Below are positions 1 to 45,630 of a stretch of 45,630 bases of DNA, piece after piece. The notes beneath the pieces are model-generated. The model saw only the letters and a list, made by a program, of their open reading frames with translations, ran no database searches and was not told the origin of the DNA. The stretch comes from Desulfopila aestuarii DSM 18488 (GTDB lineage Bacteria > Desulfobacterota > Desulfobulbia > Desulfobulbales > Desulfocapsaceae). A program made the position numbers and the translations under genes. Location of the stretch: NCBI GenBank assembly GCA_945863875.1, contig CAMBBS010000035.1, positions 1 through 45,630 on the forward strand, in the 5' to 3' direction. The stretch's first letter is position 1; every line of letters starts with the position of its first letter.

Positions 1-696
1 GAAACGATCTCGCGCCGTCTGTATGTGCATGTTTACTATTCCCCCGACAACGAAGCCAAGAAAGAAATCGCCTTCCGTATGGACCTGCTTGAACTGAAGG
101 CACAAATTGAAGAAGGGAAAACCGAGTTCACCGAATCAGCGCAAAAGAAAACAGACAAGTACCTGACCTGTTCCAGGATGGGGCGTGGGGGGCAGCTGAA
201 GGTGGGATTCAACGACAAGGCCATTACCGAAGCAAAGAAGTACTTTGGCTATTTCGCCCTTGTCAGCAATCAGGCCATGGACACATTTACCGCACTTGAA
301 AATTATCGGCTGCGAGAAAAAATCGAAGAACTCTTTGCCGTGCAAAAAGGGAGGCTCGACGGTGCCAGGCCGCGCACATGGCACCCGGACAATCTGCGTG
401 GAAGACAATTCGCACAATTTGTCTCGCTGGGCTATCATTGTTTCCTGACGAAAAAAATAAAGCAAGTACAGGCCAAGCTCGGAAAGAGAGAATCCGGGAA
501 AACCGAATCACTCATCAAGTTCGAAAAGAAACTGGACAACTGGCTTTCGCAACGTTCCCTCGCCCAGATCCTGGATTGGTTCGACTGCATTGAAACCACA
601 AAGGTACAGACGGTCCTGGGCAGTTATCGATGGTCCACCGAATCAGTGGCCAGAGACAGACTGTTCTTGGAGTACTTGGGAGTAGACACCAAATAG
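1..696 (+). pseudogene. C-terminal part of an IS1634/IS4-type DDE transposase, cut by the window edge
   Basis: The frame is open from base 1 to the TAG at 694-696, so the 5' part lies outside the window. The motif 'YFGYFALVSNQ' followed by 'ALENYRLREKIEELF' and 'GRQFAQFVSL' is the C-terminal block of IS1634-like DDE transposases, the region around the catalytic glutamate (Y-x-x-R-x-x-I-E). The product ends 'FLEYLGVDTK', a natural-looking C-terminus for the family. The family call rests on these motifs. No downstream inverted repeat was found, and DNA from another transposase family follows immediately, so the element's right end appears lost. It could be functional only if its 5' part is intact upstream, and even then its right end seems missing. 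Confidence 0.7.
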
Positions 697-1154
697 TGTA
701 CGCTTTATCCGACTTTCAGGATTCTCTGAAATTGTCAGACAAAGAAAACAAAGATCTCTCCACACAGGTTCGCACCCTCCTCTGGCATGGCAACATCAAT
801 GAAATTGTCAACTTTGTCAGGAAGAAATTAGCCCAGGAAAAAAGCGCATCAAAGACAGCCTTGAAAAAACTGAACGACTATTTCGGGGAGCACTCGAGAT
901 TTCAATACGCAACATTTCGCTACAATGGTCTGCTCACCGGCAGCGGAACTGTTGAAAGCGCCATCCGTCGTGTTATCAATCTTCGTATCAAGGGAACAGG
1001 ATTGTTCTGGAAGCGTGAACATGCAGAGAATATAATCTTTCTACGCTCATTAGTCCTTACTGGTAAGCTGAGAAATGTTAGTCGGAAAGGATTGGGAATA
1101 GTGAGAAACATGTTTGAAAACAATATCATCCATGACTTGCCGTTGGCTGCTTGA
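697..1154 (+). pseudogene. C-terminal fragment of an ISKra4/UPF0236-like transposase
   Basis: The frame extends back to an ATG at 630, but the first 20 or so codons are the preceding transposase read in another frame. Recognisable sequence begins about 697 ('VYALSDFQDSLKLSD'). The diagnostic block is 'GSGTVESAIRRVINLRIKGT' followed by 'FWKREHAENIIFLRSLVL', matching the C-terminal G-S-G-x-V-E-S-A / R-L-K-G-x-x-x-W motif of ISKra4 and UPF0236/ISLre2-like transposases. The N-terminal two thirds are absent, so this is a dead fragment. It abuts the IS1634-type fragment within a few bases, which suggests insertion of one element into the other followed by deletion. The exact family is uncertain. 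Confidence 0.65.
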
Positions 1155-1490
1155 GCGGTGTAACTTTTTTGTATTGCACCCACGTAACATCGCCTAAGAA
1201 ACGCCGATGCTTCTCCAGTGCTTTTTGAGAAAAATGCCCTAAAAATCATTGCCGCCTTCAGCAGGGGTAACCGACGTAACATATGCTGGATTTGATAGCC
1301 AATTTCCAACAGCTTGCTAGACTCAGAAATCAGTTATTCTCAAGATTTTCAATGAGTTTTGGTCTTAGGAGCTGTTGAAATATAATTGTTACATATTGCC
1401 TTAAAGTTGTATATTGTCGTCTCAAAACACATTCAAGCATCTCAATGATCGCCATCCATTCCATTATCATCCCGGTTTTAAATTGGTTGA
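1155..1490. other. Gene-free stretch between transposase remnants
   Basis: I see no credible gene in these 336 bases. The octamer CGTAACAT occurs twice, near 1183 and 1276, and TTTCCAACAGCT near 1302 is an imperfect inverted match to AGCTGTTGAAA near 1370. These could be worn ends of insertion sequences, but neither is long enough to define an element. Confidence 0.4.
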
Positions 1491-2066
1491 AAGCGATCGT
1501 CAGGACATTGCAATGCGGACATCAAGAGACAGGCGAGCCTTATTGCCGGAATCAAGAACGGCCTCAACAAGCTTTACAAGAAGCTGACAAATGCCAATGC
1601 CGCAACGAAGAAGGACGGTGCCCCGCGCCGGAACAGTATCAGGCAACGGCTGGAAGGTACCATCGCCGAACAAAAGTCCGCGCTCACTGTTCTCCAGGAA
1701 GAAAAGAAGCAGTTGCCGGAGCGTGTGAATGCTTCAAGTCTTGTGGATTACCTATCGATCCAGCGGGTTGACGATGAAGGGATATACCTGTTTGATTTTG
1801 TGACAGCTTCTGTCTGGAATGCCCGCAAGCAGATGATAGACTGGCTACGGCCGCACTTCGATGAGGAAAATGAGCCGGTGGATCTGTTTTATGCCATCAC
1901 CAATTGCCATGACTGGATCAAGTCAACCAGGACAATGGTCACGGTACGACTTGAGCCATTGCAGCAGCGGATACGGCGGCTTGCCCAGGAGCAACTTTGC
2001 CGCAAACTGACAAATCTCGGGGCGCGTACCCCAACCGGCAAATGGCTTGTAGTTGAGGTGTCCAAA
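1491..2066 (+). pseudogene. Transposase-like remnant, 5'-truncated and without a start codon
   Basis: One open frame begins just after a TGA at 1488-1490 and carries a lysine-rich, helical segment ('LNKLYKKLTNANAATKKDG', 'TIAEQKSALTVLQEEKKQ'). A conserved-looking block follows: 'SVWNARKQMIDWLRPHF', 'DLFYAITNCHDWIKST', 'RLAQEQLCRKLTNLGARTP'. I recognise this as a family of putative transposases common in sulfate reducers, but I cannot give its IS family. There is no in-frame ATG near the 5' end and similarity starts abruptly about 1500, so the N-terminus has been deleted. After 'WLVVEVSK' (about 2066) the frame runs on without meaning into the antisense of the selO 3' end. Confidence 0.5.
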
Positions 2067-2121
2067 AAAATGATTGATTTTCTACCTCCATTCACGAGGT
2101 CTGAAAATAAATATGAGATCC

Positions 2122-2142
2122 TATTATGTCCCCAGATTAAAT
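2122..2142. repeat. 21-bp direct repeat, copy 1 (downstream of selO)
   Basis: TATTATGTCCCCAGATTAAAT is identical to bases 6376-6396. This copy touches the selO stop codon (2142-2144 on the minus strand), and the other lies upstream of selO. This copy has no inverted partner nearby. It is probably half of a dispersed palindromic (REP- or MITE-like) element. Confidence 0.75.
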
Positions 2143-2419
2143 CAAGAACTACAAGAAAGCATTATACATCCAGCCCTGCTGCGGGCCCAGTCGGGGCGTT
2201 TTACGGCAAAGTGTTCTTTGTCCGGTTGTTCGTCGTAGGGCTTGCGCAGCAGGTCGAGGAGTTCATTTACCAGGGCAAAGTCGCCGCTCTCCGCCTTGTC
2301 GATGGCGAGCTGGGCGAGGTAGTTGCGCAGGACGTATTTGGGATTGACGCTGTGCATCTTTTGCCGTCGCAGATCATCCGGGACCCTGTCCTGCCGCAGG
2401 CGTTTGGTGTAGGCTAGCA
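2142..2419 (-). pseudogene. selO: selO, 3' part (C-terminal 89 codons plus left target duplication)
   Basis: Read on the minus strand this encodes '[17 protein letters not shown]', then '[15 protein letters not shown]', '[13 protein letters not shown]' and a terminal 'SCSS' before TGA. That is the highly conserved C-terminal end of SelO/YdiU protein adenylyltransferases, which end in a Cys or Sec dipeptide context. It lacks a start. The frame joins the 5' part (4833-6173) across the insertion sequence: GCC (Ala) at the duplicated target is followed here by TAC (Tyr), rebuilding '..WLLAYTKRL..'. The GTG at 2420-2418 is an accident of the junction and not a gene start. The C-terminus is normally part of the fold, so neither half should be active alone. 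Confidence 0.93.
2412..2419. repeat. Target-site duplication, left copy (GGCTAGCA)
   Basis: GGCTAGCA immediately precedes the left end of the insertion sequence and recurs immediately after its right end at 4833-4840. An 8-bp duplication fits IS4-family elements of the IS50-like groups. Confidence 0.93.
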
Positions 2420-2436
2420 CTGCCCTTTACCCATAA
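2420..2436. repeat. Left terminal inverted repeat of the insertion sequence
   Basis: CTGCCCTTTACCCATAA; it pairs with 4816-4832 with one mismatch at position 10. Similarity stops after base 17, which defines the repeat length. Confidence 0.9.
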
Positions 2437-2589
2437 GTTTCGGCAACATTTTTTTAATCATCCCTGAGCTCGAACCCTTCGCACATAATTTGTAATATCG
2501 AATAGCCGTACCACATTACTTGATGACCAGGGGGGAGGTCGCCAGACCGGTTAAGATACCCGCCCATTCTTGCCACCAATTTTACCGCG

Positions 2590-4773
2590 TCACCTAAACA
2601 ACCTGGGGGCGCTAAGCTTTTTTTTTGCATAGGCGGCCAAGACTTTTATTTCCAGATCAGAAAATAATACTTCGGGAGGCAGTTCCGGGGTTTCTCTTCC
2701 CAAAAGTGTCATGAGCATGATCCGCCAGGCAACAACCATATTGATCGCTATTGCTCGCTTAAGCCGGTCGGCGGTTTTATGTGCCATCTTTTCAACTCCG
2801 CATCCAGATTTCAGCACCCGATGCCAGTCTTCGATTCGCCAGCGCAAACAATACCATTTTACACACTTTACGGCATCAGCAACGGATTTTATGTCGATTG
2901 TCGTAAGCAAAAACCATTCAACAGGTACCGTATCAGTAGGGGCATTGTCTTCGCGCACATGGACAATCCAGACCGGAAGGGGAGCTTTGTCCTGATAATA
3001 CGGTGGAGGATTCAATTCTACTTGTACATAGCGCACGGCAACTTCCGCTATACGTGCTGATCGTTTGGGACGAATTTTCTGTTTACTTTTTTTCGGTCTG
3101 GCGCTTTGTCGGGGGATCTTAATCTTAAGCATGGCCTGAACCGGCGATTGCCTGACTGTATCGAACAGTTTATGCTCTCCTGTTGTTCTACGATCGAATT
3201 TGGCGCGTACGAGCAGCTCAACCCTGGAAAAATTACACCGCTGTTCATCAAATAATTCAAAGAAGTCCGCCTCACGATCCAGGACGTTGACCAAAGAGGT
3301 ATGCGGCATCTGTGCTTTTAATTCTGTACAATCGCGCAACCCCTCGATCCAGCTGAATGTTTTTTTCTCTTCAATGGGGATTGCTGAGACCGGCCGTTTG
3401 TCCTCTTCTGCTTTTGGTTCTGGAGCAGTACATTTGGCACCTAGCACCCCCAGGGGCAGACCTTCTGTGGTTACCGTGAATGTCGAATGCAGATGCAACC
3501 CTTTGCTCTGAGCACCAGTCTGATTCTTGCCGATAACCCCCAAACCCTCACATTTGTCCAGATTGGAATAATTAAGATCACTGCCATCTTGAATACAAAG
3601 GACAGTCTTTTGTGCCTTCATTCGCCGTATCGTTTGCTCACGATGCGGCAGAAGGATATTGGCCATCGTCACACCTGAATCGCTCGGTTTATCGATCAAT
3701 CTATAGTAGCCTTTCACTTTTGACCAGTCGCCTCCCGCAACCCCACAATAGGCACGCCCAGGGTTCTGCGCTTTATCTGCTGCAATTTCAACAAGCCTGT
3801 CGCTCAGTCGCTTGTCGCCCAAAGGAGCTCCACCGAATTCTTTCTCTGCCCAATTCCCACCGTCGACGCAAGTGGTTATGTCAAGAGCATCTAAACCGCT
3901 GCCCTGCGGAAGCCCAATCTTGCTGCGGAAATCTTCAGCGAGTGGATACACATAAATATCTTTAATACTTTCCGCCTTCTTCACGAAACGATCCTGTCGT
4001 CCCCTGCCTTTGGTACGGCCGATCCAGTGCCAATTTGTGGCCTTGTAACATGTCCCAACATATCGATCGGTGTCTACAAAGCTTTCCAAAAGTTGCGGCC
4101 GGTAACCATAACGCGTTTCAAAATCTCCTGGAAATACTCGGATAACCATACCAAGCAATCTGGAGGCAAGGTTTTTACATGATACGCCGGAGCGAATCAG
4201 AAATCGGCTCATATTAACGACATGGTGTAAATTCGCTCGGCGGGTGTCCAAGTCCCAGCCGATCCATCTATCACGGGCCTCCAAGTGTAATGCCGCCGAA
4301 CTAAATCCCACACCTCCCAGCCAACCATATTCCGATTTCACTAGATAACGAAGTTGACGACCAACCAACGGGCCAGCTCCTCGCGGATGATCTTGAATCA
4401 TCATTTCGTTCCAGATTCGCCTATGCTCTTCTGTTTCTACCGTAATCAACTGTAATTGATAAATGTTTCCAACCTCATCGGCAACACCTTGAAGTTCAGG
4501 GAGTGGCTCTGAAAGACGTAATGTCCCTTGAATGCCCGGATGATTTCGGCGCAGGGGTAAAACAAATCGCCCCTGCCTTTCCAACTCGCGCAATGCTTTT
4601 ATGCATCCAGCGCTTTGCTTGTTCCAGAGTGGATCAAAAAAGTTATAATGCCCACAAAGATTATCCGCCAGTTGTGTCCGGCTGATGGTGTCATTATTAT
4701 CGAGTATGTTGCAGATGTACTCAATCACCTCAGGCTGCTCGAGTGTTCGTTTGATTTGATTTTGCGTTTCCAT
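2590..4773 (-). CDS. Tn5-like DDE transposase with N-terminal DUF4338 (DruA-like) domain
   Basis: The 727-residue product is about 250 residues longer than Tn5 transposase. Residues about 105-265 carry the DUF4338 signature also found in DruA of Druantia phage defence: 'GRQLRYLVKSEYGWLGGVGF', 'ARDRWIGWD', 'NLASRLLGMVIR', 'RYGYRPQLLESFVD', 'GTCYKATNWHWIGRTKGRGR'. From about 308 the Tn5-type half begins ('EFGGAPLGDKRLSDRLVEIA'). The catalytic triad is intact: D396 ('CIQDGSDLNY'), D499 ('VLDREADF') and E648 ('WRIEDWHRVLKSG', the Y-R-E-K region). It should cut and paste the flanking inverted repeats. No ribosome binding site precedes the ATG; a promoter six bases upstream suggests a leaderless mRNA. 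The role of the DUF4338 half in transposition is not known to me. Confidence 0.9.
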   Translation of the reverse strand: METQNQIKRTLEQPEVIEYICNILDNNDTISRTQLADNLCGHYNFFDPLWNKQSAGCIKALRELERQGRFVLPLRRNHPGIQGTLRLSEPLPELQGVADEVGNIYQLQLITVETEEHRRIWNEMMIQDHPRGAGPLVGRQLRYLVKSEYGWLGGVGFSSAALHLEARDRWIGWDLDTRRANLHHVVNMSRFLIRSGVSCKNLASRLLGMVIRVFPGDFETRYGYRPQLLESFVDTDRYVGTCYKATNWHWIGRTKGRGRQDRFVKKAESIKDIYVYPLAEDFRSKIGLPQGSGLDALDITTCVDGGNWAEKEFGGAPLGDKRLSDRLVEIAADKAQNPGRAYCGVAGGDWSKVKGYYRLIDKPSDSGVTMANILLPHREQTIRRMKAQKTVLCIQDGSDLNYSNLDKCEGLGVIGKNQTGAQSKGLHLHSTFTVTTEGLPLGVLGAKCTAPEPKAEEDKRPVSAIPIEEKKTFSWIEGLRDCTELKAQMPHTSLVNVLDREADFFELFDEQRCNFSRVELLVRAKFDRRTTGEHKLFDTVRQSPVQAMLKIKIPRQSARPKKSKQKIRPKRSARIAEVAVRYVQVELNPPPYYQDKAPLPVWIVHVREDNAPTDTVPVEWFLLTTIDIKSVADAVKCVKWYCLRWRIEDWHRVLKSGCGVEKMAHKTADRLKRAIAINMVVAWRIMLMTLLGRETPELPPEVLFSDLEIKVLAAYAKKKLSAPRLFR

Positions 4774-4779
4774 GCCGAC

Positions 4780-4808
4780 AGTATCAACGACGTGAAAATA
4801 GCTGTCCA
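4780..4808 (-). promoter_or_regulatory. Putative promoter of the transposase, at the right end of the insertion sequence
   Basis: On the minus strand TGGACA (4808-4803) is followed after 17 bases by GATACT (4785-4780), a fair sigma-70 match. The ATG starts only six bases after the -10 box, so transcription would begin at or next to the start codon. Confidence 0.45.
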
Positions 4809-4815
4809 GTGTTAT

Positions 4816-4832
4816 TTATGGGCAAAGGGCAG
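4816..4832. repeat. Right terminal inverted repeat of the insertion sequence
   Basis: On the minus strand CTGCCCTTTGCCCATAA, partner of 2420-2436. It also supplies the six foreign codons (LPFAHK) and the TAA that now end the selO 5' part. Confidence 0.9.
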
Positions 4833-4840
4833 GGCTAGCA
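4833..4840. repeat. Target-site duplication, right copy (GGCTAGCA)
   Basis: Exact copy of 2412-2419, inside the selO reading frame (codons for Leu-Leu-Ala). Confidence 0.93.
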
Positions 4841-6173
4841 GCCAGTCGCTGAGCCGATGGCGGTAGTCATCGGATATCTCTTGCGGGGTGTAGTTTGCCT
4901 GGCAAAGGGCTGCCGACAGTTCTTCCGGCTTGTGCGGTGTGGTATCGGCGGAGATGGTCGCCAGATTTCTGAAGAAAATGGTCATATCCGTTTCTACGAG
5001 CTGGAGGATTTCCACCAGTTCGCCGATAAGTGCATCGTCGGTTGCCGCTTCAAAACTCTTCAAGCCAAGTTTTGCCGCCATCATGTCGTTCCATCCGCTG
5101 AGAAACAGCGAATTGTAGGAGCTGAGAGCTTCCTGCAGCGGTTCAATTTGCCGCACCAGCGGGTAGATGGCGTTGGCCAGCTGCAGAAGGTTCCACTGGC
5201 CGATATGTGGCTGGTTGCTGAAGCAGTAGCGGCGGCGATGGGCATCGGTGGTGTTTGGCGTCCACTGTGTTTCATAACCCTCGAGCCAGCCGTAGGGCCC
5301 GTAATCGATGGTCAGGCCGAGGATGGACATATTATCGGTATTCATCACCCCGTGCACAAAACCCACCCGCATCCAGTGAAGGATCATCGCCGCGGTGGTA
5401 CGGCATATCTCGCTGAACCATGCGATATAGACCGGAACCGATGGCTCGCCCAGATGGGGGAAGTCGGTGCGGATGGTGTAGTCGACCAGCCTTTGCAGCA
5501 GCGCGGTTTCGCCCCGGGCGGTGAGGATTTCGTAATTGCCGAACCTGAGAAACGATGGCGCCACCCGGCAGACGACGGCGCCCGGTTCGTCCTTCGGGTG
5601 GCCGTCGTAAAACATGTCCCGGGTGACCAGTTCCCCGGTGGTAACAATACTCAGCGCCCGGGTTTTCGGGATGCCCAGGTGGTGCATGGCCTCGCTGCAG
5701 AGAAATTCCCTGATCGACGAACGCAGCACCGCCAGGCCGTCGGCTTGCCGGGAATAGGGCGTTGGTCCGGCCCCTTTCAGCTGCAGCATCCACCGCCTGT
5801 TGTCTTTATTGAGGATCTCGCCGAGATTGATCGCCCGGCCGTCGCCGAGCTGTCCGGCCCAGTTGCCGAATTGATGTCCGCCATAGCACATGGCAAAAGG
5901 ATCCATGCCGGGCAGGAGATTGTTGCCGGCAAAGATCTCGGTAAAAAGGAACGAGCGGCAAAACTCCTCGGACAGGTCGAGCAGGTCGGCCGTTTCACGG
6001 CTGTAGGCGACCAGCTGCGGCTTGGATACTTTTGTTGGCTGCACCCGTGAATAGCAGGCGCCCTTCACCTGGCGACAATAATTGTCGGCTTGCGGGTCGG
6101 ACGGCAGCTCTTCGACGAAGCGGTTGTCGAAAACGATCGGGTTGGTGAGTTGGTTGGGAAGTTGGGTACTCAT
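4833..6173 (-). pseudogene. selO: selO, 5' part (first 447 codons), interrupted by the insertion sequence
   Basis: SelO is a pseudokinase-fold enzyme that transfers AMP to protein hydroxyl groups. Seen here: '[20 protein letters not shown]', '[13 protein letters not shown]', '[17 protein letters not shown]', '[15 protein letters not shown]', '[18 protein letters not shown]', all family hallmarks around the nucleotide site. The start is set at the ATG at 6173 ('MSTQLPNQL'); a GTG further upstream at 6239 is possible. The frame runs six codons into the insertion sequence and stops at 4812. Joined to 2142-2411 it would give about 536 residues, near the family's usual length, with no other lesion seen. 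A truncated product lacking the C-terminal 89 residues may be made but is probably inactive. Confidence 0.93.
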
Positions 6174-6302
6174 GGGTTTGTCCGGGTTAATTTTGTTTGG
6201 TGTTGTGATGCCCCGATTAATGAAGACTAAGCATGACACATTGTGGCGGCAAATTAATATGATAAAATAACCAGGTTGCCAGATTCTTCGATAATAGTTA
6301 TT

Positions 6303-6396
6303 GGTTAAAAAGGGAACATAATAAAATTGACGTATTATTTCCTTCGATTAAATAACCGTCGTGCATCGTTAATTTTATTATGTCCCCAGATTAAAT
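6303..6396. repeat. Imperfect palindrome (REP/MITE-like) containing the second 21-bp repeat copy
   Basis: Bases 6303-6328 pair with 6371-6396 (20 of 26 complementary; core GGGAACATAATAAAATT against AATTTTATTATGTCCCC). The spacer is 42 bases. The right arm contains TATTATGTCCCCAGATTAAAT, identical to 2122-2142. The element lies between selO and the membrane-protein gene at 6424. It resembles REP elements mobilised by Y1 transposases or a small MITE; no transposase for it is visible. Confidence 0.6.
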
Positions 6397-6423
6397 GAAT
6401 ACCAATGAGGAGAAGAGCAACAG

Positions 6424-7134
6424 ATGGTAGTACGAATTCTTATTGCGGGCTTTGCCTCTTTCGTTGCCGGGCTGAGTTATCTGACCGGTCTTGGCCGGAT
6501 GATGACGGGATTGCTGCTTGGCTTTGGCGCGTTTTGTTCGTTTTTTTTCGGCGTGCTGTTTGTCCTGCCCATTGATGCCGAGCGGATTTTTTTCCCGGTG
6601 TACGACAAGGTGCCCGCCTGGCCCTATTTTGTTCTGGGCCTGCTTCTCAGTGGCATGACCGTTGCCCTTTTTCTGGTAAAAGTAAAACCGGTGCGGGAAG
6701 AGCAGGTTTCAGCCATCCATTTTAAGTATCTGCTCGGCGGTATCGGCAGCTATTTTGTCAGCCTCTTTCTGTCATCCGTCTACTGGTTTCCCTCCGAAGC
6801 GAAAAAACTGTCCGCCGATCCCTCTGCCCTGACCATGGAGGTGCTGCTCGGCACCGGCCTGTTTCTCGTCGGCGTGTCCGTTTCCTGCTCTCTGTTGTAC
6901 CGTGCCTCCAGGGGCGCATCGGAGCGTCATCCCGATCTGATGCGGCGCTTTGTCCTCGGCTTTTTTACCTTTTTCCAGCTTGACAAGATGCCGCTGCTGG
7001 TCGCCTACCTGCTCATCTATTCCCCGGAAACCAAGGTCACTTTTCCGTATGTTGCCGCCCTGGCCCTCGCCTCGTATATCCCGGTGGGTATCTTTTTATT
7101 GAAGGCCACTTTGGACACCAGGGGCGAAATTTAA
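6424..7134 (+). CDS. Uncharacterised polytopic membrane protein
   Basis: The 236-residue product is hydrophobic with about six predicted membrane spans (around residues 4-22, 27-50, 67-84, 103-120, 140-157 and 207-226), a mostly basic cytoplasmic loop ('RASRGASERHPDLMRR') and no recognisable catalytic motif. A good ribosome binding site (GAGGAGAAG) precedes the ATG by about eight bases. I do not recognise the family. It stands alone on its strand, downstream of the palindromic repeat, and converges with the DUF1992 gene one base away; GGCGAA and TTCGCC around the two stop codons could form a small hairpin shared by both transcripts. Confidence 0.75.
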   Translation: MVVRILIAGFASFVAGLSYLTGLGRMMTGLLLGFGAFCSFFFGVLFVLPIDAERIFFPVYDKVPAWPYFVLGLLLSGMTVALFLVKVKPVREEQVSAIHFKYLLGGIGSYFVSLFLSSVYWFPSEAKKLSADPSALTMEVLLGTGLFLVGVSVSCSLLYRASRGASERHPDLMRRFVLGFFTFFQLDKMPLLVAYLLIYSPETKVTFPYVAALALASYIPVGIFLLKATLDTRGEI

Positions 7135-7135
7135 A

Positions 7136-7519
7136 TTACTTCGCCTTGGAGCGCAGGGTGATTTTTTCCACCACCTTGCGGTAATAGTCGTGCTGGCTGG
7201 AGATATTCGAGGAGAAGGGGCGCCGGGCATCAACTTTCATCAGCAGCACATTGAGCTTTTTCATCTGCTTCAGGCGTTCGTGTTCATCGTCGGTTCTGCA
7301 GATCAGGTCCTCCAGTTTTTTAATCTCTTTGCGCTCTTCTACTTCCGGTGGCAGGTAGCCGCTGTTTTTCAGGATCTTGTAGGCCATTTTCAGGTCATCG
7401 GGCACAAAGCGATCGTCTTCAAGCGGCAGGGGCTTGTTTTTCCACTTCGGCGAGTTCAGATCCCTTTCCCGCATGGCCTCGGCAATTCTCTGTTCCGCGA
7501 TAAAGGCTAGTGAATCCAT
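7136..7519 (-). CDS. DUF1992 (DnaJ-homologue subfamily C member 28 conserved domain) protein
   Basis: The 127 residues match the DUF1992/DJC28_CD family almost end to end: 'IAEQRIAEAMRERDLN' near the N-terminus, 'LAFIA' before it, 'GKPLPLEDD'-type text seen here as 'NKPLPLEDD', then 'DDLKMAYKILKNSGYLPPEVE'-type sequence in the middle. The family is small, soluble and of unknown biochemical role, and it lacks a J-domain. The ATG at 7519 has a strong GGAGG seven bases upstream. It is the second gene of a two-gene minus-strand unit after the carboxylesterase (18-base gap). Confidence 0.88.
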   Translation of the reverse strand: MDSLAFIAEQRIAEAMRERDLNSPKWKNKPLPLEDDRFVPDDLKMAYKILKNSGYLPPEVEERKEIKKLEDLICRTDDEHERLKQMKKLNVLLMKVDARRPFSSNISSQHDYYRKVVEKITLRSKAK

Positions 7520-7537
7520 GGGACCTCCAATGTGTAA

Positions 7538-8206
7538 TTACACGCCCAGGCTAAATTGCAATTGCAGCCACCGGGAAATATCGCCGATCTGCTGTGGGCA
7601 GACGGCGTGTTCCATCGGATAATTCTCATAGCTGACGCTGTAACCTTTTGCGGCAAGCTGCGTGGTGGCCTTGCGGCCGAGCTGTTCGGGCACGACCGGA
7701 TCATCCGTGCCGTGCTGGATTTTGATGGGGATGGCCAGATTTGCCGCACTGTAGGCAATGATCCCGGCGGTGGCAAAGTAGGTGGACATGGCCAGCAGCC
7801 CGCCGAGGGGTTTCGGGTGGCTGAGGGCCACCTGGTAGGCGACCGCGCCTCCCTGGGAAAACCCGGCGATGACAATCCTTTTGCTGTCGATGCCCCGCTC
7901 GAGTTCCCGGCTGACGAAGGCGTTGATCTGCTCGGCGGAGGCCATCAAGCCGGCAATGTCGACCTTTCTCTCTATCGTCATATCGACAATGTCGTACCAG
8001 GCGGGCATGACGAAGCCGCCGTTAATCGTCACCGGCATGGCCGGGGCATGGGGGAAAATAAACCGAACCGCCAGCCCGGCCGGCAGGTGCAGCTCGGGGA
8101 CGATGGGGGCGAAATCGCTGCCGTCCGCCCCAAGGCCGTGCAGCCAGATAACCGTGCTGTCCGGGTGGGCTTTTGTTTCCAGTTCAATGGCGGGGAGAAG
8201 AGGCAT
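7538..8206 (-). CDS. Alpha/beta-hydrolase carboxylesterase (phospholipase/carboxylesterase family)
   Basis: This 222-residue cytoplasmic serine hydrolase belongs to the acyl-protein-thioesterase-like family (PF02230). It should cleave carboxylic esters of small or acylated substrates. The fold marks are clear: 'VIWLHGLGADGSDFAPIVP' (oxyanion loop), 'FIFPHAPAMPVTINGG', the nucleophile elbow 'GFSQGG' with Ser117, the acid in 'HGTDDPVVP' (Asp169) and His200 in 'MEHAVC'. The full triad is present and length is typical. No signal peptide is seen. It is the first gene of a unit with the downstream DUF1992 gene. The natural substrate cannot be read from sequence. Confidence 0.93.
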   Translation of the reverse strand: MPLLPAIELETKAHPDSTVIWLHGLGADGSDFAPIVPELHLPAGLAVRFIFPHAPAMPVTINGGFVMPAWYDIVDMTIERKVDIAGLMASAEQINAFVSRELERGIDSKRIVIAGFSQGGAVAYQVALSHPKPLGGLLAMSTYFATAGIIAYSAANLAIPIKIQHGTDDPVVPEQLGRKATTQLAAKGYSVSYENYPMEHAVCPQQIGDISRWLQLQFSLGV

Positions 8207-8419
8207 TGTTTATTCCTTGTTGGTTGCTTGTTGCTGGGGGTATGGAGAGCGGTCAGCGTGCACAGGCCATAGTAGAAAACATCACAAAAAATATCCATTA
8301 AAATTGCATCCCGCTCGCCTGATTAAAAAAGACGAAAGAAGTACTTGCGTGTATCGGCAATTCGCTCTACTTTGTTTCTCTGTCCAGTACGAAAAAAATC
8401 CCACAGCAGAGAAATATTC

Positions 8420-10762
8420 ATGGCCAAGAAAAAGAAAAATGTCCGAGGCCGCAGGCATAATGTCGCCTCGCTGGCCACCCTGTCTTCGGACGAGCTGCAG
8501 GAAAAAGGCAAGGCTTTTCTTCGCGAAGAAAAATTCCAGGATGCGCTCCTCTGTTTCAAACAGCTCCTCAAGCAAGGTGGAAATCCCCAGGTGCTCGAGG
8601 CGCTGGCCCAGGCCTACGTCGGCAGAATAGAGGCCCTGGCGGCCAAATCGATGATCAAGGAGGCCATGGTCATGCTTGACACCATGATCGGTCTCTGTCC
8701 CGATGCCCAGATTGACGCTCTCCAGCTTTCCCTGCTGCTGCAGGCCGGCAGGTTTGCCGAAGCCGCCCGGTTCTACACCCAGCGTTGCCGGACAGTGGAA
8801 CCTGACCGGCTGCTTCGCCTCGAGGCGCTGTTTGGCGCCCTGCTCGTCGCCGGGGTCGAGGGGCTGCGGCCGGAAGATTTCGCCGACGATTCACCGATTG
8901 CGCAGCACTATGGCGCGGCACTCACCGCTCTCGAGATGTTTTTCGCCGGCCGGGACAACGAGACGCAAGAAGCCTTGAAACAGCTTCCTCTTCGCTCGCC
9001 CTATCGTGACCTGCGCACGCTGCTGACCGGCCTGCTGCAACTGGGCCTGGAGAGGGAGAAAGGTGAAACGTTCCTGCGCAAGATCAAAAGTGACTCGCCG
9101 TATTTTCCATATGCCGCCGGCTATCTTGCCGCCGATACGCCGCCGGAAACCTTTCTGCACACCCTCGCCGCCGCGCCGAAACAGGACCACCCGCTGCTGC
9201 GCGAGCAGTTTGGCCTGAGCCTGCCGCAGTTACAGCTTTTGCTTGAATTATCCCAGACCGATGGTAAGGCGACCAGCCTCTATCGTCTTGTCCGCCAATA
9301 TGGCCATTGTTTTACCCGCCAGCAACGCATCGAAATAATGAAAAATATACTTCCCTTCTGTCATGCTCAGGCAGTCGATGTCCTCGAGCAGAGTGCGGAC
9401 TTCGACGCGCCGGAGACCTATCGTATCAGTGCACTGGCTGCGGAAAAAGACGGAGCCTTTGGTTTTGCGGTATTGTCCTGGGACGAGTATCTGGACACGG
9501 TAGATGAGAAGGATCCGGCCCGGCACAAGGAAATTGCCCTGGTCATGCGTCACCAGGCACGGCTCATGCCCCTGGAAAGGTACGACGTCTATGATATGGA
9601 AGATATTCTTGAGACCATGCTGGACAGTTTGAAATATGATCCCTCTCATGTGCCGACATGGCTCGGGGCGGCGGAATTCGCCGGGCGCCATCTCTCCTGG
9701 TCGCAGCAATACACCATTATAAACGATGCGGTGAAGAAGCTGCCGGAAAACGTCACCATTCTCACCGCCGCCATGAAGGCCTGCGGCCAAAAGGGCGCTT
9801 ACAAAAAGGCGTCCGGTCTGGCCCGGCGCGTTCTGGCCATCGATCCCATCAACACCAGCGCCCTTGATTTCCTGGTGGAGGCCCGTCTGGCACATGGCCG
9901 CAAGCTGGCAAGTCAGAAAAAATGGCTGCTTGCGGAACAAGAGCTGCTGGCTGCCGATACCCGGGTCAAAGCGGTCCGCCTGCGCGGTCGCCATCATATT
10001 TGCCTCGGCATGCTGCAGCTCGTGCAGAATAAGGAGGAGGGGCTGGCGCTGATCGAGGCGGGACGGCAAGAAAACGGCTCGCTCTTTTTTGGCCACCTGC
10101 TCACGGCATTGGAGGCCCGCCTCTATCGCCTGCCGCCGGGCCGGCGCAAAGATTTTGACCGGGAACTGCTTCGGGCCTCGGCGGCGGATGTCGATCGGAA
10201 CGAGTTTCTTCGGCTGATGGGCTGGCTGTTGAGCTTTGACGGGGAGCAATGGCCGGCGCTGAAAGAGATCTGTCAGCTGCTGAAAAAATATTTTTCCCGC
10301 GCGGCACGGCTGGAATGGAGCCGGGATGAGGGGGTGTCGATCTGCAAGGCCCTGGATCGTGCCGGGCTGCCCACCGCTATGGCCAAATGTTCGGCGCAAT
10401 TGCATAAGAAATTTACCGATGATCCGGAAGTCATCGCCTGGTATCTGCTTGGCAGGTACGAGCACAAGAACAGAATCATCGCTGATGACATGGTTGATCT
10501 GGCCGTTGAGGTGCTCGACCAGCTTGAGCGAAAGAATTGTTTTGCCCTGGTGGATCGTATCGACGAGTTGCTCGAGGCCGACAGGCGATTGAGAGTGTAT
10601 CGCAGCGGCCGCGAACATGATAGGTTTGATTATTTTGACGACGGCCCGTTCAGGATACCGGAAAAGGCCAAAAGAGACCAAGAACCCGAGGTAAAAGCAA
10701 AAGCAAAGCCGGTGGGTGGTCGGCAACTTAACCTTTTTGATGATTTTGATGATATAGAATGA
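8420..10762 (+). CDS. Large TPR-repeat protein heading an Hsp70 operon
   Basis: About 780 residues from the ATG at 8420 ('MAKKKKNVRG'); an upstream TTG at 8345 is less likely. After a basic N-terminus the chain is almost wholly helical with degenerate TPR-like pairs, for example 'LQEKGKAFLREEKFQDALLC', 'EALAQAYVGRIEALAAKSM', 'LGAAEFAGRHLSWSQQ', 'ARRVLAIDPINTSALDFLVE'. There is no signal peptide, so it is presumably cytosolic. The C-terminal 60 residues are charged and probably disordered, ending 'RQLNLFDDFDDIE'; QLNLF matches the beta-clamp-binding consensus. Its TGA overlaps the ATG of the J-like gene (ATGA), and four more genes follow without a gap. It is probably a scaffold or client receptor for this Hsp70 set. 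That role is inferred from context only. Confidence 0.82.
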   Translation: MAKKKKNVRGRRHNVASLATLSSDELQEKGKAFLREEKFQDALLCFKQLLKQGGNPQVLEALAQAYVGRIEALAAKSMIKEAMVMLDTMIGLCPDAQIDALQLSLLLQAGRFAEAARFYTQRCRTVEPDRLLRLEALFGALLVAGVEGLRPEDFADDSPIAQHYGAALTALEMFFAGRDNETQEALKQLPLRSPYRDLRTLLTGLLQLGLEREKGETFLRKIKSDSPYFPYAAGYLAADTPPETFLHTLAAAPKQDHPLLREQFGLSLPQLQLLLELSQTDGKATSLYRLVRQYGHCFTRQQRIEIMKNILPFCHAQAVDVLEQSADFDAPETYRISALAAEKDGAFGFAVLSWDEYLDTVDEKDPARHKEIALVMRHQARLMPLERYDVYDMEDILETMLDSLKYDPSHVPTWLGAAEFAGRHLSWSQQYTIINDAVKKLPENVTILTAAMKACGQKGAYKKASGLARRVLAIDPINTSALDFLVEARLAHGRKLASQKKWLLAEQELLAADTRVKAVRLRGRHHICLGMLQLVQNKEEGLALIEAGRQENGSLFFGHLLTALEARLYRLPPGRRKDFDRELLRASAADVDRNEFLRLMGWLLSFDGEQWPALKEICQLLKKYFSRAARLEWSRDEGVSICKALDRAGLPTAMAKCSAQLHKKFTDDPEVIAWYLLGRYEHKNRIIADDMVDLAVEVLDQLERKNCFALVDRIDELLEADRRLRVYRSGREHDRFDYFDDGPFRIPEKAKRDQEPEVKAKAKPVGGRQLNLFDDFDDIE

Positions 10763-11082
10763 AAAATCCCTACGATGTTCTTGAAGTGGCGGCAACCGCC
10801 GATGATGCGCGGATAAAGAAGGCCTACCTCGGCATGGTCCGACGCTATCCGCCGGAACGGTGTCCGGAAGATTTTCAGCGTATCCAGCAGGCCTACGAAC
10901 GGATCAAAACGGAGGAAGACCGGCTGTCCTATCGACTGTTTCACTGCGTCGTCCCCGAACCGGCGGATATCGCCGCCTTGCTGCTCGCGCCGGTGGCCAA
11001 AAAAGAACGGCCCGGCCGGGAGGCGTTTCAGCAGCAGCTCCGCCTTAATCTGCAGCGGTTCTGCGCCACCACAAGAATTTGA
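10759..11082 (+). CDS. Short J-domain-like protein with PPE in place of HPD
   Basis: The first 55 or so of 107 residues fit a J-domain: 'NPYDVLEVAATADDARIKKA' (helices I-II), 'YLGMVRRYPPERCPEDFQRI' and 'QQAYERIK' (helix III). The loop that normally reads H-P-D is P31-P32-E33, so the residues that stimulate Hsp70 ATPase are changed. The tail has no zinc-finger or client-binding domain. The gene overlaps the TPR gene by four bases and lies 12 bases before grpE, so it belongs to this Hsp70 operon. It may be a J-like adaptor that docks without the usual ATPase trigger, or this Hsp70 may accept a variant loop. I cannot choose from sequence. Confidence 0.82.
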   Translation: MKNPYDVLEVAATADDARIKKAYLGMVRRYPPERCPEDFQRIQQAYERIKTEEDRLSYRLFHCVVPEPADIAALLLAPVAKKERPGREAFQQQLRLNLQRFCATTRI

Positions 11083-11094
11083 TGGGACATATGC

Positions 11095-11745
11095 ATGGAT
11101 GAACAACAGAAAGAAGAGCTGGTCGCCCGGTTTCGCAGCTACCTGGAAACGGAGTTTGTGCCCGGGCCGGAGGAGGATTTCGTCGACCGAATGACCCTGT
11201 TTAATGAAATGGCTGGTCTGAAAAATGAAGTGCGCATTGAATCTCGCCAGTTGAAGGGGGCCCTCGATGATTTTCGCCAGGTCTTTACCTCCCTCGATGA
11301 TGCCCAGGCGGAAGTGAACAGGATGTTCGAGCATATTCGGCAACAGGATCGTGAACTGGCCCGTGCCGTCCAGAAGCCGATTATTCTCGGCCTGCTTGAT
11401 CTGTACGATCGTTTGAGCGCCAGTCTGGCCGGACAACTCCCCGCACCCTCCCTGCTTGACCGCTTATTGCCGGGGCGGCAGCAAAGCCGGAAGTGGCTGC
11501 AGGTGCATAACGAGGGGCAACGGATGATTCTTCATCGCCTGCTTGAGCTGTTGCGCCAGTGCGGTGTGTCGGCGATAGAGACCGTCGGTGAACCGTTTGA
11601 TCCGCACTGCATGCAGGCGGTGGGCAGTGAATCGAACCCGGAGCAGGGCCATGGCGTGGTGCTCCACGAAAGTCGAAAAGGATTTCGGCAGGACGGCGCA
11701 AGCCTTCGCCCGGCCGAGGTGATTGTCAATAAAAGAGAGGTTTAA
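11095..11745 (+). CDS. GrpE-type nucleotide exchange factor of the Hsp70 operon
   Basis: The 216-residue product has a long charged N-terminal helix ('EVRIESRQLKGALDDFRQVF', coiled-coil-like, about 40-95) followed by the GrpE beta-domain block: 'VGEPFDPHCMQAVGSE', 'GHGVVLHESRKGFRQDG', 'LRPAEVIVNK'. These are standard GrpE signatures. GrpE dimers release ADP from Hsp70. The middle ('PIILGLLDLYDRLSASLAGQ') corresponds to the family's four-helix region with the usual 'P-x-L-D-x-x-D-x-L' pattern modified. The TAA overlaps the Hsp70 ATG by one base (TAATG), which points to translational coupling and matched amounts. It is probably not the housekeeping grpE, because its partners are all non-standard. 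Confidence 0.92.
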   Translation: MDEQQKEELVARFRSYLETEFVPGPEEDFVDRMTLFNEMAGLKNEVRIESRQLKGALDDFRQVFTSLDDAQAEVNRMFEHIRQQDRELARAVQKPIILGLLDLYDRLSASLAGQLPAPSLLDRLLPGRQQSRKWLQVHNEGQRMILHRLLELLRQCGVSAIETVGEPFDPHCMQAVGSESNPEQGHGVVLHESRKGFRQDGASLRPAEVIVNKREV

Positions 11746-13511
11746 TGGTTATGATGGAGAAAATTCTCGGCATTGATCTGGGAACGACCAACTCGGAAGT
11801 GGCCTTGTACGAAAACGGCACGGTAACAATTATCGAAGGCCCCGACGGCAAGCTGCTGCCATCCTATGTCGGCCTGGATGACAACAATAACCTGCTCGTC
11901 GGGGGACCGGCGATGAACCAGTTTGTCCTGTATCCCGAACGGACGATCAAATCGATCAAACGACTGATGGGGCAGACAAGCCCGGTGGCTCTTGGCGACA
12001 AGTCCTATCTGCCCCAGGAAATATCGGCGATGATCCTGCGCCATTTGAAAAATATTGCCGAGACCTCACTCGGCTATTCGGTGGCCAAGGCGGTTATCAC
12101 CGTTCCGGCCTTTTTTTCCGACGCCCAGCGGCAGGCTACCCGGCAGGCCGGAGAGATGGCCGGTCTGGAGGTGGTGAAAATAATCAACGAGCCGACCGCG
12201 GCAACCCTGGTCTATGAAAGCGGCCATAAAGAGGCGAAGAAGGTCCTCGTCTACGACCTTGGCGGCGGGACCTTCGATGTCTCCGTGGTCGAGCTGCAGG
12301 ACGATGTCATCGAGGTGATCGCCAGCCACGGCAACAATAAACTGGGCGGCGACGACTTCGATGCGTTGATTGAACAACATCTCCTCGACCAGTTGCAGGA
12401 AGAGGGGGTGCGCGACATTCCCCGGCAGGCCCAGGCGAGAATCCGGCGGGCGGCGGAAAACGCCAAAAAGCAGCTTTCGACCCAGCCCTTTGCCCTGATC
12501 GAAGAGGAATATCTCCTGGACCGCGACGGGGCGCCGTATCACTTTCGGGCCGAGTTGTCCCGCCGGCAGTATGAGCAGATGATCACGCCTCTGCTCGACG
12601 AGACCCTGGACGCCGTCCATCTGGTGCTGCACGATGCCGGACTTGCCGCCTCGATGATCGACGAGATACTCATGGTCGGCGGCTCGACCCGCACACCGCT
12701 GGTACAGGAACGGCTGGAGCTGGAATTCGGCATGCCGCCGCGCTTTGAGGTTGACCCCGATCTGTGCGTGGCGGGCGGTGCCGCCCTGCAGGCGGCGATG
12801 ATCGCCGGCGAGGAGGTGCATGCGGTATTGGTCGACATTACCCCCTATACCTTCGGCATCAGTGCCATCGGTGAAGTGGATGGCAGTTTTTCCTTGAATA
12901 AATTTGTGCCGATTATCAAAAAAAACAGTCCGGTGCCGGTGACCAGGAGCGAGGTTTTCTACACCTCGGTCGATTATCAGGAGGAGGTCGACATCAGGGT
13001 CTATCAGGGCGAGGCGGAGAATGCCCTGGACAACCTCGAGGTGGGCCGTTTTCGCGTCGAGGGACTGGCGAAGTGCCGTCAGGGCAGTGAAATTATCGCG
13101 ACATTCGCCCTTGATTCAAACGGCATCCTTCAGGTGAGCGCAAAGGAAAAAGCCACCGGCCTGGAAAAATCCATTACCATCGACAATGTCCTGGCCGATA
13201 CGACCGCGCATGCGCTGCAGCAGGCACGGGAGAAGATCGGTCGGCTGTTCGGTGATTCAGCCGGTGCCGCCGGTCCGCTGCCGGAAGGTACCGTCCCCGG
13301 TATGAAGACGGTGACCAACAGCCGCAAGGTGCAGGCCGAAGCCTTGATCGAAAAGACCAGGACTCTTCTCGACAAGGCGGGGGAAGACGACCGGGAAGAT
13401 ATGATCGAGCTCATTGAAACCATTGATCAGGCCTTGGCCGGTGAGGCAACGGACCTCCTCGAAAAGTCCATGGACGAGCTCTCCGAGATCATTTTCTATA
13501 TGGAATCGTAA
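11745..13511 (+). CDS. Short Hsp70 (DnaK-like) chaperone
   Basis: 588 residues, about 50 fewer than E. coli DnaK. The nucleotide-binding domain (1-360) is intact: 'GIDLGTTNSEVAL' (phosphate 1), K72 in 'SIKRLMG', 'INEPTAATLVY' and 'VYDLGGGTFDVSVVEL' (phosphate 2, with the conserved Thr), 'ILMVGGSTRTPLV' (adenosine). The linker reads 'VDITPYTFGI'. The substrate-binding beta domain spans about 371-480 ('SNGILQVSAKEKATG' at its end). The lid is short (about 490-588) and lacks the disordered EEVD-like tail. It should be an ATP-driven chaperone. It sits between grpE (one-base overlap) and a zinc-ribbon gene, with the J-like and TPR genes upstream, so it is probably a specialised Hsp70 with few clients. 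A second start at 11751 is possible. Confidence 0.95.
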   Translation: MVMMEKILGIDLGTTNSEVALYENGTVTIIEGPDGKLLPSYVGLDDNNNLLVGGPAMNQFVLYPERTIKSIKRLMGQTSPVALGDKSYLPQEISAMILRHLKNIAETSLGYSVAKAVITVPAFFSDAQRQATRQAGEMAGLEVVKIINEPTAATLVYESGHKEAKKVLVYDLGGGTFDVSVVELQDDVIEVIASHGNNKLGGDDFDALIEQHLLDQLQEEGVRDIPRQAQARIRRAAENAKKQLSTQPFALIEEEYLLDRDGAPYHFRAELSRRQYEQMITPLLDETLDAVHLVLHDAGLAASMIDEILMVGGSTRTPLVQERLELEFGMPPRFEVDPDLCVAGGAALQAAMIAGEEVHAVLVDITPYTFGISAIGEVDGSFSLNKFVPIIKKNSPVPVTRSEVFYTSVDYQEEVDIRVYQGEAENALDNLEVGRFRVEGLAKCRQGSEIIATFALDSNGILQVSAKEKATGLEKSITIDNVLADTTAHALQQAREKIGRLFGDSAGAAGPLPEGTVPGMKTVTNSRKVQAEALIEKTRTLLDKAGEDDREDMIELIETIDQALAGEATDLLEKSMDELSEIIFYMES

Positions 13512-13514
13512 CCG

Positions 13515-13784
13515 ATGGAGCGTTGCCCCCAATGCCGGGCCCGGCTGAAAGGGCGGACCATCTGCCCGCGCTGTGAAACCGATCTGAGCCTCTTGCATGC
13601 CATCGAATCGGCGGCGGATATCTGTTCCCGGCTGGCGGTAAAGCGGCTGGCAGCCGGGGATATCGAGGCCGCGGCAACGCAGGCGGCCGCCGCCCGGGAC
13701 CTCCATGCAACGGAGTTTCATCGGGCTGTGGCCGGCTTTGTGCAGAGCATGAGAAAGTCGTGGCGGTTCACTCCTCCTTCTTGA
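13515..13784 (+). CDS. Small zinc-ribbon protein, last gene of the Hsp70 operon
   Basis: 89 residues. Two CxxC pairs ('CPQCRARLKGRTICPRC', residues 4-20) form a zinc ribbon; the rest is alanine-rich helix ('LAAGDIEAAATQAAAARDL'), resembling one TPR-like hairpin. It starts three bases after the Hsp70 stop, so it is certainly part of the transcript. I know no function. A zinc-binding partner that delivers a client or links Hsp70 to the TPR protein would fit, but that is a guess. Its 3' end overlaps the convergent Nudix-methyltransferase gene by 17 bases. Confidence 0.75.
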   Translation: MERCPQCRARLKGRTICPRCETDLSLLHAIESAADICSRLAVKRLAAGDIEAAATQAAAARDLHATEFHRAVAGFVQSMRKSWRFTPPS

Positions 13785-14748
13785 CGACCAGGATATTCAG
13801 CCACTGCTGTTTCTCCCCGCGCAGCGGGGCGGAAGACTCGCTGATCTCGAGGATGTGCAGCTGGGGGAAGTGGCCGAGCAGCTGCTGCATCATCGGGATG
13901 GTGTAGTTGTTGAAATACCGGCCTTTGGCGTCCTGGCCGGCGGACTCGCCTTTTTTAAAGGACATATACCATATTCCCCGTGGCCGCAATGCCCGTATGA
14001 TACGGGCAAAGGTCGCCTCGATGCGCGATCTGGGGATATGCAGCAGACCGGCGCAGGCCCAGACGCCGTCGTAGATGGCCGTTTCGTCGAGGTCCTCGGC
14101 TTTTTGCACCCGCACCGGTTGGCCGAGACAGGTCGCGGCGCATTCGGCAATGGCCGCAACCGCATCAACGGCTGTCACCCGGTGTCCATGGTCGAGAAAA
14201 TACCGGCTGTCGCGCCCCGAGCCGCAGCCGAGGTCGAGGAGCAGGCTGTCCGGCGCGAGCAGCTCGAGAAAACGCCGGCGCATCGGCTGATGCCCGGCAA
14301 GATCAATGGTCTCCCGGATATACGTTTCGGCATTGTCGCGATAGTAGGTAAGGGTCGCCTCGATTTGATTTTCAGCCTGTATTGCCTCCACCAGGACAAT
14401 ATCCGCCGGAGCCCAGGTGAGCGTCCGCAGCCTGTCGACCGGCAGCCAGACTATCCGGTCATGATCGCGGCAGTGGAAGCTGCCGCCCAGATGCCGGACG
14501 CGATAGCCGAGCAGCCTGATAACCTTCAGGCCGTCATCGTATATCGATTCAGCCAGGAAATCGCCGACGCGGCAGTGGATGTCAAACTCTTCGCGCAGTT
14601 CGCGGGCGAGGCATTCTTTCTCCGTTTCCCCCGCTTCGAGTTTGCCGCCGGGAAACTCCCAGTACCCGGCCAGATGGCTGCCGGGCCTTCGCCTTGCCGC
14701 CAGGATGAGGCCGTCTTTTTCTATTATTGCTGCGGTGACCGTTATCAT
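13768..14748 (-). CDS. Fusion of a MutT-like Nudix hydrolase and a SAM-dependent methyltransferase
   Basis: 326 residues in two clear domains. Residues 1-130 are a MutT/8-oxo-dGTPase-like Nudix domain with 'RRRPGSHLAGYWEFPGGK' and the Nudix box 'GKLEAGETEKECLARELREE' (catalytic glutamates present; the late Gly is Asp). Residues about 133-326 are a class I methyltransferase: 'LTYYRDNAETYIRETIDL' lead-in, motif I 'LLDLGCGSGRDSRYFLDHG', acidic 'VTAVD' end of beta-2, 'YDGVWACAGLLHIPRS' as motif IV region, and 'QWLNILVVKK' at the end. Each half is usually a separate protein. The first should hydrolyse a nucleoside diphosphate derivative, perhaps an oxidised dGTP; the acceptor of the second is unknown. 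The frame is continuous, with no sign of a sequencing frameshift. Confidence 0.9.
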   Translation of the reverse strand: MITVTAAIIEKDGLILAARRRPGSHLAGYWEFPGGKLEAGETEKECLARELREEFDIHCRVGDFLAESIYDDGLKVIRLLGYRVRHLGGSFHCRDHDRIVWLPVDRLRTLTWAPADIVLVEAIQAENQIEATLTYYRDNAETYIRETIDLAGHQPMRRRFLELLAPDSLLLDLGCGSGRDSRYFLDHGHRVTAVDAVAAIAECAATCLGQPVRVQKAEDLDETAIYDGVWACAGLLHIPRSRIEATFARIIRALRPRGIWYMSFKKGESAGQDAKGRYFNNYTIPMMQQLLGHFPQLHILEISESSAPLRGEKQQWLNILVVKKEE

Positions 14749-14848
14749 GGGCGATGGGGGGAATGAGGTTTTTTTTAGCGAACGAAGGTGGTATCGTAAG
14801 GCGTTCTTCCCTCTTATAATATAACACCATTTTTTTCAGGAGAAAAAT

Positions 14849-15244
14849 ATGACTCTGCAGGAATCCTTGCGAGAAGAATTGACAGCTGCCATGAAGGCGA
14901 GAGACACCGAACGGACCGGGGCCATCCGTATTCTCATGGGCGAATTTGCCCGCCAGCCGGAAAAGGTCTTAAATGACGAACAGGTCATTGCCATTGTCAA
15001 AAAGCTGATAAAGTCGGAACGGGAACTCCTCGCTGCGCAAAAGCAGGAAAGTTCTTCTTTTCTGACGATTATGGAAGAATATCTGCCGAAGCAGGCCAGT
15101 GAAAAGGAGATTTTTGCCTGGGTCGAAGAGAATATCGATTTCTCTGCCTTTGCCAGCAGGATGCAGGCGATGAAACCGATCATGCACCATTTCGGCAGTG
15201 CGGTGAATGGCAATGCGGTGAAGAAAGTGCTGGAAAAATTTTAA
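14849..15244 (+). CDS. yqeY: GatB/YqeY family protein
   Basis: 131 residues covering the whole YqeY domain: 'LREELTAAMKARDTERTGAI', 'RELLAAQKQESSSFLTIMEE', 'YLPKQASEKEI' and the closing 'GNAVKKVLEKF'. The domain resembles the tail of GatB in the tRNA amidotransferase and may bind tRNA, but the free protein's role is not established. An AGGAG six bases upstream of the ATG is a good ribosome binding site. A perfect TATAAT lies at 14815-14820 upstream, though with no clear -35 box. The gene stands alone between a divergent gene and htpX. Confidence 0.93.
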   Translation: MTLQESLREELTAAMKARDTERTGAIRILMGEFARQPEKVLNDEQVIAIVKKLIKSERELLAAQKQESSSFLTIMEEYLPKQASEKEIFAWVEENIDFSAFASRMQAMKPIMHHFGSAVNGNAVKKVLEKF

Positions 15245-15385
15245 CCAGCCTACTGCCGGTTTTTCTTGTGACGGAAAAAAGGATGTTTATCATTACTCCT
15301 GATTTGAAAAAAAGGTTCTGCACGGCGGTGATCGTTCTCTCACACCGGCAGGGCATATGGATAACAAAAATCTTGGAGGAATGAC

Positions 15386-16249
15386 GTGTTACGAATTATT
15401 CTCTTTTTAGCGACCAACATGGCGATACTTATCTTGCTGGGTATTGTCATGACCGTTTTCGGCATCGACTCGAGGTCTACTTCCGGGCTGCTGTTCATGG
15501 CGGCGCTGTTTGGCATGGGCGGTTCGCTTATCTCGCTGGCCATGTCTAAATGGATCGCCAAGAAATCGACCGGGGCAAAGGTCATCGAAATTCCGAGTAA
15601 CCCGACGGAACAGTGGCTCTACGATACGGTCAAGCGCATGGCCGAAAAGGCGGAAATAGGTATGCCGGAGGTGGCGATTTACAACTCTCCGGATATGAAC
15701 GCCTTTGCCACGGGCATGAAGAAAAATTCCGCCCTGGTGGCCGTTTCCACCGGGCTGCTGCAGAATATGGCCAGAGACGAGGTCGAGGCGGTGCTCGCCC
15801 ATGAAATAACCCATGTGGCCTGTGGCGATATGGTGACGCTCTCCCTTATCCAGGGGGTGTTGAACACCTTTGTCATCTTTTTGTCGCGCATGGCGGCCAA
15901 TGTTATCAACAACTTCTTCAGCAGTGATGAGGAAGGCGGGGGCCTGGGTTTTTTTGGCTATATGGCGGTGACCATCGTCCTTGAGCTCATCCTTGGACTG
16001 TTTGCCTCGATCATCGTCATGTGGTTTTCACGGAAAAGAGAATTTACCGCCGATAAAGGCGCGGCCTATCTGACCGGCAAGGACAAGATGGTCAGTGCCC
16101 TGCGCCGCCTGCAGGCCCACCATGAACCATCGCATCTGCCCGATCAGGTGGCGGCGTTTGGTATCCGTCCCAAGCAAGGCGGCATGGCCTCACTGTTTCG
16201 AAGCCATCCACCCATTGACGAGCGGATCGCCGCGCTGGAGAAGCTGTAG
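15386..16249 (+). CDS. htpX: Membrane zinc metalloprotease HtpX
   Basis: 287 residues. Two N-terminal membrane spans (about 4-22 and 34-52) are followed by the peptidase M48 domain with the zinc site 'VLAHEITHVACGDMV' (HExxH), then two further hydrophobic stretches (about 155-175 and 190-212) and 'RKREFTADKGAAYL', which supplies the third zinc ligand (Glu in E-F-T-A-D). It ends 'SHPPIDERIAALEKL', typical of HtpX. The protease faces the cytoplasm and helps clear damaged membrane proteins. GTG at 15386 is chosen because GGAGGA ends five bases before it and the N-terminus matches the family. No heat-shock promoter was recognised. Confidence 0.96.
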   Translation: MLRIILFLATNMAILILLGIVMTVFGIDSRSTSGLLFMAALFGMGGSLISLAMSKWIAKKSTGAKVIEIPSNPTEQWLYDTVKRMAEKAEIGMPEVAIYNSPDMNAFATGMKKNSALVAVSTGLLQNMARDEVEAVLAHEITHVACGDMVTLSLIQGVLNTFVIFLSRMAANVINNFFSSDEEGGGLGFFGYMAVTIVLELILGLFASIIVMWFSRKREFTADKGAAYLTGKDKMVSALRRLQAHHEPSHLPDQVAAFGIRPKQGGMASLFRSHPPIDERIAALEKL

Positions 16250-16259
16250 GGTATTTGCT

Positions 16260-17105
16260 TTACTCTGCCGCCGAGGGCTCTGTTATGCCGAGAATGGTGT
16301 GCCAGATATCATCCTGATTCCAGCGTTTCAGGATAAGAACCGGCTGGGTATGCAGAAAGTCGACGATTTTTTCTGCTTCGCTGCGCAACAGACCGGAGAG
16401 AATAAACCATTTTTGCTGGAGAAAGCCCTCGGTGCGCACCAGGTCCTTCATCACATCGTAGTGGATATTGGCCACCAGCAGGTCGGTGGCGACAGAGGTG
16501 TGCTCTTCCGCCCGGCCGTTGACTACCAGAATCTGCGCGTCGAGATTATTCAGTGACACATTCACCCGGGCGGTTTGCGCGGCCAGATAATTGTAGTCGA
16601 CGGCGACGATCTTTTCGCAGCCGAGTTTGGCGGCGGCCAGTGCGAGGATTCCGGTGCCTGAACCAAGATCGAGCATGGTTTTGACCTTGTTCCCGGCACA
16701 GGCGATATCAATGGCCTCGAGGCAGGCCTGGGTGGTCGGGTGGGCGCCGTTGCCGAACACCACGCCCGGGGCGAGGGTGATGGCCACATCGTTTTCGCCG
16801 GGAGACGCCTTGATCCAGGTCGGGTTGAGGAGAAATCGCCCGATACGCACCGGTTCGATGTTGCCGCCCTGCCAGTCGGCGTAGGTCATTTCATACTCGT
16901 CGAGCAGCTTCAGCTGCGGGTAATCGGCCAGGATGTCCAGCACCTTTTCCCGTGCCGGTTGGGTAAAAAAGAGGAAGCTGAAGTCGTCTTCCACCCAGTT
17001 GCCGATAAAATTCTCCGCCGCATCCGTCTGCAGGGCGGGGACGATTCCCCCGACATAATAGATATACAGCAGGGTATCTGGTCGAAGCAGGGGGGCTGGA
17101 TGCAT
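16260..17105 (-). CDS. prmA: Ribosomal protein L11 methyltransferase-like protein
   Basis: 281 residues. The catalytic domain has the PrmA blocks 'ITLAPGVVFGNGAHPTTQAC' and motif I 'MLDLGSGTGILALAAAKLG', then 'IVAVDYNYLAAQTARVNVSL' and 'TDLLVANIHYDVM' (the D/N-L-V-A-N-I core). The N-terminal region about 1-80 ('YIYYVGGIVPALQ') would be the L11-recognition domain but is less conserved. It should methylate ribosomal protein L11 using SAM. The substitution GNGAH for the usual GTGTH leaves some doubt about exact substrate. It follows the HEPN-like gene by 13 bases, probably co-transcribed, and converges with htpX. Confidence 0.85.
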   Translation of the reverse strand: MHPAPLLRPDTLLYIYYVGGIVPALQTDAAENFIGNWVEDDFSFLFFTQPAREKVLDILADYPQLKLLDEYEMTYADWQGGNIEPVRIGRFLLNPTWIKASPGENDVAITLAPGVVFGNGAHPTTQACLEAIDIACAGNKVKTMLDLGSGTGILALAAAKLGCEKIVAVDYNYLAAQTARVNVSLNNLDAQILVVNGRAEEHTSVATDLLVANIHYDVMKDLVRTEGFLQQKWFILSGLLRSEAEKIVDFLHTQPVLILKRWNQDDIWHTILGITEPSAAE

Positions 17106-17118
17106 AATGAAATCTCTA

Positions 17119-17790
17119 TCAATACTTGATCTTCGTCAAAAAAGCCTGCATCTCATTAAGCATATTCTTAACCTGGCCACTGTCAATCGCCTCAGCCGTC
17201 CCTTTCGCCGCCGCATCGCAGAGTTCCAGCCAGCTGATGACCGCCTTGTTGTCCTGCCTGTCGTACAGTTTCTTTTTATATGCCTCTCCGGTCAGCTGCA
17301 GGCCTTTCTTGGCAACGGCTTTGCCCTGGATCTCATTGTGGATGGCGACGCCTCGGGCCAGACACAGGTTGCGCAGCTGTTTTTCCAGGATGGCCCCGGC
17401 GATAACGGCCGCGGCATAATGGTTGCCCTGGTCGAACTGTATCCTCGCCAGGCGAAGCATATCGATTAAGATATCGCGGGCAATCGCCCCGCTGGTTGTT
17501 TCCAGCCAGTCGCCCTGCAGTTCTCTTTTGGCCGCCGTCAGGATGCCGATCCCTCTGCGGCTTCGGCTTGCCGTGTGGTGGGTGACTTCGGTTCTAAAGC
17601 TTTCGTAATAGGTACTGATCTCGCCGAAGACGCGGCCAAGATACGAGAGAGCGGTAATTCTGAAGTCGTGGAATTTTACTTCGTTGACAAGGGATTTTGA
17701 CTGGCTGTCACTGGTTTCCGTGGCGAGAACTTTTTCTCCCATTGTGATGATTGCCGTGGCCTGGGTAATAAGCTCGTCCTGGTTTTTCAT
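17119..17790 (-). CDS. HEPN-like protein of unknown function
   Basis: About 223 residues from the ATG at 17790 ('MKNQDELITQ'); a TTG at 17811 is an alternative. I recognise the layout of a HEPN/DUF4145-like family: 'RVFGEISTYYESFRTE', then 'QFDQGNHYAAAVIAGAILE', 'QLRNLCLARGVAI', a basic stretch, and a last helix 'QVKNMLNEMQAFLTKIKY'. In related proteins the penultimate helix carries R-N-x-A-A-H-G; here it reads 'ELCDAAAKG', so the RNase-type Arg and His are missing. The call is from pattern memory and needs a profile search. It precedes prmA in the same direction. It may be a non-catalytic nucleic-acid-binding relative. Confidence 0.5.
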   Translation of the reverse strand: MKNQDELITQATAIITMGEKVLATETSDSQSKSLVNEVKFHDFRITALSYLGRVFGEISTYYESFRTEVTHHTASRSRRGIGILTAAKRELQGDWLETTSGAIARDILIDMLRLARIQFDQGNHYAAAVIAGAILEKQLRNLCLARGVAIHNEIQGKAVAKKGLQLTGEAYKKKLYDRQDNKAVISWLELCDAAAKGTAEAIDSGQVKNMLNEMQAFLTKIKY

Positions 17791-17944
17791 GGTATTCTGG
17801 TCTCTGGTCAAATTGGTCGATCAAATGCGTTGATCAAAAGTAATCGAAATGAGGAAATGCAAAGTTTCTCCCATATACCCTGTTATGGCAATTTTATCAT
17901 CTCTCGATTCGGCCCAAATGAGATATTTTACCGGGAAGAAGCGG

Positions 17945-18412
17945 TCATTTGTCGGGAATCAGTTTTAATGCGGTACTGTTTTTTAGTGTTTCGAGGATAA
18001 AGGAGGTCTTCACATTTTGGATGCCGGGAATTCCCGAGAGCTTATTGTTGACGAAATCCGTGTAGCTGCTCATGTCTTTGACCGCCACCTTGAGGAGAAA
18101 ATCAACCTCCCCGGTCAGTTGATGGCATTCAAGTACTTCATCCATCTGCGTCAGTCGTTCCTTGACGTTCTGCAGTGAAGAAATCTGATGGTGGCTCAGG
18201 CAGACCATGACGATGGTCTGGATGCTGAATCCCGCCTGCTTTCGATCCAGTATGGCCACATATTTTTCTATAATGCCGGATGATTCCAGTCGCCGGACCC
18301 GCTCCAGCACGGCGGGCGGCGATAATCCCACCTCCTGGGCCAGTTTGGCGTTGGTGATACGGCCGTTTTCCTGCAGGAGGGTGAGGAGCTTTTTGTCAGT
18401 TGCGTCAAGCAT
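17945..18412 (-). CDS. Lrp/AsnC-family transcription regulator
   Basis: 155 residues. The N-terminal helix-turn-helix is 'LLTLLQENGRITNAKLAQEV' followed by 'GLSPPAVLERVRRLESSGII', and the C-terminal RAM (ligand-binding) domain runs from about 65 to 150 ('ECHQLTGEVDFLLKVAVKD', 'GIQNVKTSFILETLK'). Such proteins are octameric or dimeric DNA-binding regulators responding to amino acids, most often leucine or related compounds. The liv operon 3 kb away is a natural target but no operator was identified. It has its own transcript: a gene-poor AT-rich region lies upstream. Confidence 0.95.
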   Translation of the reverse strand: MLDATDKKLLTLLQENGRITNAKLAQEVGLSPPAVLERVRRLESSGIIEKYVAILDRKQAGFSIQTIVMVCLSHHQISSLQNVKERLTQMDEVLECHQLTGEVDFLLKVAVKDMSSYTDFVNNKLSGIPGIQNVKTSFILETLKNSTALKLIPDK

Positions 18413-18749
18413 GGGGTAATTGAGAGGAAATCGTTAAGAGTGATAAGCTCGTAAAAGAAGTTTTGACGACGCCATCAGGATTATAATAAAAAGTAAAGCA
18501 GCAATATAACGAATTATCTTCAAAAATGAAAGTTAATTACTTAACTATCTTAAGCTGGTTGCCTTGATTTATTTGTGGGCCATTGTGGAAATATTCGTTC
18601 CTGGAAAGAAGCTGCCAAACTTCATTTGGCGGCCGTATGCATCGATTGGGAGGGATTTAAAAGCAAAGGACGAGAGTCGCCGTCAGGCAAGTTGATGAAT
18701 TTCAATGGGAAGGTCTTGTGGGCTGGATATTGAAATATTTTCCATGGTC
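18413..18749. other. AT-rich intergenic region upstream of the Lrp-type gene
   Basis: No gene is supported in these 337 bases. It should hold the promoter of the lrp-like gene (minus strand), but no convincing -35/-10 pair was seen. An imperfect palindrome lies at 18441-18477 (separate entry). Confidence 0.5.
18441..18477. repeat. Imperfect palindrome, possible dispersed repeat
   Basis: TGATAAGCTCGTAAAAGAAG is followed by TTTTGACGACGCCATCA; the pieces TGAT, TCGT and AAAA pair with ATCA, ACGA and TTTT. The first half resembles 30432-30451 (TGATAAACTCGTAAAAAGTC), so it may be one of a family of dispersed intergenic repeats. Confidence 0.35.
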
Positions 18750-19433
18750 TCACCAGAACATCCAGTTTCCGGTTGCCACAACATAGATTCCCAGTCCGAA
18801 ATTAGTTACGGCATGTGCCAGGATAACACCCTTGAGGTTTTTTTGACGGACAAGCAGGAAACCATAAAGCAGCCCGGCGATGATTCCCGCTCCCACCTGA
18901 TGGTGCTCAAGACCAAATAAAACGGCTACACCGATAAAAGAAAACCAGGTAAAAGCACCGAGGGGTACGGGACGAAAATCGGGATTGATCAGGTAACGCA
19001 TCAAAAAGGAGCGCCAGAACAGTTCCTCCATTACCGGCACAACCAGAGACGAACCAATTAAACGCACGCAGATCAGTGCTATTGCTGCCGATTGAGACGA
19101 GCCCATTGAATAAGGATCAAAACCTGCGCTCTGGCCGACCTCAAAGAGATATCCCTTCGGCATAATCCAGATAATCAGTACCAGCAGGCCACAAAGAAAA
19201 GCGGTCACGACCTCACGAAAAGAAAGAGAAGATGAAAGATCCGCCGCAAACTTATGCCGCCAGAACCAGAGCAGAGCACCGACAGTGATTGTTTTGGCGG
19301 TATAAAAAAAAGGAATAAAAGCAGGCAAAAACCGCGCCGGCTCGGTTAATAATAAAAAGAGAGCAAATGGGGCTACATAGGGCAGCCAAGGTTTTTCTAA
19401 AAGTTGCTTTAGGCGATTCCTCATTGCTCTCAT
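18750..19433 (-). CDS. CPBP/CAAX-protease-related membrane protein (PEP-CTERM-associated type)
   Basis: About 227 residues from the ATG at 19433 (or 19424); the reading frame is open further upstream but that part is not membrane-like. Six or more membrane spans. The active-site blocks are 'VVPVMEELFWRSFLMRYL' (EExxxR type), 'VLFGLEHHQVGAGIIAGLLY' (a His in the fourth core helix) and 'ILAHAVTNFGLGIYV' (final His/Asn). The ending 'ATGNWMFW' is typical of TIGR03008, the CAAX-protease relatives that travel with exosortase/PEP-CTERM systems. It is probably an intramembrane glutamic peptidase. No exosortase or PEP-CTERM gene is in the window, so its partner would be elsewhere. Confidence 0.82.
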   Translation of the reverse strand: MRAMRNRLKQLLEKPWLPYVAPFALFLLLTEPARFLPAFIPFFYTAKTITVGALLWFWRHKFAADLSSSLSFREVVTAFLCGLLVLIIWIMPKGYLFEVGQSAGFDPYSMGSSQSAAIALICVRLIGSSLVVPVMEELFWRSFLMRYLINPDFRPVPLGAFTWFSFIGVAVLFGLEHHQVGAGIIAGLLYGFLLVRQKNLKGVILAHAVTNFGLGIYVVATGNWMFW

Positions 19434-19627
19434 CAGGTAGTGTTTATGTTTTGAAAAATGTGCTGTGGCGGCACTCGAATACATTGGCCTGCGGAGAAGG
19501 TAACAGATTCTCGAAATAAAAAAAGTAAAATTGCTACTGCAGAGAGGCTGATAGTATTCACCTTGGCCAGCCCCCTCGGCACCTGGCAGAAACTGTTGGT
19601 TAAACAAGTGGCAGGTGTTGCAGGGGG

Positions 19628-19939
19628 CTATTCGCTCGGTTTTGAGTTCGGGCGGTCGTCCTGGGTCTTGTCACGCCCATCACCAAGATCCACATCATAG
19701 AGCTGTTTGGCCGCCAGCAGCAAGAAAGGAATGGTCGTCAGCGGGGCAAAGGTCGGTGCCGCCTGGGCCAGTTTTTGCCAGGTGGGGTGTGCCAGATTGA
19801 TTTCCGGCACGACATACTTTAAGGTGTAGTAACTGCCTGTGGCCAGAAGGACATTCACCCACCAGGGGATGCGCTGCGTTGATTTCGTCGATTTCGTCGA
19901 TTCTGTGGGTGAAAGATCTGCGATCTTCTTCTTTTTCAT
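19628..19939 (-). CDS. Small membrane protein, unknown
   Basis: 103 residues: a basic start ('MKKKKIADL'), a Ser/Thr/Lys run coded by a nine-base repeat ('TESTKSTKSTQR'), then hydrophobic helices about 27-45 and 66-78, and a charged hydrophilic tail. No family is recognised. Its ATG overlaps the end of the HEAT-repeat gene by four bases, so the two are translated together. The plain pairing suggests a membrane anchor or partner for the HEAT protein, by inference only. Confidence 0.6.
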   Translation of the reverse strand: MKKKKIADLSPTESTKSTKSTQRIPWWVNVLLATGSYYTLKYVVPEINLAHPTWQKLAQAAPTFAPLTTIPFLLLAAKQLYDVDLGDGRDKTQDDRPNSKPSE

Positions 19940-20337
19940 GACGATTCTTCCAGTACCAGTTCGACCATTTCCCGCACCTGCGCACTCGGATCATCGCGCA
20001 GGAGACGGATCTGCGCAAGGGCCTCTGCCGTGCCGATGATGCCGAGGATGGACACCGCTTCGCCCCGCCACAGAGGTTCTTCGGCCTGGAGCAGTCCGGC
20101 GAGGGAGGGGAGGGCGAGTGCTACTCTGTCGGGTTGGATTGCCCGCAGTTCCTCAAAAAGGACGCTGACGCCAAGGCGCACGCTGAACCGTTCGTCGTGG
20201 AGGATCTCTCCGGTCCAGGCGTAATATTTCGGTTCCCGGCGGAACATGGCGACGATATTTTCCACATGGCCCTGAGCAAGAAAATCGGCAATGACTTTCT
20301 TTAATTCCTCGTCGCTGACTTCGTTCTGTGGTTGCAT
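19936..20337 (-). CDS. Small HEAT-repeat protein
   Basis: 133 residues, all helical. The C-terminal half has two HEAT-like units: 'LPSLAGLLQAEEPLWRGEAV' with 'SILGIIGTAEALAQIRLL', then 'RDDPSAQVREMVELVLEE'. The N-terminal half ('LKKVIADFLAQGHVENIVAM') would begin the solenoid. HEAT repeats mediate protein-protein contacts; no catalytic motif is present. It is the first gene of a two-gene unit with the small membrane protein. Confidence 0.75.
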   Translation of the reverse strand: MQPQNEVSDEELKKVIADFLAQGHVENIVAMFRREPKYYAWTGEILHDERFSVRLGVSVLFEELRAIQPDRVALALPSLAGLLQAEEPLWRGEAVSILGIIGTAEALAQIRLLRDDPSAQVREMVELVLEESS

Positions 20338-20411
20338 GATGCGTGTGATAAGAGAATTCTCGGGTCAGAAAGTGACTTTCCTTTTGCGAATCTCACCATA
20401 ACGTGCTTGTA

Positions 20412-20519
20412 TTACCCCAGAAAAGCAAGGAAAATGCGGATGGCTTCGTGAAAATCCTTACGCCTGGCCGAGGAAGCTTTTTCCTTAGCCGTTTTGTCAT
20501 CCGGTTTTTTACGAGGCAA
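20412..20519 (-). CDS. Possible 35-residue basic small protein
   Basis: A minus-strand frame from TTG at 20519 to TAA at 20412 reads 'LPRKKPDDKTAKEKASSA' then 'RRKDFHEAIRIFLAFLG'. The lysine-rich start and amphipathic end look protein-like rather than random. There is no clear ribosome binding site, and the frame is open further upstream without an ATG. It may also be the 3' relic of a longer gene. Low confidence. Confidence 0.2.
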   Translation of the reverse strand: MPRKKPDDKTAKEKASSARRKDFHEAIRIFLAFLG

Positions 20520-20592
20520 GTCGACGGGAAGGCAGTCTGCTGGGGCTTTGTCAACAGTTGCACAAGAACAAAAAACACACGGGGGGTGGACG

Positions 20593-21063
20593 ATGATAGA
20601 GGTGGATATACCTGGGGCGGCGACGCTGCGACTGATGCATCTGGTGCTCGACTATAACGGCACCCTGGCGCTGGACGGGGAGTTGCTCGACGGGGTGGCG
20701 GAGAAAATGGCCGAGCTGGCGAACCATCTGGCCCTGCATGTCATTACCGCCGATACCCATGGCACGGTGGCGGAGAAACTGCTCGGTTTGCCCTGTGCAT
20801 TGCACATTATCGGCTCCAAAGAACAGGACAGTCTCAAGGATGCCTTTGTCCGCAGCCTTGGCGCCGACACAGTGGCGGCAATCGGCAACGGTCGCAATGA
20901 TGGTCTGATGTTGAAAAGCGCGGCTTTGGGTATTGCGCTGGTCCAGGCAGAGGGGGCAAGCCTTGCCGCGATCCTCCAGGCGGATATTGTCTGTACGGAT
21001 CTCCTCGATGCCTTTGACCTTCTCCTGCAGCCGGCCCGGTTGAAAGCGACCCTGCGTAATTAG
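20593..21063 (+). CDS. Soluble HAD-family phosphatase, P-type-ATPase-like (COG4087)
   Basis: 156 residues from the ATG at 20593, chosen because GGGGTGG sits just upstream and 'MIEVDIPGAATLRLMHLVL' is the family's usual start. Motif I is 'LDYNGTLALDG': the nucleophilic Asp is present but the second position is Asn rather than Asp. Motif II lies at 'VITADTHGT' and motif IV at 'AAIGNGRNDGLML'. There is no cap domain. These proteins resemble the isolated phosphorylation domain of P-type ATPases. The substrate is unknown. It is monocistronic; a gene-free 400-base region follows before livJ. Confidence 0.88.
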   Translation: MIEVDIPGAATLRLMHLVLDYNGTLALDGELLDGVAEKMAELANHLALHVITADTHGTVAEKLLGLPCALHIIGSKEQDSLKDAFVRSLGADTVAAIGNGRNDGLMLKSAALGIALVQAEGASLAAILQADIVCTDLLDAFDLLLQPARLKATLRN

Positions 21064-21463
21064 GGGAGGGCCGGCCGGTTTCATTCCGGGCCTTATCCGG
21101 AGTGACGAATCCGCCGCCACCCTTTCCCTTTATTTCATATGACAAAATTGTAAAATCTGCCCTGCCGCATTACTCTTTCGTAGGATATCAGAAAAAATGA
21201 TACGTCTGGGGCAAAACCCGCTAATTTTGTTGCGTGGGCGCACCTTATCAGCTAATAATGGCCACATCTCGATAAATGAAAAGAAAGTCTGGTTTTGCTG
21301 CAAGTGTCAAGGCGATCAGCAGACCTCTTTTTTGTTGTTTGCGTGAACGAGCACGGACACAGAGGGTGCCATTGAACGGATTGCCGTTGTTGTGCTGGGT
21401 CATAACCACGGAACTGCAATGGTTAACCAAACAAAAATGATGTTAACTAGGGAGGAGAAAAGT
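21064..21463. other. Long leader/promoter region of the liv operon
   Basis: No gene is supported in these 400 bases. TTGCGT (21230-21235) followed after 18 bases by AATAAT (21254-21259) is a possible promoter for livJ, which would leave about 200 nt of untranslated leader. No Lrp-type operator or known riboswitch was recognised. GGAGGAGA just before livJ is a strong ribosome binding site. Confidence 0.35.
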
Positions 21464-22660
21464 ATGTCAACACGTAGGTTTTCTGTCTTTTCAATGATGG
21501 TTGCAGCGAGCATATCGCTTGCTCTGTGCGGTTCAGTCGGCGCCGCCGACAAATCGATTAAAATTGCTACCCAGTCTCCCCTGTCCGGTGACCAGTCGGT
21601 TATCGGTGTGGACATCAAACGTGGTGCGGAACTGGCCCTCGAGCAGTTGGGCGGACCCCTGGTGGATATGGGCCTCAAGATTGAGCTGGCCCCGTTCGAC
21701 GATCAGGCCAACCCGGATGCCGGTGTCGCCAATGCCAAGCGTATCGTTTCCGATCCGGCCATTCTCGCCGTTGTTGGACACTATAATTCAGGGGTGCAGA
21801 TCCCTTCTTCCGAGGTGTACCACACCTCGGGTCTGGTCAATGTTTCCCCGGCCAACACCAATCCCAAGGTAACCACCCGTGGCTATCTGGAAGTGAACCG
21901 TATCGTTGGACGTGATGATGTCCAGGGCGTGGTCGGTGCCGATTTTGCCGCCTCCAAGGGGGTAAAAAGTGTTTTTGTTGTCCATGACAAAACCGCATAT
22001 GGCCAGGGGATTGCCGAATTCTTTAAGCAAAAAGCCACGGAAAACGGTATGAAGGTGCTTGGTTTTGAAGGAACGGAAGAAAAGGCTAATTTTGACGCGC
22101 TGCTTTCCCCGGTTGTTGCCGGTAATCCGGACCTGGTCTACTTTGGTGGTATGGCTTTCCAGGCTGCCGTTCTGTTCAAGCAGGCCCGTGAGAGGGGATA
22201 TGAAGGCATCTTCCTCAGCGATGACGGTTTTGATTCCTCCGATGCCGCGAAGATCGGCGGCGACACCTTGATTTCCGGCGGCGGAACGTTCTATTCTACC
22301 GTTTCCGGCCCTGCTTCCGTCTATGCGGGAACGGCAAAATTTATCAAGGATTTCGAGGCGAAATACAACGCAACACCGCAGCCTTTTGCCGCGCAGGCCT
22401 ATGACTCCATGGCTATCAGCCTGAAAGCCATAGAGGACGCTGCAAAAGCCGCTAATAATGCGGTTCCCACCCGCGCGGCTGTTGCCAAGGCAGTTCGCGA
22501 CCTTAAGGAATTCAAAGGTATCACCGGTACCTTCACCTTCAATAAAATTGGCGATCCCGAAAAGGCCCTTTATTTTGTTATCCAGGTGGTATCAAAGGAT
22601 CCTGCCAAATGGAGTGAAAATAAGGTTGTTCAGACCCTTGAAATTGCCCCTCCTCAGTAA
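21464..22660 (+). CDS. livJ: Periplasmic branched-chain amino acid binding protein
   Basis: 398 residues from the ATG at 21464. Signal peptide 'MSTRRFSVFSMMVAAS..' with cleavage near 'VGAADKS', so it is exported to the periplasm. The mature protein is a type I periplasmic-binding fold: 'IKIATQSPLSGDQSVIGVDI', 'RGAELALEQLGG', 'DDQANPDAGVANAKRIVSD', 'AVVGHYNSGVQIPSSEVY', and 'VFVVHDKTAYGQGIAEFFKQ' are the LivJ/LivK pattern. It binds Leu/Ile/Val (or a relative) for the LivHMGF transporter encoded next. A GC-rich hairpin separates it from livH, which would let more binding protein than permease be made. Confidence 0.95.
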   Translation: MSTRRFSVFSMMVAASISLALCGSVGAADKSIKIATQSPLSGDQSVIGVDIKRGAELALEQLGGPLVDMGLKIELAPFDDQANPDAGVANAKRIVSDPAILAVVGHYNSGVQIPSSEVYHTSGLVNVSPANTNPKVTTRGYLEVNRIVGRDDVQGVVGADFAASKGVKSVFVVHDKTAYGQGIAEFFKQKATENGMKVLGFEGTEEKANFDALLSPVVAGNPDLVYFGGMAFQAAVLFKQARERGYEGIFLSDDGFDSSDAAKIGGDTLISGGGTFYSTVSGPASVYAGTAKFIKDFEAKYNATPQPFAAQAYDSMAISLKAIEDAAKAANNAVPTRAAVAKAVRDLKEFKGITGTFTFNKIGDPEKALYFVIQVVSKDPAKWSENKVVQTLEIAPPQ

Positions 22661-22679
22661 GACTTCCTAAGTTTTTGGC

Positions 22680-22706
22680 CCGGCCCTTTGCTCTGCAGAG
22701 GGCCGG
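22680..22706 (+). terminator. Hairpin between livJ and livH (partial terminator or mRNA stabiliser)
   Basis: CCGGCCCT (22680-22687) pairs perfectly with AGGGCCGG (22699-22706), followed by TAGATTTTTA. The position after a binding-protein gene is typical of hairpins that reduce read-through or protect the upstream mRNA. Confidence 0.6.
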
Positions 22707-22732
22707 TAGATTTTTAACGTTAGGGAGTAATC

Positions 22733-23908
22733 ATGATACGATTCCTAAAGCGCATAAATGTATATGAACTGGTGCGGCCTGTTGGTCAGATGATGGCCTT
22801 TTCCCTGGGCAGCGCAGCGTTCATGTCGGCTATTGCTATTTCTCTCGCCCTCGCCTTGGACGATACCGCCGTCGGCGTGAGCCTGATGGACAAATACAAT
22901 GTCAGTCTGTTTACCTATACCATGCTCAATCTGCCCCAGGTCATCATTGACGGGCTGACCATCGGCTTTGTCTATGCCGCCATTGCCCTCGGCTATACCA
23001 TGGTGTACGGGGTTCTTGAATTCATAAATTTCGCCCACAGCGAGATTTTTGCCGTTGGCGCTTTTGTCGGCGTGGAGCTGCTCATTGCCCTGGACGGCAT
23101 GGGTATTCTGGCCGGTGCGTCGCTGGGCATGGCCTACGCCTATCTCATTCTCGCTATCCTTCTGGGGATGATCGCCGCCGGTGGTCTTGCCGTCGCCGTC
23201 GAACGGGTTGCCTATCGGCCGCTGCGCGGCATGTCCCGCCTGGTGCCGCTTATCTCGGCGATCGGTGTCTCCTTCCTTCTCCAGGATATTATTCGTCTGG
23301 TGGAAAGTTTGACTTCGGGGCAGTTCAACCGAATCATGCCGACCTTTGGTAATTTTGACAGTCGCATTATCTTCGGTAAGATTGCCATGGGCAGCTCAAA
23401 CCTTACCCTGGGCATTTCGGTGAAGTCGATCATCGTTATCGTCTCCGCCGTGCTCATGCTGGTCGGACTGAATTATCTGGTCAATGCCACCAGGGTCGGC
23501 AAGGCGATGCGGGCGGTTGCCCAGGATCGTCCGACCGCCAGCCTGATGGGTATCAATGTGAATCGGATCATCTCTCTTACCTTTCTGGTCGGTGGTCTGT
23601 TAGGGGGAGCCGCCGGTGTGCTCTATGCCTTGAAATTTACCCGCATCGATCCCTTTGTCGGGTTTTTTCCAGGCTTGAAAGCCTTTACTGCCGCCGTTCT
23701 CGGTGGTATCGGCAATATGACCGGCGCGGTGCTTGGCGGGATTGTTCTCGGCATGCTGGAGACCTTTGCCGGCTCGTATATGGGCGTGTTTACCATGGGA
23801 GCGGCGGGGTCTGAATACAAGGATATTTTTGCTTTCAGTATTCTTATACTTGTCCTCATCTTCCGGCCCCAGGGTCTGATGGGCAAAAACGTCGTTCAGA
23901 AAGCATAG
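22733..23908 (+). CDS. livH: Branched-chain amino acid ABC permease LivH
   Basis: 391 residues, polytopic. From about residue 68 it is a standard LivH: 'IIDGLTIGFVYAAIALGYTM', 'VYGVLEFINFAHSEIFAVGA', the 'VAYRPLRGMSRLVPLISAIG' segment and the cytoplasmic contact loop near 'TRVGKAMRAVAQDRPTA', which meets the ATPases. The first 65 residues add an extra membrane helix ('MMAFSLGSAAFMSAIAISLA') that most LivH proteins lack. It forms the channel with LivM in the inner membrane. A ten-base gap precedes livM. Confidence 0.95.
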   Translation: MIRFLKRINVYELVRPVGQMMAFSLGSAAFMSAIAISLALALDDTAVGVSLMDKYNVSLFTYTMLNLPQVIIDGLTIGFVYAAIALGYTMVYGVLEFINFAHSEIFAVGAFVGVELLIALDGMGILAGASLGMAYAYLILAILLGMIAAGGLAVAVERVAYRPLRGMSRLVPLISAIGVSFLLQDIIRLVESLTSGQFNRIMPTFGNFDSRIIFGKIAMGSSNLTLGISVKSIIVIVSAVLMLVGLNYLVNATRVGKAMRAVAQDRPTASLMGINVNRIISLTFLVGGLLGGAAGVLYALKFTRIDPFVGFFPGLKAFTAAVLGGIGNMTGAVLGGIVLGMLETFAGSYMGVFTMGAAGSEYKDIFAFSILILVLIFRPQGLMGKNVVQKA

Positions 23909-23917
23909 GAGAGTCGC

Positions 23918-25258
23918 ATGATTTCGTTGTTCCTTAAAGATTTGTTCAACCGGGTAAATCAGGGGCGCTGGCCGTACTTGATCGTCATTGGCCATATCCT
24001 GGCCGGGAGCCTGCTGGTCTATACCCAGCCGCGATCGAATCTCGCTTTTCTGGTTTTGATGACCTCATTTATGTCGCTCTATTTTTTCACCACCAGCGTG
24101 CGTTTCAAGCTGATTGCCGGAACCATGCTCGCGCTGGTCATCATTCCCATTGTCGGCGTCAGGAATATCTTCTATCTGGAGGTTATCTTTCAGATCAGTG
24201 TCTTCGCGGCCCTGGCCCTTGGCCTCAATATCGTCGTCGGTTTTGCCGGACTGCTTGATCTGGGCTATGTGGCCTTTTATGCCGTCGGCGCCTATCTCTG
24301 GGCCTTTTTCGGCTCGCAGCAGTTTTATGTGCTGCATTTCGCTCCCGGCACACAGCCGTCGGACCTGCCATTTCTCCTGCCGGGGGACGCCTTTTATATG
24401 TTCCTGCTCGTCGGTGTGGTCATTGCCGGTTTGACGGGTATCCTGCTGGGGCTGCCGGTGTTGCGGCTGCGTGGCGATTACCTGGCGATTGTCACCCTCG
24501 GCTTTGGCGAAGTGATCAGGGTGCTCGCCAACAACCTCGATAAACCGCTCAATTTCACCAATGGCCCCCAGGGCATCACCCCCATCCAGCGCCCCTCCAT
24601 GCCGGATCCCGTGGTCGAATGGTTCAATTCCGTGTTCCGCGGCGTGGTCGGCCATGATGTGACGCCCGCGGACATGTATAACCTGATGTTTTATATTTTT
24701 GCCCTGATCGTCATCATCGTCATCATTTTTGTCACCCGCCGTCTCGACGACTCGAAGCTCGGCCGCGCCTGGACCGCGGTCCGGGAAGATGAAACCGCCG
24801 CCATTGCCCAGGGCATTCCCCTGGTGAAGATGAAACTTGCCGCCTTCGCCGTCGGCGCGTCCTTTGCCGGGGTCATGGGTGTGTTACTCGCCGCGAGCAG
24901 GACCTTTATCAGCCCGGAATCGTTTTCGTTCATGCAATCGATCGGGGTGCTCACCATGGTTATTCTCGGTGGCGCCGGCAGTATTCCCGGGGTCATCCTT
25001 GGCGCAGCGACGGTGACCATTCTCAATCTCCAGGTACTGCAGGGCTTTTCCCTCTATCTCAACGAGCTGCGCCAGAGCGACGCGGTGATGCCGATTATCA
25101 ATTTTGCCTGGAAAGACCTGTCGCCCCAGCTTGATCCGGCAAAATACCAGCGCATGCTTTTTGGCCTTATCCTCGTCCTGATGATGATCTTTCGTCCAGC
25201 CGGATTAATTCCCGCCACCCGGCGCAAACGTGAAATCGATGCGGAAGAGACCAATTAA
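23918..25258 (+). CDS. livM: Branched-chain amino acid ABC permease LivM
   Basis: 446 residues, polytopic, with the long N-terminal membrane extension usual for LivM. Core blocks: 'FQISVFAALALGLNIVVGFA', 'GLLDLGYVAFYAVGAYLWA', 'LPVLRLRGDYLAIVTLGFGE' and the ATPase-contact loop 'DDSKLGRAWTAVREDETAA'. The region 'NNLDKPLNFTNGPQGITPI' is conserved in the family. Partner of LivH in the membrane channel. Confidence 0.95.
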   Translation: MISLFLKDLFNRVNQGRWPYLIVIGHILAGSLLVYTQPRSNLAFLVLMTSFMSLYFFTTSVRFKLIAGTMLALVIIPIVGVRNIFYLEVIFQISVFAALALGLNIVVGFAGLLDLGYVAFYAVGAYLWAFFGSQQFYVLHFAPGTQPSDLPFLLPGDAFYMFLLVGVVIAGLTGILLGLPVLRLRGDYLAIVTLGFGEVIRVLANNLDKPLNFTNGPQGITPIQRPSMPDPVVEWFNSVFRGVVGHDVTPADMYNLMFYIFALIVIIVIIFVTRRLDDSKLGRAWTAVREDETAAIAQGIPLVKMKLAAFAVGASFAGVMGVLLAASRTFISPESFSFMQSIGVLTMVILGGAGSIPGVILGAATVTILNLQVLQGFSLYLNELRQSDAVMPIINFAWKDLSPQLDPAKYQRMLFGLILVLMMIFRPAGLIPATRRKREIDAEETN

Positions 25259-25273
25259 GGGGAGGGTGTGACC

Positions 25274-26068
25274 ATGGCATTACTGGAAATGAACAATATC
25301 ACCAAGGTGTTTGGTGGCCTGAAGGCCATCAGCGACGTCACCTTCTCGCTCGAAAAAGGCCGTATTGTCTCGATAATCGGACCGAACGGAGCCGGGAAAA
25401 CGACATTTTTCAATACCCTGACCGGCATCTATAAGCCCGATGGCGGTACCATCACCTTCAACGGGAAATCCCTTGTCGGTCTTCGGCCGGATCAGATCGC
25501 CGCGCGGGGAATTGCCCGAACGTTTCAGAATATTCGCCTCTTTCCGGATATGTCGGTCATTGAAAACATTCTGGTCGGCATGCATATCCATTTAAAACAG
25601 TCGCCCCTGCAGACGCTTTTCCGTTTACCTGGTTTTAAAAAAGAAGAAGCGGACGCGGAAAAAAAGGCGGTACGGCTGATGCGATATGTCGGCCTGAAGA
25701 GGGTCGAAAACGAACTGGCGAAAAACCTGCCCTACGGCGCCCAGCGCAGGCTGGAGATCGCCCGTGCGCTTGCCGCCGATCCCCTTTTGCTGCTACTCGA
25801 TGAGCCGGCTGCGGGGATGAATCCCCAGGAGACGGAGGATATCATCCGCCTGTTCCGCAATATTAAGGCGGACATGGGCATAACTATTTTACTCATCGAA
25901 CACGATATGCGCGTCGTCATGAATATTTCCGAAGATATCTGCGTCATGGATTATGGAGAAAAAATTGCCGAGGGGACGCCGCAGGAAATCCGCGCCAATA
26001 CCCGGGTCATCGAGGCCTACCTCGGCCGCGGAGCTGTAGCCGGACAGCACGAGGAGAAAATGAGATGA
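25274..26068 (+). CDS. livG: Branched-chain amino acid ABC ATPase LivG
   Basis: 264 residues from the ATG at 25274, nine bases after GGAGG; a GTG two codons upstream is possible. Walker A 'IGPNGAGKTTFFNTLTGIY', Q-loop 'GIARTFQNIRLFPDMSVIEN', the signature appears as 'NLPYGAQRRLEIARALA' (LPYGAQ in place of LSGGQ, normal for LivG), Walker B 'LLLLLDEPAAGMNP', H-switch 'LLIEHDMRVVM'. Its stop overlaps the livF start (ATGA). Confidence 0.96.
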   Translation: MALLEMNNITKVFGGLKAISDVTFSLEKGRIVSIIGPNGAGKTTFFNTLTGIYKPDGGTITFNGKSLVGLRPDQIAARGIARTFQNIRLFPDMSVIENILVGMHIHLKQSPLQTLFRLPGFKKEEADAEKKAVRLMRYVGLKRVENELAKNLPYGAQRRLEIARALAADPLLLLLDEPAAGMNPQETEDIIRLFRNIKADMGITILLIEHDMRVVMNISEDICVMDYGEKIAEGTPQEIRANTRVIEAYLGRGAVAGQHEEKMR

Positions 26069-26781
26069 GTCTGCTGCACATAGAAAATATCCATAGCTAC
26101 TACGGCCAGATCCATGCCTTAAAGGGCATATCCGTCGACGTCAACGAAGGAGAGATCGTCACCCTGATCGGCTCGAACGGCGCCGGCAAGAGTACCACCC
26201 TGCGCACCATTTCCGGCATGATGCATCCGAAAAAAGGCACGATTATCTTTGAAGGGAAGGATATCTCGAAAAAGGAGCCGCATGAGATCGTCCATTCGGG
26301 CATGGTCCATGTGCCGGAGGGGCGCGGCATCTTTCCCACGCTGACGGTCAAGGAAAACCTGGAGATGGGCGCTTTCACCATTACCGACAGTAGGCTGGTG
26401 GAAGAGCGGATGGAATATGGTTTTTCGCTTTTCCCACGATTGAAGGAGCGCATCGATCAATTCGGCGGCACCCTGTCCGGCGGCGAACAGCAGATGCTCG
26501 CCATCGCCCGCGGCCTGATGATGAATCCGCATCTGCTGATGCTCGATGAACCGTCGATGGGGCTTGCGCCGATTCTGGTCGAGTTGATCTTTGATATCAT
26601 CAAGGAACTCAATGACAACCGGGGGACAACCATCCTGCTGGTTGAGCAGAACGCCCTGATGGCCCTGTCCATTGCCCATCGCGGCTATGTCATGCAGACA
26701 GGCGAGATTACAGTCACCGATACCGCCGCCAATCTCCGGGATAATGAGGAGGTGCAGAAGGCCTATCTTGGTGTCTCCTAG
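26065..26781 (+). CDS. livF: Branched-chain amino acid ABC ATPase LivF
   Basis: 238 residues. Walker A 'LIGSNGAGKSTTLRTISGM', 'MVHVPEGRGIFPTLTVKENL', canonical signature 'LSGGEQQMLAIARGLM', Walker B 'LLMLDEPSMGLAP', H-loop 'LLVEQNALMAL' with the Gln usual in LivF. It pairs with LivG to drive transport, is the last gene of the operon and converges with the ABC exporter pair 14 bases away; no hairpin terminator lies between. Confidence 0.96.
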   Translation: MSLLHIENIHSYYGQIHALKGISVDVNEGEIVTLIGSNGAGKSTTLRTISGMMHPKKGTIIFEGKDISKKEPHEIVHSGMVHVPEGRGIFPTLTVKENLEMGAFTITDSRLVEERMEYGFSLFPRLKERIDQFGGTLSGGEQQMLAIARGLMMNPHLLMLDEPSMGLAPILVELIFDIIKELNDNRGTTILLVEQNALMALSIAHRGYVMQTGEITVTDTAANLRDNEEVQKAYLGVS

Positions 26782-26794
26782 AAAAAAGGCCTAG

Positions 26795-28618
26795 TCACGG
26801 GCAGCCCCCTGATATGGCTGCCGGATTATGCTCATTTTCCAGGTCCATGGCCACCAGATGGGCGTAGTGTCCGCCCCGCCGCAGCAGTTCCTCATGGCTG
26901 CCCTGTTCGACGATCCGGCCATGGGCCATGACCACGATATGGTCCGCCCGCCTGATGGTTGACAGCCGGTGGGCGATGACCAGCGACGTCCTGCCCTTGA
27001 AGCTGTCGGCTATGGCCTGTTCGAGGATATTCTCCGATTCCGTGTCGATGGCCGCCGTTGCTTCATCCAGGACGACAATGGTCGGGTTGCGGCAGAGCAC
27101 TCTGGCAAATGAGAGCAGTTGTTTTTCCCCGGTGGACAGTTCCAGTCCCCCTTCCCCGATAACCGTATCCAGCCCCGACGGGAGCTTGTCGACAAAACGG
27201 TTCATGCCGGTCTGGTCGAGAATTGCCTGAATCTTCTCACGGGAACAGCCGGTATCCATGACGATATTGGCAAAAAGGGTATCCTGCAGAATAAAGACAT
27301 CCTGCAGGATGACGCCGACGATGGTGCGCAGGCGGTGGACATCCAGGCCGGTGATATCCTGGTCATCGATGCGGATCGCTCCCTCCTGCGGGTCGTAAAA
27401 TCGCAGCAGCAGGTTGACCAGGGTTGTCTTGCCGGAGCCGGTGGTGCCGACCAGGGCGACGGTCTGCCCAGGATAGACGGTGAGGCAAAGGTCATGGAGG
27501 ATAGGGTTGTCCGGGCTGTAGCCGAAACGAAGATGGTTGAATTCGAGTCGGCCGGCCACCTTGTCCAGCTTTTGGGGGTGCGGCAGCTGGGCAATCTCGC
27601 TTTTCGTGTCGAGCAGCTGGAAAATACGTTCGGCGGAGGCCATCGCCGACTGGACAACGGAATATTTCTGGGCCAGCTCCCGGAGCGGCTGAAAAAAGAG
27701 GCGCATATAGGAGATAAAGGCGACCAGTTCGCCCAGGGTCAGCCGTTGCTGCAGTACTTCACCGCCGCCGTACCAGAGGATAATGGCCACGGCGGCGGAA
27801 CTGAGGAATTCGGTGAGCGGCATAAAGATACCGAAAAGCCTGATCTGCCGCAGCGTTTTGTGCAGAAAGCCTTCACTGAGCTGTTCAAAGGTCCCTCTGC
27901 TCGATTTCTGCCGGCCGAAAAGCTGAATGATGGCGATGCCGGAAATGATCTCCGACAGAAAACTGTTCAGCTTGGCCAGCTGGCTGCGTATTTCCCTGAA
28001 TCTTTCCCGGGCCAGACGGGCAAAGAGAATGGTGACAAAAAGAGCTGCCGGCACAAAAAGGGCCATCAGGCCCGCCAGCCGGGGATTCATCCAGAACAGG
28101 AGGGCGAGTATCCCGACCAGGCGCAAGAGGTCGTTGAACAGGGTGACGATGACCGAGGTGAACATCTCGTTCATGTTCTGGATGTCGTTGGTCAACCGGG
28201 TAACCAGTCTGCCTATCGGGTTGTTGTTAAAAAAACGCAGATCGAGATGCAGGAGGTGGCGGAAAAGATGCTGCCGGATGGTGTGCATCACCGATTGGCC
28301 GACCCATTCAAGGACGAAAATCTGGCAAAACGAGGCAAAGAAGATGCCGACGATAAGCAGGCCGTAGCGCAGCGTTGTTGCCCCGAGACCGGCCAGCCTC
28401 TCCTCTGTCGACAGGGACGAGGCGGTGATGTGATTATCGATGGCGGTCTGCACCAGATAGGGCAGGGTCAGGGTCGCCCAGGTGATGAGGATGGAGATGA
28501 GCACGGCAAAAACCAGGCCGGGCCAGTACGGCGTGGAAAAGCGAAAGATCCTTTGCCAGAGATGGAAATCGCTGAGCGAGCCCTGCTGCCCTTTTTCACT
28601 GTAGCCGTAGTCCATCAT
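26795..28618 (-). CDS. ABC exporter half-transporter with the canonical catalytic glutamate (MdlB/BmrD-like)
   Basis: 607 residues: six-helix export domain (about 30-330) and ATPase. Walker A 'VALVGTTGSGKTTLVNLLL' (391-399), signature 'LELSTGEKQLLSFARVL' (LSTGE at 494-498 instead of LSGGQ), Walker B 'TIVVLDEATAAIDTES' with catalytic Glu519. Its ATG overlaps the stop of the upstream exporter gene by four bases, so the two chains are made together and should form a heterodimer. The non-canonical signature here would face the partner's non-canonical Walker B, making one degenerate ATP site as in TM287/288 and BmrCD. Substrate unknown; drugs or lipids are usual. Confidence 0.93.
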   Translation of the reverse strand: MMDYGYSEKGQQGSLSDFHLWQRIFRFSTPYWPGLVFAVLISILITWATLTLPYLVQTAIDNHITASSLSTEERLAGLGATTLRYGLLIVGIFFASFCQIFVLEWVGQSVMHTIRQHLFRHLLHLDLRFFNNNPIGRLVTRLTNDIQNMNEMFTSVIVTLFNDLLRLVGILALLFWMNPRLAGLMALFVPAALFVTILFARLARERFREIRSQLAKLNSFLSEIISGIAIIQLFGRQKSSRGTFEQLSEGFLHKTLRQIRLFGIFMPLTEFLSSAAVAIILWYGGGEVLQQRLTLGELVAFISYMRLFFQPLRELAQKYSVVQSAMASAERIFQLLDTKSEIAQLPHPQKLDKVAGRLEFNHLRFGYSPDNPILHDLCLTVYPGQTVALVGTTGSGKTTLVNLLLRFYDPQEGAIRIDDQDITGLDVHRLRTIVGVILQDVFILQDTLFANIVMDTGCSREKIQAILDQTGMNRFVDKLPSGLDTVIGEGGLELSTGEKQLLSFARVLCRNPTIVVLDEATAAIDTESENILEQAIADSFKGRTSLVIAHRLSTIRRADHIVVMAHGRIVEQGSHEELLRRGGHYAHLVAMDLENEHNPAAISGGCP

Positions 28619-30429
28619 GGCAGCGGCGTCTCCTTGCTGCCGTTTTGCGTCATCTGTTTATCAAACATCGATTGATAGAGGGAATTTTCCCCAAGCAGCC
28701 GCTCGTGGCTCCCCTCGCATTCTATCGTGCCATCGGCCAAAATGATGATGCGGTCGGTCATCGACAGCAGCTTGATACGATTGGAGACGATCAGCACGGT
28801 TTTTCCGGCAAAGTGCCGCCGCAGCCCCGCGAAAACCTCATGCTCGGTCGCCACATCCACCGCCGACAGCCCGTCATCGATGAGCAGTACCGGCCGGTCG
28901 CACAGCAAGGCCCGGGCCAGGGCCAGCCTTTGCCGCTGGCCGCCGGAAAGTTTCACGCCGCGTTCCCCGGTCATGGTGTCGTAGCCGTCTTTCAGCGCCA
29001 GAATATCGTCATGGATGGCGGCATTGACCGCGGCCTCGATAATCTCCTCCCGGCTGGCATCCTCCCGGCCAAGGGCAATATTGGCCGCTATGGTATCGGA
29101 AAACAGCAGCGGCTCCTGGCCGACATAACCGATGTGCGAGCGGATGAACTGCAGGGGGAGCTGATTGACATCGACGCCGCCGAAAAAGAGTTTCCCGTCG
29201 GCCACCGGATAAAGCCGGGCGAGCAGCTTGCACAGCGTGGATTTGCCGGAACCGGTCCGGCCGGTGACCCCATGGATACCCGGGCCAAGGGATAGGGTGA
29301 GGTTTTTCAGCACCGGCGCAGAGTCGGCAGCATAGGAAAAAGTCAGATTATTGAGGGCAAAACCCGGTCGGCGGAACATTTTCGGCGCGGCCGGCAGCAG
29401 AGGATCCGCCAGCACGCTCCGGCTGGTGACCAGCTGGTAAATGCGGCCGAGTGACGTCAGCCCTCGCTGCACCAGATTGGCCACCCAGCCGATGGCCATC
29501 ATCGGCCAGATAAGCATGTAGAGATAGGTGATAAAGGCGACGAAATCGCCGAGGCTGATGGTGCCGTCGATGACCAGCCGGCCGCCGAAATAGAGGACCA
29601 TGAGCATGCCGAGGCTGCCGACCAGGGTGGCAAGCGGGCTGATCAGCCCCTGGATGGCCGCAACGCGAAGATTGCTGCGAAAATATCTTTTGCCGAGTCG
29701 GCCGAATCTGTCGGTCTGGAAATTCTCCATGGTATAGGCCTTGATTAAACCGATGGAGATGAGTGTTGAACGGGAGAATTCGGTCAGGGCGGAAAACTGC
29801 TCCTGCACCGTGGCAAAGCGTTTGTGCAGCTTGGCCGAGAGGATGCGGGTGGACACGGCGAGAAGGGGCATCGGCAGCAGGGCCAGCAGCGTGAGCAGGG
29901 GATGGATGGCAATCATAAAGCCGATGGCCGCAAGAGACATGACCAGGGCGTCGATAGCCGCGACCATGCCCATGCCGCAGGCCATCTGCACGGCGGCCAG
30001 GTCGTTGCTCGAATGGGCCATGAGGTCGCCGGTGGTATGTTTTTCAAAGAACGGCATGTCCATCTTGAGAATATGGGTGAATATCCGGTTCCTCACCGCC
30101 CGTTCGAGCAGGCGGGAAAAGCCGATGATCAAATAGCGCCAGACAAAGCGCAAGGCGACCACCGCCCCGGCAATGAGGAGGATCAGCCCGCCAAGACGCA
30201 GCAGCCCCGCCGTCGAGATGGTCATGGTTTCCAGGCCGTCGACAGCGTATTTAATGATCCGCGGGATGGTCAGCTGGAGCAGATCTACGAGGACCAGGGC
30301 GGCAAATCCGACGGCCAGGCGCAGGCGATGGCTGCGGTAGGTGGGCAGCAGCAGGTCACGAAGCTGTGAAAACGGCACCCGTCTGGGCTCGGTTTGGCTG
30401 GCGGCGGCGGTGGAAATTGTTGAACTCAA
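28615..30429 (-). CDS. ABC exporter half-transporter with degenerate Walker B (MdlA/BmrC-like)
   Basis: 604 residues: export transmembrane domain (about 35-325) and ATPase. Walker A 'VTGRTGSGKSTLCKLLA' (389-397), canonical signature 'VKLSGGQRQRLALARAL' (494-498), Walker B 'PVLLIDDGLSAVD' with Asp519 where the catalytic Glu is expected. That change marks the degenerate-site subunit of heterodimeric exporters. The apparent start is TTG at 30429 with no good ribosome binding site, so the exact start is uncertain. It is the first gene of the pair. Confidence 0.92.
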   Translation of the reverse strand: MSSTISTAAASQTEPRRVPFSQLRDLLLPTYRSHRLRLAVGFAALVLVDLLQLTIPRIIKYAVDGLETMTISTAGLLRLGGLILLIAGAVVALRFVWRYLIIGFSRLLERAVRNRIFTHILKMDMPFFEKHTTGDLMAHSSNDLAAVQMACGMGMVAAIDALVMSLAAIGFMIAIHPLLTLLALLPMPLLAVSTRILSAKLHKRFATVQEQFSALTEFSRSTLISIGLIKAYTMENFQTDRFGRLGKRYFRSNLRVAAIQGLISPLATLVGSLGMLMVLYFGGRLVIDGTISLGDFVAFITYLYMLIWPMMAIGWVANLVQRGLTSLGRIYQLVTSRSVLADPLLPAAPKMFRRPGFALNNLTFSYAADSAPVLKNLTLSLGPGIHGVTGRTGSGKSTLCKLLARLYPVADGKLFFGGVDVNQLPLQFIRSHIGYVGQEPLLFSDTIAANIALGREDASREEIIEAAVNAAIHDDILALKDGYDTMTGERGVKLSGGQRQRLALARALLCDRPVLLIDDGLSAVDVATEHEVFAGLRRHFAGKTVLIVSNRIKLLSMTDRIIILADGTIECEGSHERLLGENSLYQSMFDKQMTQNGSKETPLP

Positions 30430-30431
30430 GA

Positions 30432-30451
30432 TGATAAACTCGTAAAAAGTC
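30432..30451. repeat. Possible dispersed-repeat half (TGATAAACTCGTAAAAAGTC)
   Basis: It matches the left part of the palindrome at 18441 (TGATAA[G/A]CTCGTAAAA). It lies just upstream of the ABC exporter pair in the 265-base divergent region before the TauE-like gene, which otherwise shows no gene. Confidence 0.3.
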
Positions 30452-30694
30452 GGATTTTCAGAGGGCTAAGTAAAAAGATTGCTATGGCACCAACTGCACA
30501 CAATCGCAGATAATAATGATCGATTGGCCGAATGTCACCCTAAAACCGGCAAAAACCATTGCTGTGCCGGCTGTGCATCATCCAGACCTGTTTCAGGGGA
30601 ACTGCTCGTCCCGGTTGCAATGCGCAAAACTTAACGATACAATAGCCGGTCACCATGAAGGCTTATTGTTTACCATCTATTCAGTGAGAGAAAT

Positions 30695-31492
30695 ATGCTT
30701 CTAACATTTGTCACCTATTGTGCGGTTGGCGCCATTGCCGGAATTCTCGCCGGATTGCTCGGTATCGGCGGAGGACTGGTCATTGTGCCGATGCTCGTCT
30801 ACGTCTTTGCTCTCAACAATATCCCTGCCGAGCTGACCATGCATCTGGCCCTGGCGACCTCCATGGCGAGTATTATGTTCACCTCGGTGTCAAGCTTTAT
30901 GGCCCATCACAGAAGGGGCGCGGTGCACTGGGATGTGGTGAGGCGGATCGTCGCCGGCATCCTCATCGGTACCTTTCTCGGCTCCTGTTTTGCCGCGGCC
31001 ATGTCGACCAATTTCTTAAAGGTGTTTTTTGTTATCTTTCTTTACGTCGTGGCGGTGCAGCTGCTGCTCAATAAAAAGCCGAAAGGCGGACGTGAACTGC
31101 CGGGGAAACTCGGCATGTTCGGCGTGGGCAACGGTATCGGCGTGGTGTCCAGCCTGGTCGGTATCGGCGGCGGCTCGCTGTCGGTGCCCTTCATGCTCTG
31201 GTGCAATATCCCGGTCCATCACGCCATCGGCACCTCGGCGGCCATCGGCCTGCCCATCGCCATAGCCGGTACCGCCGGCTATATCGTCAACGGCTGGAAC
31301 GTCGCCACGCTGCCGCAGTATTCCTTCGGTTATGTCTATCTGCCGGCTCTGGTCGGCATTGCCGCGGTCAGTGTCCTGACCGCGCCGCTCGGCGTCAAAC
31401 TGGCCCATAGCCTGCCGGTGGACCGCTTGAAGCGCATTTTCGCCCTGCTGCTCTTTGTCGTGGCGACGAAGATGCTGCTCGGGGTTATTTGA
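30695..31492 (+). CDS. TauE/SafE-family sulfite/sulfonate exporter-like permease
   Basis: 265 residues with about eight membrane spans in two repeated halves, each opening with the family's glycine motif: 'GILAGLLGIGGGLVIVPMLV' and 'GVVSSLVGIGGGSLSVPFML'. The segment 'HAIGTSAAIGLPIAIAGTAG' is also typical. The family moves sulfite, organosulfonates or related anions across the inner membrane; substrate here is unknown. GAGAG lies just upstream of the start. It is a single gene, ending in a terminator shared with the convergent nucleoside transporter operon. Confidence 0.92.
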   Translation: MLLTFVTYCAVGAIAGILAGLLGIGGGLVIVPMLVYVFALNNIPAELTMHLALATSMASIMFTSVSSFMAHHRRGAVHWDVVRRIVAGILIGTFLGSCFAAAMSTNFLKVFFVIFLYVVAVQLLLNKKPKGGRELPGKLGMFGVGNGIGVVSSLVGIGGGSLSVPFMLWCNIPVHHAIGTSAAIGLPIAIAGTAGYIVNGWNVATLPQYSFGYVYLPALVGIAAVSVLTAPLGVKLAHSLPVDRLKRIFALLLFVVATKMLLGVI

Positions 31493-31512
31493 CGCGGGCC
31501 CCGGTAACGGCG

Positions 31513-31548
31513 AAAACGCACAGCCTGTCATGCAGACCGTGCGTTTTT
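31513..31548. terminator. Bidirectional intrinsic terminator
   Basis: AAAACGCAC (31513-31521) pairs with GTGCGTTTT (31539-31547). The A-run and T-run at the two ends make it work on both strands, ending the TauE-like gene and the convergent BMP transporter operon. Confidence 0.75.
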
Positions 31549-31581
31549 CAAAGCGGATTCGGTGCTGGTGCACGTTTACGA

Positions 31582-32643
31582 TTATTTGGGGATACTGCCC
31601 TCAACCCCTTCGACATACCAGTTCAAGCCAAGCAGATCCGCATCGGATATAACCTCTCCGGCTTTGACCACCAGCTCACCTTTCTGGTTCTTGATCGGAC
31701 CCTGGAACGGATGCAGGGTCCCGTCGATAATCGCCTGCTTCACCCCGTCGGCCAATTGACGAACATCCGCCGGAACGGCGTCACCGTAGGGCGCCATTTC
31801 GACCATCCCCTGCTTCAGGCCGTGCCAGGTGTCCGTCGATGTCCAGGTGCCGTCCATCACCGCCTTGACCCGGTCAATATAATAGTTGTTCCAGTTATCG
31901 ATAATCGAGGTCAGTTGCGCTTTCGGGGCGAAGGCCTTCATGTCGGAGGCCTGGCCGAAGGCGTAGACACCGCGGCTTTCCGCGACCTGCAAGGGTGCCG
32001 GAGAGTCGGTATGCTGGGTGATAATGTCGACACCCTGGTCAATAAGGGCCTTGGCGGCGTCACCTTCCTTGCCCGGATCAAACCATGAATTCACCCAGAC
32101 CACCTTGACGGTTGCCGCTGGATTGACTTTGCGCAGGGCCAGGGTAAAGGCATCGATGCCGCGAATAACCTCGGGGATGGGGAAAGAGGCGATATATCCG
32201 ACGACATTCGATTTGGTCATCTTGCCGGCAATGGTGCCCAATATGGTCCGTCCCTCATAAAACCGGGCGGAATAGGTGCTGACATTGTCCGCCCGTTTGT
32301 AGCCGGTGGCATGTTCGAACTTGATATCTTTAAATTGCTTGGCCACCTTCAGGGTCGGATTCATAAAGCCGAAGGAGGTGGTGAAAATAATATTGTGTCC
32401 GGAGCTGGCCAGCTGACGGATAACCCGTTCCGCATCCGCTCCCTCCGGAACACTCTCGACATAGGACGTTTTAATGCCCAGTTCTTTTTCCAGGGCCAGA
32501 CGGCCCTGATCATGTTGGTAGCTGTAGCCGTGATCGCCGATCGGGCCGACATAGACAAAGGCCGCCTTCGTTTCCGCGGCTGCAGTAGTGCCGACGGCCA
32601 GGGCCGCGGCGAGCACCAATGAAAATAACGTTTTTTTCAGCAT
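31582..32643 (-). CDS. BMP-family periplasmic nucleoside-binding protein
   Basis: 353 residues from the ATG at 32643, preceded by GGAG. Signal peptide 'MLKKTLFSLVLAAALAVG..' with cleavage near 'AAAETK'; no lipobox cysteine, so it is soluble in the periplasm. Family marks: 'AAFVYVGPIGDHGYSYQHDQ', 'IIFTTSFGFMNPTLKVAKQF', 'GTIAGKMTKSNVVGYIASFP', 'VIRGIDAFTLALRKVNP'. These match the Bmp/PnrA/Med group, which binds purine nucleosides. It is the last gene of the ATPase-permease-permease-binding protein unit and has 66 bases of its own leader. Confidence 0.93.
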   Translation of the reverse strand: MLKKTLFSLVLAAALAVGTTAAAETKAAFVYVGPIGDHGYSYQHDQGRLALEKELGIKTSYVESVPEGADAERVIRQLASSGHNIIFTTSFGFMNPTLKVAKQFKDIKFEHATGYKRADNVSTYSARFYEGRTILGTIAGKMTKSNVVGYIASFPIPEVIRGIDAFTLALRKVNPAATVKVVWVNSWFDPGKEGDAAKALIDQGVDIITQHTDSPAPLQVAESRGVYAFGQASDMKAFAPKAQLTSIIDNWNNYYIDRVKAVMDGTWTSTDTWHGLKQGMVEMAPYGDAVPADVRQLADGVKQAIIDGTLHPFQGPIKNQKGELVVKAGEVISDADLLGLNWYVEGVEGSIPK

Positions 32644-32709
32644 GTTTTCTCCTTTTTTGAATTGACTCATGTTAATAAAAAATACAGCTGGTGGTAAACA
32701 ACATTCGGA

Positions 32710-33630
32710 TTAACGACTCGGATGAAACGGTCTCCCCAGGCTTGCCGGGGCATTTAATTTGATCTTGGAAACATCCCTGGAAATGATCACCAGCACGAGG
32801 ATCGTCGCCAGATACGGCAGCATCGACATGACCTGGGAGGGGATGCCGATGCCCAGCGCCTGGGCATGTAATTGTAAAATTGAAATGCCGCCGAACAGGT
32901 AGGCGCCAAACAGGACGCGGACGGGGCGCCAGCAGGCAAAGACCACCAGGGCCAGGGCGATCCAGCCGCGACCCGCGGTCATCTGCTCGACCCACATGGG
33001 CGAGTAGGCCAGCGACAGATAGGCTCCGCTCAGTCCGGCCATCGCCCCGCCGAACAGTATCGCCATGAATCTGATTTTGATCACCGAGTAGCCCATGGCG
33101 TGGGCGGCATCATGGGAATCGCCCACGGCGCGCAGAATGAGGCCCGCCCGTGTTTTATGCAGGAAATAATGGATGGCGGCAACCATGGCGATTGACAGGT
33201 AGACGAGGAAATCCTGCTGAAAAAACAGGGTGCCGACAACCGGAAGGGCGGCAAGGCCGGGGATGGCAATTTTAGGCATGCCCCCGTAGGCGATACCGAC
33301 CATGTTCTGCCCCATTAAGGCGCTGAGGCCAATGCCGAAAATAGTCAAGGCCAGGCCGGTAGGCACCTGGCTGGCGTGGAAGGTGAGCACGAACAGGGCA
33401 AAAATCGCCGCCATGCATATCCCGGCAAGGACGGCGGCGAAAATGGCCACGGTCACGCTGCCGGAGGCGTGCACGGCAATAAAGCCGATTATCGCCCCCA
33501 TCACCATCATTCCTTCCACCCCGAGGTTCAATACCCCGGATTTTTCCGTGACCATTTCCCCAAGGGCGGCAAAAAGCAGCGGTGTTGCCGCGGTGATAAT
33601 CGTTAACATGGCCGGAATAAGTAAATCCAT
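32710..33630 (-). CDS. Nucleoside ABC permease, NupQ/YufQ-like
   Basis: 306 residues, polytopic. 'TAATPLLFAALGEMVTEKSG', 'VLNLGVEGMMVMGAIIGF', and 'VGIAYGGMPKI' match the second permease of BMP-type nucleoside importers (family BPD_transp_2). 'GYSVIKIRFMAILFGGAMAG' is the ATPase-contact region. ATGA overlap with the upstream permease gene suggests paired synthesis. Confidence 0.92.
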   Translation of the reverse strand: MDLLIPAMLTIITAATPLLFAALGEMVTEKSGVLNLGVEGMMVMGAIIGFIAVHASGSVTVAIFAAVLAGICMAAIFALFVLTFHASQVPTGLALTIFGIGLSALMGQNMVGIAYGGMPKIAIPGLAALPVVGTLFFQQDFLVYLSIAMVAAIHYFLHKTRAGLILRAVGDSHDAAHAMGYSVIKIRFMAILFGGAMAGLSGAYLSLAYSPMWVEQMTAGRGWIALALVVFACWRPVRVLFGAYLFGGISILQLHAQALGIGIPSQVMSMLPYLATILVLVIISRDVSKIKLNAPASLGRPFHPSR

Positions 33631-34712
33631 CAGCTTGTCTCCACCGCCGGGGCAGCCATGCCGAATTGCAGACGATAGAGGATCAGCACATCACTGGCCA
33701 GTAAAAAGAACAGCAGCAATCCCTGAAACACCCCGGTCACGGCGACGGGTAAATTGAGTTGAATCTGGGCGGTTTCTCCGCCCAGATAGGTTAAGGCGAG
33801 CAATAAACCGGCAAACAGCACGCCGAGCGGATGCAGCCGGCCGACATAGGCGACGATAATGGCGGTGAAGCCGTAGCCGGGAGAAATGTTCGGCAATAAC
33901 TGACCGATTGGTCCGGCAACCTCGATGGTCCCGGCGAGTCCGGCCATGCCGCCGCCGAGAAGAAGGGTCGTCCAGATGATTTTCGCGTGACTGAAGCCTG
34001 CATGTTCGCAGGCCGCCGGGGCGGAGCCGGCAACCTTGATTTGATAGCCGAGCAGGGTCCGGGAGAGGATGAGCCACCCCAGGGCGACGGCGGCCAGGGC
34101 GATAATGGCGCCGATATGCAACCGGGTCCCTTCCTGCAAAAGAGGCAGCAATGCCGAGTCACTAAACTGTCTGGATTCGGGGAAATTGAAACCATCCGGA
34201 TCTTTTAAGGGGCCGTGCATCAGCATGTTCAATAACAGGCCGGCGACGTAACTGAGCATGAGACTGGTGAGAATCTCGTTGGCGTTGAAGCGGACCCGTA
34301 AAAAGGCGACGATGGCCGCCCAGGCGACGCCGCCGAAAACACCGGCACCCAGCATGAGGGGGATGATGTAAAAACCCTCGCGGTCATAAAAATAAAGTGC
34401 CACCACTCCGCCGCATATGGCGCCCATGGTTAACTGCCCTTCGGCGCCGATATTCCATACTCCGGCCTTAAAACCCAAGGCCAGGGCCACTCCTATCAAC
34501 ACCAGGGGGGTGGCCTTGACGCCGAGCTCGGCCAGGCCGTAAACGGAAGACAGGGGTTCGATAAAAAATGCGTGCAGTGCGCCAAGGGGGGAGACACCCA
34601 TAATGAGAAAGAGGATGATCCCGGCGAGCATGGACAGCACCAGGGCGAGCACCGGCGACAGATAGACCATCGCTTTGGAAGGAAGCCGGCGTCTAACTAA
34701 ATGAGGCCACAT
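33630..34712 (-). CDS. Nucleoside ABC permease, NupP/YufP-like
   Basis: 360 residues from the ATG at 34712 ('MWPHLVRRRLP'), which follows AAGGAGGAG; the frame is open further upstream inside the ATPase gene. Membrane spans throughout, with 'ALGFKAGVWNIGAEGQLTMG' and 'FNANEILTSLMLSYVAGLLL' as family blocks. It overlaps the ATPase gene by 20 bases. With the NupQ-like protein it forms the inner-membrane pore. Confidence 0.92.
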   Translation of the reverse strand: MWPHLVRRRLPSKAMVYLSPVLALVLSMLAGIILFLIMGVSPLGALHAFFIEPLSSVYGLAELGVKATPLVLIGVALALGFKAGVWNIGAEGQLTMGAICGGVVALYFYDREGFYIIPLMLGAGVFGGVAWAAIVAFLRVRFNANEILTSLMLSYVAGLLLNMLMHGPLKDPDGFNFPESRQFSDSALLPLLQEGTRLHIGAIIALAAVALGWLILSRTLLGYQIKVAGSAPAACEHAGFSHAKIIWTTLLLGGGMAGLAGTIEVAGPIGQLLPNISPGYGFTAIIVAYVGRLHPLGVLFAGLLLALTYLGGETAQIQLNLPVAVTGVFQGLLLFFLLASDVLILYRLQFGMAAPAVETS

Positions 34713-36240
34713 GGGCTCCTCCTTTTTCCAGCGGGACACCAGCCATGAGCAGGCCGACTTTTTCAACTGTCATTTCCGCGGTGGGGTAAAAGAGCGATAA
34801 GCGACCGCCGCAGATTGCCCCGATTCTATCCGACATTTCCATTAATTCGTCGAGATCCTGGGAAATAACCAGCACCGCGGCACCCCTGTCGGCCAGTTTG
34901 CGCAACGACTGACGTATCGTCTGCGTCGCCCCGGCATCAACGCCCCAGGTCGGCTGGGAGACGATGAGGATATCCGGCTGCTGGGTCAGTTCCCGGCCGA
35001 TGATAAATTTTTGCAGATTGCCGCCGGACAGGCTGTTTGCCGGTACCTTGGCGCCGGCGGTCTTCACCCCGAAGTCGGCAATGACCTTTTGGGCGAAGGT
35101 TCTCGTTTTCGAGTAATTGATGAGGCCCTTTGCCAGCAACCCCATGCGCTGAAATCCGGTCATGAAGGCGTTGTCGACCAGATCCATATCCGGGATGGCC
35201 CCATGGCCCAGTCTTTTTTCCGGCACGCTGGCCATTCCTGCCCTGCGGCGGGCGTTGGGACCAAGTTTGCCGGAATGTTGGTTTTCGATAATGATGCTCG
35301 CCGCCAGCTGGCAGCTTTCTTCGCCGTTCAGGGCCTTGAGCAGTTCGTCCTGGCCATTGCCGGCAACTCCGGCGATGCCGACGATTTCTCCGGCGCGCAC
35401 CTCAAGATGGATATCGGTTAAGGAGATACTGGTGTTATCCATTGCCGGCATCGTCAGGTTGTCGACCTTCAGGCGTATTTCGCCGGTGGCGACCGCCTGG
35501 CCCCGGGCAATTTTTTCCATTTCTTCGCCCATCATCATCATGGCCAGCGACGAGGTGCTTTCGGTATCGACGGACACGGTATTGACACGTTTGCCGAGGC
35601 GGAGGATGGTCGCCTGGTGACAGAGGGCTTTTATTTCATCGAGTTTATGACTGATATAGAGGATGGCCAGACCTTCTCCGGCCAGGCGATTCAAGGTCAA
35701 AAATAATTTCCGTACTTCCTGCGGGGTCAATACCGAGGTCGGTTCATCCATCACCAGTAAACGAGGATCCTGCAGGAGACAGCGGATTATTTCAATGCGC
35801 TGCCGTTCGCCGACGGAGAGGGTGTAGACATGTCGATGCGGATCGAGAGGCAGGCCGTATCGTCCGGATATCTCAGTAATTTCACCGGCCAGCTGTTTCA
35901 GGTCAACCGCCCGGCTTATACCCAGTGAAATGTTTTCGACGACGGATAAGGAATCAAACAGCGAAAAGTGCTGAAAGACCATGGCAATGCCGAGGTCCCG
36001 AGCGTCGGCCGGGGTATCGATTTTCACCGGCTGGCCATTGAACAGGATAGTGCCGGCATCCGGTTTGAGGATGCCGTAGATCATCTTCACCAGGGTTGAT
36101 TTTCCCGCACCGTTCTCCCCCAGCAGGGCATGAATTTCACCGGGTTTTATTTTTAAATCAACCGCATCGTTGGCAAGCACGCCGGGAAATGCCTTGGTCA
36201 TGCCCTGTAATTCTATTAAATATGGAGGATTGTCTTTCAT
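34693..36240 (-). CDS. Nucleoside ABC importer double ATPase, NupO/YufO-like
   Basis: 515 residues with two ATPase domains, as in all BMP-linked and sugar importers. Domain 1: Walker A 'LLGENGAGKSTLVKMIYG', 'YTLSVGERQRIEIIRCLL' (signature LSVGE), Walker B 'LLVMDEPTSVLTP'. Domain 2 has a degenerate Walker A ('GIAGVAGNGQDELLKALNG'), signature 'NSLSGGNLQKFIIGREL', and 'ILIVSQPTWGVD' at Walker B, with Gln at the catalytic Glu position. Such asymmetry is normal for the family. First gene of the operon. The leader lacks a clear ribosome binding site, so a start at 36201 is possible. Confidence 0.93.
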   Translation of the reverse strand: MKDNPPYLIELQGMTKAFPGVLANDAVDLKIKPGEIHALLGENGAGKSTLVKMIYGILKPDAGTILFNGQPVKIDTPADARDLGIAMVFQHFSLFDSLSVVENISLGISRAVDLKQLAGEITEISGRYGLPLDPHRHVYTLSVGERQRIEIIRCLLQDPRLLVMDEPTSVLTPQEVRKLFLTLNRLAGEGLAILYISHKLDEIKALCHQATILRLGKRVNTVSVDTESTSSLAMMMMGEEMEKIARGQAVATGEIRLKVDNLTMPAMDNTSISLTDIHLEVRAGEIVGIAGVAGNGQDELLKALNGEESCQLAASIIIENQHSGKLGPNARRRAGMASVPEKRLGHGAIPDMDLVDNAFMTGFQRMGLLAKGLINYSKTRTFAQKVIADFGVKTAGAKVPANSLSGGNLQKFIIGRELTQQPDILIVSQPTWGVDAGATQTIRQSLRKLADRGAAVLVISQDLDELMEMSDRIGAICGGRLSLFYPTAEMTVEKVGLLMAGVPLEKGGAHVASFS

Positions 36241-36284
36241 GAAAGTGTTGCTGAGAAGTAAGCGTTATTTATTTTTGTTCTTTT

Positions 36285-36313
36285 ATTATATTTTTCTGGC
36301 AGTATATCAAATG
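36285..36313 (-). promoter_or_regulatory. Possible promoter of the nucleoside transporter operon
   Basis: An exact TATAAT (36290-36285, minus strand) lies 45 bases before the ATPase gene in an AT-rich divergent region; the 17-base-spaced -35 (CATTTG) is poor, and a better TTGATA is only 14 bases away. Weak call. Confidence 0.3.
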
Positions 36314-36413
36314 AATTCGTCACCGGTGCGGTGGCTCGTTGTTACTCTTTACCAATAAGATGGCCGGAAAAAAACAACAAAATACTTTCTCGAACAAGGA
36401 ATCGGGTGCGCAT

Positions 36414-37340
36414 ATGATCAGGGACCGGCGGAGGTGGTTCATTTATATCCTGCTGCTTGTCTTGCCCTTTTTTTTCGTCGGAGGACCGGATTATGACAGT
36501 CAACGATCCTTGAAGGAGCTGTGGAATCTCGGCCATTTCTTCTTTTTTATGATATTCATTCTGGTGCAGGACAGCTACTGGTGTTCGCTGCATCGGTCGA
36601 TTTATTTCAGAATGGCCGCCGCATGTATCACCGTGACCTGCGTTGGTCTCGGTATTGAGCTGCTGCAGTTACATATCGATGACCGTTTTTTTTCCTGGCG
36701 CGATGTCGGCATGGATCTGATGGGTGGGGTCACCGCCCTGCTCTGGCGGGCCGGCCGAAGCCTGCCGCCGCTGCCGGCGACGCTTACGGCGGTCGTGTCG
36801 ATTGTCGTTGTCTGTGTCAATTTCGTTCCGTTTGGCCGCGTTGTGCTCGATGAATATTGCAGTGGCCGGGATTTTCCCCTGCTCGCCGGCTTTGAGACGA
36901 CGATTGAGCTGCGCCGCTGGACAGGTGGCCGGGGTGGCCTGACCCGGGTGCCGCTGCCGCGCGTCCAGGGCAAACATTCGGCGCGGATTACCCTGACCAC
37001 CGATAAATATTCCGGGGTGGCCTTGAACTATTTTCCCGGCGACTGGCGGGACCGGCGCGCGCTCGCCTTTCAGGTCTTTAACCCTGGGCACCCGCTGACC
37101 CTGCATTACCGTGTGCATGACGCCCTCCACCGAGGCGAGATGCAGACCTATGGCAATCGGTACAATGGCCGTACCCTTTTGACCGAGGGCTGGAATGAAA
37201 TCATCATTCCCCTGGCGGAAATCCTTGCCGCGCCCGAGGGCCGCCAAATGGATGTGACGAAAATCCGTGGCTTCGGCGTTTTTGTCGTGCAGCAAAAGGA
37301 GCGGCGGGTGCTGTTTCTTGATAATGTCCGTCTCTTGTAA
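36414..37340 (+). CDS. VanZ-like membrane protein with a C-terminal beta-sandwich domain
   Basis: 308 residues from the ATG at 36414. Residues 1-150 hold about five membrane spans and VanZ-like features ('[17 protein letters not shown]', '[18 protein letters not shown]', '[15 protein letters not shown]'): the G-H-F and E-x-x-Q / D-x-x-x-N-x-x-G pattern. Residues about 170-308 would face outward and resemble a carbohydrate-binding or CBM11-like sandwich: '[20 protein letters not shown]', '[19 protein letters not shown]', '[20 protein letters not shown]'. I know no function for the combination; cell-surface or envelope sensing is a guess. It precedes the helicase gene by 26 bases and could share its transcript. 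Confidence 0.7.
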
Positions 37341-37366
37341 ATAACCTCAACACGAAAAACCATTCT

Positions 37367-38752
37367 ATGTCATTTTCCCTTCTTGGCCTCTCCGAACCTC
37401 TTCTCCGTGTTCTTCGTGAACAGGGCTATGGTGTGCCTTTTCCGATTCAGATCAAGGCGCTTCCGGCCGTGCTTTCCGGCAGAGATGTCATGGCCGCGGC
37501 GGAAACCGGCACCGGTAAGACCGCCGGTTTTGTCCTGCCCCTGCTGCAGCGTCTTGCCGGCGGCAGCACCACGCCGGCCAATCACATCCGCGCGCTGATT
37601 CTGACACCGACCCGCGAGCTGGCGGTGCAGGTGGCCGAGAGTGTGGCAACCTACGGTAAATACCTTTCATTGACCTCGGGGGTGGTCTACGGCGGGGTGA
37701 AGATTAATCCGCAGATGATGAAATTGCGCCGCGGCCTTGACGTGCTGGTGGCGACCCCGGGACGGCTGCTTGATTTGTCTGCCCAGAATGCCGTCAAGTT
37801 TGCCCGGGTAGAGACGCTGGTGCTCGATGAGGCGGATCGTTTGCTCGACCTCGGTTTTTTATGCGATATCAGGGCAATCCTCGCGCTGCTGCCGAAAAAG
37901 CGGCAAAATCTTCTTTTTTCGGCCACCTTTTCCGAAGACATCCGCGCCCTGACCGAGACGCTGCTGAAAAATCCGCTGAAGATAGAAGTTGGCCCGAAAA
38001 ACAGTCCGGCGAGAAGTGTCAAGCAGTGTTTGTACGAAGTCGACAAAAAGAGAAAGGCGGGTCTGCTCAGTCATCTGCTGCGCGATCGGGGCTGGCCGCA
38101 GGTGCTGGTTTTTACCCGGACACGGGACGGCGCCGATCGGCTGGTGCAGAGGCTGGAGCGCGACGGCATCGTCGCCGCAGCCCTGCACGGGGACAAAGGG
38201 CAGCAGGAGCGCAGCCGGGTTCTCGCCGCCTTCAAGGCCGGGGACATTCGCGTCCTGGTGGCAACCGACGTCGTTTCCCGTGGCATCGATATCAACGAGC
38301 TGCCCCGGGTGGTGAATTTTGATCTGCCCCAGGTGGCCGAGGATTATATCCACCGCATCGGCCGTACCGGACGGGCAGGGGTGGCGGGGGAGGCTGTTTC
38401 ACTGGTGAGTGCCGATGAGGTGAAGCATCTCGCGGCAATCGAGAGTCTCATCGGCCAGGCGCTGGTGCGCGAGGTGGAGATCGGTTTTATTCCGGCGCAT
38501 AACGTTCCGTTAACCCGGCAAACGGTGCTGCGCCCGAAAAAACCGAAAAAACCGAAAAAGCCGAGGCAGGGCATCGCGCCGGTGCCAGGTGAAGGGCAGG
38601 GCATTACCGCGACTCCAAAAGGTGACCGGGGAAAGTTGCAGGCTGGCCGGACTTCTCCATCGGTCGCTGCCGGCAAAGCAAAAGAGAGTACGCCCGAAGA
38701 CAGTCGGAGCGACAGGCCCAGGCGGGGGGCGGTAACCCGGAAAAAACGCTGA
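37367..38752 (+). CDS. rhlE: DEAD-box RNA helicase, RhlE-like
   Basis: 461 residues. Q motif '[19 protein letters not shown]', motif I 'AAETGTGKT', Ia 'PTRELAVQV', Ib 'TPGRLLDL', motif II '[13 protein letters not shown]' (DEAD), III 'FSATF', IV '[15 protein letters not shown]', V '[12 protein letters not shown]', VI '[12 protein letters not shown]'. The C-terminal 80 residues are basic and repetitive ('[12 protein letters not shown]', later '[12 protein letters not shown]'), a likely RNA-binding tail. It should unwind short RNA duplexes in ribosome assembly or RNA decay. Ends at a strong terminator shared with rubrerythrin. Confidence 0.93.
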
Positions 38753-38845
38753 TCGGGGAGGATGGAGAGACGATGGTGCTACTGTAATTCCACTCTAAGC
38801 AACTGGTGCACGTGGAGTTGACCGGCGGGCAAAGAAAACCTGATG

Positions 38846-38885
38846 AAAACCCCGGTTGTGTCAACAGGCAGACAACCGGGGTTTT
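38846..38885. terminator. Bidirectional intrinsic terminator
   Basis: AAAACCCCGGTTGT (38846-38859) and ACAACCGGGGTTTT (38872-38885) form a perfect 14-bp stem with a 12-base loop. The A and T tracts at the ends serve both strands: the helicase gene and the convergent rubrerythrin gene. Confidence 0.92.
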
Positions 38886-38897
38886 GTTAATTAAAAA

Positions 38898-39419
38898 TTA
38901 GACATCCATGTCGGCGGGTTCGTAGTACTCTTTCGGATGCTGACAGCTTGGACATTTATGTGGCGGCTCGGTTCCGGTATAGGTGTAACCGCAGAGAGAG
39001 CAGCGCCATTTGATGGGTTGCTCGCGGGTGAAAACAGTGCCTTTTTCAACCATTTCGAGCAATCTTTTGTATCGTTCGCGGTGTTCCGCTTCAATTTTAG
39101 CGATCTGCTTAAACAGCATGGCGGCTTCCATGTTCCCTTCTTCCTCTGCCTCTTTGGCAAAAGTAGGATACATGGTCACGGTTTCATAATCTTCGCCTTC
39201 AACGGCCTCTTTCAGATTTGCCGCCGTATCGCCGATGCCATTGAGAAGCTTAAAGTGATCGTTGGCGTGGCGCATTTCATTGAATGCCGTCTCATCAAAA
39301 ATTTTGGCGACGTAGTGATAGCCCTCCTTGCGGGCGACCTTGGCAAAAAAAGTGTATTTGTTGCGCGCCTGTGACTCGCCTGCAAATGCGGCCTTTAAGT
39401 TTTCAATGGTTTTACTCAT
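38898..39419 (-). CDS. rbr: Rubrerythrin
   Basis: 173 residues from the ATG at 39419, eight bases after GGAGG. The N-terminal four-helix di-iron domain carries the Glu/His ligands in 'AFAGESQARNKYTFFAKVA', 'FDETAFNEMRHANDHFKLL', and 'FAKEAEEEGNMEAAMLFKQ', 'EAEHRERYKRLLEMVEKG'. The C-terminal rubredoxin domain has two CxxC knuckles ('WRCSLCGYTYTG' and 'HKCPSCQHPKEYY'). It reduces hydrogen peroxide in the cytoplasm of anaerobes, taking electrons from rubredoxin or a reductase. It has its own promoter and terminator. Confidence 0.96.
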   Translation of the reverse strand: MSKTIENLKAAFAGESQARNKYTFFAKVARKEGYHYVAKIFDETAFNEMRHANDHFKLLNGIGDTAANLKEAVEGEDYETVTMYPTFAKEAEEEGNMEAAMLFKQIAKIEAEHRERYKRLLEMVEKGTVFTREQPIKWRCSLCGYTYTGTEPPHKCPSCQHPKEYYEPADMDV

Positions 39420-39501
39420 GTCATCCTCCATATACGGGTTTGGGTGTGGTGGCTGTGTCCGAAGAGCACAGCGGAATTGTTGTCTACACAATAATGATTC
39501 C

Positions 39502-39530
39502 TATTTACAGTAAACCGATTTTCCTGTCAA
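39502..39530 (-). promoter_or_regulatory. Putative rubrerythrin promoter
   Basis: On the minus strand TTGACA (39530-39525), 17 bases, then TAAATA (39507-39502). The -35 box is perfect and the -10 is moderate. It would give a leader of about 75 nt. The A/T-rich sequence just downstream (GGAATCATTATTGTG) might bind a peroxide or iron regulator, but no exact PerR or Fur box is seen. Confidence 0.55.
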
Positions 39531-39649
39531 TGATTTTTTTGCCCATCGGCTTATTTGCCCGGTCAACGACTTTTGTCTGTCTATCTTGGACAGGTATCAA
39601 TTCCCGTCGCAGGGAGATATTGCTCAGCACCGGTTAAGGGGAAGAAAGA

Positions 39650-39805
39650 ATGGCGGAATATAAAGATGATAGGGGTGGTTTTTTCTATAGCTTTTATCGG
39701 ATGCATACTGTATTAAGAAGGGTTGTTCGTGTGCAGCAACTAACAGTGGGCACTCTTTTATGGTGCCCAGGAATGATAGAAGTACCCGTTGAGTCAGTTG
39801 AGTAA
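39650..39805 (+). CDS. 51-codon leader or small ORF upstream of fusA
   Basis: ATG at 39650 is preceded by AAGGGGAAG at good spacing; the frame reads '[20 protein letters not shown]', '[20 protein letters not shown]', '[11 protein letters not shown]' and stops at TAA 39803-39805. That stop lies inside the left arm of the terminator that precedes fusA. The peptide is not like a known family. It may be a leader whose translation affects the terminator, or a genuine small protein. Coding status is inferred from the ribosome binding site and position only. Confidence 0.4.
39747..39769 (+). promoter_or_regulatory. Small hairpin in the fusA leader
   Basis: TGGGCAC (39747-39753) pairs with GTGCCCA (39763-39769) around a nine-base loop. 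It lies within the 51-codon ORF, 30 bases before the terminator stem. It may act as a pause site, but no role is shown. Confidence 0.4.
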
Positions 39806-39840
39806 GGAGTTGCAGCCTGCTGCAACTCCTTACTTTTTTA
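39801..39840 (+). terminator. Strong intrinsic terminator or attenuator in front of fusA
   Basis: AGTAAGGAGTTGCAG (39801-39815), loop CCTG, then CTGCAACTCCTTACT (39820-39834): a perfect 15-bp stem followed by TTTTTTATTTT. It stands 69 bases before the fusA ATG. The only upstream gene in this direction is the 51-codon ORF, whose stop is inside the left arm. The upstream GCAACT at 39735-39740 could pair with AGTTGC of the left arm as an anti-terminator. Confidence 0.85.
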
Positions 39841-39908
39841 TTTTCCCACAGCTTTTTATAAGCGAGGCCGGATGGAAGCCGGTTGCAACGTTGCAGAGGA
39901 CAGCAGCC

Positions 39909-41993
39909 ATGAGTAAGGATTTATCGAAAGTAAGAAATATTGGTATCAGTGCCCATATCGATTCGGGAAAGACAACCTTGACCGAGCGTATCCTGTTTTA
40001 TACCAAGAGGATCCATGCGATCCATGAGGTACGCGGGAAAGACGGTGTCGGGGCAAAGATGGACTCCATGGAACTTGAAAAAGAGCGTGGTATTACCATT
40101 CAGTCCGCCGCAACCTACTGCTCCTGGAAAGATATTGACATTAATATCATTGATACCCCGGGCCACGTTGATTTTACTGTTGAAGTTGAGCGGGCTCTCA
40201 GGGTCTTAGACGGGGCCGTGCTGGTGCTTTGTTCGGTTGGCGGGGTGCAGTCCCAGTCAATCACGGTAAACAGGCAGATGACCCGCTATAATGTTCCCCG
40301 GATTGCCTTTATCAACAAATGCGACCGTACCGGTGCCAATCCTGAAAAGGTGACGAAGCAGCTGCGGGAAAAACTCGACCTGAACGCCCATCTGCTGCAG
40401 ATGCCGATCGGCCTAGAGAGTGACCTGAAAGGTGTCGTCGATCTGATCACCATGAAAGCGGTTTATTTTGATGGTGACAGCGGGGAGGATATCCGCATAG
40501 AAGAGATTCCCGCAGCTATGCTGGAAGAAGCCGAAGAAAAGCAGGAGGCATTGCTCGAAGAGGTATCCATGTTCTCCGAGGAGCTGATGGAGGCCCTGCT
40601 CGAAGGTGGCGAGGTTGATACCGCGTTGGTCTACGACGCCGTTCGTAAAGGAACGCTTGCCCTCGAATTCACCCCTGTTCTCGTTGGTTCAGCCTATAAG
40701 AACAAGGGCGTGCAGTCGTTACTCGATGCGGTGGAAAGCTTTCTTCCCTGCCCGACGGACGTCGTCAACATGGCCCTTGATCTGAATGACGGCGAAAAAG
40801 AATTCGCGGTCACCAACGATCCCAAGGATCCTCTTATCATGCTTGCCTTCAAACTGGAAGACGGCCGCTACGGCCAGCTCACCTATACGCGGACCTATCA
40901 GGGTACCTTGTCCAAAGGCGACACGGTCTTCAATAGAAGGACCGGCAAGAAAGTGAAGATCGGCCGTCTCTGCCGCATGCATTCCAATGAGATGGAAGAA
41001 ATCGATTCATGCGGTTCCGGCGATATCGTCGCCCTGTTCGGGGTCGATTGCGCCTCCGGTGATACCTTCACCTCGGAGGGCATTTCCTGCTCGATGACCT
41101 CGATGCATATTCCAGAACCGGTCATTTCCCTGGCGGTAATACCTGTCGATAATAAGGCGCAGATCAATATGTCCAAGGCGCTGAACCGGTTTACCAAAGA
41201 AGATCCGACCTTCAAAACCTTTGTCGACCATGAAACCGGCGAGACCATTATCTCCGGCATGGGCGAGTTGCATCTGGAAGTATACATTGAACGGATGAAG
41301 CGTGAGTACGGCGCCCTTGTCGAGGTAGGCGCCCCGCAGGTTTCTTACCGTGAGACCATTTCCCAGCGGGCGGATTTCAACTACACCCACAAAAAACAGA
41401 CCGGTGGTTCCGGTCAGTATGGCCGGGTCGCAGGCTATCTCGAACCGTTAGCGGAAGGCGATTACGAATTCGTCGACAGTATCGTCGGCGGTGTTATTCC
41501 CCGTGAATTTATCGGTTCCTGTGATAAAGGATTCAAAAAATCCGTTGAGAAAGGATCACTCTGCGGTGCACCGATTACCGGCGTACGCTGTGTCATCAAT
41601 GATGGCGCGTACCATGCCGTCGACTCCTCCGATGTGGCTTTTCAGCTTGCTGCCATAGGTGCCTTTAAAGAAGGCTATCTCAAGGCCAAACCGGTTATTA
41701 TGGAACCGATAATGAAAGTTGCCGTTGAGGGGCCCTCCGAGTTTCAGGGTTCGGTGATGGGGTCGATCAACCAGCGACGCGGCATGATTATCGGTACAAC
41801 CGAGGAAGGCAACTACTCGGTTGTCGAGGCGGAGGTGCCGCTGTCCGAGATGTTCGGCTATTCGACCACCCTACGTTCACTGACCCAGGGCAAGGCCGAG
41901 TTCACCATGGAATTTGCAACCTTCAAGCAGGTGCCAAAGAGTGTCAGTGAGCAGTTGGTTAAAGAGTATCAGGACGAGCGGAAGAACAGTTGA
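39909..41993 (+). CDS. fusA: Translation elongation factor G
   Basis: 694 residues from the ATG at 39909 ('[12 protein letters not shown]'), which follows AGAGGA; the frame is open upstream but that part is not conserved. G1 'AHIDSGKTT' (15-23), switch II 'DTPGHVDFT', G4 'INKCDRTGA'; then domains II-V with '[20 protein letters not shown]' in domain IV and '[20 protein letters not shown]' in domain V. It moves tRNA and mRNA through the ribosome with GTP. The 'IDSGKTT' and '[17 protein letters not shown]' forms resemble the spd/mitochondrial EF-G1-like group, often a second EF-G in these bacteria. It is not in a str operon (no rpsL, rpsG or tuf nearby). Separate promoter and leader. Confidence 0.95.
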
Positions 41994-42116
41994 TAAACTT
42001 TCTGCTTCAGATTACAACTAGAGTCTGTTGATAGACGGTATTGATAGACTGTAACAATATACGGACGACTGCACCAACACTGCAGGCTGAAAAGGAATTA
42101 AAAAAGGTGAACTGCC

Positions 42117-42812
42117 ATGGGAAACGAGCTGATAGTTAATAATCCACTTCGGGCTCTTGGGCTTGAGGAAAAGGCGGGCGGAACGACACAGGCAATGATG
42201 GGCTTGGTCATGGCCAGGGCCGGACTGGGCAAGACTGCAATTTTGGTGCAATTCGCCCTCGATTGTATGTTGCTTGGCAATAAGGTGCTGCATGTGTCGA
42301 TCGGCGAGGGCGTCGATAAGACGCGGACCTGGTACGATGACATTCTTTCTCTGTTGACCGATGGAGAGAAATTGGAGTCGATCCCGGAAGTCATGAAAAA
42401 CCGGATGATTATGACTTTCAAGGAGAGTTCCTTCTCCAAGGCCAAGCTCGAAGAAAGATTGGATGATCTGGTGCAGCAGAATATCTATAAGCCGGAATGT
42501 CTGATCATTGACGGGTACGATTTTGAGAAAAACGACAAGAAATCTCTTGAGGAGCTGCGCGATTTCATGAATACGCGCGGTCTGAAAATGATCTGGTTCT
42601 CGGCACTCAGCCATCGGGATGACAAGCGGGTCAGTCTCGACGGGGTTCCGGCCCCCTGTCATGAGGTGGATATGCTGTTCGATACCATACTGCTGATCAA
42701 ACCTGAGGGCGATTCCATGAAACTGAATATAGTCAAGTGTGACTCCTGTTCGGTTGATCCCGGTTCGACGCTGATGCTTGATCCTTCGACGATGCTAATT
42801 AAACAGGTCTAG
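42117..42812 (+). CDS. RecA-fold (KaiC/DnaB-like) ATPase, unknown role
   Basis: 231 residues. Walker A 'MARAGLGKTAILVQFALD' near 32-50, then 'GNKVLHVSIGEGVDKTRTWY' (the second strand and loop of RecA-like ATPases) and Walker B 'ECLIIDGYDFEKND'. 'LKMIWFSALSHRDD' may carry the sensor-1 position. It lacks the N- and C-terminal parts of DnaB, RadA or KaiC, so it is a single core domain. It is soluble. An AAGGTG ribosome binding site precedes the ATG. Transcription may continue from fusA or start at TTGATA/TAACAA near 42030-42060. A terminator follows. Function is not recognised. Confidence 0.75.
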   Translation: MGNELIVNNPLRALGLEEKAGGTTQAMMGLVMARAGLGKTAILVQFALDCMLLGNKVLHVSIGEGVDKTRTWYDDILSLLTDGEKLESIPEVMKNRMIMTFKESSFSKAKLEERLDDLVQQNIYKPECLIIDGYDFEKNDKKSLEELRDFMNTRGLKMIWFSALSHRDDKRVSLDGVPAPCHEVDMLFDTILLIKPEGDSMKLNIVKCDSCSVDPGSTLMLDPSTMLIKQV

Positions 42813-42871
42813 AAGGTTTTCCGAGAAGGCCCCTTTTGCCGGTGCCGGTTCATGGATGGATTGCAGGATGA

Positions 42872-42907
42872 AAAACGGGGTGCTGAAGAAGCATCCCGTT
42901 TTTTTTT
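42872..42907 (+). terminator. Intrinsic terminator after the RecA-fold ATPase gene
   Basis: AAAACGGGGTGCT and AGCATCCCGTTTT form a stem with one G-U pair around a short GAAGA loop, followed by a run of T residues (42899-42907). Confidence 0.85.
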
Positions 42908-42928
42908 CAGTATGGAGAAGGTGACGTT

Positions 42929-43711
42929 ATGAAATTCAGACCGTGTATCGATCTCCACGGCGGCGTGGTGAAGCAGCTTGTCGGCTCGACCTTGAACGAT
43001 GCCGACCCGGAGGCGGTGCAGACCAATTTTATCGCCGAAAAATCAGCGGCATGGTTTGCCGAGCTGTATCGGGCGGATAATCTCACCGGGGGGCATGTCA
43101 TCATGCTTGGACCGGGCAATAACCTGGCCGCCGAGGAGGCCCTTGCCGCCTGGCCGAACGGCATGCAGCTCGGTGGAGGAATCACCGCCGACAACGCCGG
43201 GGCGTGGCTGGACAAAGGTGCTTCGCATGTCATTGTTACATCCTATGTTTTTCAAGACGGGAAGATTAAAATGGACCGGCTGAAAAAACTGACCGACACG
43301 GTTGGCCGCCAAAGGCTTGTCCTGGATCTGAGCTGTCGGAAAAAAAATAACGCCTACTATATCGTCACTGACAGGTGGCAGAAATTCACCGAGGTGATCC
43401 TTGCCGGGGATGTTCTGGCCGAACTGGCCGGATTTTGTGATGAATTTCTCATTCACGCCGCCGATGTCGAGGGGAAATGCGCCGGCATTGACCGTCAGCT
43501 GGTGGAAAAACTTGCCGAGTGGAGTCCTGTGCCGACCACCTATGCCGGGGGAGTGAGAGATTTATCGGATCTGCAGCTGGTAAAAGAGGCCGGGAAGGAG
43601 AGAATAGATGTCACTGTCGGCAGCGCGCTGGATATATTTGGTGGAAAAAAACTGACCTACAGGGAAGCCGTGACCTATTGCCGTGGGGGAGAGGGAAATG
43701 CACCTCCTTGA
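42929..43711 (+). CDS. hisA: Eukaryote-type HisA (ProFAR isomerase, HIS6-like)
   Basis: 260 residues; converts ProFAR to PRFAR in histidine synthesis. It is not the usual bacterial HisA but matches yeast HIS6: 'FRPCIDLHGGVVKQLVGSTL', 'GGHVIMLGPGNN', 'MQLGGGITADNAGAWLDKGA', 'HVIVTSYVFQDG', 'LVLDLSCRKKNN', 'DEFLIHAADVEGKCAGID', 'TTYAGGVRDLSDLQLV', 'VTVGSALDIFGGKKLTY'. The two catalytic Asp residues of the barrel fall in 'CIDLHGG' and the later 'VTVGS' region. GGAGAAGGTG precedes the ATG. No other his gene is nearby. It follows a terminator and so should have its own promoter. Confidence 0.93.
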   Translation: MKFRPCIDLHGGVVKQLVGSTLNDADPEAVQTNFIAEKSAAWFAELYRADNLTGGHVIMLGPGNNLAAEEALAAWPNGMQLGGGITADNAGAWLDKGASHVIVTSYVFQDGKIKMDRLKKLTDTVGRQRLVLDLSCRKKNNAYYIVTDRWQKFTEVILAGDVLAELAGFCDEFLIHAADVEGKCAGIDRQLVEKLAEWSPVPTTYAGGVRDLSDLQLVKEAGKERIDVTVGSALDIFGGKKLTYREAVTYCRGGEGNAPP

Positions 43712-43738
43712 CAAGGAACGATTATTTCCGTTCGAATC

Positions 43739-43767
43739 TTGACCTTGCCGGCTTCTTTCGATACACT
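43739..43767 (+). promoter_or_regulatory. Sigma-70-type promoter for the HDOD gene
   Basis: TTGACC (43739-43744), 17 bases, TACACT (43762-43767). Matches at five and four of six positions. An overlapping second option is TTGACA near 43708 with TCGAAT after 18 bases. Both would drive the HDOD gene and the metallo-hydrolase after it. Confidence 0.65.
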
Positions 43768-43826
43768 GTTTTGCAGGAACGACAGTTGTATCAGCGACTC
43801 ATTCATTGGTTTTTCTAACTGAAATA

Positions 43827-44687
43827 ATGGCTATAAATAAAGAAAAGCAGAGAAGGGATATTGACAGATTTATTGAAAAGATGCCCAGTCTGTCCACAAC
43901 GGTCGGCAAGGTCATGGAGATCTGCAGCCGCACCGATGCATCACCGAATGAATTGAATAAAGTTATTTCCCTTGATCCGGTGCTGACGGGGCAGGTACTG
44001 AAACTGATCAATTCCGCCTATTACTCCCTGGTCAACAAGGTCACCTCGCTGACCAGGGCGATTACCATGCTTGGCATGAACACAGTGAAAAATATGGCCC
44101 TCAGTACCGCCATTATCCGCAGTGTCGCCGGTGCTAAAAAATCCCGTGCCCTGCCGACCACCAAGTTCTGGGCCCATTCCATCGGCGCGGGAGTGAGTGC
44201 CAAACTGCTTGGCGAAGCAAAAGGCATCCCGGTCATGGAAAGGGAGGAGCTGTTTCTTGCCGGGCTCCTGCATGATCTCGGTAAGGTTCCCTTCGGCGAC
44301 GAATATATTGAAGTGCTGAACATTGCCAAATTTGAGCAGCGGCCCTTGAACGAAGTGGAGCTGGAGGTCATGGGCATTGATCACCAGGAGGTCGGACTGA
44401 TGATTGCCGACAAATGGAAACTCAATCAGGTCATCAGCACCTGTATCGGCAGCCATCATCACCTGAAAAGTTTCAACGGACAACTGGGGCAACAGGTGTC
44501 CTGCGTGGCTCTTGGTAATATTTATGCCAATATTCTCGATCATGGCTATGCCGGCAATCCTTATCCCAAGGAAGAGGAGATCGGGCCTTTGCTGGCCGGT
44601 GTCGGCCTTTCCTGGGAGGAATTTTGCGGCATAGGTGGCAGGGTGGTCGAAGAAATACAAAAAGCCGAGATCTTTTTGAAAATTTAA
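43827..44687 (+). CDS. HDOD-domain signalling protein
   Basis: 286 residues from the ATG at 43827 (a TTG at 43806 is a weaker option). 'MPSLSTTVGKVMEICSRTDA', 'LNKVISLDPVLTGQVLKLIN' and 'SLTRAITMLGMNTVKNMALS' are the HDOD signature. Unlike many HDOD proteins it keeps HD-phosphohydrolase-like residues: His in 'FWAHSIGAGVSAKLL', 'LLHDLGKVPFGDE', 'GIDHQEVGL' and 'GSHHHLKSF'. HDOD proteins usually sit in regulatory paths (chemotaxis, stress, c-di-GMP). No receiver or GGDEF domain is fused. The MBL-fold gene follows after 12 bases, probably in the same transcript. Confidence 0.92.
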   Translation: MAINKEKQRRDIDRFIEKMPSLSTTVGKVMEICSRTDASPNELNKVISLDPVLTGQVLKLINSAYYSLVNKVTSLTRAITMLGMNTVKNMALSTAIIRSVAGAKKSRALPTTKFWAHSIGAGVSAKLLGEAKGIPVMEREELFLAGLLHDLGKVPFGDEYIEVLNIAKFEQRPLNEVELEVMGIDHQEVGLMIADKWKLNQVISTCIGSHHHLKSFNGQLGQQVSCVALGNIYANILDHGYAGNPYPKEEEIGPLLAGVGLSWEEFCGIGGRVVEEIQKAEIFLKI

Positions 44688-44699
44688 CCCGGAGCACAC

Positions 44700-45617
44700 A
44701 TGAAGGTTCGCTTTTGGGGGGTTCGTGGGTCAATTCCCAGCCCAGGGTCAACGACCCAGAAATACGGCGGCAATACCGCCTGCATCGAACTGCGGGTCGG
44801 ACCGGATAACAGGATTATCATCATTGATGCCGGGTCCGGCATTCGCCTGCTCGGCAATGCCCTCATGGCCAATGATCTGCCGAAGGGGCCGATCAAGGCG
44901 GATATCTTTTTGTCGCATACCCACTGGGACCATATCATGGGTTACCCCTTTTTTACGCCCATCTATATTCCCGGCACGAAATTAAAAGTGCATGGGCCGG
45001 TCTCTTTTGAGGATGATCCCCTCGAAGAAGTTGTCGGCGGGCAGATGAAATATCGCTACTTCCCCATTAATTTAGGGGAGCTGGCCTCCGATGTCGAATA
45101 TGTCCGACTCAAGGAAGATCCGCATATCGATCTGGGGGGTGGTTTACGCCTGGCAACCAAATTGCTCAATCATCCGATCACCGCTCTCGGCTATCGCTTT
45201 GAATACGAGGGTCGTGTTGTCTGCACCTGCTACGATACTGAACCCTTTCGCAATCTTTTTATCACCGACCCGGATCATCCGGCCTACGACGAGGCCATGG
45301 CTTTCGAGGGCAATGAGGTGGCTATGGAGCAGAACCTGGCAATCGAACAGTTCTTTGCCGGTGCCGACCTGCTCATCTACGATTCACAGTATACCGACGC
45401 CGAGTACGGCGCGCGGATCAACTGGGGACACACGACGATGGAATATGCTATCGCGGCGGCGAACCGGGCCGGGGTGAAAAAACTTGCCATGTTCCACCAT
45501 GATCCGGACCGAAGTGATGCCCAGCTGGATGAACTGGCGAAAATGTATTGTCAGCCGGGAAAATTCGGCGACACCGAGGTGTTTTATGCCCGGGAGGGGA
45601 TGGAAGTAGACCTTTAA
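44700..45617 (+). CDS. MBL-fold metallo-hydrolase
   Basis: 305 residues. 'VRFWGVRGSIPSPG' opening and 'KYGGNTACIEL', then the metal motif 'SHTHWDHIMGYPFF' (H73, H75, D77, H78), a later His in 'LLNHPITALGYRFE', Asp in 'DLLIYDSQYTDAEY' and His in 'WGHTTMEYAIAAANRAGV' followed by 'LAMFHHDPDRSD'. This is the cyclic-nucleotide-phosphodiesterase/RNase Z-like branch of the metallo-beta-lactamase fold ('FWGVRGS' type). Cytoplasmic, with a dinuclear metal site. The substrate may be a cyclic nucleotide or other phosphodiester, but this is not settled by sequence. Second gene after HDOD. Confidence 0.92.
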   Translation: MKVRFWGVRGSIPSPGSTTQKYGGNTACIELRVGPDNRIIIIDAGSGIRLLGNALMANDLPKGPIKADIFLSHTHWDHIMGYPFFTPIYIPGTKLKVHGPVSFEDDPLEEVVGGQMKYRYFPINLGELASDVEYVRLKEDPHIDLGGGLRLATKLLNHPITALGYRFEYEGRVVCTCYDTEPFRNLFITDPDHPAYDEAMAFEGNEVAMEQNLAIEQFFAGADLLIYDSQYTDAEYGARINWGHTTMEYAIAAANRAGVKKLAMFHHDPDRSDAQLDELAKMYCQPGKFGDTEVFYAREGMEVDL

Positions 45618-45630
45618 ACTTAGAATAATA

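Follow-up and report, generated by a model that had tools for sequence, protein, structure and literature searches.

An insertion sequence of Desulfopila aestuarii DSM 18488 encodes a protein in which a predicted winged helix and a DUF4338 (PF14236) domain, whose predicted GNAT fold is nearest that of phage Mu Mom, are joined to a Tn5-type transposase. The DUF4338 module is an add-on that recurs in unrelated bacterial transposon families. With moderate confidence, we read the fusion as a transposon-borne Mom-like acyltransferase that would act on DNA and is built into the transposase. The link to Mom is distant, and a shared fold does not show function. The features described below are collected in Table 1, with positions given in the window, i.e. 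the whole stretch of 45,630 nucleotides that was analysed.

Table 1. Features of the insertion sequence and its surroundings in the window.
Feature	Position	Strand	Basis or remark
selO, 3' part	2142..2419	-	in-frame continuation of 5' part once element and one target copy are removed
Left copy of target duplication, GGCTAGCA, 8 bp	2412..2419	.	same letters as 4833-4840
Insertion sequence, IS4/Tn5 type, 2,413 bp	2420..4832	-	17-bp terminal inverted repeats with 1 mismatch, identical 8-bp flanks
Terminal inverted repeat, element 3' end, CTGCCCTTTACCCATAA	2420..2436	.	
Open frame shifted relative to the 727-aa ORF, with the family's conserved C-terminal tail	2454..2645	-	
Winged helix/Mom-like GNAT/Tn5 transposase fusion, 727 aa	2590..4773	-	single ORF
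A9 run (coding strand), candidate slippage site	2618..2626	-	conserved position in window's clade
RNase H-like DDE catalytic domain, residues 370-688	2710..3666	-	NCBIfam, phmmer, fold
Catalytic triad codons	D396 3586-3588, D499 3277-3279, E648 2830-2832	-	relatives' alignment
Tn5-type end-binding domain PF14706, residues 307-362	3688..3855	-	Pfam
PF14236 core, GNAT fold nearest Mom, residues 104-286	3916..4464	-	Pfam and predicted model
S204 codon, aligned with Mom serine altered in 8bv8 (S124A)	4162..4164	-	
H129 codon, invariant in transposon-type DUF4338	4387..4389	-	146/146 rows
Predicted winged helix, probable DNA binding, residues 1-75	4549..4773	-	predicted model
Candidate transposase-gene promoter, TGGACA-17-GATACT	4780..4808	-	pattern scan, consensus match only
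Terminal inverted repeat, element 5' end, inward reading CTGCCCTTTGCCCATAA	4816..4832	.	
Right copy of target duplication, GGCTAGCA, 8 bp	4833..4840	.	same letters as 2412-2419
selO, 5' part of interrupted gene	4840..6239	-	Pfam SelO, E 9.7e-115

The element belongs to the IS4/Tn5 kind of insertion sequences and sits inside the host selO gene. It has the terminal inverted repeats and the short target duplication of the IS4 family. The assignment of the 3' part of selO rests on the restored reading frame, because this part alone has no Pfam match. Between the two ends of the element the fusion is the sole large ORF, and druB to druE were not found there. In a search for the ends of 26 loci, end pairs were obtained from 16 and none from the other 10; L110 was left out of the end set, since its ORF extends past the contig border and its score-22 pair is therefore probably a chance one. 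Fourteen relatives have ends of like kind, with element lengths of 2,406-2,436 bp. Both flanks are available for 13 of the 15 elements kept. The 8-bp copies are identical in five of them and differ by one base in five, and the flanks of three of the 13 (L105, L118 and L070) have little in common beyond the core. CTAG was counted from the end-search output in 13/15 left and 9/13 right flanks; the window's clade inserts mostly at this sequence. Target copies of 9 bp without CTAG were found at the fused L146 and the split L177, the ends of L146 being taken from a cruder end search that was superseded for all other loci. Lastly, a CTGGACA box near the ends was considered as a DUF4338 binding site and rejected: exact GGACA occurs within the first 60 nt of 9/15 5' ends and 3/15 3' ends, and a looser box of this type, judged by eye, at all 15 5' ends and clearly at four of the 15 3' ends. 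In the window this sequence would suit a -35 box, GATACT following after a spacer of 17 nt, and a box resembling this candidate promoter is present at the 5' ends of the relatives.

The C-terminal part of the protein is a Tn5-type transposase. Pfam detects the end-binding domain (Tnp_DNA_bind, E 2.8e-10), and the NCBIfam IS4 equivalog model IS4_3 (NF033590) covers residues 355-722 (E 7.6e-87) with 291.9 bits against a cut-off of 160. Similarity to the Tn5 transposase extends over residues 305-688 in phmmer (E 5.5e-33), and the predicted model matches the Tn5 transposase fold with a Z of 39.1. D396, D499 and E648, which the original prediction had singled out as Tn5-like catalytic residues, are invariant in all 30 aligned relatives together with Y641, R644 and K655. 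The DDE triad and the Y-R-E-K residues are both present, and by this alignment the first three are the catalytic triad. The PF02281 dimerisation domain gave a weak match (E 0.094), to profile positions 1-38 of 99 only. The end-binding domain, the DDE fold and the Y-R-E-K residues are shared with the Tn5/IS50 transposase, as are ends beginning with CTG and a short target copy; that of Tn5 is 9 bp. In contrast with Tn5/IS50, the window protein has approximately 300 additional N-terminal residues comprising the winged helix and the Mom-like GNAT, matches PF02281 only in part and has its tail behind an A run.

The original prediction had attributed the first 300 residues to DUF4338, and the fusion of this domain to a Tn5-type catalytic domain is borne out. 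Pfam places PF14236 over residues 98-263 (E 6.5e-37; 127.7 bits against a gathering cut-off of 27), which agrees with the predicted range of 105-265. Residues 1-75, however, are predicted to form a winged helix, with helices at 2-11, 14-26, 32-42 and 54-66 (mean pLDDT of the model 91.5), and the PF14236 core is thus limited to residues ~98-286. Winged-helix-type Pfam matches are weak in the family (PaaX in 3/80 members, HTH_24 in 1/80).

Among 999 solved chains submitted to a second-look alignment, the closest to the core is phage Mu Mom (8bv8; Z 14.1, rmsd 3.6, 171 aligned), the next having a Z of 12.9. With the full-length model, Mom was again the best GNAT-fold row (Z 14.3 versus 13.0), and the Mom of a Salmonella phage ranked sixth among viral models. 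By Z, Mom is the nearest of the solved structures aligned, though it ranks 23rd by Foldseek E-value, behind ordinary acetyltransferases. Sequence comparisons point in the same direction at the level of the family: Pfam Mom (PF25680) matches 61/80 members when E values of up to 1 are admitted (best 3.9e-5), and it is the sole family besides PF14236 to match more than three of the 80. The PHROG 'Mom-like DNA modification protein' was detected in three of three transposon-type members (E 6.6e-6 to 8.4e-4) and was absent from one DruA-type protein. The window domain itself scores 16.9 bits with PF25680, below the cut-off of 27.1; hhalign against a single Mom sequence gave an E of 0.06 and a probability of 0.9%, and a domain-profile sequence search of solved structures returned one chance-like row (E 0.71). 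Unlike the window domain, Mu Mom is a separate gene product devoid of a transposase.

Many GNATs align to the core with a Z of ~12, and the protein acetyltransferases Naa60 and RimI reach 12.9 and 12.5. Together with the Foldseek ranking and the physical joining to the transposase, this would also suit a general GNAT enzyme with a non-DNA substrate, which would acylate the transposase itself, a host protein or tRNA and thereby control transposition. We consider this unlikely, since the highest Z belongs to a DNA-base enzyme, Mom is the one other family with more than sporadic Pfam matches, in agreement with PHROGs, and a DNA substrate suits the added winged helix.

A survey of the phylum yielded 79 match rows, of which 69 are covered by the 67 loci examined (7 in the same genome and 60 more); of the other 10, nine are weak or fragmentary and the tenth is a further G218 copy. 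Five loci are DruA-type, L094 by its Pfam range alone. With partners counted on the same strand, within 500 bp and for five transposase families only, the module is fused or adjacent to DDE transposases of these families in 41 of the 62 non-DruA loci, and the remaining 21 have no recognised DDE partner. The predicted tie between DUF4338 and transposition is supported. The five families exceed the NCBI cut-offs; one of the seven proteins analysed with NCBIfam, the L058 partner, had no match, and Pfam gives it an ISAs1-like DDE match. The only row counted as 'IS66 fused' (L006) comes from a locus that has decayed, the only one counted as 'Tn5 adjacent' (L003, in the same genome as the window) represents a broken fusion, and one genome holds L045 and L097 as identical copies.

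Tn5 fusions were found in 32 of 80 named loci, which are the best of at least 580 confirmed loci, chosen by likeness to the window's domain and hence biased to the Tn5 type; the window fusion is thus not a chance event. On a tree of 118 rows, the partner changes at least seven times, the least possible being four, and the fused rows, 34 in number, form one clade (SH-aLRT 98) that also includes a single split row. On a tree of the Tn5 domain (53 rows), the fused forms are not one clade (six changes), and L057 and L190 have long branches. Both trees are unrooted and come from quick searches with SH-aLRT support only, and their DruA-type rows align with the domain in part only, which limits what they can say on the originally predicted descent of DruA from such transposases. 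Nine close pairs were examined for neutral evolution of the GNAT part, and none was seen: pN/pS ranges from 0.08 to 0.39 for this part and from 0.11 to 0.40 for the Tn5 part, with synonymous change saturated in two of the pairs (window-L105 and L145-L164).

Outside these loci, the IS66-type domain of L002 matched none of 50,697 phage records and two of 72,556 plasmid records. The window protein has matches in 619 plasmid records, and in none of these does a single place cover 80% of the protein. Among the matches listed (30 of the 619), none starts before residue 240, and these are thus Tn5-type transposases without the module. In viral sequences, none of seven candidate stretches was confirmed in a scan with the window protein alone, and a profile scan of viral contigs gave five confirmed stretches out of 20.

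Several polar residues of the GNAT part are highly conserved. H129, R167 and R190 are present in 146/146 aligned rows and S204 in 144/145, and all four are invariant in 25/25 rows spanning the five transposase families. S204 aligns with the serine mutated in inactive Mom, which is an alanine in 8bv8. It is located at the start of predicted helix 202-222, where GNATs usually bind the CoA phosphates, and it may therefore serve cofactor binding. The GNAT loop is typically glycine-rich; N-L-A-S is found at this position instead.

That substitution, the predicted winged helix and the preference of the window's group for CTAG are what would be expected if the N-terminal half were a DNA-recognition module only, with a catalysis-dead GNAT, choosing the ends or the CTAG target. 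This reading, close to that of the original prediction, appears improbable. The invariance of the polar residues argues against it, because recognition surfaces should vary; CTAG does not track the module, as seen with L146 and L177; and in all nine pairs dN is higher for the winged helix. A predicted GNAT core nearest Mom with such residues points to an enzyme, and recognition is more likely to be performed by the added winged helix than by the core.

The domain belongs to the same Pfam family as DruA of Druantia type I (PADLOC DruA1), and the original prediction had called it a phage-defence domain. The PADLOC DruA models gave partial matches to the window protein with E of 0.0016 and 0.0066, whereas four DruA-type proteins from the survey reach 2.6e-87 to 1.6e-122. 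All four of the latter lack the H129/S204 signature: they have W in place of H129, and position 204 is a glycine in two and unaligned in two. Three of them are encoded beside HerA-like, type III restriction-like or TmtA-like genes, not transposases. Membership of the window element in Druantia was rejected on the basis of its weak PADLOC score, its differing residues and the lack of druB to druE. That the element captured an anti-phage defence domain working as in Druantia would fit the shared family and the defence-type neighbours of those three members, but we regard it as very unlikely given the same score and residues, the lack of Druantia genes and the transposase partners of most non-DruA loci. 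DUF4338 has been called a GCN5-like acetyltransferase domain in a fusion to DndF (PMC10853773), which agrees with our reading of it as a GNAT domain. The relevant passages of that paper suggest a suicidal action on proteins as a defence co-effector and make no tie to a transposase or Mom.

Close to its 3' end, the fusion gene harbours a run of A residues. Runs of A7-A10 are found there in 19 of the 21 members of the window's clade, the window included (A8-A10 in 17, A7 in two), and two have no run. The conserved tail follows in frame 0, 1 or 2 in 7, 7 and 5 rows, two of the 21 being uncalled by the pattern. In the window copy the ORF stops 8 codons past the A9 run and the ~50 C-terminal residues of the relatives lie in another frame, so that the 727-aa ORF is shorter than the family-length protein. 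The pN/pS of the tail is 0.17 to 0.74 in eight pairs; it is 0.17, 0.18, 0.20, 0.30 and 0.51 in the five different-frame pairs, and the value of 0.74 comes from L154-L146, outside the slippage clade. A conserved A run followed by coding in another frame is the arrangement of a slippage cassette, and transcriptional slippage at this sequence might yield a mixture of truncated and full-length transposase. IS elements with transcriptional slippage (PMC1088944) likewise carry conserved stretches of 8-9 A, beyond which the coding sequence lies in a different frame; there, it is mainly two transposase frames that are fused, whereas the window's run precedes a short Tn5-type C-terminal tail. The early stop and the broken L003 could also be signs of a chance or decaying fusion without function, but this is hardly credible given that the fused rows form one well-supported clade and that in all nine pairs pN/pS is far below 1 for both halves.

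If the protein is indeed an acyltransferase that acts on DNA as Mom does, it would be brought to the element DNA by its winged helix and its Tn5 end-binding domain, and the GNAT part would then move an acyl-type group from a CoA-like donor onto a base, which is adenine in Mu. Mom is the classic phage case of hiding DNA through an odd base modification, and Mu is itself a transposing phage. The modification might shield the element from host restriction when it has just been inserted or excised. Alternatively, it might mark the element ends and limit transposition, an effect that Dam methylation has on IS50 and IS10.

More generally, we tentatively propose that, in at least five DDE families, bacterial insertion sequences code for a Mom-like enzyme within the transposase or next to it, and that this enzyme would hypermodify a DNA base at the element or target during transposition, as a self-marking or restriction-evasion step; within the same family, Druantia DruA would be a branch that has diverged and serves defence. 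The literature titles and abstract openings covered, with most subscription journals outside that scope, contain no description of such a fusion, and Pfam or InterPro architecture lists may already include it. Many genes that match PF14236, a family that Pfam now calls DruA, belong to transposons (the 41 of 62 loci above, in one phylum), which calls for caution in annotation. The Mom-like reading also gives a hint of the chemistry that the DUF4338/DruA family may perform. Should insertion sequences modify DNA as they move, this would add a new layer to the control of transposition or to the evasion of restriction.

The fusion gene lies within an insertion sequence whose 17-bp terminal inverted repeats differ at one position and whose 8-bp flanks are identical, GGCTAGCA (2412-2419 and 4833-4840). 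The element splits selO, the 5' part of which matches Pfam SelO (E 9.7e-115), while the 3' part alone has no Pfam match; removal of the element and one target copy joins the two parts into a single open frame.

Features of the element carrying the fusion gene (window positions)
Feature	Position	Strand	Length	Remark
Insertion sequence holding the fusion gene	2420-4832		2,413 bp	Inverted repeats and flanking copies
Fusion ORF	2590-4773	-	727 aa	Single open frame
A9 run	2618-2626	-		Window ORF stops 8 codons past it
Open stretch with conserved C-terminal tail	2454-2645	-		Frame differs from window ORF

The original prediction of a DUF4338 domain fused to a Tn5-type transposase is borne out by matches to PF14236 (DUF4338, current name DruA) at residues 98-263 (Pfam, E 6.5e-37), to the Tn5-type DNA-binding domain at 307-362 (Pfam) and to the IS4 transposase model at 355-722 (NCBIfam, 291.9 bits versus a cut-off of 160). 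Its catalytic residues, D396, D499 and E648, are correct and, together with Y641, R644 and K655, are unchanged in 30/30 aligned relatives. When the whole protein is modelled (mean pLDDT 84.4), its predicted structure aligns with solved Tn5 transposase across 366 residues (Z 39.1).

An AlphaFold2 model of residues 1-300, built from an 80-row alignment (mean pLDDT 91.5), showed a helical region at residues 1-75 that looks like a winged helix, followed at residues 104-286 by the strand-helix order of GNAT acetyltransferases. In a second-look structural alignment, Mom of phage Mu (8bv8) came top of 999 chains (Z 14.1, rmsd 3.6, 171 aligned); the second-best chain had Z 12.9, and many GNATs were near 12. 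Ranking by Foldseek E-value was less favourable: ordinary acetyltransferases, led by one at 1.1e-5, came ahead of Mom, which was at rank 23 (E 2.6e-4); a Salmonella phage Mom ranked sixth among viral models (E 5.6e-7). Sequence evidence supports kinship with Mom weakly but consistently. At E values up to 1, the Pfam Mom model matches 61 of 80 family members, the best of them at 3.9e-5. All three transposon-type members tested match the PHROG entry 'Mom-like DNA modification protein' (E 6.6e-6 to 8.4e-4); the single DruA-type protein tested does not. Two results speak against the kinship: the window domain falls under the Pfam Mom cut-off (16.9 versus 27.1 bits), and an hhalign comparison with a lone Mom sequence was not significant (probability 0.9%).

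The 8bv8 entry is titled 'inactive mutant S124A', and relative to Mu's own sequence the change falls at N-S-E-S-R. The altered serine aligns with S204 of the window protein, in N-L-A-S204-R. S204 is present in 144/145 rows and H129, R167 and R190 in 146/146, and all four are unchanged in the 25 rows that cover five transposase families. We read this pattern as an enzyme active site that has been kept, an interpretation that speaks against a pure DNA-recognition role, the possibility originally raised. A catalytically dead recognition module is unlikely, and a GNAT acting on a protein or RNA substrate is improbable to a similar degree. DUF4338 has previously been described, in another setting, as a GCN5-like acetyltransferase domain (PMC10853773).

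Druantia's DruA has PF14236 in common with the window protein but differs in residue signature and gene company. PADLOC DruA models match the window protein with E 0.0016, versus 7.5e-114, 1.6e-122, 2.6e-87 and 9.4e-89 for four DruA-type survey proteins. At three of these four loci (L040, L042 and L043), the neighbouring genes tested match models for HerA, type III restriction or TmtA. All four proteins carry W at the position of H129, and none has serine at position 204 (glycine in two, unaligned in two). By these sequence features, the window protein is not Druantia's DruA; the phage-defence identity is not upheld, and a defence function seems very unlikely.

In the phylum survey, PF14236 was found in 47/297 genomes. 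We examined 67 loci, which together hold 69 of the 79 PF14236 rows found; five are DruA-type, one of them (L094) assigned by Pfam range alone. Among the 62 others, the module is fused to a DDE transposase in 18 (Tn5 6, IS701 6, ISAs1 4, IS1634 1, IS66 1) and lies no more than 500 bp from a same-strand one in 23 (IS66 20, Tn5 1, ISAs1 1, IS701 1). The remaining 21, some decayed or cut by contig ends, have no member of these five families nearby. All five families have members above NCBI curated cut-offs (IS4, IS66, IS701, ISAs1, IS1634). Among the 80 named loci, picked by likeness to the window's domain and with record titles spanning many bacterial phyla, 68 have a DDE partner and 12 have none. 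In 5 of 18 IS66-type elements examined, both genes are enclosed by inverted repeats that are immediately flanked by exact 8-bp copies, the positions of the copies being permitted to shift by up to 6; the module thus sits within the mobile unit.

In the window's own genome, three further DUF4338 genes directly adjoin IS66-type transposase genes (L002, L005 and the decayed L006), L003 is related to the window element but broken, and contig ends truncate L004 and L007. Two fusions of one genome (L057:2615-4747 and L066:1906-4125) lack the YREK pattern in the transposase half but keep the DUF4338 motifs intact; they are possibly domesticated or decaying. L044:1831-3878 holds two divergent, back-to-back DUF4338 genes, with an IS66 transposase downstream of one, and L170:111-2591 a reversed fusion (827-aa frame) with IS66 transposase N-terminal and DUF4338 C-terminal. 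At L048:714-4068, a DUF4338 gene without recognised transposase lies ~0.8 kb from a same-strand gene matching BREX BrxC/BrxD (PF10923, E 7.7e-60).

A 118-row domain tree unites the 34 Tn5-fused rows with one split row in a single clade (SH-aLRT 98) and puts five rows with an upstream Tn5 transposase in a separate one (SH-aLRT 99). Leaving out rows without partner, the partner family switches at least seven times, the least possible being four. In a 53-row transposase tree, the upstream-Tn5 group is apart from the window's group (support 100), as are L169, with module-free L188 and L189 (93), and L175, with module-free L190 (97), although the fused rows are not all in one clade. Partners have thus been swapped many times over, and we see in this an argument for a role in transposition. 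Over nine pairs, pN/pS is 0.08-0.39 for the GNAT part and 0.11-0.40 for the Tn5 part, synonymous change being saturated in two; the winged helix has 0.20-0.59, with higher dN in all nine. By this measure, constraint on the module is about as tight as on the catalytic domain. A fusion without meaning is scarcely credible.

Fifteen elements, including the window's and leaving out one chance inverted-repeat pair, share like ends and lengths of 2,406-2,436 bp. In this group CTAG occurs at the left flank in 13/15 and at the right in 9/13; since it is ~15-fold rarer in the window than base composition predicts (12 observed, 175 expected), this target preference is unlikely to be due to chance. In the 13 elements with both flanks, the copies are identical in five, differ by one base in five and have little beyond the core in common in three. 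Two elements outside the group, the fused L146 and the split L177, lack CTAG in their 9-bp copies, so the preference is not tied to the module as such.

A run of 7 to 10 A begins 181-184 nt past the catalytic lysine codon in 19 of 21 members of the window's clade, the window's own copy included (at least eight in 17). Runs of at least eight A or T occur nine times in the 45.6-kb window, so the shared site is not due to chance. No run of at least six A was found in the stretch scanned in 12 fused relatives outside the clade, and none of at least seven in seven module-free relatives (one has A6). Seven members have the tail in frame 0, seven in frame 1 and five in frame 2, the pattern calling none in two; the tail's pN/pS in five pairs with differing tail frames is 0.17, 0.18, 0.20, 0.30 and 0.51. 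The conserved run is consistent with programmed transcriptional slippage, a process described in other IS elements (PMC1088944); here it would yield transposase both with the C-terminal tail and lacking it. Individual copies of the run may contain assembly errors.

IS4 elements and Mom are already known, as is the interpretation of DUF4338 as a GNAT. In the open-access literature searched, most subscription journals being outside its scope, we found no account of DDE transposases that have a Mom-like domain fused to them or carried alongside. We regard the identity of the element and its domains as much surer than the mechanism, and we count architecture, ends, predicted fold, conserved residues, partner swapping and purifying selection as established. 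The chances are about even that, in its entirety, the proposal of a Mom-like acyltransferase tethered to a transposase and acting on DNA is correct. The GNAT part would transfer an acyl group, DNA would be its substrate, and the element may thereby evade restriction or mark itself.
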